From positions 1-45,277 of the forward strand of contig JAKAHY010000001.1 in the NCBI GenBank assembly GCA_021814695.1: 45,277 nucleotides of DNA. Reading direction: 5' to 3'. The position numbers were made by a program, and so were the translations under genes. The DNA is from a bacterium (GTDB taxonomy: Bacteria > Patescibacteriota > Minisyncoccia > UBA6257 > JAGOQP01). Below, piece by piece: positions 1 to 45,277 of the stretch; the first letter of the stretch is position 1; every line of letters begins with the position of its first letter. Below the pieces are notes generated by a model. The model saw nothing but the letters and a program-made list of their open reading frames with translations. It was not told the DNA's origin and ran no database searches.

Positions 1-1
1 C

Positions 2-127
2 CAAATTATTTTGTGCCACATATCGGGCAGAATGCGCATTCACTATATTAAGGTGATGCCGGGAGACAGGGTAACTGTGCGCTTAAGTCCCGATGGAACG
101 CGGGGCATTATTATGAAACGATTATAA
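2..127 (+). CDS. infA: Translation initiation factor IF-1, C-terminal part
   Basis: The window opens inside this gene. The 41 visible residues match the end of the IF-1 OB-fold: HISGRMR followed by [17 protein letters not shown] and [11 protein letters not shown]-1 binds the 30S A site during initiation. The reading frame is open from the window edge to the TAA, and rpmJ starts two bases later, which is the usual infA-rpmJ neighbourhood at the head of the alpha cluster. The 5' end and any promoter lie outside the window. It was missed by the ORF track because it is short and partial. Confidence 0.9.
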
Positions 128-129
128 CA

Positions 130-243
130 ATGAAAGTAAGAGCATCGGTAAAAAAAGTTTGTAAGCATTGCAAGACCGTCCGAAGAGAAGGACGCGTATT
201 TGTCATTTGCAAGAATCCTAAACATAAACAACGTCAGGGTTAA
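130..243 (+). CDS. rpmJ: 50S ribosomal protein L36 (bL36)
   Basis: A 37-residue protein, [20 protein letters not shown]..., the normal length for bL36. The zinc-ribbon ligands are visible as CKHC near residues 11-14, a Cys near 27 and a His near 32. It is too short for the ORF track. It begins two bases after the infA stop and is followed by a short spacer and rpsM, so it is almost certainly co-transcribed. There is no Shine-Dalgarno sequence; the start sits in an A-rich context, as for most ribosomal genes here. Confidence 0.95.
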
Positions 244-274
244 TTACCGGCGACTAATTACTAATTACTATTTT
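244..274 (+). repeat. AT-rich spacer with ACTAATT repeats
   Basis: The rpmJ-rpsM gap contains ACTAATTACTAATTACTA. Near copies occur before rpsD (about 1099-1135) and after rplQ (about 2921-2960), with a looser AATAATT version before tuf. Function unknown. It takes the place where a Shine-Dalgarno sequence would be expected. Confidence 0.6.
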
Positions 275-658
275 ATGCGTTTACTTGGTATAAATATTCC
301 GGATAATAAGAGAATGGATATCGCATTGCGATATTTTTACGGTATCGGTCCGGGATTGTCTTTGGTTATTTTGAAACATACAAAAATTGATCCGACCAAA
401 CGGGCCAAAGATCTGACTCCGGAAGAATCAAACCGCATTAAGGAATTTGTTGAAAAAAATTATAAAATAGAAGGCGAGTTGCGCCAGGTAGTGAGAGGAA
501 ACATTTCCCGGTTGAGGGATATCGGTTCCTATCGCGGAGCCAGACATTCCAGAAAATTGCCGGTAAGAGGCCAAAGGACAAAAACCAATTCCAGAACTGT
601 CAGAGGAAATGCCAGAAAGACAGTCGGAAGCGGTAAGAGAAAAGTTGAACTGAAATAA
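275..658 (+). CDS. rpsM: 30S ribosomal protein S13 (uS13)
   Basis: The protein is 127 residues from the chosen start, MRLLGINIPDNKRMDIALRY, which is where uS13 proteins begin. The ORF track extends 25 codons further upstream, but that part overlaps rpmJ and has no S13 similarity. The helix-two-turn-helix region (FYGIGPG, then the basic RDIGSYRGARHSRKLPVRGQ stretch) and the Lys/Arg-rich tail are all present. S13 sits in the 30S head and contacts tRNA and the 50S subunit. It is followed one base later by rpsK. Confidence 0.96.
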   Translation: MRLLGINIPDNKRMDIALRYFYGIGPGLSLVILKHTKIDPTKRAKDLTPEESNRIKEFVEKNYKIEGELRQVVRGNISRLRDIGSYRGARHSRKLPVRGQRTKTNSRTVRGNARKTVGSGKRKVELK

Positions 659-659
659 T

Positions 660-1094
660 ATGGGGAAGAAAAAAGTTATTCAAAAATCAGGCGACGCCAA
701 CGTTGAAGAGAAAGTTAAAGCTGCCGGAGGCAGTGGGGCGTCAAAAAAAATAGAAAACGGAAACGTCTACGTTAACGCTTCTTACAACAACACCGTGATT
801 ACGGTAACCGATTCCAACGGAAACGTGGTTGCCTGGTCTTCTGCCGGAACACTCGGATTTTCTGGACCAAAGAAGGCGACTCCGTTCGCATCTTCTAAGG
901 TTGTTGCCGCTTTGGCGGAAAAAATGAAAAAAACCGGACCTTTCAACCTTAATATAATAGTGAAAGGAGTCGGATCGGGACGTGACTCGGCCATCAGAAC
1001 TTTTGCCGCTCAGGGATTTAATATCCTTTCGGTAAAGGACGCGACGCCGATTCCGCACAACGGTCCACGGCCGCCGAAAGTTCGCAGAGTTTAA
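660..1094 (+). CDS. rpsK: 30S ribosomal protein S11 (uS11)
   Basis: A protein of 144 residues. The S11 core starts around residue 33 (GNVYVNASYNNTVITVTDSNG) and ends in the typical PIPHNGPRPPKVRRV tail. About 30 extra N-terminal residues are Lys/Gly-rich and probably disordered, a little longer than in model bacteria. S11 lines the platform of the 30S subunit near the mRNA exit. The start codon overlaps the AATAATATG context right after rpsM, with no Shine-Dalgarno sequence. Confidence 0.96.
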   Translation: MGKKKVIQKSGDANVEEKVKAAGGSGASKKIENGNVYVNASYNNTVITVTDSNGNVVAWSSAGTLGFSGPKKATPFASSKVVAALAEKMKKTGPFNLNIIVKGVGSGRDSAIRTFAAQGFNILSVKDATPIPHNGPRPPKVRRV

Positions 1095-1136
1095 ATTTTT
1101 TACTAATTACTAATTACTGATTATTAGTTACTATCC

Positions 1137-1760
1137 ATGAGATTAATTAAATCAAAAGAAAAAAAGGAGCGTTCATTGGGAGCCAAACTCGGACTCAAGG
1201 CTCATCGTTGCAATTCTCCGAAATGTGCGATGGTGCGGCGCCCGAACAGGCCCGGTATGCACACGAGGCCTTCCAGAGGAGGCTCGGAATTTAAGTTGCA
1301 ACTTGCCGAGAAACAGAAAATCAGATACAGCTACGGTCTTTCGGAAAAACAGATGAAACAAACCGTAACCGGAGCGATCGCCAATAAGAAAACCGGCTCG
1401 GTCTCGGATCAGATTGTAAAAAAATTGGAAACAAGATTGGACAACGTAGTTTACAGGCTTGGATTTGCTCCTTCCAGAATTATGGCCCGTCAGCTTATCG
1501 GACACGGTCATTTTATGGTGAACGGCAGAAAAGTTAATATCTGTTCCTTTGCCACCAAACCCGGAGATGTTATTACGATAAAAGAATCAAGCAAACCGAT
1601 GGTTCTGTTTAAAGATTTAAACAATGTTCTGAAAGGCGATAATCCGGAGAATTGGCTTACCAGAAACATTCCTAAACTTGAAGGAACAATGAAATCGTTT
1701 CCGGATAACGTAGAAATGCCGTTCGATATAAACATGGTTATCGACTTCTATTCCCGTTAA
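1137..1760 (+). CDS. rpsD: 30S ribosomal protein S4 (uS4)
   Basis: A protein of 207 residues, normal for uS4. The N-terminal zinc-binding region looks reduced, with CNSPKCAMVRRPNRPGMH near residue 25, and then the core S4 domain: RLDNVVYRLGFAPSRIMARQLIGHGHF. The C-terminal end MPFDINMVIDFYSR is the conserved finish. S4 is a primary 16S rRNA binder and in many bacteria the autogenous repressor of this operon. A 42-base spacer with ACTAATT repeats precedes it. Confidence 0.96.
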   Translation: MRLIKSKEKKERSLGAKLGLKAHRCNSPKCAMVRRPNRPGMHTRPSRGGSEFKLQLAEKQKIRYSYGLSEKQMKQTVTGAIANKKTGSVSDQIVKKLETRLDNVVYRLGFAPSRIMARQLIGHGHFMVNGRKVNICSFATKPGDVITIKESSKPMVLFKDLNNVLKGDNPENWLTRNIPKLEGTMKSFPDNVEMPFDINMVIDFYSR

Positions 1761-1803
1761 TTTATCACTTTATACTTTAAATTATTAAATCTATACTTTA
1801 TCT

Positions 1804-2562
1804 ATGGAATACACATTTTTAAGTAAGAACGTAGCGGTCAAAAAAGTTTCCGAAACCGCATCAAAGGGCGAGTTTGAAATTACGGGCCTTTATACCGGTT
1901 ACGGCATCACTCTTGGAAATGCTCTGCGAAGAGCGCTTCTTTCGTCTTTGCCGGGAGCAGCCGTTACCCAGGTTAAAATAAAAGGAGCTAAACACGAATT
2001 TTCCACTATCGATAATATTTTGGAAGATGTCGTTGAAATAACTCTCAATCTTAAGAAAGTCAGATTTGCTTTTAACGCCGACGAGCCTCAGGTCTTAACT
2101 CTTAAAAAGAAAGGGGAGGGGGTAGTAACTGCCGGAGACATCAAAGGCAATGCTCAGGTAGAAGTAGTTAATCCGGAACAGCATATAGCCACCATCACAT
2201 CCAAGAGCGGAGATTTCGAAATGGAATTGACCGTAGAAAAGGGACTGGGATATTCGCCGGTTGAGAGCCGAAAACAGGAAAAACTTTCCATCGGAACGAT
2301 TGCCATAGACGCCATCTTTACTCCGGTTGTTAGTGTTAATTTCGAAGTTGCCAACATGCGCGTCGGAGACAGAACCGATTATAACCGTTTGCTTTTGACT
2401 ATTGATACCGACGGCACCGTCAGCCCGTCACGCGCTTTGCACAAAGCGGCTAATATCTTAAAGGATCACCTCGAAGTCGTTTCCAATGTCGAAGTCAGCG
2501 AAGATTTCGGAGGCAAAAAAGAAAAAGAGCCGGCAAAGAAAGCAACCAAAAAATCCAAATAA
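1804..2562 (+). CDS. rpoA: DNA-directed RNA polymerase subunit alpha, lacking the C-terminal domain
   Basis: A protein of 252 residues against about 310-330 in most bacteria. The N-terminal dimerisation domain is complete: YTGYGITLGNALRRALLSSLPGAAVTQVKI near residue 30, and GDRTDYNRLLLTIDTDGTVSPSRAL near residue 190. After about residue 235 the sequence is a Lys-rich tail (KKEKEPAKKATKKSK) and then a stop. No alpha-CTD helix-hairpin-helix is visible, and the next gene starts two bases later, so there is no room for a frameshifted CTD. UP-element and CTD-contacting activator functions should therefore be absent. Confidence 0.95.
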   Translation: MEYTFLSKNVAVKKVSETASKGEFEITGLYTGYGITLGNALRRALLSSLPGAAVTQVKIKGAKHEFSTIDNILEDVVEITLNLKKVRFAFNADEPQVLTLKKKGEGVVTAGDIKGNAQVEVVNPEQHIATITSKSGDFEMELTVEKGLGYSPVESRKQEKLSIGTIAIDAIFTPVVSVNFEVANMRVGDRTDYNRLLLTIDTDGTVSPSRALHKAANILKDHLEVVSNVEVSEDFGGKKEKEPAKKATKKSK

Positions 2563-2564
2563 GT

Positions 2565-2915
2565 ATGCGCCACCAGAAAGAAGGAAGAAAATTTCATAGG
2601 AAAACGGGACAACGTGCGGCTTTCTTAAAAAGCCTGCTTTCGAATTTGATTTTGAAAGGCAAAATAGAGACCACCGAGGCCCGCGCCAAGGAAATCAAAC
2701 AGAGAGTCGAAAAACTTGTTACTGTGGCAAAAAAACAGAACATCGCTTCTTTGAGAATCTTGATTTCCAGAGTTTCCAAAAAGCCGGCTTTCAAGCTTTA
2801 CTACGATATCGCTCCCAAATATGCCGACCGAAAAGGCGGATATGTCAGGATCATTAAACTTGGTAAAAGGAGAGTCGGAGACGCCTCCACTATAAACCTT
2901 GTTGAATTTGTTTAG
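2565..2915 (+). CDS. rplQ: 50S ribosomal protein L17 (bL17)
   Basis: A protein of 116 residues with the bL17 N-terminus MRHQKEGRKFHRKTGQRAAFLKSL, then LILKGKIETTEARAKEIK, and ending GDASTINLVEFV. L17 lies near the exit tunnel. The gene follows rpoA by two bases, the standard rpoA-rplQ pair, and is the last classical member of the alpha cluster. Downstream is a 47-base AT-rich spacer with TACTAAT-type repeats. Confidence 0.96.
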   Translation: MRHQKEGRKFHRKTGQRAAFLKSLLSNLILKGKIETTEARAKEIKQRVEKLVTVAKKQNIASLRILISRVSKKPAFKLYYDIAPKYADRKGGYVRIIKLGKRRVGDASTINLVEFV

Positions 2916-2962
2916 TATTGCTTACTAATGACTAGTTACTATTTACTAATTTACTGATTAAC

Positions 2963-3175
2963 ATGGCATTATTTCCCAAAATAAAAAAGATTTTAGAACA
3001 GCAGGAAGTTTGTGTACTTTCTAAGGCTGGGAATCCCGAATATGTGGTTATGAAGTGGGACGGATTCCAAAAAATAAAGAACAACGGGGATCAATTGGCA
3101 AAGCTTCAGGCTCAAGTCGAGGCCGAAAGCGAAGAAGAAAATTACGATATTGACATCAATAAAATTCCCGTTTAA
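2963..3175 (+). CDS. Small protein of unknown function, weakly Phd/YefM-like
   Basis: A 70-residue acidic protein. Residues 17-36 (VLSKAGNPEYVVMKWDGFQK) resemble the beta-strand and turn found in Phd/YefM antitoxins, where the pattern is I-x-K-x-G-x-P-x-A/V-V-L/M. The second half is a charged helix (LAKLQAQVEAESEEENYD), and it ends DINKIPV. No toxin gene follows. It sits between rplQ and tuf in the same direction, so it is probably carried by the ribosomal transcript. It could be a regulator or a small ribosome-associated protein; the family call is tentative. Confidence 0.7.
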   Translation: MALFPKIKKILEQQEVCVLSKAGNPEYVVMKWDGFQKIKNNGDQLAKLQAQVEAESEEENYDIDINKIPV

Positions 3176-3315
3176 TATAAATTCTACCGATATACTTGTT
3201 GGATATAAAGATATGAGTGGATATATGTCGTAGGTCAACTATATATATCTGTTTGTATCGCAAGGCATATTCGGAGTTTGTATAGGTCAGTAATAATTAA
3301 TAATTAATAAAAAAT
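3176..3315 (+). other. Intergenic region before tuf
   Basis: 140 bases, AT-rich, with a TATATATAT run and TAATAATTAATAATTAATAA just before the tuf start. A promoter for tuf is plausible, but I cannot pick a convincing -35/-10 pair. No gene is seen. Confidence 0.4.
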
Positions 3316-4515
3316 ATGGCAGAAAAAGCAAAATTCGAGCGCACCAAGCCACACGTGAATGTCGGAACCATCGGCCACGTTGATCATGGAAAGACCACGT
3401 TGACTGCTGCGATCATGCACGTCCTTAAGCTCAAAGGGCTTATCGACAAGGAAGAGAACGTCGATCAAATTGACAATGCGCCGGAAGAAAAGGCTCGCGG
3501 AATAACTATCGCGTTGCACCACTCCGAGTATCAGACCGAAAAGCGCCACTACGCGCACATCGATGCTCCGGGACACGCCGACTACATCAAAAACATGATT
3601 ACCGGTGCGGCCCAGATGGATGGAGCTGTACTTGTTGTTGCGGCTACCGATGGCCCGATGCCTCAGACAAGAGAACACGTTCTTTTGGCTCATCAGGTTG
3701 AAGTGCCCCGCTTGGTTGTCTTTTTGAACAAAGTTGACCAGGTAAGCGACCCCGAACTTATTGATTTAGTTGAATCCGAAGTCAGAGAGTTGCTCAAGAA
3801 ATATCAGTTCCCGGGAGATGAAGTTCCGGTAATCCGCGGCTCAGCCCTCAAGGCATTGGAAGCCAAAACATTGGATGATCCGGCCGTCAAACCGATTGAA
3901 GAATTATTGAAAGCTTTGGATGAATACATCCCAGAGCCTGTTCGCCAGACAGACAAGCCGTTCCTTATGCCGATTGAAGATATCTTCTCAATCGAAGGAC
4001 GCGGAACTGTCGTTACCGGAAAAATCGACCGCGGTATCGTTAAAGTTAACGACGAAATCGAAGTTGTCGGACTTAGGCCCACAGCTAAGACCGTTGTTAC
4101 CGGAATCGAAATGTTCCAGAAGATGTTGGACGAAGGAAGAGCCGGAGACAATGTCGGTATTCTTTTGAGAGGTCTCAAAAAAGAGGATGTCGAGCGCGGC
4201 CAGGTTATTGCCAAGCCGGGTTCAATTACTCCTCACACCGAATTTGAAGCTCAGGTTTATATTTTGACCAAAGAGGAAGGAGGCCGTCACACGCCGTTCT
4301 TCAAAGGCTACAAGCCGCAGTTCTATCTTAGAACCACGGATGTTACCGGAGAAGTTGAACTTCCTGCAGGAACCGAAATGGTTATGCCCGGCGACACAAT
4401 AACTTTTGTCGTTAAGCTTATTGCTCCGGTTGCTTTGGAAGAAACCCAGAAATTCGCTATCCGCGAAGGCGGCAAAACCGTCGGTGCCGGTACTATCACA
4501 AAAATCATCAAATAA
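3316..4515 (+). CDS. tuf: Elongation factor Tu
   Basis: A protein of 399 residues, standard for EF-Tu. The P-loop GHVDHGKT is at residues 20-27, followed by RGITI (switch I), [15 protein letters not shown] (switch II region) and NKVDQ (the G4 motif, Val where Cys is common). Domains 2 and 3 are complete through [22 protein letters not shown]-Tu delivers aminoacyl-tRNA to the ribosome. It is followed 33 bases later by rpsJ, so the tuf-rpsJ link of the str/S10 region is kept. The start has no Shine-Dalgarno sequence (AATAAAAAATATG). Confidence 0.98.
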
Positions 4516-4548
4516 TCTGACTGTATCAGATAAAACCAGCACATTATA

Positions 4549-4875
4549 ATGGCTAAAAAAGTAGAAGAAAAAAATAAAGTCAGATTGAAAATAAAGTCGT
4601 ACGATCATCGCCTGATTGATACCTCAACCAAGCAGATTATCGACACGGCCATCAGAAACGGAGCCGAAGTCATCGGTCCGATACCCCTTCCTACGGAGTT
4701 TCGGAAATACACGGTGAACCGCTCCACCTTTGTGCACAAAAATTCCCGCGAACAGTTTGAAATGCGGGTTCACAAAAGGTTGATTGAGATTCTAAACCCG
4801 GGACAAAAAATTATTGAGGCGCTTTCAAACCTCAACTTGCCATCGGGAGTAGACGTAGAAATAAGATTAGAGTAA
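4549..4875 (+). CDS. rpsJ: 30S ribosomal protein S10 (uS10)
   Basis: A protein of 108 residues with [20 protein letters not shown], the [30 protein letters not shown] loop and the [11 protein letters not shown] end. S10 is a 30S head protein and, as NusE, a transcription antitermination partner. In most bacteria rplC follows directly. Here a hairpin and about 5.9 kb of unrelated genes come between, so rpsJ is the end of the tuf transcript rather than the head of the S10 operon. Confidence 0.97.
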
Positions 4876-4880
4876 AAGGA

Positions 4881-4910
4881 CAAACCCCTGCTTAAGAAAG
4901 CAGGGGTTTG
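4881..4910 (+). terminator. Strong hairpin after rpsJ, no U-tract
   Basis: A perfect 13-bp stem CAAACCCCTGCTT / AAGCAGGGGTTTG with the 4-base loop AAGA begins six bases after the rpsJ stop. It is followed by AGTTAGG rather than a T-run, so termination may be partial, or the hairpin may mark an mRNA 3' end. Confidence 0.65.
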
Positions 4911-4921
4911 AGTTAGGATAT

Positions 4922-5905
4922 ATGACTGAGGTTGTTAATAAGAACATAACCACTAAAAAAATTTTGTTTTTGATAGTGGAATTAGCGGCATTTATTGCTG
5001 CGTTGATTGCAATATATAGTTTTATAAATAGACCCTTGCCTCACGTCTCTTACATAATAACTAATGAAGTAAATGTTTTTGATATAAACAAGAAAGTCCA
5101 AGATCTCAAAATTTATTTTAAAAATGAAGATCTTGGCCAGCAGGGTCTTAATTTAAAAATATACACAATAAGAGTTCAGAATGATGGCGACACAGGCGTT
5201 CGCTTAGAGGATTATGATCCAAAAGATAACTGGGGCATTAGGATTGATGGGGGTAAAATAATCGAGAGTAGATTAACTGGCGCAAGTTCAGACTATATAT
5301 CTAAATACATCAACCCTAAATTACTTGCAGACCAAAACATATATTTTAATCAGATACTATTTGATAAAAATGCATATTTTGATATAGATATCCTGGTTCT
5401 TCTAGGCCAAAACATTTCTCCTAACTTCATTCATTTTGGTAAAATTGCTGGCATAAATGATGATTCATATGTTATACCTCAGTTAGAAAAAGGGAATCAA
5501 TCATTTTTGGAAAAAATATTCTACGGGAACCCTATTTTGATAGCGACAAGATTTATTGTTGACGTACTCATTCTCATTTTATTGATTGTAATAGTGGGAC
5601 TTATAATTAGTGGAATTTCTTTTTTGAAAAGAAGACGTCGAATACATATGGTTGATAAATATAAAAGTACAAACTCTGTATTTATCGATAATACTCTAGA
5701 ATATATTTTTGATTTATATATTGAAGATGGCGCCAAGGCATTGCTAAGGGCGATAAAAGAACCTAAGAATGCTGTTATCTTGTTGCCATATGAATATCCC
5801 GAAAGTAAACATTATCAAACGCGCTATAATATCAGAAACAATGAAAGTATTCGCAATGATTTTTTGGATAAAGCGGTGAAATTTATTGAATTCTTAAATA
5901 AATAG
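4922..5905 (+). CDS. Two-TM membrane protein of unknown function
   Basis: A protein of 327 residues. One membrane helix lies at about residues 14-36 (ILFLIVELAAFIAALIAIYSF). An extracytoplasmic domain of about 170 residues follows, then a second helix at about 207-233 (FIVDVLILILLIVIVGLIISGI), an Arg-rich stop-transfer patch (KRRRRIH) and a cytoplasmic tail of about 90 residues. I recognise no family. The codons are more AT-rich than in the flanking ribosomal genes. It is the first gene of the block that splits rpsJ from rplC and follows the rpsJ hairpin closely, with no clear promoter of its own. Confidence 0.8.
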   Translation: MTEVVNKNITTKKILFLIVELAAFIAALIAIYSFINRPLPHVSYIITNEVNVFDINKKVQDLKIYFKNEDLGQQGLNLKIYTIRVQNDGDTGVRLEDYDPKDNWGIRIDGGKIIESRLTGASSDYISKYINPKLLADQNIYFNQILFDKNAYFDIDILVLLGQNISPNFIHFGKIAGINDDSYVIPQLEKGNQSFLEKIFYGNPILIATRFIVDVLILILLIVIVGLIISGISFLKRRRRIHMVDKYKSTNSVFIDNTLEYIFDLYIEDGAKALLRAIKEPKNAVILLPYEYPESKHYQTRYNIRNNESIRNDFLDKAVKFIEFLNK

Positions 5906-5915
5906 AATACAGCCC

Positions 5916-5976
5916 GTTCGGAGGCGGGAGAGAAATAAAAATAAAAAAGGACTTCGTTTCACGAGGTCTTTTGTTG
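5916..5976 (+). repeat. Repeated terminator element, copy 1
   Basis: GTTCGGAGGCGGGAGAGAAATAAAA followed by GGACTTCG...CGAGGTC and a T-rich run: an intrinsic terminator inside a longer repeat. A second copy with a few changes lies at 6060-6114. Copy 1 carries a small AAATA expansion. It probably terminates the 4922 gene. Confidence 0.75.
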
Positions 5977-5985
5977 TCCGTGTTC

Positions 5986-6023
5986 TGTCCACCTTAGCTC
6001 ACGATCTTGAATTAAGGTGGACA
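5986..6023 (+). repeat. TGTCCACC palindrome, copy 1 (imperfect)
   Basis: TGTCCACCTTAGCTCACG faces CTTGAATTAAGGTGGACA across two bases. The outer 11 bp are perfect and the inner part is mismatched. It lies between the two copies of the repeated terminator. It is related to the perfect copies at 6499 and 7242. Confidence 0.85.
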
Positions 6024-6059
6024 TTGGTTCTAAGTCATAAATACAAATAAATTCATCCG

Positions 6060-6114
6060 GTTCGGAGGCGGGGGAGAAATAAAAAGGACTTCGTTTCTCG
6101 AGGTCTTTTTGTTT
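6060..6114 (+). repeat. Repeated terminator element, copy 2
   Basis: GTTCGGAGGCGGGGGAGAAATAAAAA followed by GGACTTCGTTTCTCGAGGTCTTTTT. It is nearly the same as copy 1 at 5916, with a stronger stem and a five-base T-run. It stands directly before the promoter of the 6174 gene. Confidence 0.75.
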
Positions 6115-6122
6115 GGCGGATT

Positions 6123-6149
6123 TTGATTTTGTAATAAAAGGTGTAAAAT
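6123..6149 (+). promoter_or_regulatory. Promoter of the 6174 gene
   Basis: TTGATT, 15 bases, TAAAAT, then four bases and TCAG. The short spacer makes this the weakest member of the TCAG set, but the -10 and TCAG positions fit exactly. Confidence 0.55.
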
Positions 6150-6173
6150 TGTTTCAGAACTTGAGGTGGTTAA

Positions 6174-6416
6174 ATGGCTAGAAATCTGAACGATCGCGAC
6201 AGAGCTATTACGGATTGGGTTAAGGAAAATCATCCTGAACTGACCAAAGCATTGGAACAGATTATGGATTCCGAGGGTGCTTTCCTGCCGTTTTTCAGGC
6301 CGTTTAGGACTCTTTATCTTATGCTGCAAATCGGTTTTGATGCCGGCCGTAAATTTCAGCGTGACAATCCCGATGCTTCGGATGATATGGACGAAGACGA
6401 TTTTACCTGTGCTTGA
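6174..6416 (+). CDS. Small soluble protein of unknown function
   Basis: An 80-residue protein, MARNLNDRDRAITDWVKENH..., mostly helical and ending in an acidic DDMDEDDF tail. The start is supported by a GAGGTGG Shine-Dalgarno sequence seven bases upstream, a -10 box and a terminator just after the stop. That makes it a self-contained unit and a real gene despite its size. I do not recognise a family. Acidic small proteins of this kind can be nucleic-acid mimics or adaptors, but nothing in the sequence proves that. Confidence 0.75.
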   Translation: MARNLNDRDRAITDWVKENHPELTKALEQIMDSEGAFLPFFRPFRTLYLMLQIGFDAGRKFQRDNPDASDDMDEDDFTCA

Positions 6417-6419
6417 TTT

Positions 6420-6439
6420 CCGCCAAACGGCGGTTTTTT
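6420..6439 (+). terminator. Intrinsic terminator of the 6174 gene
   Basis: CCGCC-AAAC-GGCGG followed by TTTTTT. Confidence 0.85.
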
Positions 6440-6498
6440 GTTTATCGTTGTTTTTTGTTTATCCCCGCTGATTTTTACCAATCCTGTCATTTTTCATC

Positions 6499-6547
6499 TG
6501 TCCACCTTATTTCACGTTCTCGTTACTCTCGTGAAATAAGGTGGACA
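6499..6547 (+). repeat. TGTCCACC palindrome, copy 2 (perfect)
   Basis: The arms TGTCCACCTTATTTCACG and CGTGAAATAAGGTGGACA form a perfect 18-bp stem around a 13-base loop. Compared with copy 3, the inner TT/AA is GC/GC, so both arms changed together. Confidence 0.9.
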
Positions 6548-6575
6548 AGAAGATTGCGCTCGGCCAGGAGGTTTT

Positions 6576-6603
6576 TTGACTTTGTTTATTATTGTGATAT
6601 AAA
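6576..6603 (+). promoter_or_regulatory. Promoter of the 6630 gene
   Basis: TTGACT, 16 bases, TATAAA, then CATT and TCAG. The -35 overlaps the end of a GGTTTTTTG run. Confidence 0.8.
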
Positions 6604-6629
6604 CATTTCAGTTGTTTGAAGGAAAAAGA

Positions 6630-6959
6630 ATGCCCAGCAGTCCAAGTGAAAAGCTTTTCTCCGGAACGCCGATTGCTTTTGGTGGATTGTCGAATGAGAA
6701 AGAATTGGCCGAGATTTGCCCCGATGAATTCAAGAAGAATAATCCATGGTCAACTTTGGCCATGAACCTATTTTTTGAGGGTGGCAAAATCGGTCACTGG
6801 AAGTTCAAGTCCAGCGATCGGGCAACTTGCGGAAGGCAATTGTCTTGTTTCAGTGCATTGCTTGGAACTTTTGACATTCCGCATGAGGATAAAGAGGCTG
6901 TTGCCGGATGGATGCTTTCGGAAATGCTCCAGGAACTTCCTGAGTATATCTGTAAATAG
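6630..6959 (+). CDS. Small protein of unknown function
   Basis: 109 residues from the ATG at 6630 (MPSSPSEKLFSGTPIAFGG). The ORF track starts six codons earlier at a TTG that would lie on the Shine-Dalgarno sequence; GAAGGAAAAAG sits just before the ATG and decides the start. It is a soluble mixed protein with Cys at three places and a helical C-terminal half (EDKEAVAGWMLSEMLQELPEY). There is no family I recognise. It has its own promoter and terminator, like its neighbours. Confidence 0.75.
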   Translation: MPSSPSEKLFSGTPIAFGGLSNEKELAEICPDEFKKNNPWSTLAMNLFFEGGKIGHWKFKSSDRATCGRQLSCFSALLGTFDIPHEDKEAVAGWMLSEMLQELPEYICK

Positions 6960-6961
6960 TT

Positions 6962-6991
6962 AACGCCGCATGGTCCGCCCAGCGGTTTTTT
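6962..6991 (+). terminator. Intrinsic terminator of the 6630 gene
   Basis: CCGC-CCA-GCGG followed by TTTTTTG, which runs straight into the TTGACT of the next promoter. Confidence 0.75.
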
Positions 6992-6992
6992 G

Positions 6993-7021
6993 TTGACTAT
7001 TTTATTGTTCGGCATTATAAA
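6993..7021 (+). promoter_or_regulatory. Promoter of the 7049 gene
   Basis: TTGACT, 17 bases, TATAAA, then TATC and TTAG. It touches the preceding terminator. Confidence 0.85.
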
Positions 7022-7048
7022 TATCTTAGTTGTTTGGTGGAGGTAGAA

Positions 7049-7201
7049 ATGGCCCCGTTCTTGTTCTGGGCCGCAATCATTCTGGCTACTATTACCAGCA
7101 TCAATGCTCTCAGGGGCAATGAGGAGATAAAACGCTTTTTTGTCGCTTTGCCATTCATTTTGCTTCTGGCTGCGGCAGTAGCCAAGTACCTTGGGTTGTA
7201 A
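7049..7201 (+). CDS. Small hydrophobic membrane protein
   Basis: A 50-residue protein, MAPFLFWAAIILATITSINA..., missing from the ORF track because of its length. Two hydrophobic segments (about residues 4-19 and 30-46) flank a charged turn (RGNEEIKR), so it is probably a membrane hairpin. The strong GGTGGAGG Shine-Dalgarno sequence eight bases before the ATG, the consensus promoter and the terminator overlapping the stop make it a convincing gene. Function unknown; small two-helix proteins of this type can be transporter partners or toxins. Confidence 0.75.
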   Translation: MAPFLFWAAIILATITSINALRGNEEIKRFFVALPFILLLAAAVAKYLGL

Positions 7202-7227
7202 CCGTTTGGATTTTCCGGCGGTTTTTT
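7200..7227 (+). terminator. Intrinsic terminator of the 7049 gene
   Basis: AACCG...CGGTT closing a loop of about 14 bases, then TTTTTTG. The 5' arm includes the last bases of the stop codon. Confidence 0.7.
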
Positions 7228-7241
7228 GTTGCTTTGAACCT

Positions 7242-7279
7242 TGTCCACCTTAGCTCACGGTCGTGAGCTAAGGTGGACA
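7242..7279 (+). repeat. TGTCCACC palindrome, copy 3 (perfect)
   Basis: TGTCCACCTTAGCTCACG-GT-CGTGAGCTAAGGTGGACA: an 18-bp perfect stem with only two bases between the arms. The inner GCT/AGC differs from copy 2 by paired changes. Confidence 0.9.
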
Positions 7280-7345
7280 CAAAGATTTTGATTTTAAATA
7301 TGTCTTTAAGGAAAATAAACAGGAATTCTGATAAAATATATTTCT

Positions 7346-8245
7346 ATGCAGTGGATAATATTTGCAATAATCGCTCCAGCGCTTTATGCGGTATCAACTT
7401 ATTTCGATAAGTTTCTCATTTCCAAAAGGGTAAAAGACCCTATGCTTTTGACTATAATTACCGGAATAACGGTATTTTTGGGAGCGTTTTTAATTTTTTT
7501 GTTTAATGGTTTTGGTACCATTCCTTACTGGCAGATTTTGATGCTGATTGGAGCGGGGATTATGAGTGAGATTGCGCTGATTCCTTATTACAAAGCGATG
7601 TCTCTTGACGATGCTTCAAGGATAATTCCTTTATTTCAGATGGTCCCTGTTTTGGTGCTGATATTTTCTTATTTATTTTTGGGAGAGATGCTTTCATTAG
7701 GCCAGTTCGGGGGATTTGTTTTAATTTTGACTGGGGGATTTATGCTTTCGCTCCGTGAATTAAACTTAAAAATATTTAAGTTTCGCCCTGCAATCGGATA
7801 TGTCGCCCTGACGGCTCTTTTTTATGCCATTCCGGCTATAGTTTTTAAATATGTTGTAATTACTCAAAATTTTTGGGAAACGATGGCATATACTTTTGCC
7901 GGAACTTTTGTCGGCTCCGTTTTATTGTTTTGGGTTTATATAAAAAGATTTCTTGTTCAGTTTAAAGAAATATCGGCCGGAACATGGTTAGTTGTTGGTT
8001 CAAACGAGTTGATATATTTTTTCGGGAACGTGTCCAGATTTTATGCCGTTTCACTGGGGCCGATTGCCTTAGTTTCGGTTATTGGCGGAACGACTCCGTT
8101 TTTCGTTTTGTTGTTCGGATTGGTTCTTTCGCTCTGGTTTCCTTACATAGTTAAAGAGGATATTTCGAAATCCACAATCGGTCTAAAAATATTGGCAACT
8201 ATCTTTATATTTTTAGGCGCTTGGCTAATCGGATTCGGGGGATGA
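7346..8245 (+). CDS. EamA/DMT-superfamily transporter-like membrane protein
   Basis: A protein of 299 residues with about ten membrane helices in two halves, beginning MQWIIFAIIAPALYAVSTYFDKF. The second half has the GPIALVSVIGGTTPFFVLLFG pattern common near the end of EamA repeats, and the protein ends FIFLGAWLIGFGG. These transporters export or exchange small metabolites; the substrate cannot be read from sequence. Flanking small genes are unrelated. There is no strong Shine-Dalgarno sequence, unlike its neighbours, and no convincing -35. Confidence 0.85.
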   Translation: MQWIIFAIIAPALYAVSTYFDKFLISKRVKDPMLLTIITGITVFLGAFLIFLFNGFGTIPYWQILMLIGAGIMSEIALIPYYKAMSLDDASRIIPLFQMVPVLVLIFSYLFLGEMLSLGQFGGFVLILTGGFMLSLRELNLKIFKFRPAIGYVALTALFYAIPAIVFKYVVITQNFWETMAYTFAGTFVGSVLLFWVYIKRFLVQFKEISAGTWLVVGSNELIYFFGNVSRFYAVSLGPIALVSVIGGTTPFFVLLFGLVLSLWFPYIVKEDISKSTIGLKILATIFIFLGAWLIGFGG

Positions 8246-8262
8246 TCTTGGGAGAATTGTAA

Positions 8263-8303
8263 GCTCTCGTTAATACTGTTTTGTCTTATACGAGCGGTTT
8301 TTT
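8263..8303 (+). terminator. Intrinsic terminator after the DMT transporter
   Basis: CTCGT...ACGAG closing a 19-base loop, then CGGTTTTTT. The T-run lies four bases before the next -35. Confidence 0.6.
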
Positions 8304-8306
8304 GTA

Positions 8307-8335
8307 TTGACAATAACCAATAAATATGCTATTAT
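8307..8335 (+). promoter_or_regulatory. Promoter of the GC-rich lipoprotein unit
   Basis: TTGACA, 17 bases, TATTAT, then ATTCCAG. The promoter is AT-rich and in the local style, although the genes it drives are GC-rich. Confidence 0.85.
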
Positions 8336-8370
8336 ATTCCAGTTAAAGTATAAGTACATTGATACTGTTT

Positions 8371-8428
8371 GGCTGCATTTTTAAGAAAGTCTCAGGCGCA
8401 ATTTCCTGATTTTTTTAAAAATGCAGCC
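8371..8428 (+). promoter_or_regulatory. Structured 5' leader of the GC-rich unit
   Basis: GGCTGCATTTTTAA pairs perfectly over 14 bp with TTAAAAATGCAGCC across a 30-base loop, which itself holds a TCAGG/CCTGA hairpin. It lies between the promoter and the Shine-Dalgarno sequence of the 8468 gene. It has T-runs in the 5' arm and in the loop but none after the stem, so it is not an ordinary terminator. It could be a stability or regulatory element. Confidence 0.6.
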
Positions 8429-8467
8429 GAATACAAGAGCTGCAGAAACCAACGAAAGGGGGATTGT

Positions 8468-8836
8468 ATGAAGCAGGCAGTCGGAGGCGTAGTCATCGCA
8501 ATCCTGGCAGTCCTGGCGCTCACCTGGATCGCGCAGGGGAACGACTTTTTCCTCTACAGGGCGTTCGCGCCCAAGTACGAGCAGGTGCGCCGCGAGACCT
8601 TCGAGCAGTCGAAGGCCTACAGGCAGGGGATGGTGCAGGAACTGCAGAACATGCAGTTCCAGTACGAACAGGCCGATCCGGCCCACAGGCAGGCGTTGGC
8701 CAGCATCATCCTTCACCGCGTGGCAGATGTCGACGGATGCTGTCCCGAGATCATTCCGCCCGACCTGCGCGCCTTCATCGACAAGCTGAAGGCGGAGAGA
8801 ACCCAGACCCAGTCCAGACCGTCGTGGGAGAAGTAG
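8468..8836 (+). CDS. Membrane-anchored small protein of a GC-rich two-gene unit
   Basis: 122 residues from the ATG at 8468; the AAAGGGGG Shine-Dalgarno sequence sets this start, and the 33 upstream codons in the ORF track lie in the leader hairpin. Residues 5-22 are one membrane helix. The rest is a charged helix with RRETFEQSKAYRQGMVQELQ, and later DVDGCCPEIIPPDLRAFIDKL. The codons are strikingly GC-rich (G/C in most third positions), unlike every neighbour, so recent transfer is likely. From memory, similar proteins occur in other CPR genomes, phages and proteobacteria; I could not check. It is paired with the 8871 lipoprotein. Confidence 0.8.
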   Translation: MKQAVGGVVIAILAVLALTWIAQGNDFFLYRAFAPKYEQVRRETFEQSKAYRQGMVQELQNMQFQYEQADPAHRQALASIILHRVADVDGCCPEIIPPDLRAFIDKLKAERTQTQSRPSWEK

Positions 8837-8870
8837 TAACGAAGCGAGAGAAAGAGAAAGGGGAAAAGAG

Positions 8871-9407
8871 ATGAAGAGAATTCTGGCCGTTCCGTTCGCT
8901 GTGCTCGTCGTGATGGTTTTCACGATGGGCAACACCGGTTGCGACGAGAGACCCACGAGCGACAAGATCCAGCGGCAACAGCAGGAAGTTCTGCTGAAGG
9001 AGGCGACATCGCAGGTAGGAATGCCTGCGATCAAGAACTTCCGGGAGCGCAAGCTTCTGAAGGACATCTTCGAGCTTCGGGACCAGGATGGGCTGGTCAC
9101 CTACACCTACGTGTACAACGACATGAAGGGGTGTGCCGTCTTCCTGGGCGATTCGGTCGGGTATGGGATTCCGTATGCGACCCAGTTCACGAGCCCAGAG
9201 CGCCCGGCAGGATCCTGGGAAGCGCCCATGCAAGGCAACATCGCGCTACCCCAAGCAGACCCCAACGGTCTCTTCTCGCCGGCTTCGGCCGAAGGCACCT
9301 GGGTCCTGCTCAAGGACCCGCACGGGCCGGACGTGAAGCCGATCTACGTTGAGCCCCGTGTCATCGTGTCGCCCTTCAAGCTTGCCGATAGCGTGGTCTG
9401 CAAGTAG
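8871..9407 (+). CDS. Putative lipoprotein, GC-rich unit
   Basis: A protein of 178 residues. The signal peptide MKRILAVPFAVLVVMVFTMG is followed by NTGC, a loose lipobox with Cys at residue 24, then DERPTSDKIQRQQQEVLL and a compact domain with MPAIKNFRERKLLKDIFELR and GYGIPYATQFTSPE. The Shine-Dalgarno sequence GGGGAAAAG precedes the ATG. Composition is GC-rich as in the 8468 gene, 34 bases upstream. It should be tethered outside the membrane. A similar lipoprotein family is known to me from phages and enterobacteria, but this is memory, not a search. The specific function is unknown. Confidence 0.8.
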   Translation: MKRILAVPFAVLVVMVFTMGNTGCDERPTSDKIQRQQQEVLLKEATSQVGMPAIKNFRERKLLKDIFELRDQDGLVTYTYVYNDMKGCAVFLGDSVGYGIPYATQFTSPERPAGSWEAPMQGNIALPQADPNGLFSPASAEGTWVLLKDPHGPDVKPIYVEPRVIVSPFKLADSVVCK

Positions 9408-9439
9408 TCGGTCGGCAGCTCTCGAACATTTCAGCACTC

Positions 9440-9466
9440 GGCTGGGGGAAACCTCAGCCCTTTTTT
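9440..9466 (+). terminator. Intrinsic terminator of the GC-rich unit
   Basis: GGCTGGGG-GAAA-CCTCAGCC, an 8-bp stem with one G-U pair and a GNRA-type loop, followed by a T-run. Confidence 0.9.
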
Positions 9467-9467
9467 A

Positions 9468-9496
9468 TTTACAATTTTTGTATAATCGGCTATAAA
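9468..9496 (+). promoter_or_regulatory. Promoter of the 9523 gene
   Basis: TTTACA, 17 bases, TATAAA, then TCAA and TCAG. It starts one base after the listed end of the preceding terminator. Confidence 0.8.
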
Positions 9497-9522
9497 TCAA
9501 TCAGTTCGTTGGAGGATAATCA

Positions 9523-9750
9523 ATGCCAAGAGAGGTGGGAAATGTATTTGGAAATATTTTGGGGCGCGTCAGGGTAATGATTAAGATTTATGGTATTGAC
9601 GAGGAACACGAAGCCGAAGTTGTCGAAGTTGATTTCAACGGAAAACCGACATCGGTGTTTGTCACAGATAGTCTGGTGTGGAGAAAGCTTAATATCGACG
9701 ACTTTGAATTGATATCCGAAATTTCAAATCCAAATGAGGTAATAAATTAA
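9523..9750 (+). CDS. Small soluble protein of unknown function
   Basis: A 75-residue protein, MPREVGNVFGNILGRVRVMI, apparently mostly beta with an acidic surface (GIDEEHEAEVVEVDFNG). A GGAGG Shine-Dalgarno sequence nine bases before the ATG, a promoter and a tight terminator support it. The composition is back to the local AT-rich style after the GC-rich unit. I recognise no family. It lies in a run of single-gene units and shares no operon with them. Confidence 0.75.
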   Translation: MPREVGNVFGNILGRVRVMIKIYGIDEEHEAEVVEVDFNGKPTSVFVTDSLVWRKLNIDDFELISEISNPNEVIN

Positions 9751-9769
9751 CGGCAGAAGCCGTTTTTTT
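9751..9769 (+). terminator. Intrinsic terminator of the 9523 gene
   Basis: CGGC-AGAA-GCCG followed by seven Ts. The last two Ts are also the first two bases of the next TTGACA. Confidence 0.85.
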
Positions 9770-9795
9770 GACATAAAAAATTATTCGGGTATTAT
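9768..9795 (+). promoter_or_regulatory. Promoter of the 9829 gene
   Basis: TTGACA, 16 bases, TATTAT, then ATCT and TCAG. The -35 overlaps the preceding U-tract. Confidence 0.85.
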
Positions 9796-9828
9796 ATCTT
9801 CAGCTGTTTTAAAAGGGGAGAAAACGTG

Positions 9829-10476
9829 ATGACAAAAAGGAAGTACTGGGCCATTGGACTGATTTTGTTTGCCGTGTTTTTTGTTGGTCTTCGTATGCAA
9901 AGCTTGCATCACGGGGGATGGTGGCTCCTGATTTCTTTGGTCGCCGTGGTTGCGGTATTCATTCACTCATTCAGATATTTGCGCCAGATAGTGGACGCTC
10001 AGGCGAAGTCGGACGGATCCCATCTAAAGTTTCTGGAAATAATGAAAGAAATTGAAAAAGAAAGAAGGATTCAGGATTCTACGTGGGGCAGAGAATTTGA
10101 CGACAAAAATACTTCCGATGACTGGGCTGCATATATTATTAAATATGCAACCGGCGAGAGACATTTGCCTGAAACGTCGGAACAGTTCCGTAATAATATG
10201 ATTCAGACCGCTGCTCTTGCCGTCGCCGCCATTGAATCGGTTGACCGGGGTAGTTGCAAAGTACGTTCGGTCAGTGAAGCTACCGACGGTTACAGTTTCG
10301 TCGCGCTTCTTGGTTATGAGGCCGGTCAGGGAATTTGCTGGCCTTTTGACAGGCATCAGTTTATGACCGCAGTCGGGCGTTGTTCTGTAATATGTAAAAA
10401 CATCCTTGAACTTTATCATGAAGCGCACGATTTTACTCCCAAGCACCTTGATGTCCCGCCCGTTAAGGGTGATTGA
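9829..10476 (+). CDS. Two-TM protein with a cytoplasmic phage-type domain
   Basis: 215 residues from the ATG at 9829; a GTG one codon earlier is the ORF-track start. AAGGGGAG upstream is the Shine-Dalgarno sequence. Helices lie at about residues 7-24 and 30-47. The soluble part has ERRIQDSTWGREFDDKN, then DDWAAYIIKYATGERHLPE and MIQTAALAVAAIESVDR. That R-x-QD-x-WG...DDW...Y...AALAVAAIE pattern resembles a small domain of phage and plasmid proteins whose role I do not know. Here it is joined to a membrane anchor. It is the last unit before the rplC promoter. Confidence 0.75.
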   Translation: MTKRKYWAIGLILFAVFFVGLRMQSLHHGGWWLLISLVAVVAVFIHSFRYLRQIVDAQAKSDGSHLKFLEIMKEIEKERRIQDSTWGREFDDKNTSDDWAAYIIKYATGERHLPETSEQFRNNMIQTAALAVAAIESVDRGSCKVRSVSEATDGYSFVALLGYEAGQGICWPFDRHQFMTAVGRCSVICKNILELYHEAHDFTPKHLDVPPVKGD

Positions 10477-10478
10477 AG

Positions 10479-10503
10479 CAGGTCGTGATTGGGCCTGTTT
10501 TTT
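10479..10503 (+). terminator. Intrinsic terminator of the 9829 gene
   Basis: CAGGTC / GGCCTG with one G-U pair, followed by TTTTTT. Confidence 0.75.
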
Positions 10504-10664
10504 ATTGCCTTTTTCACAGATTACGGATTGACCCCGCACTTTTGAAATACATTTTCAATGTTTTAACTTTTATCAATAATTTATCTGTGTTAACTAATTT
10601 TTGGGTTAATTCAATATATGATTAATACTTGGCTTAAAAAGCCGGTATTCCACAAGGTGCGGGA
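10504..10664 (+). other. Intergenic region upstream of the rplC promoter
   Basis: No gene. AT-rich, with CCCGCAC (about 10533) and its complement GTGCGGG (about 10657) at the two ends, each next to a GATTGAC, and a small GGCTT-AAA-AAGCC hairpin near 10631. This could be an extended regulatory region. Confidence 0.4.
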
Positions 10665-10693
10665 TTGACATCAAATGGCCTTTTTGCTACATT
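10665..10693 (+). promoter_or_regulatory. Promoter of the rplC-secY operon
   Basis: TTGACA, 17 bases, TACATT, then TATT and TCAC. It is the only strong promoter in front of the 20-gene operon. The initiation position carries TCA as in the accessory promoters. Confidence 0.75.
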
Positions 10694-10725
10694 TATTTCA
10701 CACAAAAAATTGGTTGCTTTCCATG

Positions 10726-10762
10726 AAGCGGCCATCCGCTTAATTGCGGATACGGCTTTTTT
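10726..10762 (+). terminator. Attenuator-like hairpin in the rplC leader
   Basis: AAGC...ATCCGC pairs with GCGGAT...GCTT with a small internal loop and is followed by TTTTTTAT. It lies inside the transcribed leader, about 35 bases before the rplC start. A terminator here would have to be read through, which suggests attenuation control of the ribosomal operon. Confidence 0.65.
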
Positions 10763-10796
10763 ATATGGAGATACCAGAAAATAGAATAATGAAAAC

Positions 10797-11405
10797 ATGC
10801 CGTTTCTAATAGGAAGAAAAATAAAAATGGATCAGATGTGGGATGAACAGGGAAATGTAAATCCTATGACCGTCATTAGCGCCGGTCCGGTTGTGATTAC
10901 CCAAATAAAAAATAAAGAGAAGGACGGATATGAATCATTTCAGGCGGGCTATGATAATTCGGCAAAACATATTTCAAAAGCACTCGCAGGACATCTTAAA
11001 GATCTTGGCAAATTCCGGCACATCAAAGAATTCAAGAAAATAGATGAGAAAGAAAGTTATCAGATTGGTGATACGATTGACGTTTCGGCATTTGCTAAGG
11101 GTGACAGAGTAACAATCGTCGGCTATGAAAAGGGCCGCGGTTTTCAGGGAGTCGTAAAGCGCCACGGTTTTCATGGAGGACCCAAAACTCATGGACAAAA
11201 GAACAGGCATCGCGCTCCGGGTTCTTTGGGACCGACAGCGCCTCAACGCGTTGTGAAAGGGAAGAAAATGGCCGGACGTATGGGGAATGAAAGAGTTACT
11301 CTCAGAAAAGTGCTCGTTTTGGGCATAGATAAAGAAAAAAATCTGCTTATGATCAGAGGCTCGGTTCCCGGTAATGCCAAAAATATCCTATTGATTCAAA
11401 AATAA
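10797..11405 (+). CDS. rplC: 50S ribosomal protein L3 (uL3)
   Basis: A protein of 202 residues. It starts MPFLIGRKIKMDQMWDEQGN and has the conserved core GRGFQGVVKRHGFHGGPKTHGQKNRHRAPGSLG, with the PQRVVKGKKMAGRMGNERVT loop that reaches the peptidyl transferase centre. It is an early assembly protein of the 50S subunit. First gene of the second ribosomal operon here, behind its own promoter and attenuator-like hairpin, rather than following rpsJ. Confidence 0.97.
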   Translation: MPFLIGRKIKMDQMWDEQGNVNPMTVISAGPVVITQIKNKEKDGYESFQAGYDNSAKHISKALAGHLKDLGKFRHIKEFKKIDEKESYQIGDTIDVSAFAKGDRVTIVGYEKGRGFQGVVKRHGFHGGPKTHGQKNRHRAPGSLGPTAPQRVVKGKKMAGRMGNERVTLRKVLVLGIDKEKNLLMIRGSVPGNAKNILLIQK

Positions 11406-11406
11406 T

Positions 11407-12042
11407 ATGATGAAAGTTGCCGTATACAATTTAGACAAAAAAGAAGTCGGAACCATAGACGTTCCCGACAAGATTTTTGGCACTAAATGGATTCCGGACC
11501 TGGTTCATCAAGCTCTGGTGGTTCAAGGCGCCAATTCACGCAATATTGTGGCTCATACCAAAAATCGTGGAGAGGTCAGAGGAGGAGGTAAAAAACCTTG
11601 GAAACAAAAGGGTACCGGACGTGCCCGCCACGGTTCAATTCGATCACCTTTGTGGAGAGGGGGCGGAGTCACTTTTGGTCCCAGAAAAGAAAGAATTTTT
11701 GAGAGAAAAATAAACAAAAAAATGCGCTTCACCGCGGTTCTTTCCGTGCTTTCAAACAAGTTTGCCTCAAAAGATGTTACGATTGTGGACGGATTTTCAT
11801 CCGCGGCAAAAACAAAAGAATTTTCCAAGAGCATAAAGAATATCTTGACTCCGAAAACCAATACTACTTTTATTTTTTCCGAAAAGAACAAGGGGCTCAA
11901 TAAAGCAGCCAGAAATATTCCCAAAGTTGAAACTATTTCGCCAAAATCTTTGAACGTTTACGATTTGTTGTGGCCTAAAAATATCGTAATCGAAAAAGAT
12001 GCGATTGCCGAAATCAGTGGTCATTATAAAAATTTGAAATAA
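11407..12042 (+). CDS. rplD: 50S ribosomal protein L4 (uL4)
   Basis: A protein of 211 residues with the L4 loop signature RGEVRGGGKKPWKQKGTGRARHGSIRSPLWRGGGVTFGP near residue 55 and the Rossmann-like C-terminal half ending NIVIEKDAIAEISGHYK. L4 lines the exit tunnel; in gamma-proteobacteria it also represses its own operon by attenuation, which is relevant to the hairpin before rplC. It begins one base after the rplC stop in an AATAATATG context. Confidence 0.97.
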   Translation: MMKVAVYNLDKKEVGTIDVPDKIFGTKWIPDLVHQALVVQGANSRNIVAHTKNRGEVRGGGKKPWKQKGTGRARHGSIRSPLWRGGGVTFGPRKERIFERKINKKMRFTAVLSVLSNKFASKDVTIVDGFSSAAKTKEFSKSIKNILTPKTNTTFIFSEKNKGLNKAARNIPKVETISPKSLNVYDLLWPKNIVIEKDAIAEISGHYKNLK

Positions 12043-12050
12043 ATACGAAT

Positions 12051-12443
12051 ATGGCATTGTTTACCAAAAAAACCGCCGATGAAAAGAAAGTTAAGACTCA
12101 AAAAAATGAGCCCGTGTTGGCGCATCCCGGTGCAAAATCATCCGGCGCAAACAACCCTAAGAATTTTGAAATCAGAATACAAAAGCCTTTGGTTAGCGAA
12201 AAGGCAATGATGCTTGCGGAAAATAACACATATATTTTTATGGTTAATCCGAGAATAAATAAATCCGAAATAAAAAAAGAAATAGAACATATCTATAATG
12301 TTGATGTTGTCAAAGTGAATACCGGAAAAATATCGAAAGAACCCACGAGTTTCCGAGGGATTTCCTCTTCAAAATCGGTTGGAATAAAAAAAGCGATGGT
12401 CACCGTGAAGAAAGGACAAAAGATAGAAATTTTCAATAAATAA
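12051..12443 (+). CDS. rplW: 50S ribosomal protein L23 (uL23) with N-terminal extension
   Basis: A protein of 130 residues; the L23 core (about 90 residues) starts around residue 45 with IQKPLVSEKAMMLAENNTYIF and ends KKAMVTVKKGQKIEIF. The first 40 or so residues are Lys/Asn/Pro-rich and probably disordered. L23 sits at the exit tunnel and is the docking site for trigger factor and SRP. It follows rplD by eight bases. Confidence 0.95.
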   Translation: MALFTKKTADEKKVKTQKNEPVLAHPGAKSSGANNPKNFEIRIQKPLVSEKAMMLAENNTYIFMVNPRINKSEIKKEIEHIYNVDVVKVNTGKISKEPTSFRGISSSKSVGIKKAMVTVKKGQKIEIFNK

Positions 12444-12457
12444 GAATAACCAGATAT

Positions 12458-13282
12458 ATGAAACAATATTCTCCGACAACTCCATCCAGAAGGCATATGA
12501 CCACCGTTGACTACGGTGTGATTACCCATTCAAAACCGCTTAAATCACTCACTACCAGGATCAAAAGCCATTCTGGAAGAAACAGCCAGGGGAGAGTTAC
12601 CGTTCGTCATCAGGGGGGTGGAAACAAAAAGCTTTATCGTTTGGTTGATTTTAAACAGCACGAATTTAATATTCCCGCAAAAGTGGAGGGTATAGAATAT
12701 GATCCGTATCGCACGGCTTTCATTGCTCGTATCGTATATTCCAACGGAAAAAGAAGTTATATATTGGCGACAAATACGATGAAAATCGGAGACCAATTGA
12801 TAACATCCGAAAAAGCTTCCATAAAAGACGGGAACAGAATGATGCTTAAGAATATTCCGGTGGGTTATATGGTGCATAATGTAGAACTTTCTGCCGGAAG
12901 AGGCGGACAGATTATCCGTTCTGCCGGAAATTATGCCGAAATTTTGGCTCATGACTCCGGATTTACAACGTTAAAAATGCCTTCAGGTGAAGTCAGAAAA
13001 GTAATGTCCAACAACTATGCTTCTTTGGGACAGATTTCCAACCCGGATTACGCACTTACGACGGGGGGAAAGGCCGGTCATTCAAGGTGGCTTGGAATCA
13101 GGCCGACTGTTAGAGGTTCGGCTATGAATCCAGTTGACCATCCTTATGGAGGAGGTGAGGGTAAGGCTCAGAGAGGAACCCGCAGACCAAAGACGTTGTG
13201 GGGCAAGATTACCGGAGGAAGAAAAACCAGAAATAAAAATAAATATTCTTCAAGGCTGATTGTCAGCAGAAGGAAAAAATAA
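12458..13282 (+). CDS. rplB: 50S ribosomal protein L2 (uL2)
   Basis: A protein of 274 residues, standard length. Core signatures include [22 protein letters not shown] near residue 45 and the highly conserved [17 protein letters not shown] around residue 225, which contains the His needed for peptidyl transferase activity. It ends [11 protein letters not shown]. It follows rplW by 14 bases. Confidence 0.98.
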
Positions 13283-13290
13283 TTTATACT

Positions 13291-13608
13291 ATGAGTAGAA
13301 GTTCAAAAAAAGGTCCGTATTTGGATCCAAAACTGATGAAGAAAGTAGCCTCTCAAAAACCCGAAGCCGGGCCAATTAAAACATGGGCTCGTGATTGTGA
13401 TATATCTCCGGAAATGGTTGGTTACACGTTTTCTGTCCATAACGGAAAATTATTTATTGACGTTAGAGTAAGCGAAGAAATGATCGGCCATAAACTCGGT
13501 GAATTTTCGCCGACAAGAAAGTTTGTAAAACACGGAGGAAAGATGCAGCGTGAGCTTGAAAAAGGCGGTGCGGGAGCACCGGCAGCGGCTCCGGCTCCTA
13601 AAAAATAA
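13291..13608 (+). CDS. rpsS: 30S ribosomal protein S19 (uS19)
   Basis: A protein of 105 residues. [19 protein letters not shown] at the start and [22 protein letters not shown] near residue 70 are diagnostic. A short Ala/Pro tail ([13 protein letters not shown]) extends the usual 90-residue protein. S19 works with S13 in the 30S head. It is eight bases after rplB. Confidence 0.97.
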
Positions 13609-13613
13609 TCCAT

Positions 13614-14189
13614 ATGGAAAAGAAATCAGAACAAAAAAAGAATCGGGAAAATAAGATGCAGGCTCAGGCTATTCTGCGCTATCTTAGGATTGCTCCGAGA
13701 AAGATGCGTCTTGTTGCCAACATCATCAAACGTAAGCCGGTCAATGAAGCCGAGGCTCAGCTTATGCTCCATGCCAGGCGCGCAGCTCAGCCGATTCTGA
13801 AACTTTTGCGTTCGGCTATCGCCAATGCCAAGAATAAGAAAATGGACGTTACAAAACTTTTTGTATCCGATGTTCGCGTCGACCAAGGACCCATGCTTAA
13901 GCGTTGGATGCCCAGGGCTCAAGGACGCGCCACTCCTATCCATAAAAATACGAGCCATGTCATTATTGTCTTGCAAGAAGGCGAAAAATCAGTACAATCC
14001 AGATTCGTTACCGAAACAAAGAAAGTTAAAAAAGAAAAGAAGGAAAAGGCTCATGAACATGCTCACGAGCACGAACACGAAGCCGAAGAGCCGAAAACCA
14101 AGCCGGTAAAAGAGCCGGAGTTGAAAAAAGAAACCAAAGCTCCTCAAAAAGGATTCGTTCAAAAAATGTTTAGAAGAAAATCAGTATAA
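13614..14189 (+). CDS. rplV: 50S ribosomal protein L22 (uL22) with long His/Glu/Lys tail
   Basis: 191 residues as drawn, against about 110 in model bacteria. The L22 core begins MQAQAILRYLRIAPRKMRLV and includes the tunnel beta-hairpin around MLKRWMPRAQGRATPI. The ATG at 13656 is an alternative start just before that core. After residue about 125 comes a charged tail with AHEHAHEHEHEAEE, then a basic end QKGFVQKMFRRKSV. The His cluster could bind metal or rRNA; the basic finish may anchor the tail. Both points are inference. Confidence 0.94.
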   Translation: MEKKSEQKKNRENKMQAQAILRYLRIAPRKMRLVANIIKRKPVNEAEAQLMLHARRAAQPILKLLRSAIANAKNKKMDVTKLFVSDVRVDQGPMLKRWMPRAQGRATPIHKNTSHVIIVLQEGEKSVQSRFVTETKKVKKEKKEKAHEHAHEHEHEAEEPKTKPVKEPELKKETKAPQKGFVQKMFRRKSV

Positions 14190-14191
14190 AT

Positions 14192-14872
14192 ATGGCACAA
14201 AAGATAAAACCGGTATCATTTCGAACAGGAATAATAAAAGACTGGGAATCAAGATGGCTCCCCAAGCATTTTAAATTCGGCAAACTTTTGCAGGAGGATT
14301 ATTTGATTCGCACTATAATAAAGGAAAAAATAGGACAAGCGGGAATCGATTCTATTATTATAGAAAAAGCCTCCAACGCTTATCGCATAACGGTTAGAGT
14401 ATCGAAACCGGGGCTTGTTATCGGACGTGGAGGTAAGGGAGTAGAAGAGCTTACAAAATTGATAGAATCTAAGCTCGCCGCTTCAAGACGGGACAGAAAA
14501 ATAAAAGAGAAGGTTGTCTTGGCGCTCAACGTAGAAGAAATAAAACGCTACGATGTTTCGGCGGCGGTTACCGCTCAGAATATCGCCTGGGATTTGGAAA
14601 AACGTATGCCATTCAGACGGACTATTAAGAGATATCTGGAGAGATTAATGCAGAATCGTGACGTAAAGGGAGCAAAATTAAGAGTTTCGGGACGTCTTGA
14701 CGGAGCCGAAATCGCCAGAACCGAAAAATTATCTACAGGAACTTTGCCGCTTCAAACGTTGCGGGCAAACATAGATTATGCCGAAGCGACCGCTTACACG
14801 ACTTACGGAACTATCGGAATAAAAGTCTGGATAAATAAAGGAGAAACATTTTCAAAAGAATTGATTAAATAA
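14192..14872 (+). CDS. rpsC: 30S ribosomal protein S3 (uS3)
   Basis: A protein of 226 residues. It starts MAQKIKPVSFRTGIIKDWES. The KH domain carries the GRGGKGVEEL loop around residue 78, and the C-terminal domain contains GRLDGAEIARTEKLSTGTLPLQTLRANIDY. S3 forms the mRNA entry channel. Two bases separate it from rplV. Confidence 0.97.
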   Translation: MAQKIKPVSFRTGIIKDWESRWLPKHFKFGKLLQEDYLIRTIIKEKIGQAGIDSIIIEKASNAYRITVRVSKPGLVIGRGGKGVEELTKLIESKLAASRRDRKIKEKVVLALNVEEIKRYDVSAAVTAQNIAWDLEKRMPFRRTIKRYLERLMQNRDVKGAKLRVSGRLDGAEIARTEKLSTGTLPLQTLRANIDYAEATAYTTYGTIGIKVWINKGETFSKELIK

Positions 14873-14880
14873 CCAAAAGT

Positions 14881-15291
14881 ATGTTGCAGCCCAAGAAAAT
14901 GAAACATCGCAAGTGGCAGAAAGGAAGGTCTCGCAAGAGGCTTGTTGAAACGCGCGGATTGGATCTCAATTTCGGGAGTTTCGGACTGCAGGCAACGAGT
15001 TCTTCGTATATTAATTCAAAGCAAATCGAGGCCGCCAGAAAAGCTATTTCTCATTTTACAAAGCGTGGAGGAAAAGTTTGGATAAGAATTTTTCCGGATA
15101 AACCAATTACCCAAAGACCGCCCGAATTGACCATGGGTGGAGGAAAAGGAGCGGTTGACCACTACGCTTTTCCGGTAAAACCGGGAAGAATACTTTTTGA
15201 AATAGACGGACTTCCCAAAAAAATAGCAGTAGAAGCGATGGAAAAGGCCGGCCATAAATTACCGGTTAGAACCAGAGTAGTCGAAAAATAA
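14881..15291 (+). CDS. rplP: 50S ribosomal protein L16 (uL16)
   Basis: A protein of 136 residues: MLQPKKMKHRKWQKGRSRKR, FGSFGLQATSSSYINSKQIEAARKAI and the RMGGGKGAVDHYAFPVKPGR-like stretch (here TMGGGKGAVDHYAFPVKPGR). L16 orders the A-site tRNA region of the 50S subunit. The standard order rpsC-rplP-rpmC-rpsQ is kept. Confidence 0.97.
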   Translation: MLQPKKMKHRKWQKGRSRKRLVETRGLDLNFGSFGLQATSSSYINSKQIEAARKAISHFTKRGGKVWIRIFPDKPITQRPPELTMGGGKGAVDHYAFPVKPGRILFEIDGLPKKIAVEAMEKAGHKLPVRTRVVEK

Positions 15292-15295
15292 ATTT

Positions 15296-15499
15296 ATGAA
15301 GAAAGACAAGGTCAAAGAATTAAGAGTTAAATCCGCTGATGAGCTTAAGCTGCTCTCGGAATCCATCAAAGAAAAGCTTGAGCATCTTAAATTCGATTTA
15401 AAATCCGGTAAGACTGCGGCCATCAAAGATATCAGAAGCCTTAAAAAAGAAATCGCCGTTATTTTAACGATAGTCAAAGAATATGAATCCAAAAAATAA
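15296..15499 (+). CDS. rpmC: 50S ribosomal protein L29 (uL29)
   Basis: A 67-residue two-helix protein: KVKELRVKSADELKLLSES, then LKFDLKSGKTAAIKDIRSLKKEIAVILTIVKE. It has the usual length and form. It lies beside L23 at the tunnel exit. Its 3' end overlaps the start of rpsQ by 17 bases in another frame, which points to tight coupling. Confidence 0.94.
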   Translation: MKKDKVKELRVKSADELKLLSESIKEKLEHLKFDLKSGKTAAIKDIRSLKKEIAVILTIVKEYESKK

Positions 15500-15797
15500 T
15501 ACAATCAAAAAAAGGCAGCTTACGGGAACTGTCGTTTCGGAAAAAATGAATAAGACCAGAGTGGTCTCGGTTGAGCGCCTTAGAAAACATGCCCGATACG
15601 ATAAGTTTTATAAAGTCACAACCAGATTTAAAGCGCATGACGAAAGCAATCAGTATAAAGTCGGAGATAAGGTTGTTATGGAAGAATCGCGGCCGATGTC
15701 CCGAGACAAGCGCTGGGCGATCGTTAAATTGGTAGAGCGCCCCAAAATTGATAAAGTCGAAGCGACTGCGGAAGAACAAGCCGAAGTAAAAGAATAA
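15483..15797 (+). CDS. rpsQ: 30S ribosomal protein S17 (uS17)
   Basis: A protein of 104 residues with KRQLTGTVVSEKMNKTRVVSVERL and the OB-fold end VVMEESRPMSRDKRWAIVKLVE; the last 20 residues are an acidic tail (VEATAEEQAEVKE) beyond the normal end. S17 is an early 16S rRNA binder. The start overlaps rpmC. Confidence 0.95.
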   Translation: MNPKNNTIKKRQLTGTVVSEKMNKTRVVSVERLRKHARYDKFYKVTTRFKAHDESNQYKVGDKVVMEESRPMSRDKRWAIVKLVERPKIDKVEATAEEQAEVKE

Positions 15798-15798
15798 T

Positions 15799-16167
15799 AT
15801 GATACAAGAAAGAAGCATTTTAAAAGTAGCCGATAATTCGGGCGCAAAGATTGTCCGCGTATTCCGCGTTCTTGGGGGAACCAAACGCCGTTATGCTCAG
15901 ATAGGGGACATAGTTGTTGCTTCTGTCCAGGTTGCCGAGCCGAGAAAAGCGATTCAAAAAAAAGATATAGTAAAAGCGGTTATTGTCAGACAGAGGAACG
16001 TATATCGGAGGAAGGACGGTTCATATGTCAGGTTTGATGAAAATTCAGCCGTTCTGGTTGATGCCAAAAACGAACCGCGTTCCACCCGTATATTCGGACC
16101 CATCCCCAGAGAAATGAAAGAAAGGGGATTTGAAAAAATAGCCACAATGGCCGAAGAAATTGTTTAA
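15799..16167 (+). CDS. rplN: 50S ribosomal protein L14 (uL14)
   Basis: A protein of 122 residues, exactly the usual length. MIQERSILKVADNSGAKIVRVFRVLGG at the start and RIFGPIPREMKERGFEKIATMAEEIV at the end are diagnostic. L14 forms intersubunit bridges and is the target of the silencing factor RsfS. One base after rpsQ. Confidence 0.97.
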   Translation: MIQERSILKVADNSGAKIVRVFRVLGGTKRRYAQIGDIVVASVQVAEPRKAIQKKDIVKAVIVRQRNVYRRKDGSYVRFDENSAVLVDAKNEPRSTRIFGPIPREMKERGFEKIATMAEEIV

Positions 16168-16168
16168 T

Positions 16169-16483
16169 ATGAATAATATTTCAATCAAAAAAAACGATAC
16201 AGTCAAAATAATTTCCGGGAAAGATAAGGGAAAAACCGGAAAAGTGCTTAAAGTAATTCCGCTATCCAAAAGAGCGGTAGTTGAGGGTATAAATTTGTAT
16301 AAAAAACACGTAAGGCCCAAAACCGAAAACGAAAAAGGACAAGTTATAACCGTCCCACGCTCTTTGCATATTTCAAACATTCAACTCGTTTGTCCTTCTT
16401 GCGGAAAACCGACTCGCATAGGCTATACGATTGAAAGTAAAATAAAGACGCGTATCTGTAAAAAGTGCAAGTCAAGAATATAA
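16169..16483 (+). CDS. rplX: 50S ribosomal protein L24 (uL24)
   Basis: 104 residues from the ATG at 16169 (MNNISIKKNDTVKIISGKDKGKTGKV). The ORF track starts three codons earlier at TTG inside rplN; the ATG fits the family better. The KOW motif is the GKDKGKTGKVLKV segment. Two Cys pairs (CPSCGK and CKKC) near the C-terminus look like a zinc ribbon, as in many L24 proteins. Confidence 0.95.
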   Translation: MNNISIKKNDTVKIISGKDKGKTGKVLKVIPLSKRAVVEGINLYKKHVRPKTENEKGQVITVPRSLHISNIQLVCPSCGKPTRIGYTIESKIKTRICKKCKSRI

Positions 16484-16487
16484 ATTT

Positions 16488-17060
16488 ATGAAACAGGGAT
16501 ATAAAGAACAATACGAAAATAAAGTCCTGCCCGAGATTCAGAAGGAGCTTAATATAAAAAATAAGCTTGCCGCTCCGCGTCTTGAAAAGGTGGTTGTTAA
16601 TATCGGACTGGGCCGTGCAAGCCAAGCGGCTAATTTCCGGGATAAAATTTTTCCAGAAATAGTCAAAGAAATGATGACCATAACCGGACAGAAGCCGTCT
16701 TCACGAGGAGCCAAACAATCAATCTCCGGATTCAAACTTCGCGAAGGAGAAATTATCGGTCTTAAGACTACTCTTCGCGGCGCCAGAATGTATGATTTTA
16801 TCAATAAGCTGGTCAAAATAGTTTATCCTCGTGTAAGAGATTTTCGAGGAATAGACTTGAAAAATGTCGATGAACGCGGTAATTTAAACCTTGGCTTTAA
16901 GGATCATTATGTTTTTGCCGAAACCAGCCAGGAAACATCGACTGTGGATTTTGGCCTGCAAGTAACGCTTGTATGCAATGCCAAAAAGAGAGAAGACGCG
17001 CTGGCATTGTACAGACACGTAGGATTTCTATTTAAAGCCCCTAAGGCATCTAAAAAATAA
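16488..17060 (+). CDS. rplE: 50S ribosomal protein L5 (uL5)
   Basis: A protein of 190 residues. LEKVVVNIGLGRASQ near residue 30, TGQKPSSRGAKQSISGFKLREGEIIG near 70, and FRGIDLKNVDERGNLNLGFKDHYVF near 125 are the L5 signatures. L5 binds 5S rRNA and contacts the P-site tRNA. Starts four bases after rplX. Confidence 0.97.
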   Translation: MKQGYKEQYENKVLPEIQKELNIKNKLAAPRLEKVVVNIGLGRASQAANFRDKIFPEIVKEMMTITGQKPSSRGAKQSISGFKLREGEIIGLKTTLRGARMYDFINKLVKIVYPRVRDFRGIDLKNVDERGNLNLGFKDHYVFAETSQETSTVDFGLQVTLVCNAKKREDALALYRHVGFLFKAPKASKK

Positions 17061-17069
17061 GAATAAAAT

Positions 17070-17255
17070 ATGGCCAAGCAATCAGTTATAGCTAGATCAA
17101 AAAAGACCCCTAAATTTTCCACTCGAGCGGTAAGGCGATGTTTTCGTTGTGGAAGAAAGCACGGATTTATGAGGGACTTTGAATTGTGCCGTATTTGTTT
17201 CAGAGAAATGGCTTCCAAAGGACAGATTCCGGGAGTAAAAAAATCATCTTGGTAA
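17070..17255 (+). CDS. rpsN: 30S ribosomal protein S14, zinc type (uS14)
   Basis: 61 residues. The zinc ligands are CFRC and CRIC, 12 residues apart, followed by the [18 protein letters not shown] end, which is the short zinc-containing S14 (C+ type). S14 completes the 30S head. Nine bases after rplE. Confidence 0.97.
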
Positions 17256-17257
17256 AT

Positions 17258-17638
17258 ATGTATACAAATCTTCTTACCCAAATTAAAAATGCGCAAGCAG
17301 TGAAAAAAGAGCGAGTCAAAACGCCTTATTCCGCAATGGATGAAAAAGTTCTTGAAATTTTAGCATCTTCGCATTTTATTTCCGGATTCGAAAAGAAAGG
17401 AAGAAATCCGAAAAAATATCTTGAATCAACACTTTTATATAAAAACGGATCACCGGCCATAACGGAAGTTAAATTTGTCAGCTCTCCCTCAAGACACATA
17501 TACAAAAAATATTCGCAGTTGCGGACGGTAAAACAAGGGTATGGAATCTCCGTAATTTCGACTTCAAAAGGATTGATGACGGATGCTGATGCCCGCAAAG
17601 GTAAAGTCGGTGGGGAAGTATTATTTAATATTTGGTAA
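17258..17638 (+). CDS. rpsH: 30S ribosomal protein S8 (uS8)
   Basis: 126 residues from the ATG at 17258 (MYTNLLTQIKNAQAVKKERV). The ORF track starts 24 codons earlier inside rpsN; S8 proteins begin at this Met. The C-terminal signature GYGISVISTSKGLMTDADARKGKVGGEVLF is present. S8 is a primary 16S rRNA binder and in E. coli represses the spc operon. Two bases after rpsN. Confidence 0.95.
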   Translation: MYTNLLTQIKNAQAVKKERVKTPYSAMDEKVLEILASSHFISGFEKKGRNPKKYLESTLLYKNGSPAITEVKFVSSPSRHIYKKYSQLRTVKQGYGISVISTSKGLMTDADARKGKVGGEVLFNIW

Positions 17639-17645
17639 ATAAAAT

Positions 17646-18194
17646 ATGTCTAGACTTGGAAAACAACCTATCACACTTCCTTCCGGAGTAACTCTTCAGA
17701 TATCGGGAAACTTGATAACTGTCACCGGACCAAAAGGAAAAATCGACGTCCCTAAACTGGACGGAGTTTCGGTTATGATCACGGACAATATTGTTAGTCT
17801 TACTCCCGAAAACAACATCAAACAGACTCAAATGAACTGGGGCACTCTTTGGTCGCACTTAACCAATGCCGTTACCGGAGTGACCGAAGGTTTTACAAAA
17901 ACATTGGAAATTGAAGGAGTCGGTTTTAAGGTGTCGCTTGAAGGAAAAGAATTGGTATTGAAAGTCGGTTTCTCGCATTTGGTAAGATTTGCTATTCCTG
18001 ATGGAATTAACATAACCGTAGAAAAGAATAAAATTGTAGTTAGCGGAATAGAAAAACAGAAAGTAGGACATGTCGCGGCCAGTATCAGAAAGATTAAAGA
18101 ACCGGAACCTTATCTTGGTAAGGGAATCCATTATGAAAACGAAGTAATCCGCAGAAAGGCAGGTAAGAAGGCCGGCGCAACAGCCACAAAATAA
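17646..18194 (+). CDS. rplF: 50S ribosomal protein L6 (uL6)
   Basis: A protein of 182 residues: MSRLGKQPITLPSGVTLQIS at the start, GVTEGFTKTLEIEGVGFKV in the middle, and the second repeat ending RKIKEPEPYLGKGIHYENEVIRRKAGKK. L6 lies by the GTPase centre. Seven bases after rpsH. Confidence 0.97.
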   Translation: MSRLGKQPITLPSGVTLQISGNLITVTGPKGKIDVPKLDGVSVMITDNIVSLTPENNIKQTQMNWGTLWSHLTNAVTGVTEGFTKTLEIEGVGFKVSLEGKELVLKVGFSHLVRFAIPDGINITVEKNKIVVSGIEKQKVGHVAASIRKIKEPEPYLGKGIHYENEVIRRKAGKKAGATATK

Positions 18195-18196
18195 TT

Positions 18197-18556
18197 ATGA
18201 ACAGCAGAAAGAAATTACATCAAATTCACGCCAAACGCGCACGTCGGGTAAGATCGACTATTTTGGGTACGGCCCAAAGGCCGCGCTTGTCTGTGTTTAA
18301 AAGCAATAAGTTCATTTACGTTCAGTTAATCGACGATTCAATCCAAAAAACCATTGCCAGCGCATCTACTCGGATGAAAGAAGATAAGACGAAATCAAAC
18401 AATTCCGAAAAAGTTGTAAAATTGGGAGCGGCGATAGCCAAAAAGGCTGCCGAAAAGAAGATTGTTAAAGCGATATTTGACAGAGGCCGTTACAAATATC
18501 ACGGAATTATAAAATCTCTGGTTCAGGAAGTAAGGAAAAATGGATTAAGTATATAA
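18197..18556 (+). CDS. rplR: 50S ribosomal protein L18 (uL18)
   Basis: A protein of 119 residues: RARRVRSTILGTAQRPRLSVFKSNKFIYVQLIDD near the start and FDRGRYKYHGIIKSLVQEVRKNGLSI at the end. It delivers 5S rRNA to the 50S subunit together with L5. Two bases after rplF. Confidence 0.97.
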   Translation: MNSRKKLHQIHAKRARRVRSTILGTAQRPRLSVFKSNKFIYVQLIDDSIQKTIASASTRMKEDKTKSNNSEKVVKLGAAIAKKAAEKKIVKAIFDRGRYKYHGIIKSLVQEVRKNGLSI

Positions 18557-18560
18557 AATT

Positions 18561-19040
18561 ATGGCATTTCAAAGACAAGGACATAGAGACGGTAAATTTA
18601 TCCCCAAGAAAAGCGAATATAAGGAAAAGACGCTTGATTTAAGGCGTGTTACTCGTGTTGTGGCGGGTGGTAAGCGTTTTTCATTCCGCTGCACTCTCGT
18701 TATGGGAGATGAGCGTGGAACCGTAGCTGTGGGAATCGCCAAAGGCGTGGATGTCGCTCAGGCTATAGACAAAGCAAGAAACGACGCCAAGAAAAATATT
18801 TTGAAAGTGCCTTTAAAGGGAACCACTTTGGCTCATGAGGTTACCGCAAAGTTCAGTGCTGCTCGGGTAATCATAAAACCGGCTCAAAAGGGCTCAGGAC
18901 TTAAAGCCGGTGGCGCCGTTCGAACGGTTCTGCTGATGGCCGGAATCAAGGACGCTTCGGCAAAATGTCTCGGAAGAACGAAAAATAAATTAACCAACGC
19001 ATTGGCTACAATTGAGGCCTTAAAAAAAATAAAAGCTTAG
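18561..19040 (+). CDS. rpsE: 30S ribosomal protein S5 (uS5)
   Basis: A protein of 159 residues. The double-stranded-RNA-binding-like part has RRVTRVVAGGKRFSFRCTLVMGD, and the second domain has LKAGGAVRTVLLMAGIKDASAKCLG. S5 is needed for decoding accuracy. It is followed directly by rplO: the rpmD (L30) gene that usually stands between them is missing. Confidence 0.97.
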   Translation: MAFQRQGHRDGKFIPKKSEYKEKTLDLRRVTRVVAGGKRFSFRCTLVMGDERGTVAVGIAKGVDVAQAIDKARNDAKKNILKVPLKGTTLAHEVTAKFSAARVIIKPAQKGSGLKAGGAVRTVLLMAGIKDASAKCLGRTKNKLTNALATIEALKKIKA

Positions 19041-19044
19041 TATT

Positions 19045-19467
19045 ATGCAAATTCACGACTTAAAACCCAATACCTCAAGAAAGGGAATCAAAAGAATCGG
19101 ACGAGGAGGAAAACGCGGAACCTATTCGGGAAAAGGACAAAAGGGACAGAAATCCAGAGCCGGACACAAAATCAGGCCGGCATTGCGCGACACCATAATC
19201 CGGACTCCAAAACTTAAGGGATATCACAACAAGCCCAAAAGCGAAAAGACGCTGGTTTTGAATTTGAATGATTTGAACAAGATTACCGAACAAAAAATAG
19301 ACAGAGCCGCTCTGGAAAACAGAAAACTTATAAGAAAATCGGTGAAATACGTTAAAATTGTCGGTGATGGAGAAATTAAGGGAGTAAAGAATTTAGTCGG
19401 CATTGACGTGTCGGCATCGGCAAAAAAGAAAATCGAAGCCGCAGGAGGTTCCGTGACTTCAAAATAG
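19045..19467 (+). CDS. rplO: 50S ribosomal protein L15 (uL15)
   Basis: A protein of 140 residues. MQIHDLKPNTSRKGIKRIGRGGKRGTYSGKGQKGQKSR at the start is diagnostic, and the C-terminal half is the alpha/beta domain ending AKKKIEAAGGSVTSK. It is a late 50S assembly protein. Four bases separate it from rpsE and four from secY. Confidence 0.97.
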   Translation: MQIHDLKPNTSRKGIKRIGRGGKRGTYSGKGQKGQKSRAGHKIRPALRDTIIRTPKLKGYHNKPKSEKTLVLNLNDLNKITEQKIDRAALENRKLIRKSVKYVKIVGDGEIKGVKNLVGIDVSASAKKKIEAAGGSVTSK

Positions 19468-19471
19468 GCGT

Positions 19472-20743
19472 ATGTCTAAAATACTTCAACTTTTCAAAAT
19501 TAAGGATTTACGTTCAAGAATATTGATCGTTTCTCTTTGGTTGGTGGTTTTTAGAATACTTGCCGCCATTCCTATTCCGGATGTGGATATTTCACGTCTT
19601 AAAAATTTCTTTGCAGGAAACCAGCTTTTTGGTTTTTTGAATATATTTTCGGGAGGAGGACTGTCCAATCTTTCCATAGCGATGCTTGCGGTCGGTCCTT
19701 ACATTACTGCGACTATTATCATGCAGCTTTTGACTATGATATTTCCCAGACTTAAGGAGATATATTATGAAGAAGGAGCTGTGGGAAGGGCAAAGTTCAA
19801 CCGGATTTCAAAATATCTTACGGTGCCTTTGGCTTTCACTTCCGGTTACGGTTTTTTGAATCTTTTGATGTCTCAGGGCGTTATCAGAAATTTGGGAGCC
19901 GCTCAGCTTATACAAGAATCTCTCATAATAACCGCCGGCTCGATGGTTCTTACGTGGATAGGGGATTTGATAAGCGAACAGAATATCGGAAACGGAATTT
20001 CTCTTTTGATTTTTGCCGGTATAGTCAGCCGATTGCCGGTTGAGATACAGCAGGCAGTCGTTTCCTTTGATGTTGCAGCTCTTACCAGTTATGTGATTTT
20101 CGGACTATTGGCGGTAGTTGTTATCGCGGGCGTTGTTTATATCAATGAAGGAGAGCGTAAAGTCGGAATAACTTATGCAAAAAGGGTCCGGGGCAATAAA
20201 ATGTACGGCGGAGTTACCAGTTATCTTCCTCTGAAGGTTAACCAGGCGGGAGTTATTCCTATTATTTTCGCAATCTCGGTGCTTTTGTTTCCTCAGTTTT
20301 TTGCCCAGGCATCGGCTATTTTCTCCAAAAGCTTTTCTTTGAAAGCAACCGCGTTAGTTTCCAATCTGTTCAATAACCAGTATATTTATGCCGGATTTTA
20401 TTTTGTGTTGGTTGTTTTGTTTACTTATTTTTACACCGCAATTACTTTTGATCCGAAAGAAATTTCAAAAAATCTTCAGCGATCGGGGGGATTTATTTTG
20501 GGGATCAGGCCGGGAGAAAATACATCAACTTATCTTGCTAAAATAATCACCAGAATCACTTTGTGGGGAGCCATCTTTCTTGGTTTGGTCGCAATATTGC
20601 CTAACATAACCAGAATAGTTACCGGCATTACCATATTCTCTTTGGGAGGTACGGCGTTGCTCATCGTTGTTTCGGTTGCGCTTGAAGTTTTGAGACAAAT
20701 AAATTCTCAGTTGATAATGAGGGAGTATGAGGGATTCGAGTAG
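19472..20743 (+). CDS. secY: Protein translocase subunit SecY
   Basis: A protein of 423 residues with about ten membrane helices. FRILAAIPIPDVDISRLKNFF (helix 1 and plug region), GPYITATIIMQLLTMIFPRLKEI, INEGERKVGITYAKRVRG (cytosolic loop 4-5) and FDPKEISKNLQRSGGFILGIRPGENTSTYL (loop 8-9, ribosome/SecA contact) are all present. It is the channel of the Sec system. Last gene of the ribosomal operon; adk, normally next, is displaced by about 1.3 kb. Confidence 0.97.
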   Translation: MSKILQLFKIKDLRSRILIVSLWLVVFRILAAIPIPDVDISRLKNFFAGNQLFGFLNIFSGGGLSNLSIAMLAVGPYITATIIMQLLTMIFPRLKEIYYEEGAVGRAKFNRISKYLTVPLAFTSGYGFLNLLMSQGVIRNLGAAQLIQESLIITAGSMVLTWIGDLISEQNIGNGISLLIFAGIVSRLPVEIQQAVVSFDVAALTSYVIFGLLAVVVIAGVVYINEGERKVGITYAKRVRGNKMYGGVTSYLPLKVNQAGVIPIIFAISVLLFPQFFAQASAIFSKSFSLKATALVSNLFNNQYIYAGFYFVLVVLFTYFYTAITFDPKEISKNLQRSGGFILGIRPGENTSTYLAKIITRITLWGAIFLGLVAILPNITRIVTGITIFSLGGTALLIVVSVALEVLRQINSQLIMREYEGFE

Positions 20744-21016
20744 GCATTCGCAAATATCTTTGCGCGCTCAGCCGAGTCCTCGCTTCGCTGCGGAGGCTTC
20801 GCTTGCAAAATATTTGCTCACTAAGAGTTGGGGACGGAAAATTGGCTAATCGCCAATTTTTTAACACTCAACCTCGTCCTCGCTTCGCTGCGGGGGTTTC
20901 GTGTCCAAGATATTCACTCACTAAGGGGTGGAGAGAACGAGTTTCGCGCTAAAAGATATTTACTTGTGGAGTTGAGGGTACAGAAAATTGGTTAAGGGCC
21001 AATTTTCTATAATTTA
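20744..21016 (+). repeat. Degenerate repeats after secY
   Basis: A stretch of 273 bases without a gene. GTCCTCGCTTCGCTGCGG occurs at 20776 and again exactly 100 bases later at 20876, each followed by a degenerate ATATTyrCTCACTAAG segment and then an AAAATTGG...CCAATTTT hairpin. Further degraded pieces (AAATATCTTTGCGCGCTCAG at about 20752, AAAGATATTTACTTGTGGAG at about 20953) flank them. Confidence 0.8.
20838..20862 (+). terminator. Intrinsic terminator of the rplC-secY operon
   Basis: AAAATTGGC / GCCAATTTT, a 9-bp stem with a five-base loop, and a T-run that extends past the stem. A weaker version is repeated at 20984-21006. Confidence 0.75.
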
Positions 21017-21039
21017 AATAACCGCTCTAAGCGGTTATT
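21017..21039. terminator. Bidirectional-type terminator hairpin
   Basis: AATAACCGCT-CTA-AGCGGTTATT, a perfect 10-bp stem, followed by GTTTTATT on the plus strand. It lies seven bases beyond the stop of the minus-strand 21046 gene, so it probably serves that gene as well as the secY side. Confidence 0.75.
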
Positions 21040-21045
21040 GTTTTA

Positions 21046-21318
21046 TTATTGAGGGAGCTTGAAAAAACAAGTAGATGTGTCTGTGCTAATTCCAAATTCT
21101 ATATTAGCCACGATTTTACCTTCATCTAGTAGTCTATTAATTGCCTCAAGTAATTCTATTGGCAGAAAACTTATGCATGACTGCTCTAGTCTTAAGGAAA
21201 TATCTTTAAATCTCGGATGTTTATCGGTTGCTAGTTTGTCTTGTTCTTCTAAGATACTAATTATCATCTCGTCAAATTCCGAAGCCGATATTCCTTGTGG
21301 TCTGGTTTTGACAGCCAT
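21046..21318 (-). CDS. Small protein of unknown function (minus strand)
   Basis: 90 residues from the Met at 21318 (MAVKTRPQGISASEFDEMII). The ORF track extends 18 codons upstream, but GGAGA lies just before this ATG and the promoter overlaps the extension. It is a soluble protein, largely helical (LEQSCISFLPIELLEAINRLLDEGK). No family recognised. It is convergent with secY and has its own promoter, Shine-Dalgarno sequence and terminator. Confidence 0.7.
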   Translation of the reverse strand: MAVKTRPQGISASEFDEMIISILEEQDKLATDKHPRFKDISLRLEQSCISFLPIELLEAINRLLDEGKIVANIEFGISTDTSTCFFKLPQ

Positions 21319-21344
21319 ATTTTCTCCGGTGAGTTCTGTAATTA

Positions 21345-21372
21345 AACATACGCTTCCGTCGGATGATGTCAA
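21345..21372 (-). promoter_or_regulatory. Promoter of the 21318 minus-strand gene
   Basis: Read on the minus strand: TTGACA, 16 bases, TATGTT. The -35 is consensus and the -10 is moderate. Confidence 0.55.
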
Positions 21373-21463
21373 TTACTAATGTTTTTGCATTTATATCCAC
21401 CCCTGAATATTTCAGGGAAATTAAGAAGTATGGATTGGCCACAAACTTAGTCCTGTTATTATA

Positions 21464-21492
21464 TTGACGAGAATTAAATAGAATGATATAAA
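21464..21492 (+). promoter_or_regulatory. Promoter of the 21541 gene
   Basis: TTGACG, 17 bases, TATAAA, then ATCA and TCAG. It belongs to the TCAG set. Confidence 0.85.
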
Positions 21493-21540
21493 ATCATCAG
21501 TATCAAACATAGTTGAAAACCAGAAAGGGGGCCCAAAAGC

Positions 21541-21933
21541 ATGAGTGAGCGTCAAAAAGCATTACTTTGGAGAATTCCGCTTGCAGCAGCTGTTGTATTT
21601 GGTTTGACTTTCTATTTTGTTCCAGGTATGGATAACAGGTTTTTTACTGTTGCGAGCATGGCTTTGTTTGCTTTTAATATGATTGTTGTGGATATTGTTA
21701 CCGAAAAAGATAGATGCTATTATGATAAACGATTTGGGGCCGGAAGTTTCTGCGCTATAATTCCTGTTGTGTTTGTTGTCAGTTTTGCTTTGGGGGCTGT
21801 AGTTGCTTTGTTTGCGGTATTGCCGTTAACCCATAGTCTGCTTTGGATGCTTGTCTTTGGTTCGGTAACTCCTTATGCGGTACTGGTATTGTTTGCGCTT
21901 TTCTACCTCACTTTTGCTTTTGATAAAAGGTAG
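21541..21933 (+). CDS. Four-helix membrane protein of unknown function
   Basis: A protein of 130 residues with four membrane helices: about residues 11-28, 34-52, 68-93 and 99-125. A charged loop (TEKDRCYYDKRFGAG) lies between helices 2 and 3. AAAGGGGG upstream is the Shine-Dalgarno sequence. No family recognised. It is a self-contained unit inserted between secY and adk; the local small membrane genes share this plan but not sequence. Confidence 0.8.
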   Translation: MSERQKALLWRIPLAAAVVFGLTFYFVPGMDNRFFTVASMALFAFNMIVVDIVTEKDRCYYDKRFGAGSFCAIIPVVFVVSFALGAVVALFAVLPLTHSLLWMLVFGSVTPYAVLVLFALFYLTFAFDKR

Positions 21934-21954
21934 CGGTTGCTCTTTGTTGTGTTC

Positions 21955-21980
21955 ATCTCCGGTTTTGCCGGAGATTTTTT
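21955..21980 (+). terminator. Intrinsic terminator of the 21541 gene
   Basis: ATCTCCGG-TTTTG-CCGGAGAT, an 8-bp stem, then a T-run. Confidence 0.9.
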
Positions 21981-22016
21981 GTGGAATATTTTTATCACTT
22001 GGAGTAGAATATTTTT

Positions 22017-22736
22017 ATGTCAAAAACCAAATTCAGAGCAAACAGAAAGGTTGTTTTTGTTATGGGTCCTCCCGGTTCCGGAAAAGGAACTCAGGCGGAA
22101 CTTATTGCGGATAAATTCGATTTTTTTCACTTTGATACCGGACGTGTTTTGGAGGGTATTTGGCACGATCCCAAAAGGCAGAAAGACCCGATTGTAAGGC
22201 GCGAGCGGGTACTTTTTGATACCGGGAAACTGAATACTCCTTCAGTGGTATTAAAAATGATGAAAGAGAAAATAAAGGAGCTGGCCGAAATTGGAGAGAG
22301 CTTGGTATTTAGTGGTTCTCCCCGGACATTTTTTGAGGCCTTTGGTGATTCTAAAAATACAGGACTAATAGAAACTCTGGAAAAACTTTATGGCAAAAAA
22401 AATATCACGGTTTTGCTTTTGAAAGTGGATTCAAAAAAAGCGATTGCCAGAAACGTGGGTAGAATGATCTGTTCTGTCTGCGGGATGCAGCTTTTGAGCG
22501 TGCTTAAAGTTAAACAAACACGCTGTCCGTTTTGTGGCGGAGAATTGAGGAAGCGGACTTTGGATAAGCCGGAAGTGATGGTGGTCCGCCTTCAGGAATT
22601 TGCCAACAGAACCGAACCGATTCTGAAAGAATTGAAAAAAAGAAAATTCATTATTCACGGCATCAACGCGAATGTTTTGCCGTACGAAGTGTTCGAAAAA
22701 ATAAAATCGGTAATAAATGATTCTTTTAAAAAGTGA
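22017..22736 (+). CDS. adk: Adenylate kinase family protein, zinc LID type
   Basis: A protein of 239 residues. The P-loop GPPGSGKGTQ is at about residues 18-27 and the phosphoryl-transfer core continues with FHFDTGRVLEG. The LID has four Cys (CSVC near residue 151, CPFC near 169), a zinc knuckle. The usual DGFPRT NMP-site motif reads SGSPRT here, and the LID Arg pattern is unusual, so substrate range may differ. It makes ADP from ATP and AMP. It is followed by map with a 20-base overlap, the normal secY-adk-map order apart from the insertion. Confidence 0.85.
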   Translation: MSKTKFRANRKVVFVMGPPGSGKGTQAELIADKFDFFHFDTGRVLEGIWHDPKRQKDPIVRRERVLFDTGKLNTPSVVLKMMKEKIKELAEIGESLVFSGSPRTFFEAFGDSKNTGLIETLEKLYGKKNITVLLLKVDSKKAIARNVGRMICSVCGMQLLSVLKVKQTRCPFCGGELRKRTLDKPEVMVVRLQEFANRTEPILKELKKRKFIIHGINANVLPYEVFEKIKSVINDSFKK

Positions 22737-23475
22737 AAGTGAAATAGAAATTCTTGGTCAATCGGGAAAAATTCTTTCCGGAATTTTGAAAACGCTTGAA
22801 AAAAAAGCGGTTCCCGGAGTGAATATTCTGGAGCTTGAGCAGATTGCCAGGAAAATGGCGAAAGACGCCGGAGCAAGGCCGTCCTTTTTGGGTTATCAGC
22901 CGGAAGGGGCCGACAAGCCGTACCCGGCCGCAATTTGCGCTTCGGTCAACGAAGTTGTTGTCCATGGAATTCCGACGGATTACATTTTGCGTTCAGGCGA
23001 CGTTATAAAAATCGATATGGGAATTGTTTACGAGGGAATGTGCACCGATTCGGCGGTTACCGTCGGAATAGGGAAAACCTCTCCCGAAGCAAGGAAACTC
23101 ATCGCTTCGACAAAAAAAGCCCTAGAAGAGGCAATTTTGGCGGTTAAAAGGGGCCATCACATAGGAGATATCGGGTATGCGGTCGAAAAAAGGGCGAAAA
23201 AAGACGGATTTAAAATCCTCAAAGGATTAACGGGACACGGCGTCGGTTATGAGGTTCATGAAGATCCGGTGGTCTTAAATTACGGAAAAAAGGGGACGGG
23301 TCCGGAAATTAAAGAAGGAATGGTTATTGCAATCGAGCCGATGTTTTCCGTTTCTACTGAACAGATAATTCAGAATAAAGACGAGAGTTATTCTTCTGCC
23401 GATGGAAGTTTGACGGCTCAATTTGAACATACCGTTGCCGTCACAAAAAATGGAGTAATCGTTTTAACCAGATGA
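22717..23475 (+). CDS. map: Methionine aminopeptidase, type I
   Basis: A protein of 252 residues, the usual length. Metal ligands are visible in IKIDMGIVYEGMCTDSAVT (two Asp), TGHGVGYEVHEDP (His), IAIEPMFS (Glu) and QFEHTVAV (Glu). It removes the N-terminal Met from nascent proteins. The start lies inside the adk 3' end and its stop overlaps the next ATG, so the three genes are translationally linked. infA, which normally follows map, is here at the other end of the window. Confidence 0.96.
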   Translation: MILLKSESEIEILGQSGKILSGILKTLEKKAVPGVNILELEQIARKMAKDAGARPSFLGYQPEGADKPYPAAICASVNEVVVHGIPTDYILRSGDVIKIDMGIVYEGMCTDSAVTVGIGKTSPEARKLIASTKKALEEAILAVKRGHHIGDIGYAVEKRAKKDGFKILKGLTGHGVGYEVHEDPVVLNYGKKGTGPEIKEGMVIAIEPMFSVSTEQIIQNKDESYSSADGSLTAQFEHTVAVTKNGVIVLTR

Positions 23476-24344
23476 GTGATTCTCCAGAAATAGCAAAAAC
23501 TTCCGATATCCGCAAAAGCGCCAGAGAATATATTATTAAAAAATATAGATGGCTTTTGGTAGTGTCGGGGGTTATGGGATTGGCTGCGGTTTTATTTTAC
23601 ATTTTATTTAAAGATGAAAACTTTCTCGGTCTTTTGTATGTTCCGGTAATAATTTTGACAATTCTTTATATATTTGAAATCGGGCGTTTAAGAAAGCGGA
23701 TGTTTGAAGATTTTGCTAAAAATCATGGGTATGCTTTCAGCGCACACAAAGAAAAAGATTTCGGAGATGGTTCACTATTTCTAGGCGGAAAAAATAAATC
23801 AGTTTCAGAATTTATATCGGGTGTGTTGGAAAATATTCCCGTAGAATTTTTTAACTTTGATTTTATTGTCGAAAGGACGGATTCCAAAGGACAAAGGACC
23901 AAGGAACACCATAATTTTTTTGTTATTGATATGGACCTGGGAACCGTGACCCCGTCTATTTTGTTAAGATACAAAGGATCAAACACCGTTCCAAAAGTTT
24001 ATTTTGGACGCGCGGACGTCAGATTGGAGGGGCAAATGGGCGATATTTATGACTTGGAAGTGGAAAAAGAATTTGAGATCGAGGCTCTTCAGATATTTTC
24101 ACCCGATATTATGCAGGAGATACTCTCGGTTATTGAGCGGCCGGAAAAACCGAAATTAAACGTAGAATTTTATGGGAATCACGCAATAGTTTTTATTGAG
24201 GGGGAAATAAACAATCCCGACCTTCTGGAGAGTGTTTATAATATGTCCTCGGATCTGGCAAAACACTGGGCTCCTTTGATGGTAAGAATAAAAGGCAGCG
24301 TGGAGGCGTTGAGGGCGCAATTTTCCGGCAAGCAACCGTCTTAA
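23472..24344 (+). CDS. Two-TM membrane protein, DUF3137-like in plan
   Basis: A protein of 290 residues. Two membrane helices at about residues 25-45 and 50-68 are followed by a cytoplasmic domain beginning RKRMFEDFAKNHGYAFSAH. That F-A-x-x-x-G-Y/W phrase after two helices, and the later HHNFFVIDMDL strand, look like DUF3137-type proteins, but the match is loose. It overlaps map by four bases (ATGA). Function unknown. Confidence 0.75.
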   Translation: MSDSPEIAKTSDIRKSAREYIIKKYRWLLVVSGVMGLAAVLFYILFKDENFLGLLYVPVIILTILYIFEIGRLRKRMFEDFAKNHGYAFSAHKEKDFGDGSLFLGGKNKSVSEFISGVLENIPVEFFNFDFIVERTDSKGQRTKEHHNFFVIDMDLGTVTPSILLRYKGSNTVPKVYFGRADVRLEGQMGDIYDLEVEKEFEIEALQIFSPDIMQEILSVIERPEKPKLNVEFYGNHAIVFIEGEINNPDLLESVYNMSSDLAKHWAPLMVRIKGSVEALRAQFSGKQPS

Positions 24345-24354
24345 ATTCGGAGTA

Positions 24355-24377
24355 TTAAAATCCCGCGAAATCGCGGG
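24355..24377 (-). terminator. Terminator of the 24378 minus-strand gene
   Basis: CCCGCG-AAAT-CGCGGG; on the minus strand it is followed by ATTTTAA. It also lies just after the plus-strand 24344 stop and may serve both. Confidence 0.75.
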
Positions 24378-24626
24378 TTAGAGAACGTGTGAAACGTCGA
24401 GTACAAAAGTGGCTGCGGCGACGGGAATAGTGAATTCTCCGAGGAATACGCCGGCGATAGCACAGGGGACGAAAGGAGCGTGAACCGCTTCTTTTTTGAT
24501 CTTGGTTCCCCAGAAGTTAACGGTGTATTGGGTGCAAATGCCTCCCAGGAGGATATTCAAAGCAAAAATCAGAACTACGCATCCGCACACACCACTGCCG
24601 TCACCACCACGCGGTTTCTCAAACAT
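24378..24626 (-). CDS. Small membrane protein (minus strand)
   Basis: An 82-residue protein, MFEKPRGGDGSGVCGCVVLI, with two hydrophobic stretches and the well-formed segment QYTVNFWGTKIKKEAVHAPFVPC between them, ending GEFTIPVAAATFVLDVSHVL. A GGAGA Shine-Dalgarno sequence, a consensus promoter and a terminator make it a real gene. From memory, proteins with FWGT...PF-x-PC-x-IAG-x-FLGEFTIP recur in CPR genomes; unverified. Several Cys and the conserved Pro/Cys motif suggest a defined role at the membrane. Confidence 0.75.
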   Translation of the reverse strand: MFEKPRGGDGSGVCGCVVLIFALNILLGGICTQYTVNFWGTKIKKEAVHAPFVPCAIAGVFLGEFTIPVAAATFVLDVSHVL

Positions 24627-24654
24627 ACTTGTCTCCGTTGTTTTTACTTACAAT

Positions 24655-24683
24655 AGAATACTAATAAATAGTCAATATGTCAA
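24655..24683 (-). promoter_or_regulatory. Promoter of the 24626 minus-strand gene
   Basis: Read on the minus strand: TTGACA, 17 bases, TATTCT. No TCAG follows. Confidence 0.8.
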
Positions 24684-24748
24684 TCCTATTGAGTGTTTTT
24701 AATCAAAAATATGCAATTGAATTAATTACAATAAAATAAGTAAATTTT

Positions 24749-24758
24749 GTGTTATAAT
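24749..24758 (+). promoter_or_regulatory. Extended -10 promoter before cdaA
   Basis: TGTTATAAT, an extended -10 with no clear -35, 18 bases before the ATG. Its position rules out the longer ORF-track start at 24747. Confidence 0.6.
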
Positions 24759-24776
24759 GAGATCAATAAATTAAAG

Positions 24777-26042
24777 ATGAATTACACTCAACTGCTTGCT
24801 TCGATAGAAAATTTTAATCCGATACCCATATTTACTTCGGTTATTTCGACGTTTTCTTTGCAGGATGGTTTGGATATTTTTTTGACCGCAATGATAATCG
24901 GCGGTTTTTTGTATTTGTTCAAGAAAACAAAAACTACTTCGATTGTTGTTACCAGCATTGTCGGATTTATATTACTTTATCTTATTGCCGTCTGGTTGGA
25001 TTTGTACACTATTTTGAGCATCATAAACGTTATTATCGGAGGAATTATCGTTATTCTGGTTATAGTTTTTCAAAAAGAATTGAGACGTTTTGTTGAGTGG
25101 ATAAATATCAGCTCTATAAGAAAAAGATTTAAAAAAGGAAAAGAGAGTGTTGCAAATATTGAATCGGGCGTTATTCATACTATAGTTTCCTCGGCTTTTA
25201 TAATGGCCAAGAGAAAGATGGGGGGGATTATAGTTCTGCCGGGAAAGGAATCAATCGACTCTTTTGTTTCGGGGGGTTTTGAGCTTGATGGAAAAGTATC
25301 CGAACCTCTTTTATTGAGTATTTTTGATACATCCACTCCGGGGCATGACGGCGCCGTAATTATAGACCAGGATATCATTAAAAGATTCGGAGTTGTTTTG
25401 CCATTATCCGAGCGTGATGATTATGAAAAGCTTAAACATCTTGGAACGCGCCATCGTTCGTCTCTTGGGCTTTCCGAAAGAACAGATGCTTTATGTATTG
25501 TCATATCCGAAGAAAAAAAGAGAGTGTCGATTGCCTTTGACGGCGCAATCGAATCGGTTGAAACTCCCGAAGAACTGGAAAAGAAATTAAGCGCATTTCT
25601 TAATTTGGCGGAAACAGACGTGTCTTTGTCTAAAATTAAATTCGCCAAATCTATCGGGGTTATCAAAAAAAACTATAAGGAAGCAATTATAGCCCTTATT
25701 TTATCTTTTGTTCTGTGGATGATAGTAAGTTTTCCTCATGCCGGAATTATACAAAAGCAGTTTTTGGCCCCTGTGGTATTTAGCAATCTTCCGACAAATG
25801 CCACCATAGAAAAGCTGACTTCGCCTCAGGTTACGGTGCTTTTGTCCGGATCGGAGAGAGACTTCCAGTTTGTAAGCGATGACAGCGTAAAAGCTCTTAT
25901 TGATTTAACGGATTCTGTAGCAAACGGCCAAACAAAATACGTTCTCATTCATTTAACGCGGTCCAACATCCAATTTCCTTCAAACCTGACGTTTATTAAA
26001 GTCGGTCCGGCCCAAGTTGAATTTAAATTGGTATTCAATTAA
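24777..26042 (+). CDS. cdaA: Diadenylate cyclase CdaA fused to a YbbR (CdaR-like) domain
   Basis: A protein of 421 residues. Three membrane helices lie within residues 25-100, then the DAC domain with HDGAVIID near residue 190 and the RHRSSLGLSE motif near 224, the two c-di-AMP synthase signatures. After a linker, a fourth helix (about 302-319, AIIALILSFVLWMIVSF) leads to an extracytoplasmic domain of about 100 residues ending VGPAQVEFKLVF, which looks like one YbbR repeat. In Firmicutes CdaR (YbbR) is a separate regulator encoded next to cdaA; here the two appear joined. c-di-AMP controls osmotic and cell-wall balance. Confidence 0.88.
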   Translation: MNYTQLLASIENFNPIPIFTSVISTFSLQDGLDIFLTAMIIGGFLYLFKKTKTTSIVVTSIVGFILLYLIAVWLDLYTILSIINVIIGGIIVILVIVFQKELRRFVEWINISSIRKRFKKGKESVANIESGVIHTIVSSAFIMAKRKMGGIIVLPGKESIDSFVSGGFELDGKVSEPLLLSIFDTSTPGHDGAVIIDQDIIKRFGVVLPLSERDDYEKLKHLGTRHRSSLGLSERTDALCIVISEEKKRVSIAFDGAIESVETPEELEKKLSAFLNLAETDVSLSKIKFAKSIGVIKKNYKEAIIALILSFVLWMIVSFPHAGIIQKQFLAPVVFSNLPTNATIEKLTSPQVTVLLSGSERDFQFVSDDSVKALIDLTDSVANGQTKYVLIHLTRSNIQFPSNLTFIKVGPAQVEFKLVFN

Positions 26043-26064
26043 ATAATAAAATAAACTATTTTAT

Positions 26065-26814
26065 ATGGCACAAAAACCATTCTTGTCGGTAATTATTCCG
26101 GCATACAATGAAGCAAAACGTTTACCGTTGACTCTGATCGATATGGATAAGCATCTTTCCAAAACGCCTTTTGATTATGAAATAATTGTTGTGGACAATA
26201 ATTCTAAAGATTCTACCAAAGAAATAGCGTCAAGATTTTCGGGAATAATGAAAAACATCCGGGTTATAGAGTGCCGGACTCAAGGTAAAGGCGCAGCCGT
26301 AAGAAAAGGAATGATGGAAGCCAAGGGGCAAATAAGATTATTCTCGGACGCGGATAACTCCGTTTCTGTAGATCAATTTTTGAAAATGCAGCATTTATTT
26401 CGCGAGGGCTACGACGTTGTTATCGGGTCAAGGGATGCTAAGGGTGCAAAAATGGAACCTCCTCAGCCTTGGTACAGAGTATTTCTCGGAAATATGGGGA
26501 ATATTTTTATAAGAATTATGCTTTTGAAGGGAATTAAAGATACTCAGTGCGGGTTTAAGGCATTTTCCGACAGATCGGCCGAGAAAATATTTCCGCTGGC
26601 CACAATTAATGGGTGGGGGTTTGATGTTGAAATCCTTTCTTTGGCAAAAATGTTCGGATATAAAATAATGGAAATGCCGGTTATTTGGGTTAATAGCGCG
26701 GGTTCAAAAGTAAAGCCGACCGCTTACATAAACGTATTGCTTGAGGTCGTTAAAATTAAGTTGAGAATGATGAAAGGGTTTTATCAGAAGAAACAAGGCA
26801 GTGTTTCGGCCTAG
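26065..26814 (+). CDS. GT2 glycosyltransferase, dolichol/polyprenyl-phosphate sugar synthase type
   Basis: A protein of 249 residues. It starts FLSVIIPAYNEAKRLPLTL, then EIIVVDNNSKDSTKEIA, GKGAAVRKGMMEAKG, the nucleotide-sugar-binding FSDADNS and VIGSRDAKGA, and later DTQCGFKAF and NGWGFDVEIL. This is the ALG5-like subgroup that loads a polyprenyl phosphate with a sugar. Such lipid-linked sugars are the donors for PMT/GT39 enzymes, of which two lie in this window. No membrane helix is obvious; it should act at the inner face. Confidence 0.88.
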   Translation: MAQKPFLSVIIPAYNEAKRLPLTLIDMDKHLSKTPFDYEIIVVDNNSKDSTKEIASRFSGIMKNIRVIECRTQGKGAAVRKGMMEAKGQIRLFSDADNSVSVDQFLKMQHLFREGYDVVIGSRDAKGAKMEPPQPWYRVFLGNMGNIFIRIMLLKGIKDTQCGFKAFSDRSAEKIFPLATINGWGFDVEILSLAKMFGYKIMEMPVIWVNSAGSKVKPTAYINVLLEVVKIKLRMMKGFYQKKQGSVSA

Positions 26815-26816
26815 CT

Positions 26817-26844
26817 TTGACTTTATGGCAGAAATTGATATATT
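26817..26844 (+). promoter_or_regulatory. Promoter of greA
   Basis: TTGACT, 16 bases, TATATT, about 108 bases before the greA start. The -35 overlaps the region just after the GT2 stop. Confidence 0.6.
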
Positions 26845-26951
26845 TGTTATCTGTATAACAAGCAATAAATTACCAATTAGAATTAATAAAATAATAGAGC
26901 TCGCAGGACTTCTTGATAAAAACAAGGGGAAATCATCGGCTCAAACCGGAT

Positions 26952-27416
26952 ATGGCAGAACAATTTTTAAGTAGAGAGAAGGTTGATGAGTTAAAAAAGA
27001 GGCTAAAAGAGCTTCAAACAACCAAGCGTTTTGAGATAGCCGAAAGGCTCAAGAGAGCAAAAGAGCATGGGGATTTGTCGGAAAATTTCGAATACGCTCA
27101 GGCCAAAGAAGATCAGGATAAATTAGAAAGAGAGATTTTTGACCTTGAGATACTGCTGAAAAACGCCAGAATTATCACAAAACCCAAGAGTAAAAACGTC
27201 GTCAATGTCGGACTTGCGGTGACGATAAAATCAAAGGGAAAAGAAGAAGTGACATATACCATTGTCGGTTCGCAGGATTCCGATCCTGCCCAAAACAAGA
27301 TTTCCAACCTTTCTCCAATAGGCAGAGCGCTTATCGGTAAAAAGGCGGGAGATGTTGTAAGGGTAAAAACTCCCAAAGGAGAAGAAGTGGAATATGAAAT
27401 AATCAATATTGAATAA
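26952..27416 (+). CDS. greA: Transcription elongation factor GreA
   Basis: 154 residues from the ATG at 26952 (MAEQFLSREKVDELKKRL); the ORF track adds 13 unlikely codons. The coiled-coil with GDLSENFEYAQAKEDQ at its tip carries the two acidic residues that reach the RNA polymerase active site, and the C-terminal FKBP-like domain has NKISNLSPIGRALIGKKAGDVVRVKTPKGEEVEYEI. It rescues backtracked polymerase by RNA cleavage. It has its own promoter and terminator. Confidence 0.96.
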   Translation: MAEQFLSREKVDELKKRLKELQTTKRFEIAERLKRAKEHGDLSENFEYAQAKEDQDKLEREIFDLEILLKNARIITKPKSKNVVNVGLAVTIKSKGKEEVTYTIVGSQDSDPAQNKISNLSPIGRALIGKKAGDVVRVKTPKGEEVEYEIINIE

Positions 27417-27421
27417 CAGAC

Positions 27422-27450
27422 AAAGGAAGCTTAAAAAGCTTCCTTTTTGT
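27422..27450 (+). terminator. Intrinsic terminator of greA
   Basis: AAAGGAAGCTT-AAA-AAGCTTCCTTT, an 11-bp perfect stem, continuing into TTG. Confidence 0.9.
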
Positions 27451-27516
27451 TGTATTGTATAAAATTGATTAAGCGGGGCTTTTCAAAGGCTCTGTTTTTG
27501 TTTTATACTTAACAAT

Positions 27517-28965
27517 ATGATTGATGAAATAATTTCCGAAAGAAAGCGGAAATTGGAACATCTTAAAGAACACGGAATTGACCCTTATCCGGTGGAATCC
27601 AAACGAACCTCAACAATAGGCTCTTTTTTGGATGCGTTCCCGTCAAATTTGAAATCCGGTAAAAAGGCGTTCCTTGTCGGAAGAATCAGGGGGTTGCGCG
27701 ATCAGGGGAAAATTTTGTTTATTGACCTGGAGGATGCATTCGGAAGAATTCAGGTAATTTTAAAGAAAGACGACATAAAGGATTTTGATCTATTCAAAAA
27801 GACTTTGGATATAGGTGATTTTATTCAGATAAGCGGCAAGGCGCTTATTACCAAGTCGGGCCAAAAAAGCGTTGCCGCATACACGGTGAAAATTCTTTCA
27901 AAGTCATTGCGTCCGATTCCGGGGGAATTTTACGGAATAGAAAATACCGAGTTAAAATTGCGCCAAAGGTACCTTGATTCTTTGCTGAACAAGGACGTGC
28001 GCGAAATGTTTTCCAAAAAAACCGCATTTTGGAAATCAGTCAGAAAATATTTGGATAATGACGGATTTTTAGAGGTTGAAACCCCAGTCCTTGAAATGAC
28101 TCCGGGAGGAGCCGATGCCGAACCATTTTCTACCCATTACAATGCTTTGGACGAAGATTATTATCTCAGGATTTCTTTGGAAATAGCACTTAAAAAAATG
28201 CTTGTTGGGGGATTTGAGAAAATTTATGAAGTCGGAAGGATTTTCAGAAACGAGGGAATTGATGCCGAACACCTTCAGGATTATACACAATGTGAGTTTT
28301 ATTGGGCCTACTCAGATTATGAGGAGCTCATGAAATTTGTGGAAAAATTCTTCAAAAAAGTCATTAAGGAAACAGTCGGAACACTGACAACAGAATGGCG
28401 CGGAACAAAAATTAACTGGAGTAAAAAGTGGAAGGTAATTGATTATTGTGCCGAGTTTAAAAAGAAAACCGGAATTGACCCCGTTGCTGCATCTGTTGAA
28501 CAACTTTATAAAAAGGCGACAGAATTGAAGCTTTCTCCCGAGCGCGGATTAAACAAAGGAAGGTTAATCGACTTGATATATAAAAAAACTATCCGTCCGG
28601 AATTGATCCAGCCTTCATTTCTTATAAATCCTCCGGCAGAGCTGGTGCCACTAGCGAAGAGAATGCCAAATAATCCCGGCGCAGTTGAGAGAATGCAGGT
28701 GGTTGCTTGCGGAACCGAACTTGGAAACGGATTTTCGGAGGCTAATGACCCGATTGATCAAAGAGCGCGTTTTGAGGAGCAAATGAAGCTTCGCGATAAA
28801 GGAGATAAGGAGGCTCAGCGTCTTGATGAAGAATTTCTGGAGGCTTTGGAATATGGAATGCCGCCAGCGGCGGGCTTTGGATTTTCCGAGAGGCTATTTG
28901 CAATATTGATGGACAAACCGATAAGAGAAATCGTGTTTTTTCCGGCAATGAAGAGGCAAAAATGA
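27517..28965 (+). CDS. lysS: Lysyl-tRNA synthetase, class II
   Basis: A protein of 482 residues. The N-terminal OB-fold has LVGRIRGLRDQGKILFIDLED; class II motif 2 is YEVGRIFRNEGIDAEHLQDYTQCEFYWAYSDY, and motif 3 is PPAAGFGFSERLFAILMD. It charges tRNA-Lys. The end overlaps the ftsQ-like gene by four bases (ATGA). The 53 bases from the greA terminator to the ATG show no obvious Shine-Dalgarno sequence. Confidence 0.96.
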   Translation: MIDEIISERKRKLEHLKEHGIDPYPVESKRTSTIGSFLDAFPSNLKSGKKAFLVGRIRGLRDQGKILFIDLEDAFGRIQVILKKDDIKDFDLFKKTLDIGDFIQISGKALITKSGQKSVAAYTVKILSKSLRPIPGEFYGIENTELKLRQRYLDSLLNKDVREMFSKKTAFWKSVRKYLDNDGFLEVETPVLEMTPGGADAEPFSTHYNALDEDYYLRISLEIALKKMLVGGFEKIYEVGRIFRNEGIDAEHLQDYTQCEFYWAYSDYEELMKFVEKFFKKVIKETVGTLTTEWRGTKINWSKKWKVIDYCAEFKKKTGIDPVAASVEQLYKKATELKLSPERGLNKGRLIDLIYKKTIRPELIQPSFLINPPAELVPLAKRMPNNPGAVERMQVVACGTELGNGFSEANDPIDQRARFEEQMKLRDKGDKEAQRLDEEFLEALEYGMPPAAGFGFSERLFAILMDKPIREIVFFPAMKRQK

Positions 28966-29804
28966 TCGATTATTATCAAAATCGTCGCCAAGAAGAAAGA
29001 CGGGCTCGACACCATAAAATTGCAGCCGTTTTTTTCGGACTCGTTATAATACTTATTCTGGCCGGATTATATTGGCTGATGCATTCCCAAATTCTGGAGA
29101 TAAGGGGATTTGCCGTAAATGTTAACAATCAAGACGAGGGATTAAAAAAGAGTGTGGAACAGATATTTTATTCCGAATTGGGGGATGAGGCTCTTTCAAA
29201 AATATTCACAAACAACAAAAATATATTGATCGCGGATATTTATAAAAAATCGATAATGTCCGATATTCAAAAAGATTTGCCTCTAATCAAGAATGTTTCA
29301 ATTGATGCAAATATTTTTGGACGGGATATTTCAATAGAAGTTCAAACCCGGGAGCATTATGCAATATGGTGTACCGGTAATATCAATTCTTCATCTTCAA
29401 GCTCCAGCTCCGATATTAGTTTTCCCGAATGTTTCTGGTTTGATAGAACGGGTTTTGTTTTTGACAACGCTCCCAGCACCGAGGGCCAGCTGATTTATAA
29501 AGTATTGGATTTTTCGGGAGAGGCGGTCTCTATAGGGAATTCTATTCTTCCGAATGATGAGTCCGGTAATTTGGTAAAAATGTTCAATTTGTTGGATTCT
29601 GTCGGTATTTCTTACAGAACTCTCTATTTAAAAGACCGACAACTCGAAGAAGTGACCAGCGACAGAAACAGATCTCCTGTTTTTTACTTCAGCTTACGCA
29701 ATGATCCGTCGTATGCTTTGCACGCGCTTCAGACATTAGGAAGCGAACTGAATAAACTTCAATATATAGATTTACGCATTCCAAACAGAATCTATTATAG
29801 GTAA
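28962..29804 (+). CDS. ftsQ: FtsQ/DivIB-like cell division protein
   Basis: A protein of 280 residues: a short basic N-terminus (RRQEERRARHHK), one membrane helix at about residues 21-42, then a POTRA-like domain (ILEIRGFAVNV...LPLIKNVSIDANIFGRDISIEVQTREHYAIWC) and a beta domain with CFWFDRTGFVFDNAP, ending LQYIDLRIPNRIYYR, a finish typical of FtsQ. A Ser-rich stretch (SSSSSSSS) lies between. It probably works in the divisome outside the membrane. The identity is by architecture and motifs; divergent from model FtsQ. Convergent with the next gene, with two bases between stops. Confidence 0.75.
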   Translation: MIDYYQNRRQEERRARHHKIAAVFFGLVIILILAGLYWLMHSQILEIRGFAVNVNNQDEGLKKSVEQIFYSELGDEALSKIFTNNKNILIADIYKKSIMSDIQKDLPLIKNVSIDANIFGRDISIEVQTREHYAIWCTGNINSSSSSSSSDISFPECFWFDRTGFVFDNAPSTEGQLIYKVLDFSGEAVSIGNSILPNDESGNLVKMFNLLDSVGISYRTLYLKDRQLEEVTSDRNRSPVFYFSLRNDPSYALHALQTLGSELNKLQYIDLRIPNRIYYR

Positions 29805-29806
29805 TT

Positions 29807-31753
29807 TTATTTGAGTCTATAAATAAAGATCGATGTTCCGGCTCTGGCGTAAGGCCCTATCGTTAACCACGGATATGTATCCGCTTGGTTTGCCACATAT
29901 CCTTCCGAAGGCGTGGCTTTTGCCGATTCTATTGTATTTGCCGAAATCGCTATCCAATTTATGCCTTGATCGGCCGGATTTCCTTTGGATGACCACCATG
30001 GAACGGCCTTGTTTCCAAGATAGTAACTGATATCACCTCCGCCGAAATAATCTACGGCGATTTTGTCTATGTGATTTTCTTCAACATAAGTTTTGAGGCG
30101 TTTAAGGTCCTGGCCCCAGTCGTAATTAGAGTCAGTGACGTGTTTATATCCGTTCCATACGCCTCCGCCGACTTCGTTAAAATATGACAGAAAATACGGA
30201 TAAGATATTATCACTTCTACTATCAGCCACAATGCCAGAAAGAGCACAATTATTGTTTTTAACGAACGGTTCAATAAATTTTTAAATGCCAGGGATATTT
30301 TTGCATACCAAAACTGTTGGTCATATATGCTGTCATTACTAAACCATTTCTTAAGAGAGAAGGTCGCCAGGATGTACATAAATGGAATTGTCGGCAAAAT
30401 GTGCCTAAAGCCGATGTTGAGAGTAGTGTGCATACTGTAGAGCCAGTAAAGTATAACCGTTGTCAGCATCATAAATATCCCGAAATTTGCGGATAAATAT
30501 GAAGAAATCAGATTTCGGCGGTGTTCTCTGGCATGAATAGAAAATCTCTTTAGGGCGAGGAATAATCCGATGCTAATGAGTATCAATGAGGGGAGAGTTT
30601 CTTTGAGCAGATAGATAACCGGGAAATAATACCACCAGCCATGGCCTCCGATTTGTCCCAGAAAGTAAGACGTATTGCCTCCGGCAGCTCTTTGAATAAC
30701 CATGAGTATTCCAAGCATATAATGCCCTATGGAACGGAATATCGGACTTGAGGACATCCAAATATCAATATCTGCCAGACAACGCATTCCTAGGCCATGA
30801 GGAGGGCATTTCTGCCACGTAGGATCGAAACCTCCTCCAAACGAGACTAGTATATTAGTGGTATCGGACTGCTGTCTTTGAATGGGGTAGTTTAGGGTGA
30901 AAAGTCCATAAATCATCCAAACCAGAATGTATCCGATAAGAAATATCAGGATTAAAGAAACAAAATGCTTCCACAGAATTTTAAAAGATTCTTTTGAAAA
31001 TATTTTATTTTGAGATTCTCTGGACTTGAGCCACCAATGGACAAGCATAAAAATAATAAAGAACGGCACCAGGAGAACTGTTGAAAATTTAAGAACTTGG
31101 GAAATTCCGAATACAATTCCCGCAATCCAGAGTTTTTTCTTGGAAGGTGAATCTAAATATGAGCTGTAGGCAAACAAGGCGATAAAAAATCCTAGAGCTG
31201 CACCGATATCCGTGGTGACATAATGGCCATGAGCTAATATGTTTGGAGAAAGTCCCGTAAACAGGGCGGGTAGTAAAGCCCACAATGGCCCCATAAGGCG
31301 TCTGGACCACCAATAAACAAACAATACAAGAAGAAGGGTGAGAATTATAGGAAATATTCTAGCTAAAAATAAAATAGTGTCGGCATTGCCGTCGTTTACT
31401 TTATAAATGAACTGGTTTCCGGAATCCCACTGGCCGTTAATATCGGTTTGCCAGGCCGTGCTTTGTAATGGAAAATTGAGGTTGAGCAGAAGAAGAGGAA
31501 GTGCCGCCAAAGCTTTTACCAATGGAGGATGCTCGGGATTAAGCCTGTAATCCAGATACCGATCATAACTATATCCTGCCGGAATGTGAGCCAGTTCATC
31601 CATTACCGCCGATTCTTGCGAAGATGCGCTTAGCATCAAGCCTGCCGATACGGCGATAATAACCACCAGAAGCCCTGCGCTTATTTTATTCAAAAAAGGC
31701 TTTTTATTATCGACCGTTTGCGCGCTCATCATTCCGGACAACAACGTTTGCAT
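29807..31753 (-). CDS. PMT/GT39-type membrane glycosyltransferase
   Basis: A protein of 648 residues with about a dozen membrane helices. After helix 1 comes MDELAHIPAGYSYDRYLDYRLNPEHPPLVKAL, the acidic first-loop motif of PMT/ArnT-type enzymes, and later HGHYVTTDIGAALG. Late in the protein SNYDWGQDLKRLKTYVEE precedes a soluble end. Such enzymes move a sugar from a polyprenyl-phosphate donor to protein or lipid at the outer face. Fits with the GT2 gene at 26065. Substrate unknown. The start at 31753 lies just after an AT-rich region shared with the divergent 31900 gene. Confidence 0.85.
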   Translation of the reverse strand: MQTLLSGMMSAQTVDNKKPFLNKISAGLLVVIIAVSAGLMLSASSQESAVMDELAHIPAGYSYDRYLDYRLNPEHPPLVKALAALPLLLLNLNFPLQSTAWQTDINGQWDSGNQFIYKVNDGNADTILFLARIFPIILTLLLVLFVYWWSRRLMGPLWALLPALFTGLSPNILAHGHYVTTDIGAALGFFIALFAYSSYLDSPSKKKLWIAGIVFGISQVLKFSTVLLVPFFIIFMLVHWWLKSRESQNKIFSKESFKILWKHFVSLILIFLIGYILVWMIYGLFTLNYPIQRQQSDTTNILVSFGGGFDPTWQKCPPHGLGMRCLADIDIWMSSSPIFRSIGHYMLGILMVIQRAAGGNTSYFLGQIGGHGWWYYFPVIYLLKETLPSLILISIGLFLALKRFSIHAREHRRNLISSYLSANFGIFMMLTTVILYWLYSMHTTLNIGFRHILPTIPFMYILATFSLKKWFSNDSIYDQQFWYAKISLAFKNLLNRSLKTIIVLFLALWLIVEVIISYPYFLSYFNEVGGGVWNGYKHVTDSNYDWGQDLKRLKTYVEENHIDKIAVDYFGGGDISYYLGNKAVPWWSSKGNPADQGINWIAISANTIESAKATPSEGYVANQADTYPWLTIGPYARAGTSIFIYRLK

Positions 31754-31899
31754 ATTTAATAATATTTATTTAATTATTTATTTTTATGGTTAATACTAAC
31801 AAACAAAAGAGGATACAACATGAGAATTTACTCCTGATATGCGTTTACGTGTATAATTATACTACATTCCGGGAGATTAGTTGATCGGATATTGTAAAA
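31754..31899. promoter_or_regulatory. Divergent intergenic region
   Basis: 146 AT-rich bases between the GT39 gene (minus) and the 31900 gene (plus). A plus-strand TATAAT is at 31852-31857 with a weak TTTACT/TTACTC about 18-19 bases upstream. I see no strong minus-strand promoter. Confidence 0.45.
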
Positions 31900-32256
31900 A
31901 TGATACTACCTTCTTATTCTTCTTATTATTGGACTCAGCACGCCAAAGCCAAAATGGCTTATTACAAGTTGTCCGAAAATCGCGTTCGGAGGGTTATTAA
32001 AAGTCCGCTGAGAATTGAGGAGGGGGTTGCGCCCGATACGATTGCATATATGCAGCCGGTTTCTTATAAAACCAGAAATGGCCAAAAGATTTGGAGCCAG
32101 GAGTTATGGGTAATGATTGCCCAAGATAATAAAAAAGATGCAAAGCATAAGATACGGGTTATTTCGGCCTGGAGATATCCCGGAATGACCAAACCGCAGG
32201 CAGCTCTTCCGAAGGCGATTTTGGATGAAATATCTCAAGCACTTGAAACAATTTGA
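31900..32256 (+). CDS. Small conserved-looking protein, DUF4258-like in plan
   Basis: A protein of 118 residues. It starts with WTQHAKAKMAYYKLSENRVRRVIKSP, the His-Ala-x-x-(R/K)-M pattern that opens DUF4258-type and RelE-like toxin folds, then a strand region (QELWVMIAQDNKKD) and the motif VISAWRYPGMTKPQAALP. I recall similar proteins in CPR genomes, unverified. No antitoxin gene is adjacent. Function unknown; it could be an RNA- or DNA-acting enzyme, but no catalytic residues are proven. Confidence 0.75.
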   Translation: MILPSYSSYYWTQHAKAKMAYYKLSENRVRRVIKSPLRIEEGVAPDTIAYMQPVSYKTRNGQKIWSQELWVMIAQDNKKDAKHKIRVISAWRYPGMTKPQAALPKAILDEISQALETI

Positions 32257-32339
32257 CGGTTACATCGTTTTGATATGTACGATAATCAAATCAAATAATG
32301 AATATCAGATTAATTACAATAAAAAAGCATTATTTTACT

Positions 32340-32449
32340 CACCTCGGAGTCCTTTTGCCCAGGTGATGTTTTGGCTGAATAATATAAACTAAAAACATCA
32401 AAAAATCCCCTAGGCAAGATGGCGCCGGGGGATTTTTAGCGCCATCTTG
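32340..32449 (+). ncRNA. Compact structured RNA region with interlocked stems
   Basis: A 110-base region with at least four pairings: CACCT/AGGTG (32340, 32361), GATGTTTT/AAAACATC (32365, 32392), AAAAATCCCC/GGGGATTTTT (32401, 32428) and CAAGATGGCGC/GCGCCATCTTG (32415, 32439). The last two interlock as an H-type pseudoknot or as mutually exclusive stems. TTGCCCAGG at 32355 can also pair with CCTAGGCAA at 32409, disrupting both. No known riboswitch class is recognised. It may be the 3' end of the 31900 transcript, a small RNA or a leader of the 32565 operon. Confidence 0.6.
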
Positions 32450-32459
32450 TATTAGTACT

Positions 32460-32465
32460 TTGACA
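32460..32465 (+). promoter_or_regulatory. Consensus -35 box before the radical SAM operon
   Basis: TTGACA lies just downstream of the structured RNA. I cannot find a good -10 at 16-18 bases, so the promoter is uncertain. Confidence 0.35.
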
Positions 32466-32564
32466 ATATTAAATAATCAAAATTGTTGCGCGGCTTTCTT
32501 GACTCTGAAACAAAAACGGCAGCACGGACAGCCTGGCAGAACCCAGGAGAGAGGAGTTCCTAAT

Positions 32565-32879
32565 ATGATAGCTCAAACACCTGAAGTCCACGGAATTATT
32601 TCATCTCTAATTCTCTTGATTCCGATATTTGGATTTTCTACTAATTCCATATGTGGGGGCGGTTCCCGATTTTCTAGAAATGAAAGTGATAAGCCAAAAG
32701 ATAATCAGAATGAGATTGACGAAATTAAAAAGGAGATTGAGTTTATTGGAGGAAAAATTAGTGGCATTCAGCAGCGCTATGGGATATTTGATGAGTATAT
32801 GCGCGACTCACTGGATTCTTTATATGAAAAATATAATCAACTCAAAGATAAATTGGCGAAGTTGCTGAGGAAACAATAA
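32565..32879 (+). CDS. Small coiled-coil protein coupled to a radical SAM enzyme
   Basis: 104 residues from the ATG at 32565 (MIAQTPEVHGIISSLILLIP). GAGAGGAG upstream is a strong Shine-Dalgarno sequence; the 35 extra codons of the ORF track begin on the -35 box. A hydrophobic segment (about residues 10-25) leads to TNSICGGGSRFSR, then a highly charged helix of about 60 residues with heptad-like spacing (NEIDEIKKEIEFIGGKISG...YEKYNQLKDKLAKLLRKQ). The stop overlaps the next start (TAATG), so it is coupled to the radical SAM gene and may be its substrate or partner; this is inference. Confidence 0.75.
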   Translation: MIAQTPEVHGIISSLILLIPIFGFSTNSICGGGSRFSRNESDKPKDNQNEIDEIKKEIEFIGGKISGIQQRYGIFDEYMRDSLDSLYEKYNQLKDKLAKLLRKQ

Positions 32880-33835
32880 TGAATGGGCCGAAATTTGCTT
32901 CCTGGGAATCAACGTTGAGATGCGATCTTAAATGTATCCATTGCGGATTATGTGCCGGGCCTGAATGTACAAATCTTCGCGGCCCGGAGCTTTCCACCGA
33001 GGAGGCTAAAGGAATGTTTGATCAGCTGGTCTCTCTTGGGGTGTCGAATTTGGTTATTTCCGGAGGAGAATTCACGACTCGTGGCGATTGTAAAGAACTT
33101 CTTGCCTTAGCTCTTGAACGGTTTGTGATGGTTCGCCAAATAAGCAACGGACTTTACGGAAAATATTTCTTTAAGCGGTTTGAGCCTATGGATAACTTGA
33201 ATCGTTATATTCTGTCTCTAAGCCTGGATGGCCTTGAACGAACACACGATGCAATAAGAAAAATGAGCGGTTCGTTTTGGCGGGTTATTGAAATATTAAA
33301 TGCAGATTCTCCAATCCAGAGGACGGTTATTACTACAGTTATGAGGGAAAATTTTCAGGAATTGGAAGATGTGTTCCAATTACTTATGAAATTATCTGTT
33401 CCGGTGTGGGCGATTCAATTAGGACTGCCGGAGGGAAGGATGAGCTCGGCTTCATTTATCGGTGAGGAAAAAATTAGAAGATTGGCTGATACGATTCTTG
33501 ATTGGCAAATGCGGGCCGAAGATGTTATGGAAGTCATTCCCGACGATTGTTTCGGCTATAGGCATTTAATGCGTTTCAAAAACCACTGGAAAGGATGCCA
33601 AGCGGGTAAAAATTTAATCACAATCCTTTCCAACGGCGATGTCACCGGATGCCCGACAACGTTTCATTCAATATGCGGCAATATTCGTGAAAATACATTG
33701 GAAGAAATTTGGAATGGGGATAAGATGAATAATTTCCGTTCCGAACTCCCAAGATGTTCTTCCTGCGACAATAAAATATGCCAAGGAGGATGCCGGGCAG
33801 TTAATCACGTATTCGGAAAACAATTTTGTTTTTAG
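32879..33835 (+). CDS. Radical SAM/SPASM-domain enzyme
   Basis: A protein of 318 residues. The radical SAM CxxxCxxC is Cys15, Cys19 and Cys22; LVISGGEFTTRGD is the GGE-type SAM-binding motif. The C-terminal SPASM domain has the seven-Cys pattern: C-x12-G-x4-C (GCQAGKNL...GDVTGC), then CSSCDNKICQGGC, with a last Cys two residues from the end, enough for two auxiliary Fe-S clusters. SPASM enzymes mature ribosomal peptides or protein side chains. No peptide-recognition (RRE) domain is visible. Translationally coupled to the 104-residue protein. The target is unknown. Confidence 0.88.
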   Translation: MNGPKFASWESTLRCDLKCIHCGLCAGPECTNLRGPELSTEEAKGMFDQLVSLGVSNLVISGGEFTTRGDCKELLALALERFVMVRQISNGLYGKYFFKRFEPMDNLNRYILSLSLDGLERTHDAIRKMSGSFWRVIEILNADSPIQRTVITTVMRENFQELEDVFQLLMKLSVPVWAIQLGLPEGRMSSASFIGEEKIRRLADTILDWQMRAEDVMEVIPDDCFGYRHLMRFKNHWKGCQAGKNLITILSNGDVTGCPTTFHSICGNIRENTLEEIWNGDKMNNFRSELPRCSSCDNKICQGGCRAVNHVFGKQFCF

Positions 33836-33837
33836 GT

Positions 33838-33862
33838 GAGGCGGAAATATCCGCCTCTTTTT
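33838..33862 (+). terminator. Intrinsic terminator of the radical SAM operon
   Basis: GAGGCGG-AAATAT-CCGCCTC, then TTTTT. Confidence 0.9.
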
Positions 33863-33894
33863 ATAATTTGATAAAATCGGTTGGTGATGATTAA

Positions 33895-35091
33895 ATGAAT
33901 AATATGGCAAAAGACAATTTATCGGAAAAAATAGACGAAATTTTAAGCCGGGGAGTAAATGAGGTTATTGATCAAAAGCACCTCAAGGAAAAGCTTCTTA
34001 GCGGAAAAAAATTGAGAATAAAGCTTGGAATAGACCCGACTAGCCCCAATTTGCATTTAGGACGTTCGGTGGCGTTTTTGAAACTGCGTGATTTTCAGGA
34101 GTTGGGCCATCAAATAGTACTTATTATCGGAGATTTCACCGGAGTAATCGGAGACACATCTGACAAGGAAAGTGAGAGGCCGATGCTTGATGATGAGACT
34201 ATCAAAGCCAATATGAAAACTTATGCCGAACAGGCGGGAAAAATTTTAGATATAAAAAAGGTGGAACTCCATCGTAATTCGGAATGGCTTGCAAAACTGA
34301 CTTATAAAGACATTGCAAAGCAAGCGGATATGTTTTCATTGTCGGAGTTTATCGCCAGAGAAAATATAGCCAAAAGAATTAAAGCCCAAAAACGGGTATC
34401 GTTGCGGGAAGTTTTATATCCTCTGATGCAGGGTTATGATAGCGTAGAAATAAAATCGGACGTTGAACTTGGAGGAACTGACCAGAGATTTAATTTGCTT
34501 GCCGGTCGGGAAATCCAGAGCCATTATAAGCAGGAACCGCAGGATATTATGATGCTAAACCTCATTGAGGGCCTTGATGGCCGGAAAATGAGCTCCAGTT
34601 GGGGCAATACCGTCAATTTGACTGATGCTCCCAATGACATATTCGGTAAAATTATGAAGGTGGGAGATTCGTTGATTATTAAATATTTTATTCATTGCAC
34701 GCGAGTGCCGATGGAAAAAGTAAAAGAATACGAAAAACGTCTTAAAAAAGGAGACAATCCGCGCGACGTCAAAATGGATTTGGCGCGTGAAATTACTTCT
34801 ATGTATTGGGGCTCAAAAAAAGCCGATGAGGCACAAAAGTTTTTTGTAATGGCATTCCAAAAACACGAAATACCCGAAAACATTCCGGAAATAAAAGCTA
34901 AAAAGGGAGTAACTTATTTTGATGTGCTTGCTGAATCCGGCCAATTTAGTAGCAAGTCAGAAATTTCCAGGCTATTTGAGCAGGGCGCTGTAAATATGCT
35001 TGAACCCGAAGAAAAGAATATCGGCAGAGAAGATAAAGTTGAGGGAGGAACTATCAAGGTTGGAAAGACTAAATTTTTCAGAATTAAATAA
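33895..35091 (+). CDS. tyrS: Tyrosyl-tRNA synthetase
   Basis: A protein of 398 residues; an ATG three codons downstream (33904) is an alternative start. The class I HIGH motif reads HLGR at residues 54-57 in GIDPTSPNLHLGRS, the KMSKS loop reads KMSSS (GRKMSSSWGN), and ELGGTDQRFNLLAGR is the tyrosine-site segment. The C-terminal S4-like domain has SKSEISRLFEQGAVN. It charges tRNA-Tyr. It follows the radical SAM terminator with a short AT-rich leader. Confidence 0.95.
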   Translation: MNNMAKDNLSEKIDEILSRGVNEVIDQKHLKEKLLSGKKLRIKLGIDPTSPNLHLGRSVAFLKLRDFQELGHQIVLIIGDFTGVIGDTSDKESERPMLDDETIKANMKTYAEQAGKILDIKKVELHRNSEWLAKLTYKDIAKQADMFSLSEFIARENIAKRIKAQKRVSLREVLYPLMQGYDSVEIKSDVELGGTDQRFNLLAGREIQSHYKQEPQDIMMLNLIEGLDGRKMSSSWGNTVNLTDAPNDIFGKIMKVGDSLIIKYFIHCTRVPMEKVKEYEKRLKKGDNPRDVKMDLAREITSMYWGSKKADEAQKFFVMAFQKHEIPENIPEIKAKKGVTYFDVLAESGQFSSKSEISRLFEQGAVNMLEPEEKNIGREDKVEGGTIKVGKTKFFRIK

Positions 35092-35107
35092 TATCTTGTC
35101 GGGTTGT

Positions 35108-35136
35108 TTGACAGATAGGGGCTAATTTTCTAATCT
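35108..35136 (+). promoter_or_regulatory. Promoter of the S55 protease gene
   Basis: TTGACA, 17 bases, TAATCT, then TTTC and ACAG: part of the TCAG-type set with one base changed. Confidence 0.8.
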
Positions 35137-35170
35137 TTTCACAGAACAACACAACTTACAGGAGGCTGAC

Positions 35171-37003
35171 GTGAAGCGGACGGTTCTGATTCCGGCCATT
35201 TTTGTCGTTCTTACTCTAGGACTTGCTCTCAATGTGAGTGCTAAAGTTTCTTATTGGAAGGCGGATGAAGTCAAAGCCGGCATGAAAGGATACGGATACA
35301 CGGTCTTTAACGGACATGATCGGGAAAAGTTCTATTTCAGGGTAACGGGACTTCAGGATACGGACAAAGGTGTCCAGTTCCTGGTTTCTGTTTGGAAAGA
35401 CGTCAAAGGCAAGGCCGTTCCGTTCAATATCGCATCGGGAATGTCCGGATCTCCGCTCTATATCAATGGAAAGCTTGCCGCGGCAATTGCTTCCGGATGG
35501 GAAACTGCGACCTCCGAGGGGACGGCCAGACCATTCCAGTTTATGTACGACGAAGCGGAACGCGCTATGCGTTTTCGTTCCATGTATCATGGAATTAAGC
35601 GCACGTTTTTCGACTCGATGTATTCGAATAACAGGAGATTGGGACCCGGATCCAGTATCAAAATAGGATATGTTACGGGTGACCAGGCGCTTTCGGATTA
35701 TTCCATGGGAACCGTTACGGCAGTTGACGAAGAAGACGGGACTATATTTGCGCTGGGACATACTCTTAGTACATCTTTCCGGAAAGACGCACCCAACGGA
35801 CCGGTATCGTACACGGCGTGGGAAGGCGGCGTAGCCGGGACTGTGAACGATGTCGGAGAAAAGGTTCCCGCATGGGATGCGACAAAGGGGGAACGCGCGC
35901 GGATTTGGTTTAACGGAGTTCACGGAGTTTACGGAACTTTAGACGAAATTGCCGAAGAAATTCCGTTTGTTATCGAGCTTGAGTCTTCGGGATATCATAA
36001 AAAAATCGAGTTGGGGATTCCTTATGGTACGACAACTTTGGGTTTTGCCCAGGTGGCAGTCGAGCGTTTTCTCGATACGTACGTGGAATCACTCGGAGAA
36101 ATTACCGTAGACGTCGATGGTTTTATAGACCTTGACGGCGGTCAGAAAATTCCGATTACCGAAAGATTTTCCCATTCAACTCTCGATTCGGATCCGTTCT
36201 CGAGTATTTTTCTCAAGAGAACCTATTTTTTCGGAAGTTTTTCCCAGATTCTTCTTGCCGACAACCACATAAGGTTTTCTGGATTGAAACTGATGTTCCG
36301 CGTGCAGCCATTGGGTCCGATTCTTACAATCCACAATGTCGTCGTTTTAAAACGGGTTGTAGCTCCCGGGGAGTTGTTGAACGTTGCCGTTCAGATTACC
36401 GAAAAAGGCAATCTCAAGACATCAGCCCGCAGATATGAACCTGTGATTTCCATCCCTATACCGGAAGATACAATTCCGGGTAATGGAAGGGTGATTGTAG
36501 AAACGGGAGAAAAATTCGTTAACAGAACGCAAGAAGCGGTATTACCGCCGGCAAATATTAACGGTCTTGTCAGAAACATTGTCCTCAACAACAGAAATAA
36601 CGCATCTTTTTACATTACGATTCTTGTGCCAAACAAAAGAGACGGGGTAAAAATGGATCGTATTGAAAAAGAAAACAAGGGCGATGTATGGCGCAAGCTT
36701 GGACCGGGTGAAACTCTCTTTGGCGGGTCTTGGAACGCACTGTCACCAATATGTATGGCGGCGCCATTGCCGGATGCAGTTATCATTTCCGATGACGACT
36801 CTGGTCGATACGGAATCAATTTTCAAATCGAACCGGTTCGGCGTACGGACTTTGGTCCGCTCGTCGATATCTTTCAATGGGTATTCTGGACCGTAGCAGC
36901 TTTCATGTTTCTTCTGTTTTCCAATTTCGTAGCCACAAAATATCATCGGCAGATTGACGGATTATGGGAGCGTGTTTCGCGAAAACTTCGGGGACTTAAG
37001 TAA
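35171..37003 (+). CDS. SpoIVB-like (peptidase family S55) membrane-anchored protein
   Basis: A protein of 610 residues starting at GTG, set by an AGGAGG Shine-Dalgarno sequence. A signal peptide (to about residue 24) is followed by an S55-type domain: SGMSGSPLYINGKLAAAIASGW with the likely nucleophile Ser in GMSGSP near residue 93, and FALGHTLST with the likely His near 197. A long beta-rich region without a match follows (to about 560), then a membrane helix at about 572-590 and a basic tail. SpoIVB is known from sporulating Firmicutes; a homologue here must have another role, for example regulated proteolysis at the membrane. The catalytic pair is inferred from motif position. Confidence 0.78.
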   Translation: MKRTVLIPAIFVVLTLGLALNVSAKVSYWKADEVKAGMKGYGYTVFNGHDREKFYFRVTGLQDTDKGVQFLVSVWKDVKGKAVPFNIASGMSGSPLYINGKLAAAIASGWETATSEGTARPFQFMYDEAERAMRFRSMYHGIKRTFFDSMYSNNRRLGPGSSIKIGYVTGDQALSDYSMGTVTAVDEEDGTIFALGHTLSTSFRKDAPNGPVSYTAWEGGVAGTVNDVGEKVPAWDATKGERARIWFNGVHGVYGTLDEIAEEIPFVIELESSGYHKKIELGIPYGTTTLGFAQVAVERFLDTYVESLGEITVDVDGFIDLDGGQKIPITERFSHSTLDSDPFSSIFLKRTYFFGSFSQILLADNHIRFSGLKLMFRVQPLGPILTIHNVVVLKRVVAPGELLNVAVQITEKGNLKTSARRYEPVISIPIPEDTIPGNGRVIVETGEKFVNRTQEAVLPPANINGLVRNIVLNNRNNASFYITILVPNKRDGVKMDRIEKENKGDVWRKLGPGETLFGGSWNALSPICMAAPLPDAVIISDDDSGRYGINFQIEPVRRTDFGPLVDIFQWVFWTVAAFMFLLFSNFVATKYHRQIDGLWERVSRKLRGLK

Positions 37004-37020
37004 CTGTAAGAAAATATCAG

Positions 37021-37057
37021 GATGTTCGTTGGTGCCCGCCATTGGGGCATCTTTTTT
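37021..37057 (+). terminator. Intrinsic terminator of the S55 gene
   Basis: GATG...CATC enclosing TGCCC/GGGCA, followed by TTTTTT. Confidence 0.7.
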
Positions 37058-37103
37058 ATAGTCTCATTTACAAAAGGCCTTATTTTGGAATAAACTGACT
37101 ACT

Positions 37104-38114
37104 ATGAAATTAAGCATCGGAATTGTCGGGTTGCCGAACGTAGGGAAATCAACGCTATTTAAGGCGCTCACTAAAAACGATATTTTAATAGCCAATTATC
37201 CGTTTGCTACAATCGACCCGAATGTGGGAGTTGTGGCCGTGCCTGACGAACGGTTGGATATCCTGGAAAAATTAAGTAAGTCGGCAAAAAAGATTCCGGC
37301 CGTCGTTGAATTTTATGACATTGCCGGACTCGTGAAGGGAGCAAGCGAAGGACAGGGACTTGGAAACCAGTTTTTGTCGCATATCAGGGAAACGGATGCA
37401 GTTGTACAGGTAGTGCGTTGTTTCGGGGCCGGTGAAGTCATTCACGTTGAAAACACGATAGATCCTTCACGTGATATTGATACCATCAATACCGAACTTG
37501 CGTTGCGGGATTTGGATACTGTCCAAAAAAGAATCGGAAAACTGGAAGGTGAAGCGAGAACGGGAGATAAATCCAAAATAAAAGAATTGGAGCTGATAAG
37601 ACAACTGGAAAAACAGCTTTCGGAAAACAAACCGTTGTATTTTCTTGGAAAAGAGATTACCGACAATCCTGTAGTAAAATCGCTTAATCTTTTGACCGCA
37701 AAACCTCAGATATTTTTATTAAACGGAAAACCGGAAGACGTGTCACAGGAGATAAAAAAAAGAATAAATGAAGATCTCAAGGCCGAATATATAATTTCCG
37801 ATTTAGGAGTTGAGCCGGATTTGGCTGGATTGATAAAAAAGGCCTATGAAATCTTGAATCTGATAAGCTTTTTTACTACCGGTGAAGACGAGACCCGAGC
37901 CTGGACTATAATCAACGGCTGGAAAGCTCCTCAAGCAGCCGGAACCATCCATACGGATTTTGAAAATAAGTTTATAAGGGCAGAAGTGGTGTTTTGGAAA
38001 GATTTGGCCGATGCCGGAGGTTGGCCGCAAGCAAAACAAAAAGGCAAGATTCGATTGGAGGGAAAAGATTATGTTGTTAAGGACGGCGATGTTATGGTTA
38101 TCAGGCACGGATAA
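37104..38114 (+). CDS. ychF: Obg-family GTPase/ATPase YchF
   Basis: A protein of 336 residues, slightly shorter than the usual 363. The P-loop is GLPNVGKST at residues 9-17; IANYPFATIDPNVGVV and FYDIAGLVKGASEGQGLGNQFLSHIRETDA are the switch regions. The G4 motif, usually NxxE in this ATP-preferring family, reads LLNGKPED. The C-terminal TGS domain includes FFTTGEDETRAWTI and the last KDGDVMVIRHG. It is a ribosome-associated stress factor. Confidence 0.94.
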   Translation: MKLSIGIVGLPNVGKSTLFKALTKNDILIANYPFATIDPNVGVVAVPDERLDILEKLSKSAKKIPAVVEFYDIAGLVKGASEGQGLGNQFLSHIRETDAVVQVVRCFGAGEVIHVENTIDPSRDIDTINTELALRDLDTVQKRIGKLEGEARTGDKSKIKELELIRQLEKQLSENKPLYFLGKEITDNPVVKSLNLLTAKPQIFLLNGKPEDVSQEIKKRINEDLKAEYIISDLGVEPDLAGLIKKAYEILNLISFFTTGEDETRAWTIINGWKAPQAAGTIHTDFENKFIRAEVVFWKDLADAGGWPQAKQKGKIRLEGKDYVVKDGDVMVIRHG

Positions 38115-38147
38115 AATTATAAAAAATAAGACCTATATTAATAGACT

Positions 38148-38441
38148 ATGGAAAAACTATCGGGATTTGGAAAACGTTTTACCGGTATGGCGGAAATAGA
38201 TCCCAAATATGATAATGATGAGCTTAGCCGGTACGAGATAGAAATATTAAAATCTTTTAAAGCCGGAGATTCGGTTGTCTTTAAACTTGAAGATGGGACT
38301 GTTGAGGATGGATGGATTTACTCCAGAACGGCATATAACGACAAAGATCAACTGACGGTTGTCGTTATGAACGAAAAAGACAGGGGCCAGCAAAAATATG
38401 TACGGCCAAAGAAATTTTTGGAATGGCAGAAAGGATTATAA
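38148..38441 (+). CDS. Small protein of unknown function
   Basis: 97 residues. The middle (VVFKLEDGTVEDGWIYSRTAYNDKDQLTVVVMN) looks like a small beta-barrel, and it ends KYVRPKKFLEWQKGL. It stands in line with ychF after 33 bases and has no promoter of its own that I can see, so it is probably co-transcribed. No family recognised. Its end faces the convergent GT39 gene with 16 bases between stops. Confidence 0.65.
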   Translation: MEKLSGFGKRFTGMAEIDPKYDNDELSRYEIEILKSFKAGDSVVFKLEDGTVEDGWIYSRTAYNDKDQLTVVVMNEKDRGQQKYVRPKKFLEWQKGL

Positions 38442-38457
38442 CAAAACCGCTTTTTTA

Positions 38458-39993
38458 TTAACTTTTTTGTTCCGGTTCCAAATAAAATATGATTGCGTTT
38501 TTGTCGGTGATTGAGGGCTCCTTATCCGGAGATATATAGTGTATGTTTTTTTCCGCCTGCTTATCGGCAGTGAATGTGTCGGTAATAAACATTATTGTCT
38601 GAGAAGGCATGGGAATTCCTCTGACCAAAACTCCTCCGGCATTTACAACGACATACTTGGGTATTACGGGTGATATGGCATTCAGTTGCCTCCCTATCTC
38701 AACATATTTTTGGTCAAACGCATCGGCAACATTGGGATTTTGAGCCCAAAGAACAAAATATTGGCAATATACCTGAACCATCAGGCTAATTCCGATAATT
38801 ACCAGAGAAACATAAAGCGCCTTGGGTCTGATGCGGTCGGAAATGGACGAGATAACATCAAAGGCTCCCATACCGGCCAGCATAAACACGGGCGGAACCA
38901 TTAGTAATGAACGCAATGCATGGGGGATTCCTTCGTCGGAAATTACAACCGGAAGCATTGCAACGGCAATCCAAATAATACTTATAATCCATAAAACATC
39001 CTGATCTTCATGATGGATTTTTTTTATCATTCTTCGGAACATTTGGACGGCCCCCGAAATAATTCCGATAATGAAAAATATTCCTACAAACCAATAAATC
39101 TCGGGTGACCCGGAATAATTATGGCGCCAGTTGCCGTCTCCGCGGATATCAAACATCCCGATTGTTTTTGCTACATTACTCAAAAGATTGTAAATAGGGT
39201 GTGGCGTTGAGAAAATAGAAAGCTGTGATGTCCGTCCGAAAAAATCACCGGGGTTTTTCAGGAAATAAATTCCCAGCGGTGAAAATACCGCAAGCGAAAC
39301 TAAAACGAAAACAACAAACGACAAGATTATTTTTTTTGAATTAGGTCTGTACAAAAACCAATATAAAGCATAGATAAAAATCATAATTATGGGGGTGGCC
39401 CTATAAGCTATGTAAGAGTGCATTCCAAGGCCATAAACCGCTCCGGCTAGAGCGCTTATCCAAAGCAATGTTTTTGTTTTAATTTCCGGTTCTCTGAGTT
39501 TTTCGAGGGCGCAGATTATCAGGTATGCGCCCCAAATCATAAATGCGGGCGCCATTATGGCGCGGAAGCCTATTCTGGAAAAATTAATATGCCAGAAACT
39601 GGTGGCTGTAAAAAACGCCGATAAAAAAGCCAGAAAATCGGCATACAAATGGCGCTTGAATATTTTTTTAACAAAAAGATATATTCCAATAACCGTCAGA
39701 ATGCCGAAAAAGGCGCTCAACGACCTTAAAACCCAAGGTTCGTTGGCGTTGGAAATTTTAAGAAAAAGCGCCTGAATGTTTATAAATAATCCTTCGCGGC
39801 CATTGTTTTCCGGATAAAATACTTTGTAATTTCCGGTACTGGCGGCCTCAAGGGCGTTATTGCCGTTGATGGCTTCGTCGGGATACAGTCCCGGTGGCGT
39901 TGTGCCTAAATTGAAGAAGCGAAAGAAGATTGCTATAATTATTACAATAATCAGTCCGTATCTGGAGAAGAAGGAAAAAAATTTTTCATTCAT
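38458..39993 (-). CDS. PMT/GT39-type membrane glycosyltransferase
   Basis: A protein of 511 residues with about ten membrane helices. The first outer loop has FFNLGTTPPGLYPDEAINGNNALEA with the PDEA acidic motif and GREGLFINIQALFLKI, as in ArnT/PMT enzymes. A long C-terminal part ends IIFYLEPEQKS. The substrate is unknown. It differs in sequence from the GT39 gene at 29807. Its ATG lies only five bases from the divergent 39999 ATG, so the two genes' regulatory elements must overlap each other's coding regions. Confidence 0.85.
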   Translation of the reverse strand: MNEKFFSFFSRYGLIIVIIIAIFFRFFNLGTTPPGLYPDEAINGNNALEAASTGNYKVFYPENNGREGLFINIQALFLKISNANEPWVLRSLSAFFGILTVIGIYLFVKKIFKRHLYADFLAFLSAFFTATSFWHINFSRIGFRAIMAPAFMIWGAYLIICALEKLREPEIKTKTLLWISALAGAVYGLGMHSYIAYRATPIIMIFIYALYWFLYRPNSKKIILSFVVFVLVSLAVFSPLGIYFLKNPGDFFGRTSQLSIFSTPHPIYNLLSNVAKTIGMFDIRGDGNWRHNYSGSPEIYWFVGIFFIIGIISGAVQMFRRMIKKIHHEDQDVLWIISIIWIAVAMLPVVISDEGIPHALRSLLMVPPVFMLAGMGAFDVISSISDRIRPKALYVSLVIIGISLMVQVYCQYFVLWAQNPNVADAFDQKYVEIGRQLNAISPVIPKYVVVNAGGVLVRGIPMPSQTIMFITDTFTADKQAEKNIHYISPDKEPSITDKNAIIFYLEPEQKS

Positions 39994-39998
39994 AATAT

Positions 39999-40394
39999 AT
40001 GGATCAAAATATAATTCATAATATCAATTATCCCGAATTGGCTCAAGAAGTTAAAGAACGCAAGGAAAAAGCGCCGGAAGTTTCGCACAAAGAAATTGTT
40101 TCTACAATAATCGCCGAAAAAAGAACACAATTTCAACCAACGCCTCAGGCTCCGTCTCCGATTGCTCCACAGCCTCAAGCCGCGGATAAACCTGGAGTTC
40201 TTCCGGCTTATGCCCAAAAGGAAGACCCGGCGGTAAAAAACGTGATTGAACATCTTGTTACTCTTACACTGCAGAAGGGTATAGATGAGGGTATAACCTA
40301 CGCCCAAAAGGAAGACCCGTTCATTTTGGATACATATCACGATGCTTTGTCGGATGTATTACTCGATGAAATGAAAAAAAGGAAACTTTTGTAA
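39999..40394 (+). CDS. Small partner protein of the VirB4/TraD-like ATPase
   Basis: 131 residues. A Pro/Gln/Ala-rich linker (about 45-65) splits a helical N-terminus (LAQEVKERKEKAPEVSHKEIV) from a C-terminal half in which YAQKEDP occurs twice, about 30 residues apart. The final helix is LDTYHDALSDVLLDEMKKRKLL. It lies two bases before the ATPase gene and so is probably its partner. No family recognised. No membrane helix. Confidence 0.7.
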   Translation: MDQNIIHNINYPELAQEVKERKEKAPEVSHKEIVSTIIAEKRTQFQPTPQAPSPIAPQPQAADKPGVLPAYAQKEDPAVKNVIEHLVTLTLQKGIDEGITYAQKEDPFILDTYHDALSDVLLDEMKKRKLL

Positions 40395-40396
40395 AG

Positions 40397-42778
40397 ATGC
40401 AGAGCATATTAATAACAGCCAGTATCGTTGTTGCCTTAGCCGCTATTGTCGGTACTTTTTGGTACATATTAAGAAGCCAAAGGCGGGAGAGAATCCGAAA
40501 GTCTCTTAATTCAAAATTATTGCTCATCCGTCTTCCTCAACAGCAGATGACCTCCAAGGAAGGACAGAAAGCAACCGGTGTTGCCGGCTTTAAGGACGAA
40601 ATCAATATGTCCGAACAGCTTTTTAGTATTTTGACTTCCGGCAAAGAAGCGGTGACGTTTGAGGTGGCGGTTCATCACGTCGGAGAAGAAATTCATTTTT
40701 ATGTTTCGGTTCCGGAAAAAATGGTTCAGTTTGTCAGCCGTCAAATTGAGGGATTGTTTAAAGATGCTCAAGTTACTCCGATTTCGGAATACAATATTTT
40801 CCAACCCAACGGAATTAATGCGGGTTTTTATTTAGCGCAGGACAACCATTATGCTTTGCCCCTAAGAACTTATCTTGAATCGGAAATAGATACTTTTTCT
40901 CCGATAGTCAGCGGACTTTCCAAAATAAGCGAAATCGGAGAAGGCGCAGCGCTGCAGATAATAATCAAACCGGCTCCGGAAAATTACAAAAAGACTATTT
41001 TTTCTATTATTAACGAACTCAGAAAAGGTGAGCCATTCAAAAAAGTTGCTTCAAAATATTTTATAAACATCAAAGCTTGGGGAGATCTGCTTAAGGAACC
41101 GAAACCGGAGGATAAAAATAAGCCATCAATAGTGGATGAGGAATCCATAAAATCCCTTGAGAAAAAAGTTTCAAAGCCGTTGGTAAAGGTGAATTTCAGA
41201 GTTTTAATCTCGTCACTTAACCAATTTCAGACTGAAATGCTTTTGGATTCTATCGGAGGCTCCTTTGGCCAATTTGAAGCTCCTCTAAAAAATAAGCTGA
41301 AAATAGTTAAAATTAAGAATTTTCAGAAATTTGCCTACCAATTTTCGTTCCGTGAATACGACGAATCCCAGACGATGATATTAAACACCGAAGAGCTGGC
41401 GGGCCTGTTTCATTTACCGACAACCTCAACTCTTTCTCCCAAAATAAAGTGGATTAAATCCAAAGAATCGCCTCCGCCGGCCGATCTGCCGGCAAATGGT
41501 ACACCTATCGGAGAAAGCGTTTTTAGGGGTGAAATTAAACCGGTTTACATAGGTGAAGATGACAGAAGAAGGCATGTATATACCATCGGTCAGACGGGCG
41601 TCGGTAAAACATCGATGATGATAAACATGATTCTTGACGATATTAAAAAAGGCAAGGGTGTCTGTTATATCGATCCGCACGGAGATGCTATAGATACGAT
41701 ATCGGGGCTTATTCCCAAAGAAAGGCTAAATGACGTCATTCTTTTTGATCCGGGATATACAAAAAAACCGCTGGGGTTAAACATGCTTGAATACGATTTT
41801 GATCGCCCGGAGGAAAAGACGTTTATTGTAAATGAAATCCAAGGGATTTTTAACCGACTGTTTTTGGCCGAGACTATGGGCCCGATGTTCGAGCAGTATA
41901 TGAGAAATGCTCTGCTGCTTTTAATGGAAGATGCCAAAAACGAACCGGCCACTTTTATAGAAGTGCCCAGAATCTTTACCGATGAAGACTTTCGCCAGAG
42001 AAAAATAGAACGCATTACCAATCCGGTTGTTATAGACTTTTGGACAAAAGAAGCGGTTAAAGTTGGAGGAGAAGCGTCGCTTGCGAATATGGCTCCTTAT
42101 ATCACTTCCAAATTCAACAATTTTATTGCCAACGATTATATGCGGCCAATTATCGGACAGGCGAAATCCGCATTTAATTTCAGGCAGGTTATGGATGAAG
42201 GTAAAATTCTTCTGGTTAATCTTTCCAAGGGGAAAATAGGGGATATCAACGCCAATCTTTTGGGAATGATTATAACCGGCAAGCTTTTGATGTCCGCTTT
42301 GTCCCGGGTGGACATTGAGCAATCCAAACGGCGCGATTTTTATCTTTATATCGATGAGTTCCAAAACTTTACCACCGATTCCATCTCCACGATTCTTTCC
42401 GAGGCCCGCAAATACAGATTGAATCTGACGATAGCCCACCAATTTATTGCCCAGTTGGACGAGAAAATCAGGGATTCGGTATTTGGTAACGTCGGCTCAA
42501 TGGTCGCATTCAGAGTAGGAGCGCAAGACGCCGAATTTTTGATAAAACAGTTTGAGCCGATATTTTCGCAATCGGACTTGATGAATATCGATAACTTTAA
42601 TGCTTATGCCAAGATACTCATAAATAATCAAACGTCGCGTCCGTTTAATATCCGCATGGTCAGATATCCGGCTGCGGATATCTCACTGACTCAACATGTA
42701 AAGGAATTATCATTTACTAAATTCGGTCGTGACAGAGAAGAGGTGGAAAAAGAAATTCTTACTAGCCTTAGATCTTAA
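40397..42778 (+). CDS. VirB4/TraD-like membrane-anchored ATPase
   Basis: A protein of 793 residues. One membrane helix at about 4-24, then a soluble region of about 360 residues, then the FtsK/HerA-type ATPase core: Walker A GQTGVGKTS near residue 398, CYIDPHGDA, Walker B FYLYIDEFQNF near 652, and TIAHQFIAQL (arginine-finger/sensor region). These pump DNA or protein through T4SS-like or pilus-related channels; CPR genomes often carry such genes. No relaxase or other T4SS genes are in view, so the substrate is unknown. Operon with the 39999 gene. Confidence 0.85.
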   Translation: MQSILITASIVVALAAIVGTFWYILRSQRRERIRKSLNSKLLLIRLPQQQMTSKEGQKATGVAGFKDEINMSEQLFSILTSGKEAVTFEVAVHHVGEEIHFYVSVPEKMVQFVSRQIEGLFKDAQVTPISEYNIFQPNGINAGFYLAQDNHYALPLRTYLESEIDTFSPIVSGLSKISEIGEGAALQIIIKPAPENYKKTIFSIINELRKGEPFKKVASKYFINIKAWGDLLKEPKPEDKNKPSIVDEESIKSLEKKVSKPLVKVNFRVLISSLNQFQTEMLLDSIGGSFGQFEAPLKNKLKIVKIKNFQKFAYQFSFREYDESQTMILNTEELAGLFHLPTTSTLSPKIKWIKSKESPPPADLPANGTPIGESVFRGEIKPVYIGEDDRRRHVYTIGQTGVGKTSMMINMILDDIKKGKGVCYIDPHGDAIDTISGLIPKERLNDVILFDPGYTKKPLGLNMLEYDFDRPEEKTFIVNEIQGIFNRLFLAETMGPMFEQYMRNALLLLMEDAKNEPATFIEVPRIFTDEDFRQRKIERITNPVVIDFWTKEAVKVGGEASLANMAPYITSKFNNFIANDYMRPIIGQAKSAFNFRQVMDEGKILLVNLSKGKIGDINANLLGMIITGKLLMSALSRVDIEQSKRRDFYLYIDEFQNFTTDSISTILSEARKYRLNLTIAHQFIAQLDEKIRDSVFGNVGSMVAFRVGAQDAEFLIKQFEPIFSQSDLMNIDNFNAYAKILINNQTSRPFNIRMVRYPAADISLTQHVKELSFTKFGRDREEVEKEILTSLRS

Positions 42779-42779
42779 T

Positions 42780-43118
42780 ATGTGGATTGTCCCATTGTCG
42801 TTGCTGATTGCATTCGAAATATTTGCCGATATCTTAGCAAAAGAATGGTCTCTAAAATCCAGGCCAATTTTTTGGATAGGCGCGATTGTGGCATATATAA
42901 TCGCCAATTCTTTTTGGCTATATGCTATAAAAAACGGTTCAGGACTAGCCAGAGGAGCCACTATATTTTCGGTAGCTTCAGCCATATTTGCCATTATTAT
43001 TGGAGCGATTTTTTACAGAGAAAACATTACCCAGATTCAATGGATTGGTATGTTTGTAGGTGTTATGGCGCTCATTCTTATATTTTGGACTGACTTGCAA
43101 AATGTATTTTTTTCTTGA
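42780..43118 (+). CDS. SMR-type small multidrug transporter-like protein
   Basis: 112 residues from the ATG at 42780, one base after the ATPase stop; the ORF track starts 17 codons upstream inside that gene. Four membrane helices fit the EmrE plan, with a Glu in helix 1 (SLLIAFEIFADILAKEW) at the place of the essential Glu14, and SGLARGATIFSVASAIFAIIIGAIFYRE in helices 3-4. It could export cationic compounds or guanidinium. No riboswitch is visible upstream. Confidence 0.78.
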   Translation: MWIVPLSLLIAFEIFADILAKEWSLKSRPIFWIGAIVAYIIANSFWLYAIKNGSGLARGATIFSVASAIFAIIIGAIFYRENITQIQWIGMFVGVMALILIFWTDLQNVFFS

Positions 43119-43143
43119 TTTTTTATCGGTTTGAAAGTAAAGT
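43115..43143 (+). promoter_or_regulatory. Promoter of tRNA-Thr
   Basis: TTGATT, 17 bases, TAAAGT, ending nine bases before the tRNA 5' end. The -35 overlaps the stop of the SMR gene. Confidence 0.65.
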
Positions 43144-43152
43144 TTTATCGTT

Positions 43153-43225
43153 GCCAATGTAGCTCAGCTGGTAGAGCAACGCTTTCGTAAAGCGTGGGTC
43201 GCCGGTTCGATTCCGGCCATTGGCT
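43153..43225 (+). tRNA. tRNA-Thr (anticodon CGU)
   Basis: 73 bases. Acceptor arms GCCAATG / CATTGGC with discriminator T; D-arm AGCTCAGCTGGTAGAGC; anticodon stem ACGCT / AGCGT around TTCGTAA (anticodon CGT, reading ACG); T-arm CGCCGGTTCGATTCCGGCC. CCA is not encoded (TCAAAG follows), so it must be added by the CCA enzyme. Confidence 0.95.
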
Positions 43226-43248
43226 CAAAGATTAAATATAAATAAGTC

Positions 43249-43287
43249 AGTAAGCGGCACAAAATGCCGCTTACTTTACTTTTTTTC
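43249..43287 (+). terminator. Intrinsic terminator after tRNA-Thr
   Basis: AGTAAGCGGCA-CAAAA-TGCCGCTTACT, an 11-bp stem, then TTACTTTTTTT. Confidence 0.9.
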
Positions 43288-43387
43288 GTGATTTCAAGCC
43301 AGCAGTGATTAGGGAATAAATTATTCACAAAATTTGGCGTTGTGTAATTGTAAAAATAATTGTTTTCTGGAAATACAAATTGCATTA

Positions 43388-43416
43388 TTGATATAAGCTG
43401 ATTTGTGTATTATTAT
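43388..43416 (+). promoter_or_regulatory. Promoter of the 43450 gene
   Basis: TTGATA, 17 bases, TATTAT. The initiation region reads ATTTTTCGG, without the TCAG of the other accessory promoters. Confidence 0.75.
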
Positions 43417-43449
43417 ATTTTTCGGAACTCAAAACAGAAGGGAGATGGC

Positions 43450-43626
43450 ATGACAAAGACTGCAAAACTGGTTTATGTGTGGACGGGATGGGTGTTGGCG
43501 GCTTATGTCGCCTGGACCAGAACCGAAAGCGCTGATATTTTAATCGGCATGGTCGGCATCGGTCTAATATTCGGATTTTTGGCATCCCTAGACATTATCA
43601 GGGAGGTCGAGAGCGGTTTGCAGTGA
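43450..43626 (+). CDS. Small two-TM membrane protein
   Basis: 58 residues from the ATG at 43450 (MTKTAKLVYVWTGWVLAAYV); GGGAG upstream sets the start and the 15 extra ORF-track codons lie in the promoter. Two hydrophobic segments, about residues 7-22 and 29-46, flank a short charged turn. The terminator overlaps its last codons. No family recognised; it matches the plan, not the sequence, of the 7049 protein. Confidence 0.72.
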   Translation: MTKTAKLVYVWTGWVLAAYVAWTRTESADILIGMVGIGLIFGFLASLDIIREVESGLQ

Positions 43627-43640
43627 ACCGCTCATTTTTT
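43611..43640 (+). terminator. Intrinsic terminator overlapping the end of the 43450 gene
   Basis: GAGCGGTT-TGCAGTG-AACCGCTC, then ATTTTTT. The 5' arm is coding sequence. Confidence 0.88.
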
Positions 43641-43653
43641 ACTTAATTTTGTG

Positions 43654-43659
43654 TATAAT
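43654..43659 (+). promoter_or_regulatory. -10 box before the prfB-like start
   Basis: TATAAT lies nine bases before the ATG at 43669, so the transcript would have a very short leader or none. No clear -35. Confidence 0.45.
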
Positions 43660-43665
43660 AAATCA

Positions 43666-43698
43666 AATATGCTTCAAAAAGAGTACGAAATAAAAGTT
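43666..43698 (+). repeat. 33-bp direct repeat, copy 1 (prfB 5' end)
   Basis: AATATGCTTCAAAAAGAGTA and the next 13 bases (through AAAGTT) are identical to 44737-44769. It covers the start codon and first nine codons after it. Confidence 0.95.
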
Positions 43699-44718
43699 GT
43701 TGGAGAAAGTCGGGAGCCGGAGGAAAAATCTACAGAAACTGCCGATAGTTTTGGGGTGGAAACGATTGATAGTTCAGAATCAGAGAGTGTTCTTGAAAAA
43801 ACTGAAATACACGGGGGTGAGTTTATGGGAAAAACTTTGACTACGGATGTGTTTAAGAGTGAAGGGATGACCCCAAAATATAAAATCCGCATTGGTGACT
43901 CCGTGATTTATTTGCCGTCTTCAGCATATGATCTAGGACGCGGCCGAATTGCGATTATAGGATATGTAAAAAAAGACGGAGTAATAACTGCGCGCTCATA
44001 TTATCGAAGCAATTCTCAAGGGGTGTGGCGTTATCTTCCGGATTACAGAATGGGTGGTGATAGCGATGTGCGTTGGTATGGCAAGGGATATGGCGAAGAA
44101 AGCATTACATTGCCGGCTATGTTACAAAAAGCTCTTTCGGACATTACATCCAGTGGTAATTTGGTTTCGGAACCCAAAGAAAATCCGAATTATATTTTTG
44201 CCGGAACTGCAAATCAAATTGGGTTGGGAGGTGATTATTATAAAGAAATTGATAGAGAGCCGAAAAAGTTAGACAGAAAATTATATACTGATAATAATTA
44301 TGGGAGAAAGATGCGTCCAGAGAACATCGTTTTGACAGCAGAACAATCTCCAGATTTTTCCAGACTCCTGATGAGTTGGAAGCAAAAAACGAATATTTAC
44401 GGAGATATATCAGTTGAGGCTTTTCCATCTAAAGACGGAAAGCTTATGTTTATGTTTTGTAAGGATTCTGATGGAAGGATTTGGATAGGAGGAATTGAAG
44501 ATAACAGTAAAATACAATCAACTGGACTAAGAAAATCATGGATAAGCGACGTGGATTTGATGACTCCCGCTTACGAATATCCTCAGCAGGATGGAGGGTA
44601 TGGAAATGTATTGATGAGAAACGGCCACTATGTGGATATGTCTGAAAACTATTTAAATAAAATCCCCGTCATTCGGGAATATGCCGAATATAATGCCAAG
44701 CGACAAGAAAAGTCATAA
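43669..44718 (+). CDS. Protein of unknown function with a prfB-derived N-terminus
   Basis: 349 residues from the ATG at 43669. The first ten residues MLQKEYEIKV are the same as those of the prfB product downstream. A Glu/Ser-rich stretch follows to about residue 50 and an internal GEFMGKTLTTDVF, where a GGGGGTGAG precedes an ATG that could be the original start. The rest is soluble, rich in Tyr and Gly: KIRIGDSVIYLPSSAYDLGRGRIAI, WRYLPDYRMGGDSDVRWYGKGY, RLLMSWKQKTNIYGDISVEAF. No family recognised. It seems to have been inserted at the prfB start. Confidence 0.75.
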   Translation: MLQKEYEIKVVGESREPEEKSTETADSFGVETIDSSESESVLEKTEIHGGEFMGKTLTTDVFKSEGMTPKYKIRIGDSVIYLPSSAYDLGRGRIAIIGYVKKDGVITARSYYRSNSQGVWRYLPDYRMGGDSDVRWYGKGYGEESITLPAMLQKALSDITSSGNLVSEPKENPNYIFAGTANQIGLGGDYYKEIDREPKKLDRKLYTDNNYGRKMRPENIVLTAEQSPDFSRLLMSWKQKTNIYGDISVEAFPSKDGKLMFMFCKDSDGRIWIGGIEDNSKIQSTGLRKSWISDVDLMTPAYEYPQQDGGYGNVLMRNGHYVDMSENYLNKIPVIREYAEYNAKRQEKS

Positions 44719-44736
44719 ATTGAAAATTAGTACAAG

Positions 44737-44769
44737 AATATGCTTCAAAAAGAGTACGAAATAAAAGTT
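44737..44769 (+). repeat. 33-bp direct repeat, copy 2 (prfB 5' end)
   Basis: Identical to 43666-43698; here it leads into the prfB coding sequence. Confidence 0.95.
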
Positions 44770-45277
44770 AACGAGCTTACAGAACGCCTCCGACAGCTAG
44801 GGGGCTGGCTTTGACGTAGAAACAAAGCAAAATCGAATAAAAGAAATTGAAGTGCTTTTGCAGGACTCCGATTTTTGGAAGAACAAAGATATTGCCGAGG
44901 CGACCATGAAGGAAATGGGAGAAACTCAAAATCTTTTGGGCAGCTACTTTGATGCCAAAAAAGCGCTTTATAAATTATCGGAAAATATTGAGAACGTAAA
45001 CGACGATGCTTATTATGGCGTAGAAAGAGCCGTGCGCCAGCTTGAAATAAAAAGGTTATTTTCCGGAAAGTGGGACAAAAACAACGCCATCGTTTCCATT
45101 TATGCCGGAGCCGGAGGCCAGGATGCTGCCGATTGGGTGCACATGCTTTATTTAATGTATGAAAAATATTCCCAAAATCAGGGATGGAAAGTAAATACAA
45201 TCGACAGCACCGAAGAAGAATATCAGTCCAAAACAGGAAGGCGACCTTTGAAAAACATAACTTTCGAGATTGAAGGC
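44740..45277 (+). CDS. prfB: Peptide chain release factor 2, 5' part, with programmed +1 frameshift
   Basis: The zero frame encodes 24 residues (MLQKEYEIKVNELTERLRQL...) and reaches an in-frame TGA at 44812 in CTT-TGA-C. Shifting +1 there (GAC next, from 44813) opens the frame to the window end: DVETKQNRIKEIEVLLQDSDFW, and later IYAGAGGQDAADWVHMLYLMYEKY, the GGQ peptidyl-hydrolysis motif. An AGGGGG Shine-Dalgarno-like element lies four bases before CTT. RF2 ends translation at UGA/UAA, and the shift lets it control its own level. The ORF track shows no plus-strand gene here because of the shift. Confidence 0.93.
44799..44815 (+). promoter_or_regulatory. RF2 programmed frameshift site
   Basis: AGGGGG-CTGG-CTT-TGA-C. 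The same elements as in the classic prfB site (AGGGGG, a slippery CTT and a following TGA-C), but the spacer between AGGGGG and CTT is four bases instead of three. Confidence 0.92.

Follow-up and report, generated by a model that had tools for sequence, protein, structure and literature searches.

What do two interlocked inverted repeats do in front of a radical SAM gene in a bacterium with a genome of 748 kb (16 contigs, 99% complete)? The repeats lie in a stretch of 45,277 nucleotides, analysed as a whole and hereafter called the window, and the original prediction described them as a candidate structured RNA ahead of a radical SAM operon. Their position agrees with this description, as the segment precedes a two-gene unit encoding a small peptide and a radical SAM/SPASM enzyme. 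Based on folding models and a comparison with three related loci, we consider it likely that the segment attenuates transcription in a translation-coupled manner, as an attenuator of the leader-peptide type (trp/phe/his) placed before the peptide/radical-SAM operon, and it probably senses Tyr/Phe shortage. The leader is composed of the following parts:

32259..32286, + strand: candidate promoter GTTACA-16-GATAAT (9/12 matches, weak), with the ATG of an upstream ORF (uORF) 11 nt downstream
32298..32366, + strand: leader uORF encoding MNIRLITIKKHYFTHLGVLLPR, whose stop codon (32364-32366) lies inside the antiterminator 5' arm
32328..32342, + strand: proposed control codons CAT TAT TTT ACT CAC (H Y F T H), with counterpart Phe and Tyr codons at a similar spacing in the relatives
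32339..32366, + strand: segment 1:2 hairpin TCACCT/AGGTGA, which would block the antiterminator
32342..32430, + strand: segment 2:3 antiterminator, in which TTTTGCC, AGG and TGATGTTTT pair with AAAACATCA, CCT and GGCAAGA, plus outer pairs
32401..32438, + strand: segment 3:4 intrinsic terminator hairpin with U-run (-19.9 kcal/mol)
32415..32449, + strand: 11-bp stem CAAGATGGCGC/GCGCCATCTTG, past the U-run and specific to the window genome

Both predicted main stems were located exactly, the 10-bp stem as AAAAATCCCC (32401-32410) and GGGGATTTTT (32428-32437) with 17 nt between the arms, and the 11-bp stem with its arms at 32415-32425 and 32439-32449, 13 nt apart. Among 3,000 dinucleotide-shuffled versions of the 308-nt intergenic region, a perfect inverted repeat of at least 10 bp was seen in 51 and one of at least 11 bp in 13, and the predicted interlocking of two long perfect stems (10 + 11 bp) was borne out, an interlocked pair of at least 10 bp each occurring in 0/3000. 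Folding against shuffles gave z-scores of -4.2 for the terminator hairpin and -4.4 for the 11-bp hairpin. The upstream pairings of the original prediction were found as well: the 9-bp pairing of TGATGTTTT (32364-32372) with AAAACATCA (32392-32400) exactly, and CACCT/AGGTG as TCACCT (32339-32344) with AGGTGA (32361-32366). TTGCC/GGCAA and AGG/CCT belong to the lowest-energy fold of the whole region, a long hairpin pairing TTTTGCC/AGG/TGATGTTTT with AAAACATCA/CCT/GGCAAGA and containing neither main stem. An H-type pseudoknot of the two full main stems was considered and rejected on geometry: the loops between them would be 4, 2, and 1 nt against helices of 10-11 bp, too short to span the opposing helices, and both stems therefore cannot form in full at once. 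Judged from the sequence, a pseudoknot of two full stems is neither required nor sterically plausible; the 10-bp stem is an intrinsic terminator.

The original prediction had missed the uORF (32298..32366), which gives the competing pairings a likely sensor in the ribosome that translates it. In the window, the Phe control codon lies 21 nt and the last His codon 15 nt upstream of TTGCC. Of the four uORFs described below, this one is the weakest, with only two F/W/Y codons, and no Shine-Dalgarno sequence was seen for it. A second candidate promoter (32270-32299) would place the transcript start after the uORF ATG. As a side observation, the uORF stop codon overlaps a second ATG (TGATG) that opens an 8-codon ORF, MFWLNNIN (window 32364-32392), with Phe and Trp codons within the antiterminator, which could reflect reinitiation or chance.

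The peptide + radical SAM/SPASM pair occurs in 4/244 genomes of the order, and the lineage is one of small genomes (0.5-1.4 Mb), which to judge by these sizes is probably Patescibacteria/CPR. The leader peptides and the peptide/radical-SAM coordinates are:

Window: leader peptide MNIRLITIKKHYFTHLGVLLPR; pair at 32565-33835
G167, locus L167: uORF 1333-1410, MIILNDTYFFGFTYLHQREAGLPLK; pair at 1492-2693
G172, locus L168 (minus strand): uORF 1855-1787 (-), MIRINSYFFGFAYSSKERQVCV; pair at 464-1695
G069, locus L254: uORF 197-262, MNLICNTTYWYFNYTPTKRDA; pair at 387-1629

Our computational comparison shows that the loci share uORFs, their spacing, competing structures, and the layout as a whole: a promoter-like site, a uORF of 21-25 codons, antiterminator, terminator, peptide gene, and radical SAM gene follow in the same order in 4/4 independent genomic settings. 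The aromatic runs HYFTH (window), TYFFGFTY, SYFFGFAY, and TYWYFNY align on Y..F[TAN][YH], and in all four the antiterminator arm is preceded by the Phe codon at 20-21 nt and by the last Tyr/His codon (Y, Y, Y, H) at 14-15 nt, a codon-to-arm spacing (14-21 nt) of about one ribosome footprint. The stop codon lies inside the antiterminator 5' arm in 4/4 leaders. The relatives have better promoters than the window, 6-16 nt ahead of the ATG; with the ATG at this distance past the -10 box (11 nt in the window), the transcripts would therefore be leaderless or nearly so. In shuffled sequences, a uORF of that size that equalled the aromatic codon count (in 8) appeared at frequencies of 0.0022, 0.0002, and 0.0033 for the relatives; for the window the frequency was 0.072 (FWY) or 0.010 (FWYH, the addition of His being a post hoc choice). 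The window alone is thus no proof of a uORF, and the set of four makes the case fairly well. In a side observation, two reading frames of the G167 leader (L167 1333-1410) are open, MIILNDTYFFGFTYLHQREAGLPLK and MTHIFLALLTSIKERQVCL; the latter ends much like the G172 leader peptide, and the two leaders differ by one base in length.

The competing structures are likewise kept, mostly in different sequences. In G167, GAGGCAGGTTTG..TTTAAAGT pairs with ACTTTGAA..CAAACCCGCCTC and rivals the terminator CGCCTCC/GGAGGCG TTTTT; G172 has the same build (TTTGAAGT/ACTTCGAA) with one pair changed on both sides from A-T to G-C, the single double change that a check for compensatory changes found between these two alignable leaders. 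G172 also has a counterpart of the 1:2 hairpin (TTTCGGCTTT/AAAGCCGAAA in L168) over its Phe codons. In G069, GAGGGACGCCTAATT stands against AATTACGCGCCCCTC, with the terminator GCCCC/GGGGC TTTTTT. The window and G069 share almost nothing in sequence with G167 and G172, and the layout is conserved nonetheless. A DNA homology search with the window leader in 60 relatives returned short chance matches only. In all four loci a strong structure competes with the terminator, the antiterminator and the terminator share an arm, and the two are mutually exclusive. The suggestion that switching between pairings could control termination is therefore supported, as at every locus an upstream arm and the terminator compete for the terminator 5' arm.

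We then modelled this switching in silico by folding the RNA that a ribosome at a given position leaves free in each of the four leaders. For a ribosome at the stop codon, the mean probability of the terminator pairs was 0.94, 0.99, 0.99, and 0.995; for one stalled with the first control codon in the A site it was 0.02-0.05 in the window, 0.000 in G167, and 0.000-0.001 in G069. G172 switches only partly in the fold model (0.24-0.58), its free RNA adopting both the terminator and a strong 1:2 hairpin that spans the Phe codons. A 1:2 hairpin over the control codons beside a terminator is the textbook attenuator arrangement. The advantage of the antiterminator in the window, G167, and G069 was matched by 0-4 of 1,000 upstream shuffles set against the fixed terminator. 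In the window, with a 15-nt footprint, the terminator is the favoured structure when the ribosome stalls at Y12 or later, except in folds that contain the 11-bp stem.

We infer that the uORF is translated, that ribosomes stall on it, and which amino acids are sensed. The polymerase would produce a leader with a short uORF bearing aromatic codons (Tyr/Phe, here also His). When charged tRNA is plentiful, the ribosome would reach the stop codon (32364-32366) and cover the antiterminator 5' arm, upon which the terminator (32401-32437) would form and transcription would end. Under a shortage of charged Tyr- or Phe-tRNA, it would stall on HYFTH, about 15 nt or more before the arm, leaving the antiterminator (32342-32430) to form and capture the terminator 5' arm, and the polymerase would continue into the peptide and radical-SAM genes. 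Pairing of the antiterminator arm TTGCCCAGG with its partner CCTAGGCAA would favour read-through.

A riboswitch-like leader that binds a metabolite or a protein could use the same antiterminator/terminator pair, whose alternation in itself needs no ribosome, and would suit the identity of the stretch AAAGAGAGGCAGGTTTGC in G167 and G172; yet the uORFs would then be chance ORFs, and aromatic uORFs at a fixed spacing in 4/4 leaders, control codons that differ synonymously between G167 and G172 (TAT/TAC, TTT/TTC), four leaders that, unlike an aptamer, have no common sequence core, and the lack of any Rfam riboswitch match make this reading unlikely. The original prediction had left a choice between a riboswitch, an attenuator, and a small RNA with a pseudoknot; of these the attenuator is supported, with the ribosome on the uORF, rather than a ligand-binding fold, as the likely sensor. 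The uORF peptide might instead be a nascent-chain sensor, arrested by a small molecule or by the mature peptide in the manner of TnaC or ErmCL and independently of codon starvation, which would account for a conserved part that is short and patterned (F-[TAN]-[YH]) and at a fixed distance from the structure; we hold this to be quite improbable, as the sequence around the motif varies widely and the control residues vary within the aromatics (F/W/Y/H), a pattern that fits codon sensing, with the caveat that such mixed identities fit the sensing of a single amino acid poorly. That the segment is no more than a plain terminator for the upstream 118-aa gene, accompanied by inverted repeats unrelated to it and without regulation, is highly improbable: although the 10-bp stem alone has a common terminator shape (AAAAATCCCC..GGGGATTTTT occurs in at least 120 viral-contig stretches) and sits downstream of that gene, three relatives carry the same leader in other neighbourhoods without the 118-aa gene (L167, L168, L254) and the strong competing structure is found in each.

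At gathering scores, Rfam reported a tRNA only in the whole window and no T-box or riboswitch in the leader; at relaxed thresholds the window leader matched no known family, the eukaryotic microRNA matches merely reflecting a long hairpin. For the G172 leader the best match was RF01859 (Phe_leader), full-length (28.8 bits, E 0.006 on 351 nt; E 0.11 on 6.4 kb comprising two loci), which also matched G167 at 23.2 bits, both far short of the gathering threshold of 55 bits, and with no significant + strand match in the window. The leader works like a phe/trp/his attenuator and is not a member of RF01859 by the family threshold. The earlier statement that it belongs to no known class is thus true at the Rfam cut-off, whereas the mechanism class is old and two relatives match Phe_leader below threshold. 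With Phe_leader it has in common an aromatic-rich peptide, a 1:2 hairpin over the Phe codons, and a 3:4 terminator; RF01859, however, is the enterobacterial pheA/pheST attenuator, whereas the target here is a peptide/radical-SAM operon and not Phe biosynthesis or pheST, and the uORF here begins a few nucleotides from the predicted transcript start. The trp, his, and leu attenuators likewise have control codons in segment 1, a stop codon by segment 2, and an antiterminator set against a terminator, but other control codons and targets. T-box leaders also use an amino-acid-responsive antiterminator/terminator pair, and tyrS lies downstream in the window, but there is no Rfam T-box match and the leader follows the peptide operon rather than tyrS. 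Leader-peptide attenuators are known mainly from genes of amino-acid biosynthesis and of aminoacyl-tRNA synthetases, before which they stand. While the mechanism class is a known one, the interest lies in the target and the lineage; the open-access literature (subscription journals being outside the scope) gave no report of leader-peptide attenuation with Patescibacteria/CPR or with radical SAM. Partial terminators are known from within RiPP operons, for example that of bottromycin (PMC7113386), where they follow the precursor gene and determine its dose; here the terminator precedes the precursor gene and is coupled to a uORF.

The 11-bp stem has no counterpart in the other three leaders (G167, G172, G069). 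Its 3' arm (32439-32449) starts at or past the expected polymerase stop, and it therefore cannot join the decision at the U-run. In folds of the read-through transcript it pairs with what had been the terminator loop and is compatible with a shorter antiterminator, and it may stabilise the read-through form or have no function. The end of a repeat or mobile element was rejected as a source, since BLAST of the 304-nt region against its own genome (E<=10) gave only short matches expected by chance, and the 11-bp stem had no match among them.

The operon behind the leader consists of the following:

32565..32879, + strand: gene of a 104-aa peptide, a putative RiPP precursor with the motif FSTNSICGGGS
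32879..33835, + strand: radical SAM/SPASM protein, a putative peptide maturase, 55-58% identical in three relatives
33838..33862, + strand: terminator GAGGCGGAAATATCCGCCTC TTTTT, which ends the operon ahead of tyrS

We infer that the 104-aa peptide is matured by the radical SAM/SPASM enzyme. In 4/4 loci a small peptide with a conserved core motif adjoins the maturase, as is expected of a RiPP operon; the peptides share [FY]STxS[IL][TC]G[GA]GS in the N-terminal half, and their C-terminus is charged and probably helical. SkfB, the only PDB relative of the enzyme, and other SPASM maturases have the same radical SAM + SPASM architecture beside a small peptide gene, whereas the window enzyme scores under every NCBIfam equivalog cut-off and the 104-aa peptide matches no Pfam or NCBIfam model. 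From its gene content the unit is a putative RiPP operon, and the pair is apparently undescribed. No such pair was found in samples of the class, the phylum, and a second order, and the operon is therefore rare. A single-sequence scan of genome contigs for the radical SAM gene found nothing, and an alignment-based scan recovered a single family member, L172, which is the G167 locus once more, the other matches being distant radical SAM proteins with no such peptide in the DNA around them; viral contigs yielded no member of the family.

The operon is an insertion at its site. In most family relatives (e.g., G001, G005, G010), the 118-aa gene stands directly before tyrS, whereas in the window 1.6 kb (leader, peptide gene, radical SAM/SPASM gene, and the terminator at 33838) lie between them; close relatives show an empty site, and the radical SAM gene is absent from both congeners. 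The 118-aa protein (window 31900-32256) has no Pfam or NCBIfam match and is present in 13/13 family genomes searched. The neighbourhoods of the relatives differ, with G167 beside gyrB-like and ribosomal protein genes and G172 behind a murG-like gene (named from translations), which fits a mobile or repeatedly lost unit. A wider reading, which we offer tentatively and hold to be possible but doubtful, is that a rare, apparently mobile peptide-maturation operon of small-genome bacteria (probably Patescibacteria/CPR) is switched on by aromatic shortage via a near-leaderless uORF, such that cells dependent on a host produce a modified peptide when amino acids run out, with the genome-specific 11-bp stem adding a control step after read-through. 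A leader-peptide attenuator before this operon would tell when small-genome cells make the peptide, namely at aromatic amino-acid shortage, and would provide a handle on an uncharacterised natural product and a testable element from a poorly studied field of RNA regulation.

The tyrS gene of the window (33895-35091) is 65-72% identical to those of the family members G010, G003, G005, and G009 and ~41% identical to those of its own genus, and this difference suggests that tyrS was replaced next to the inserted operon. A link of the leader to tyrS was considered and rejected, as the leader goes with the peptide operon, which ends in a terminator ahead of tyrS.
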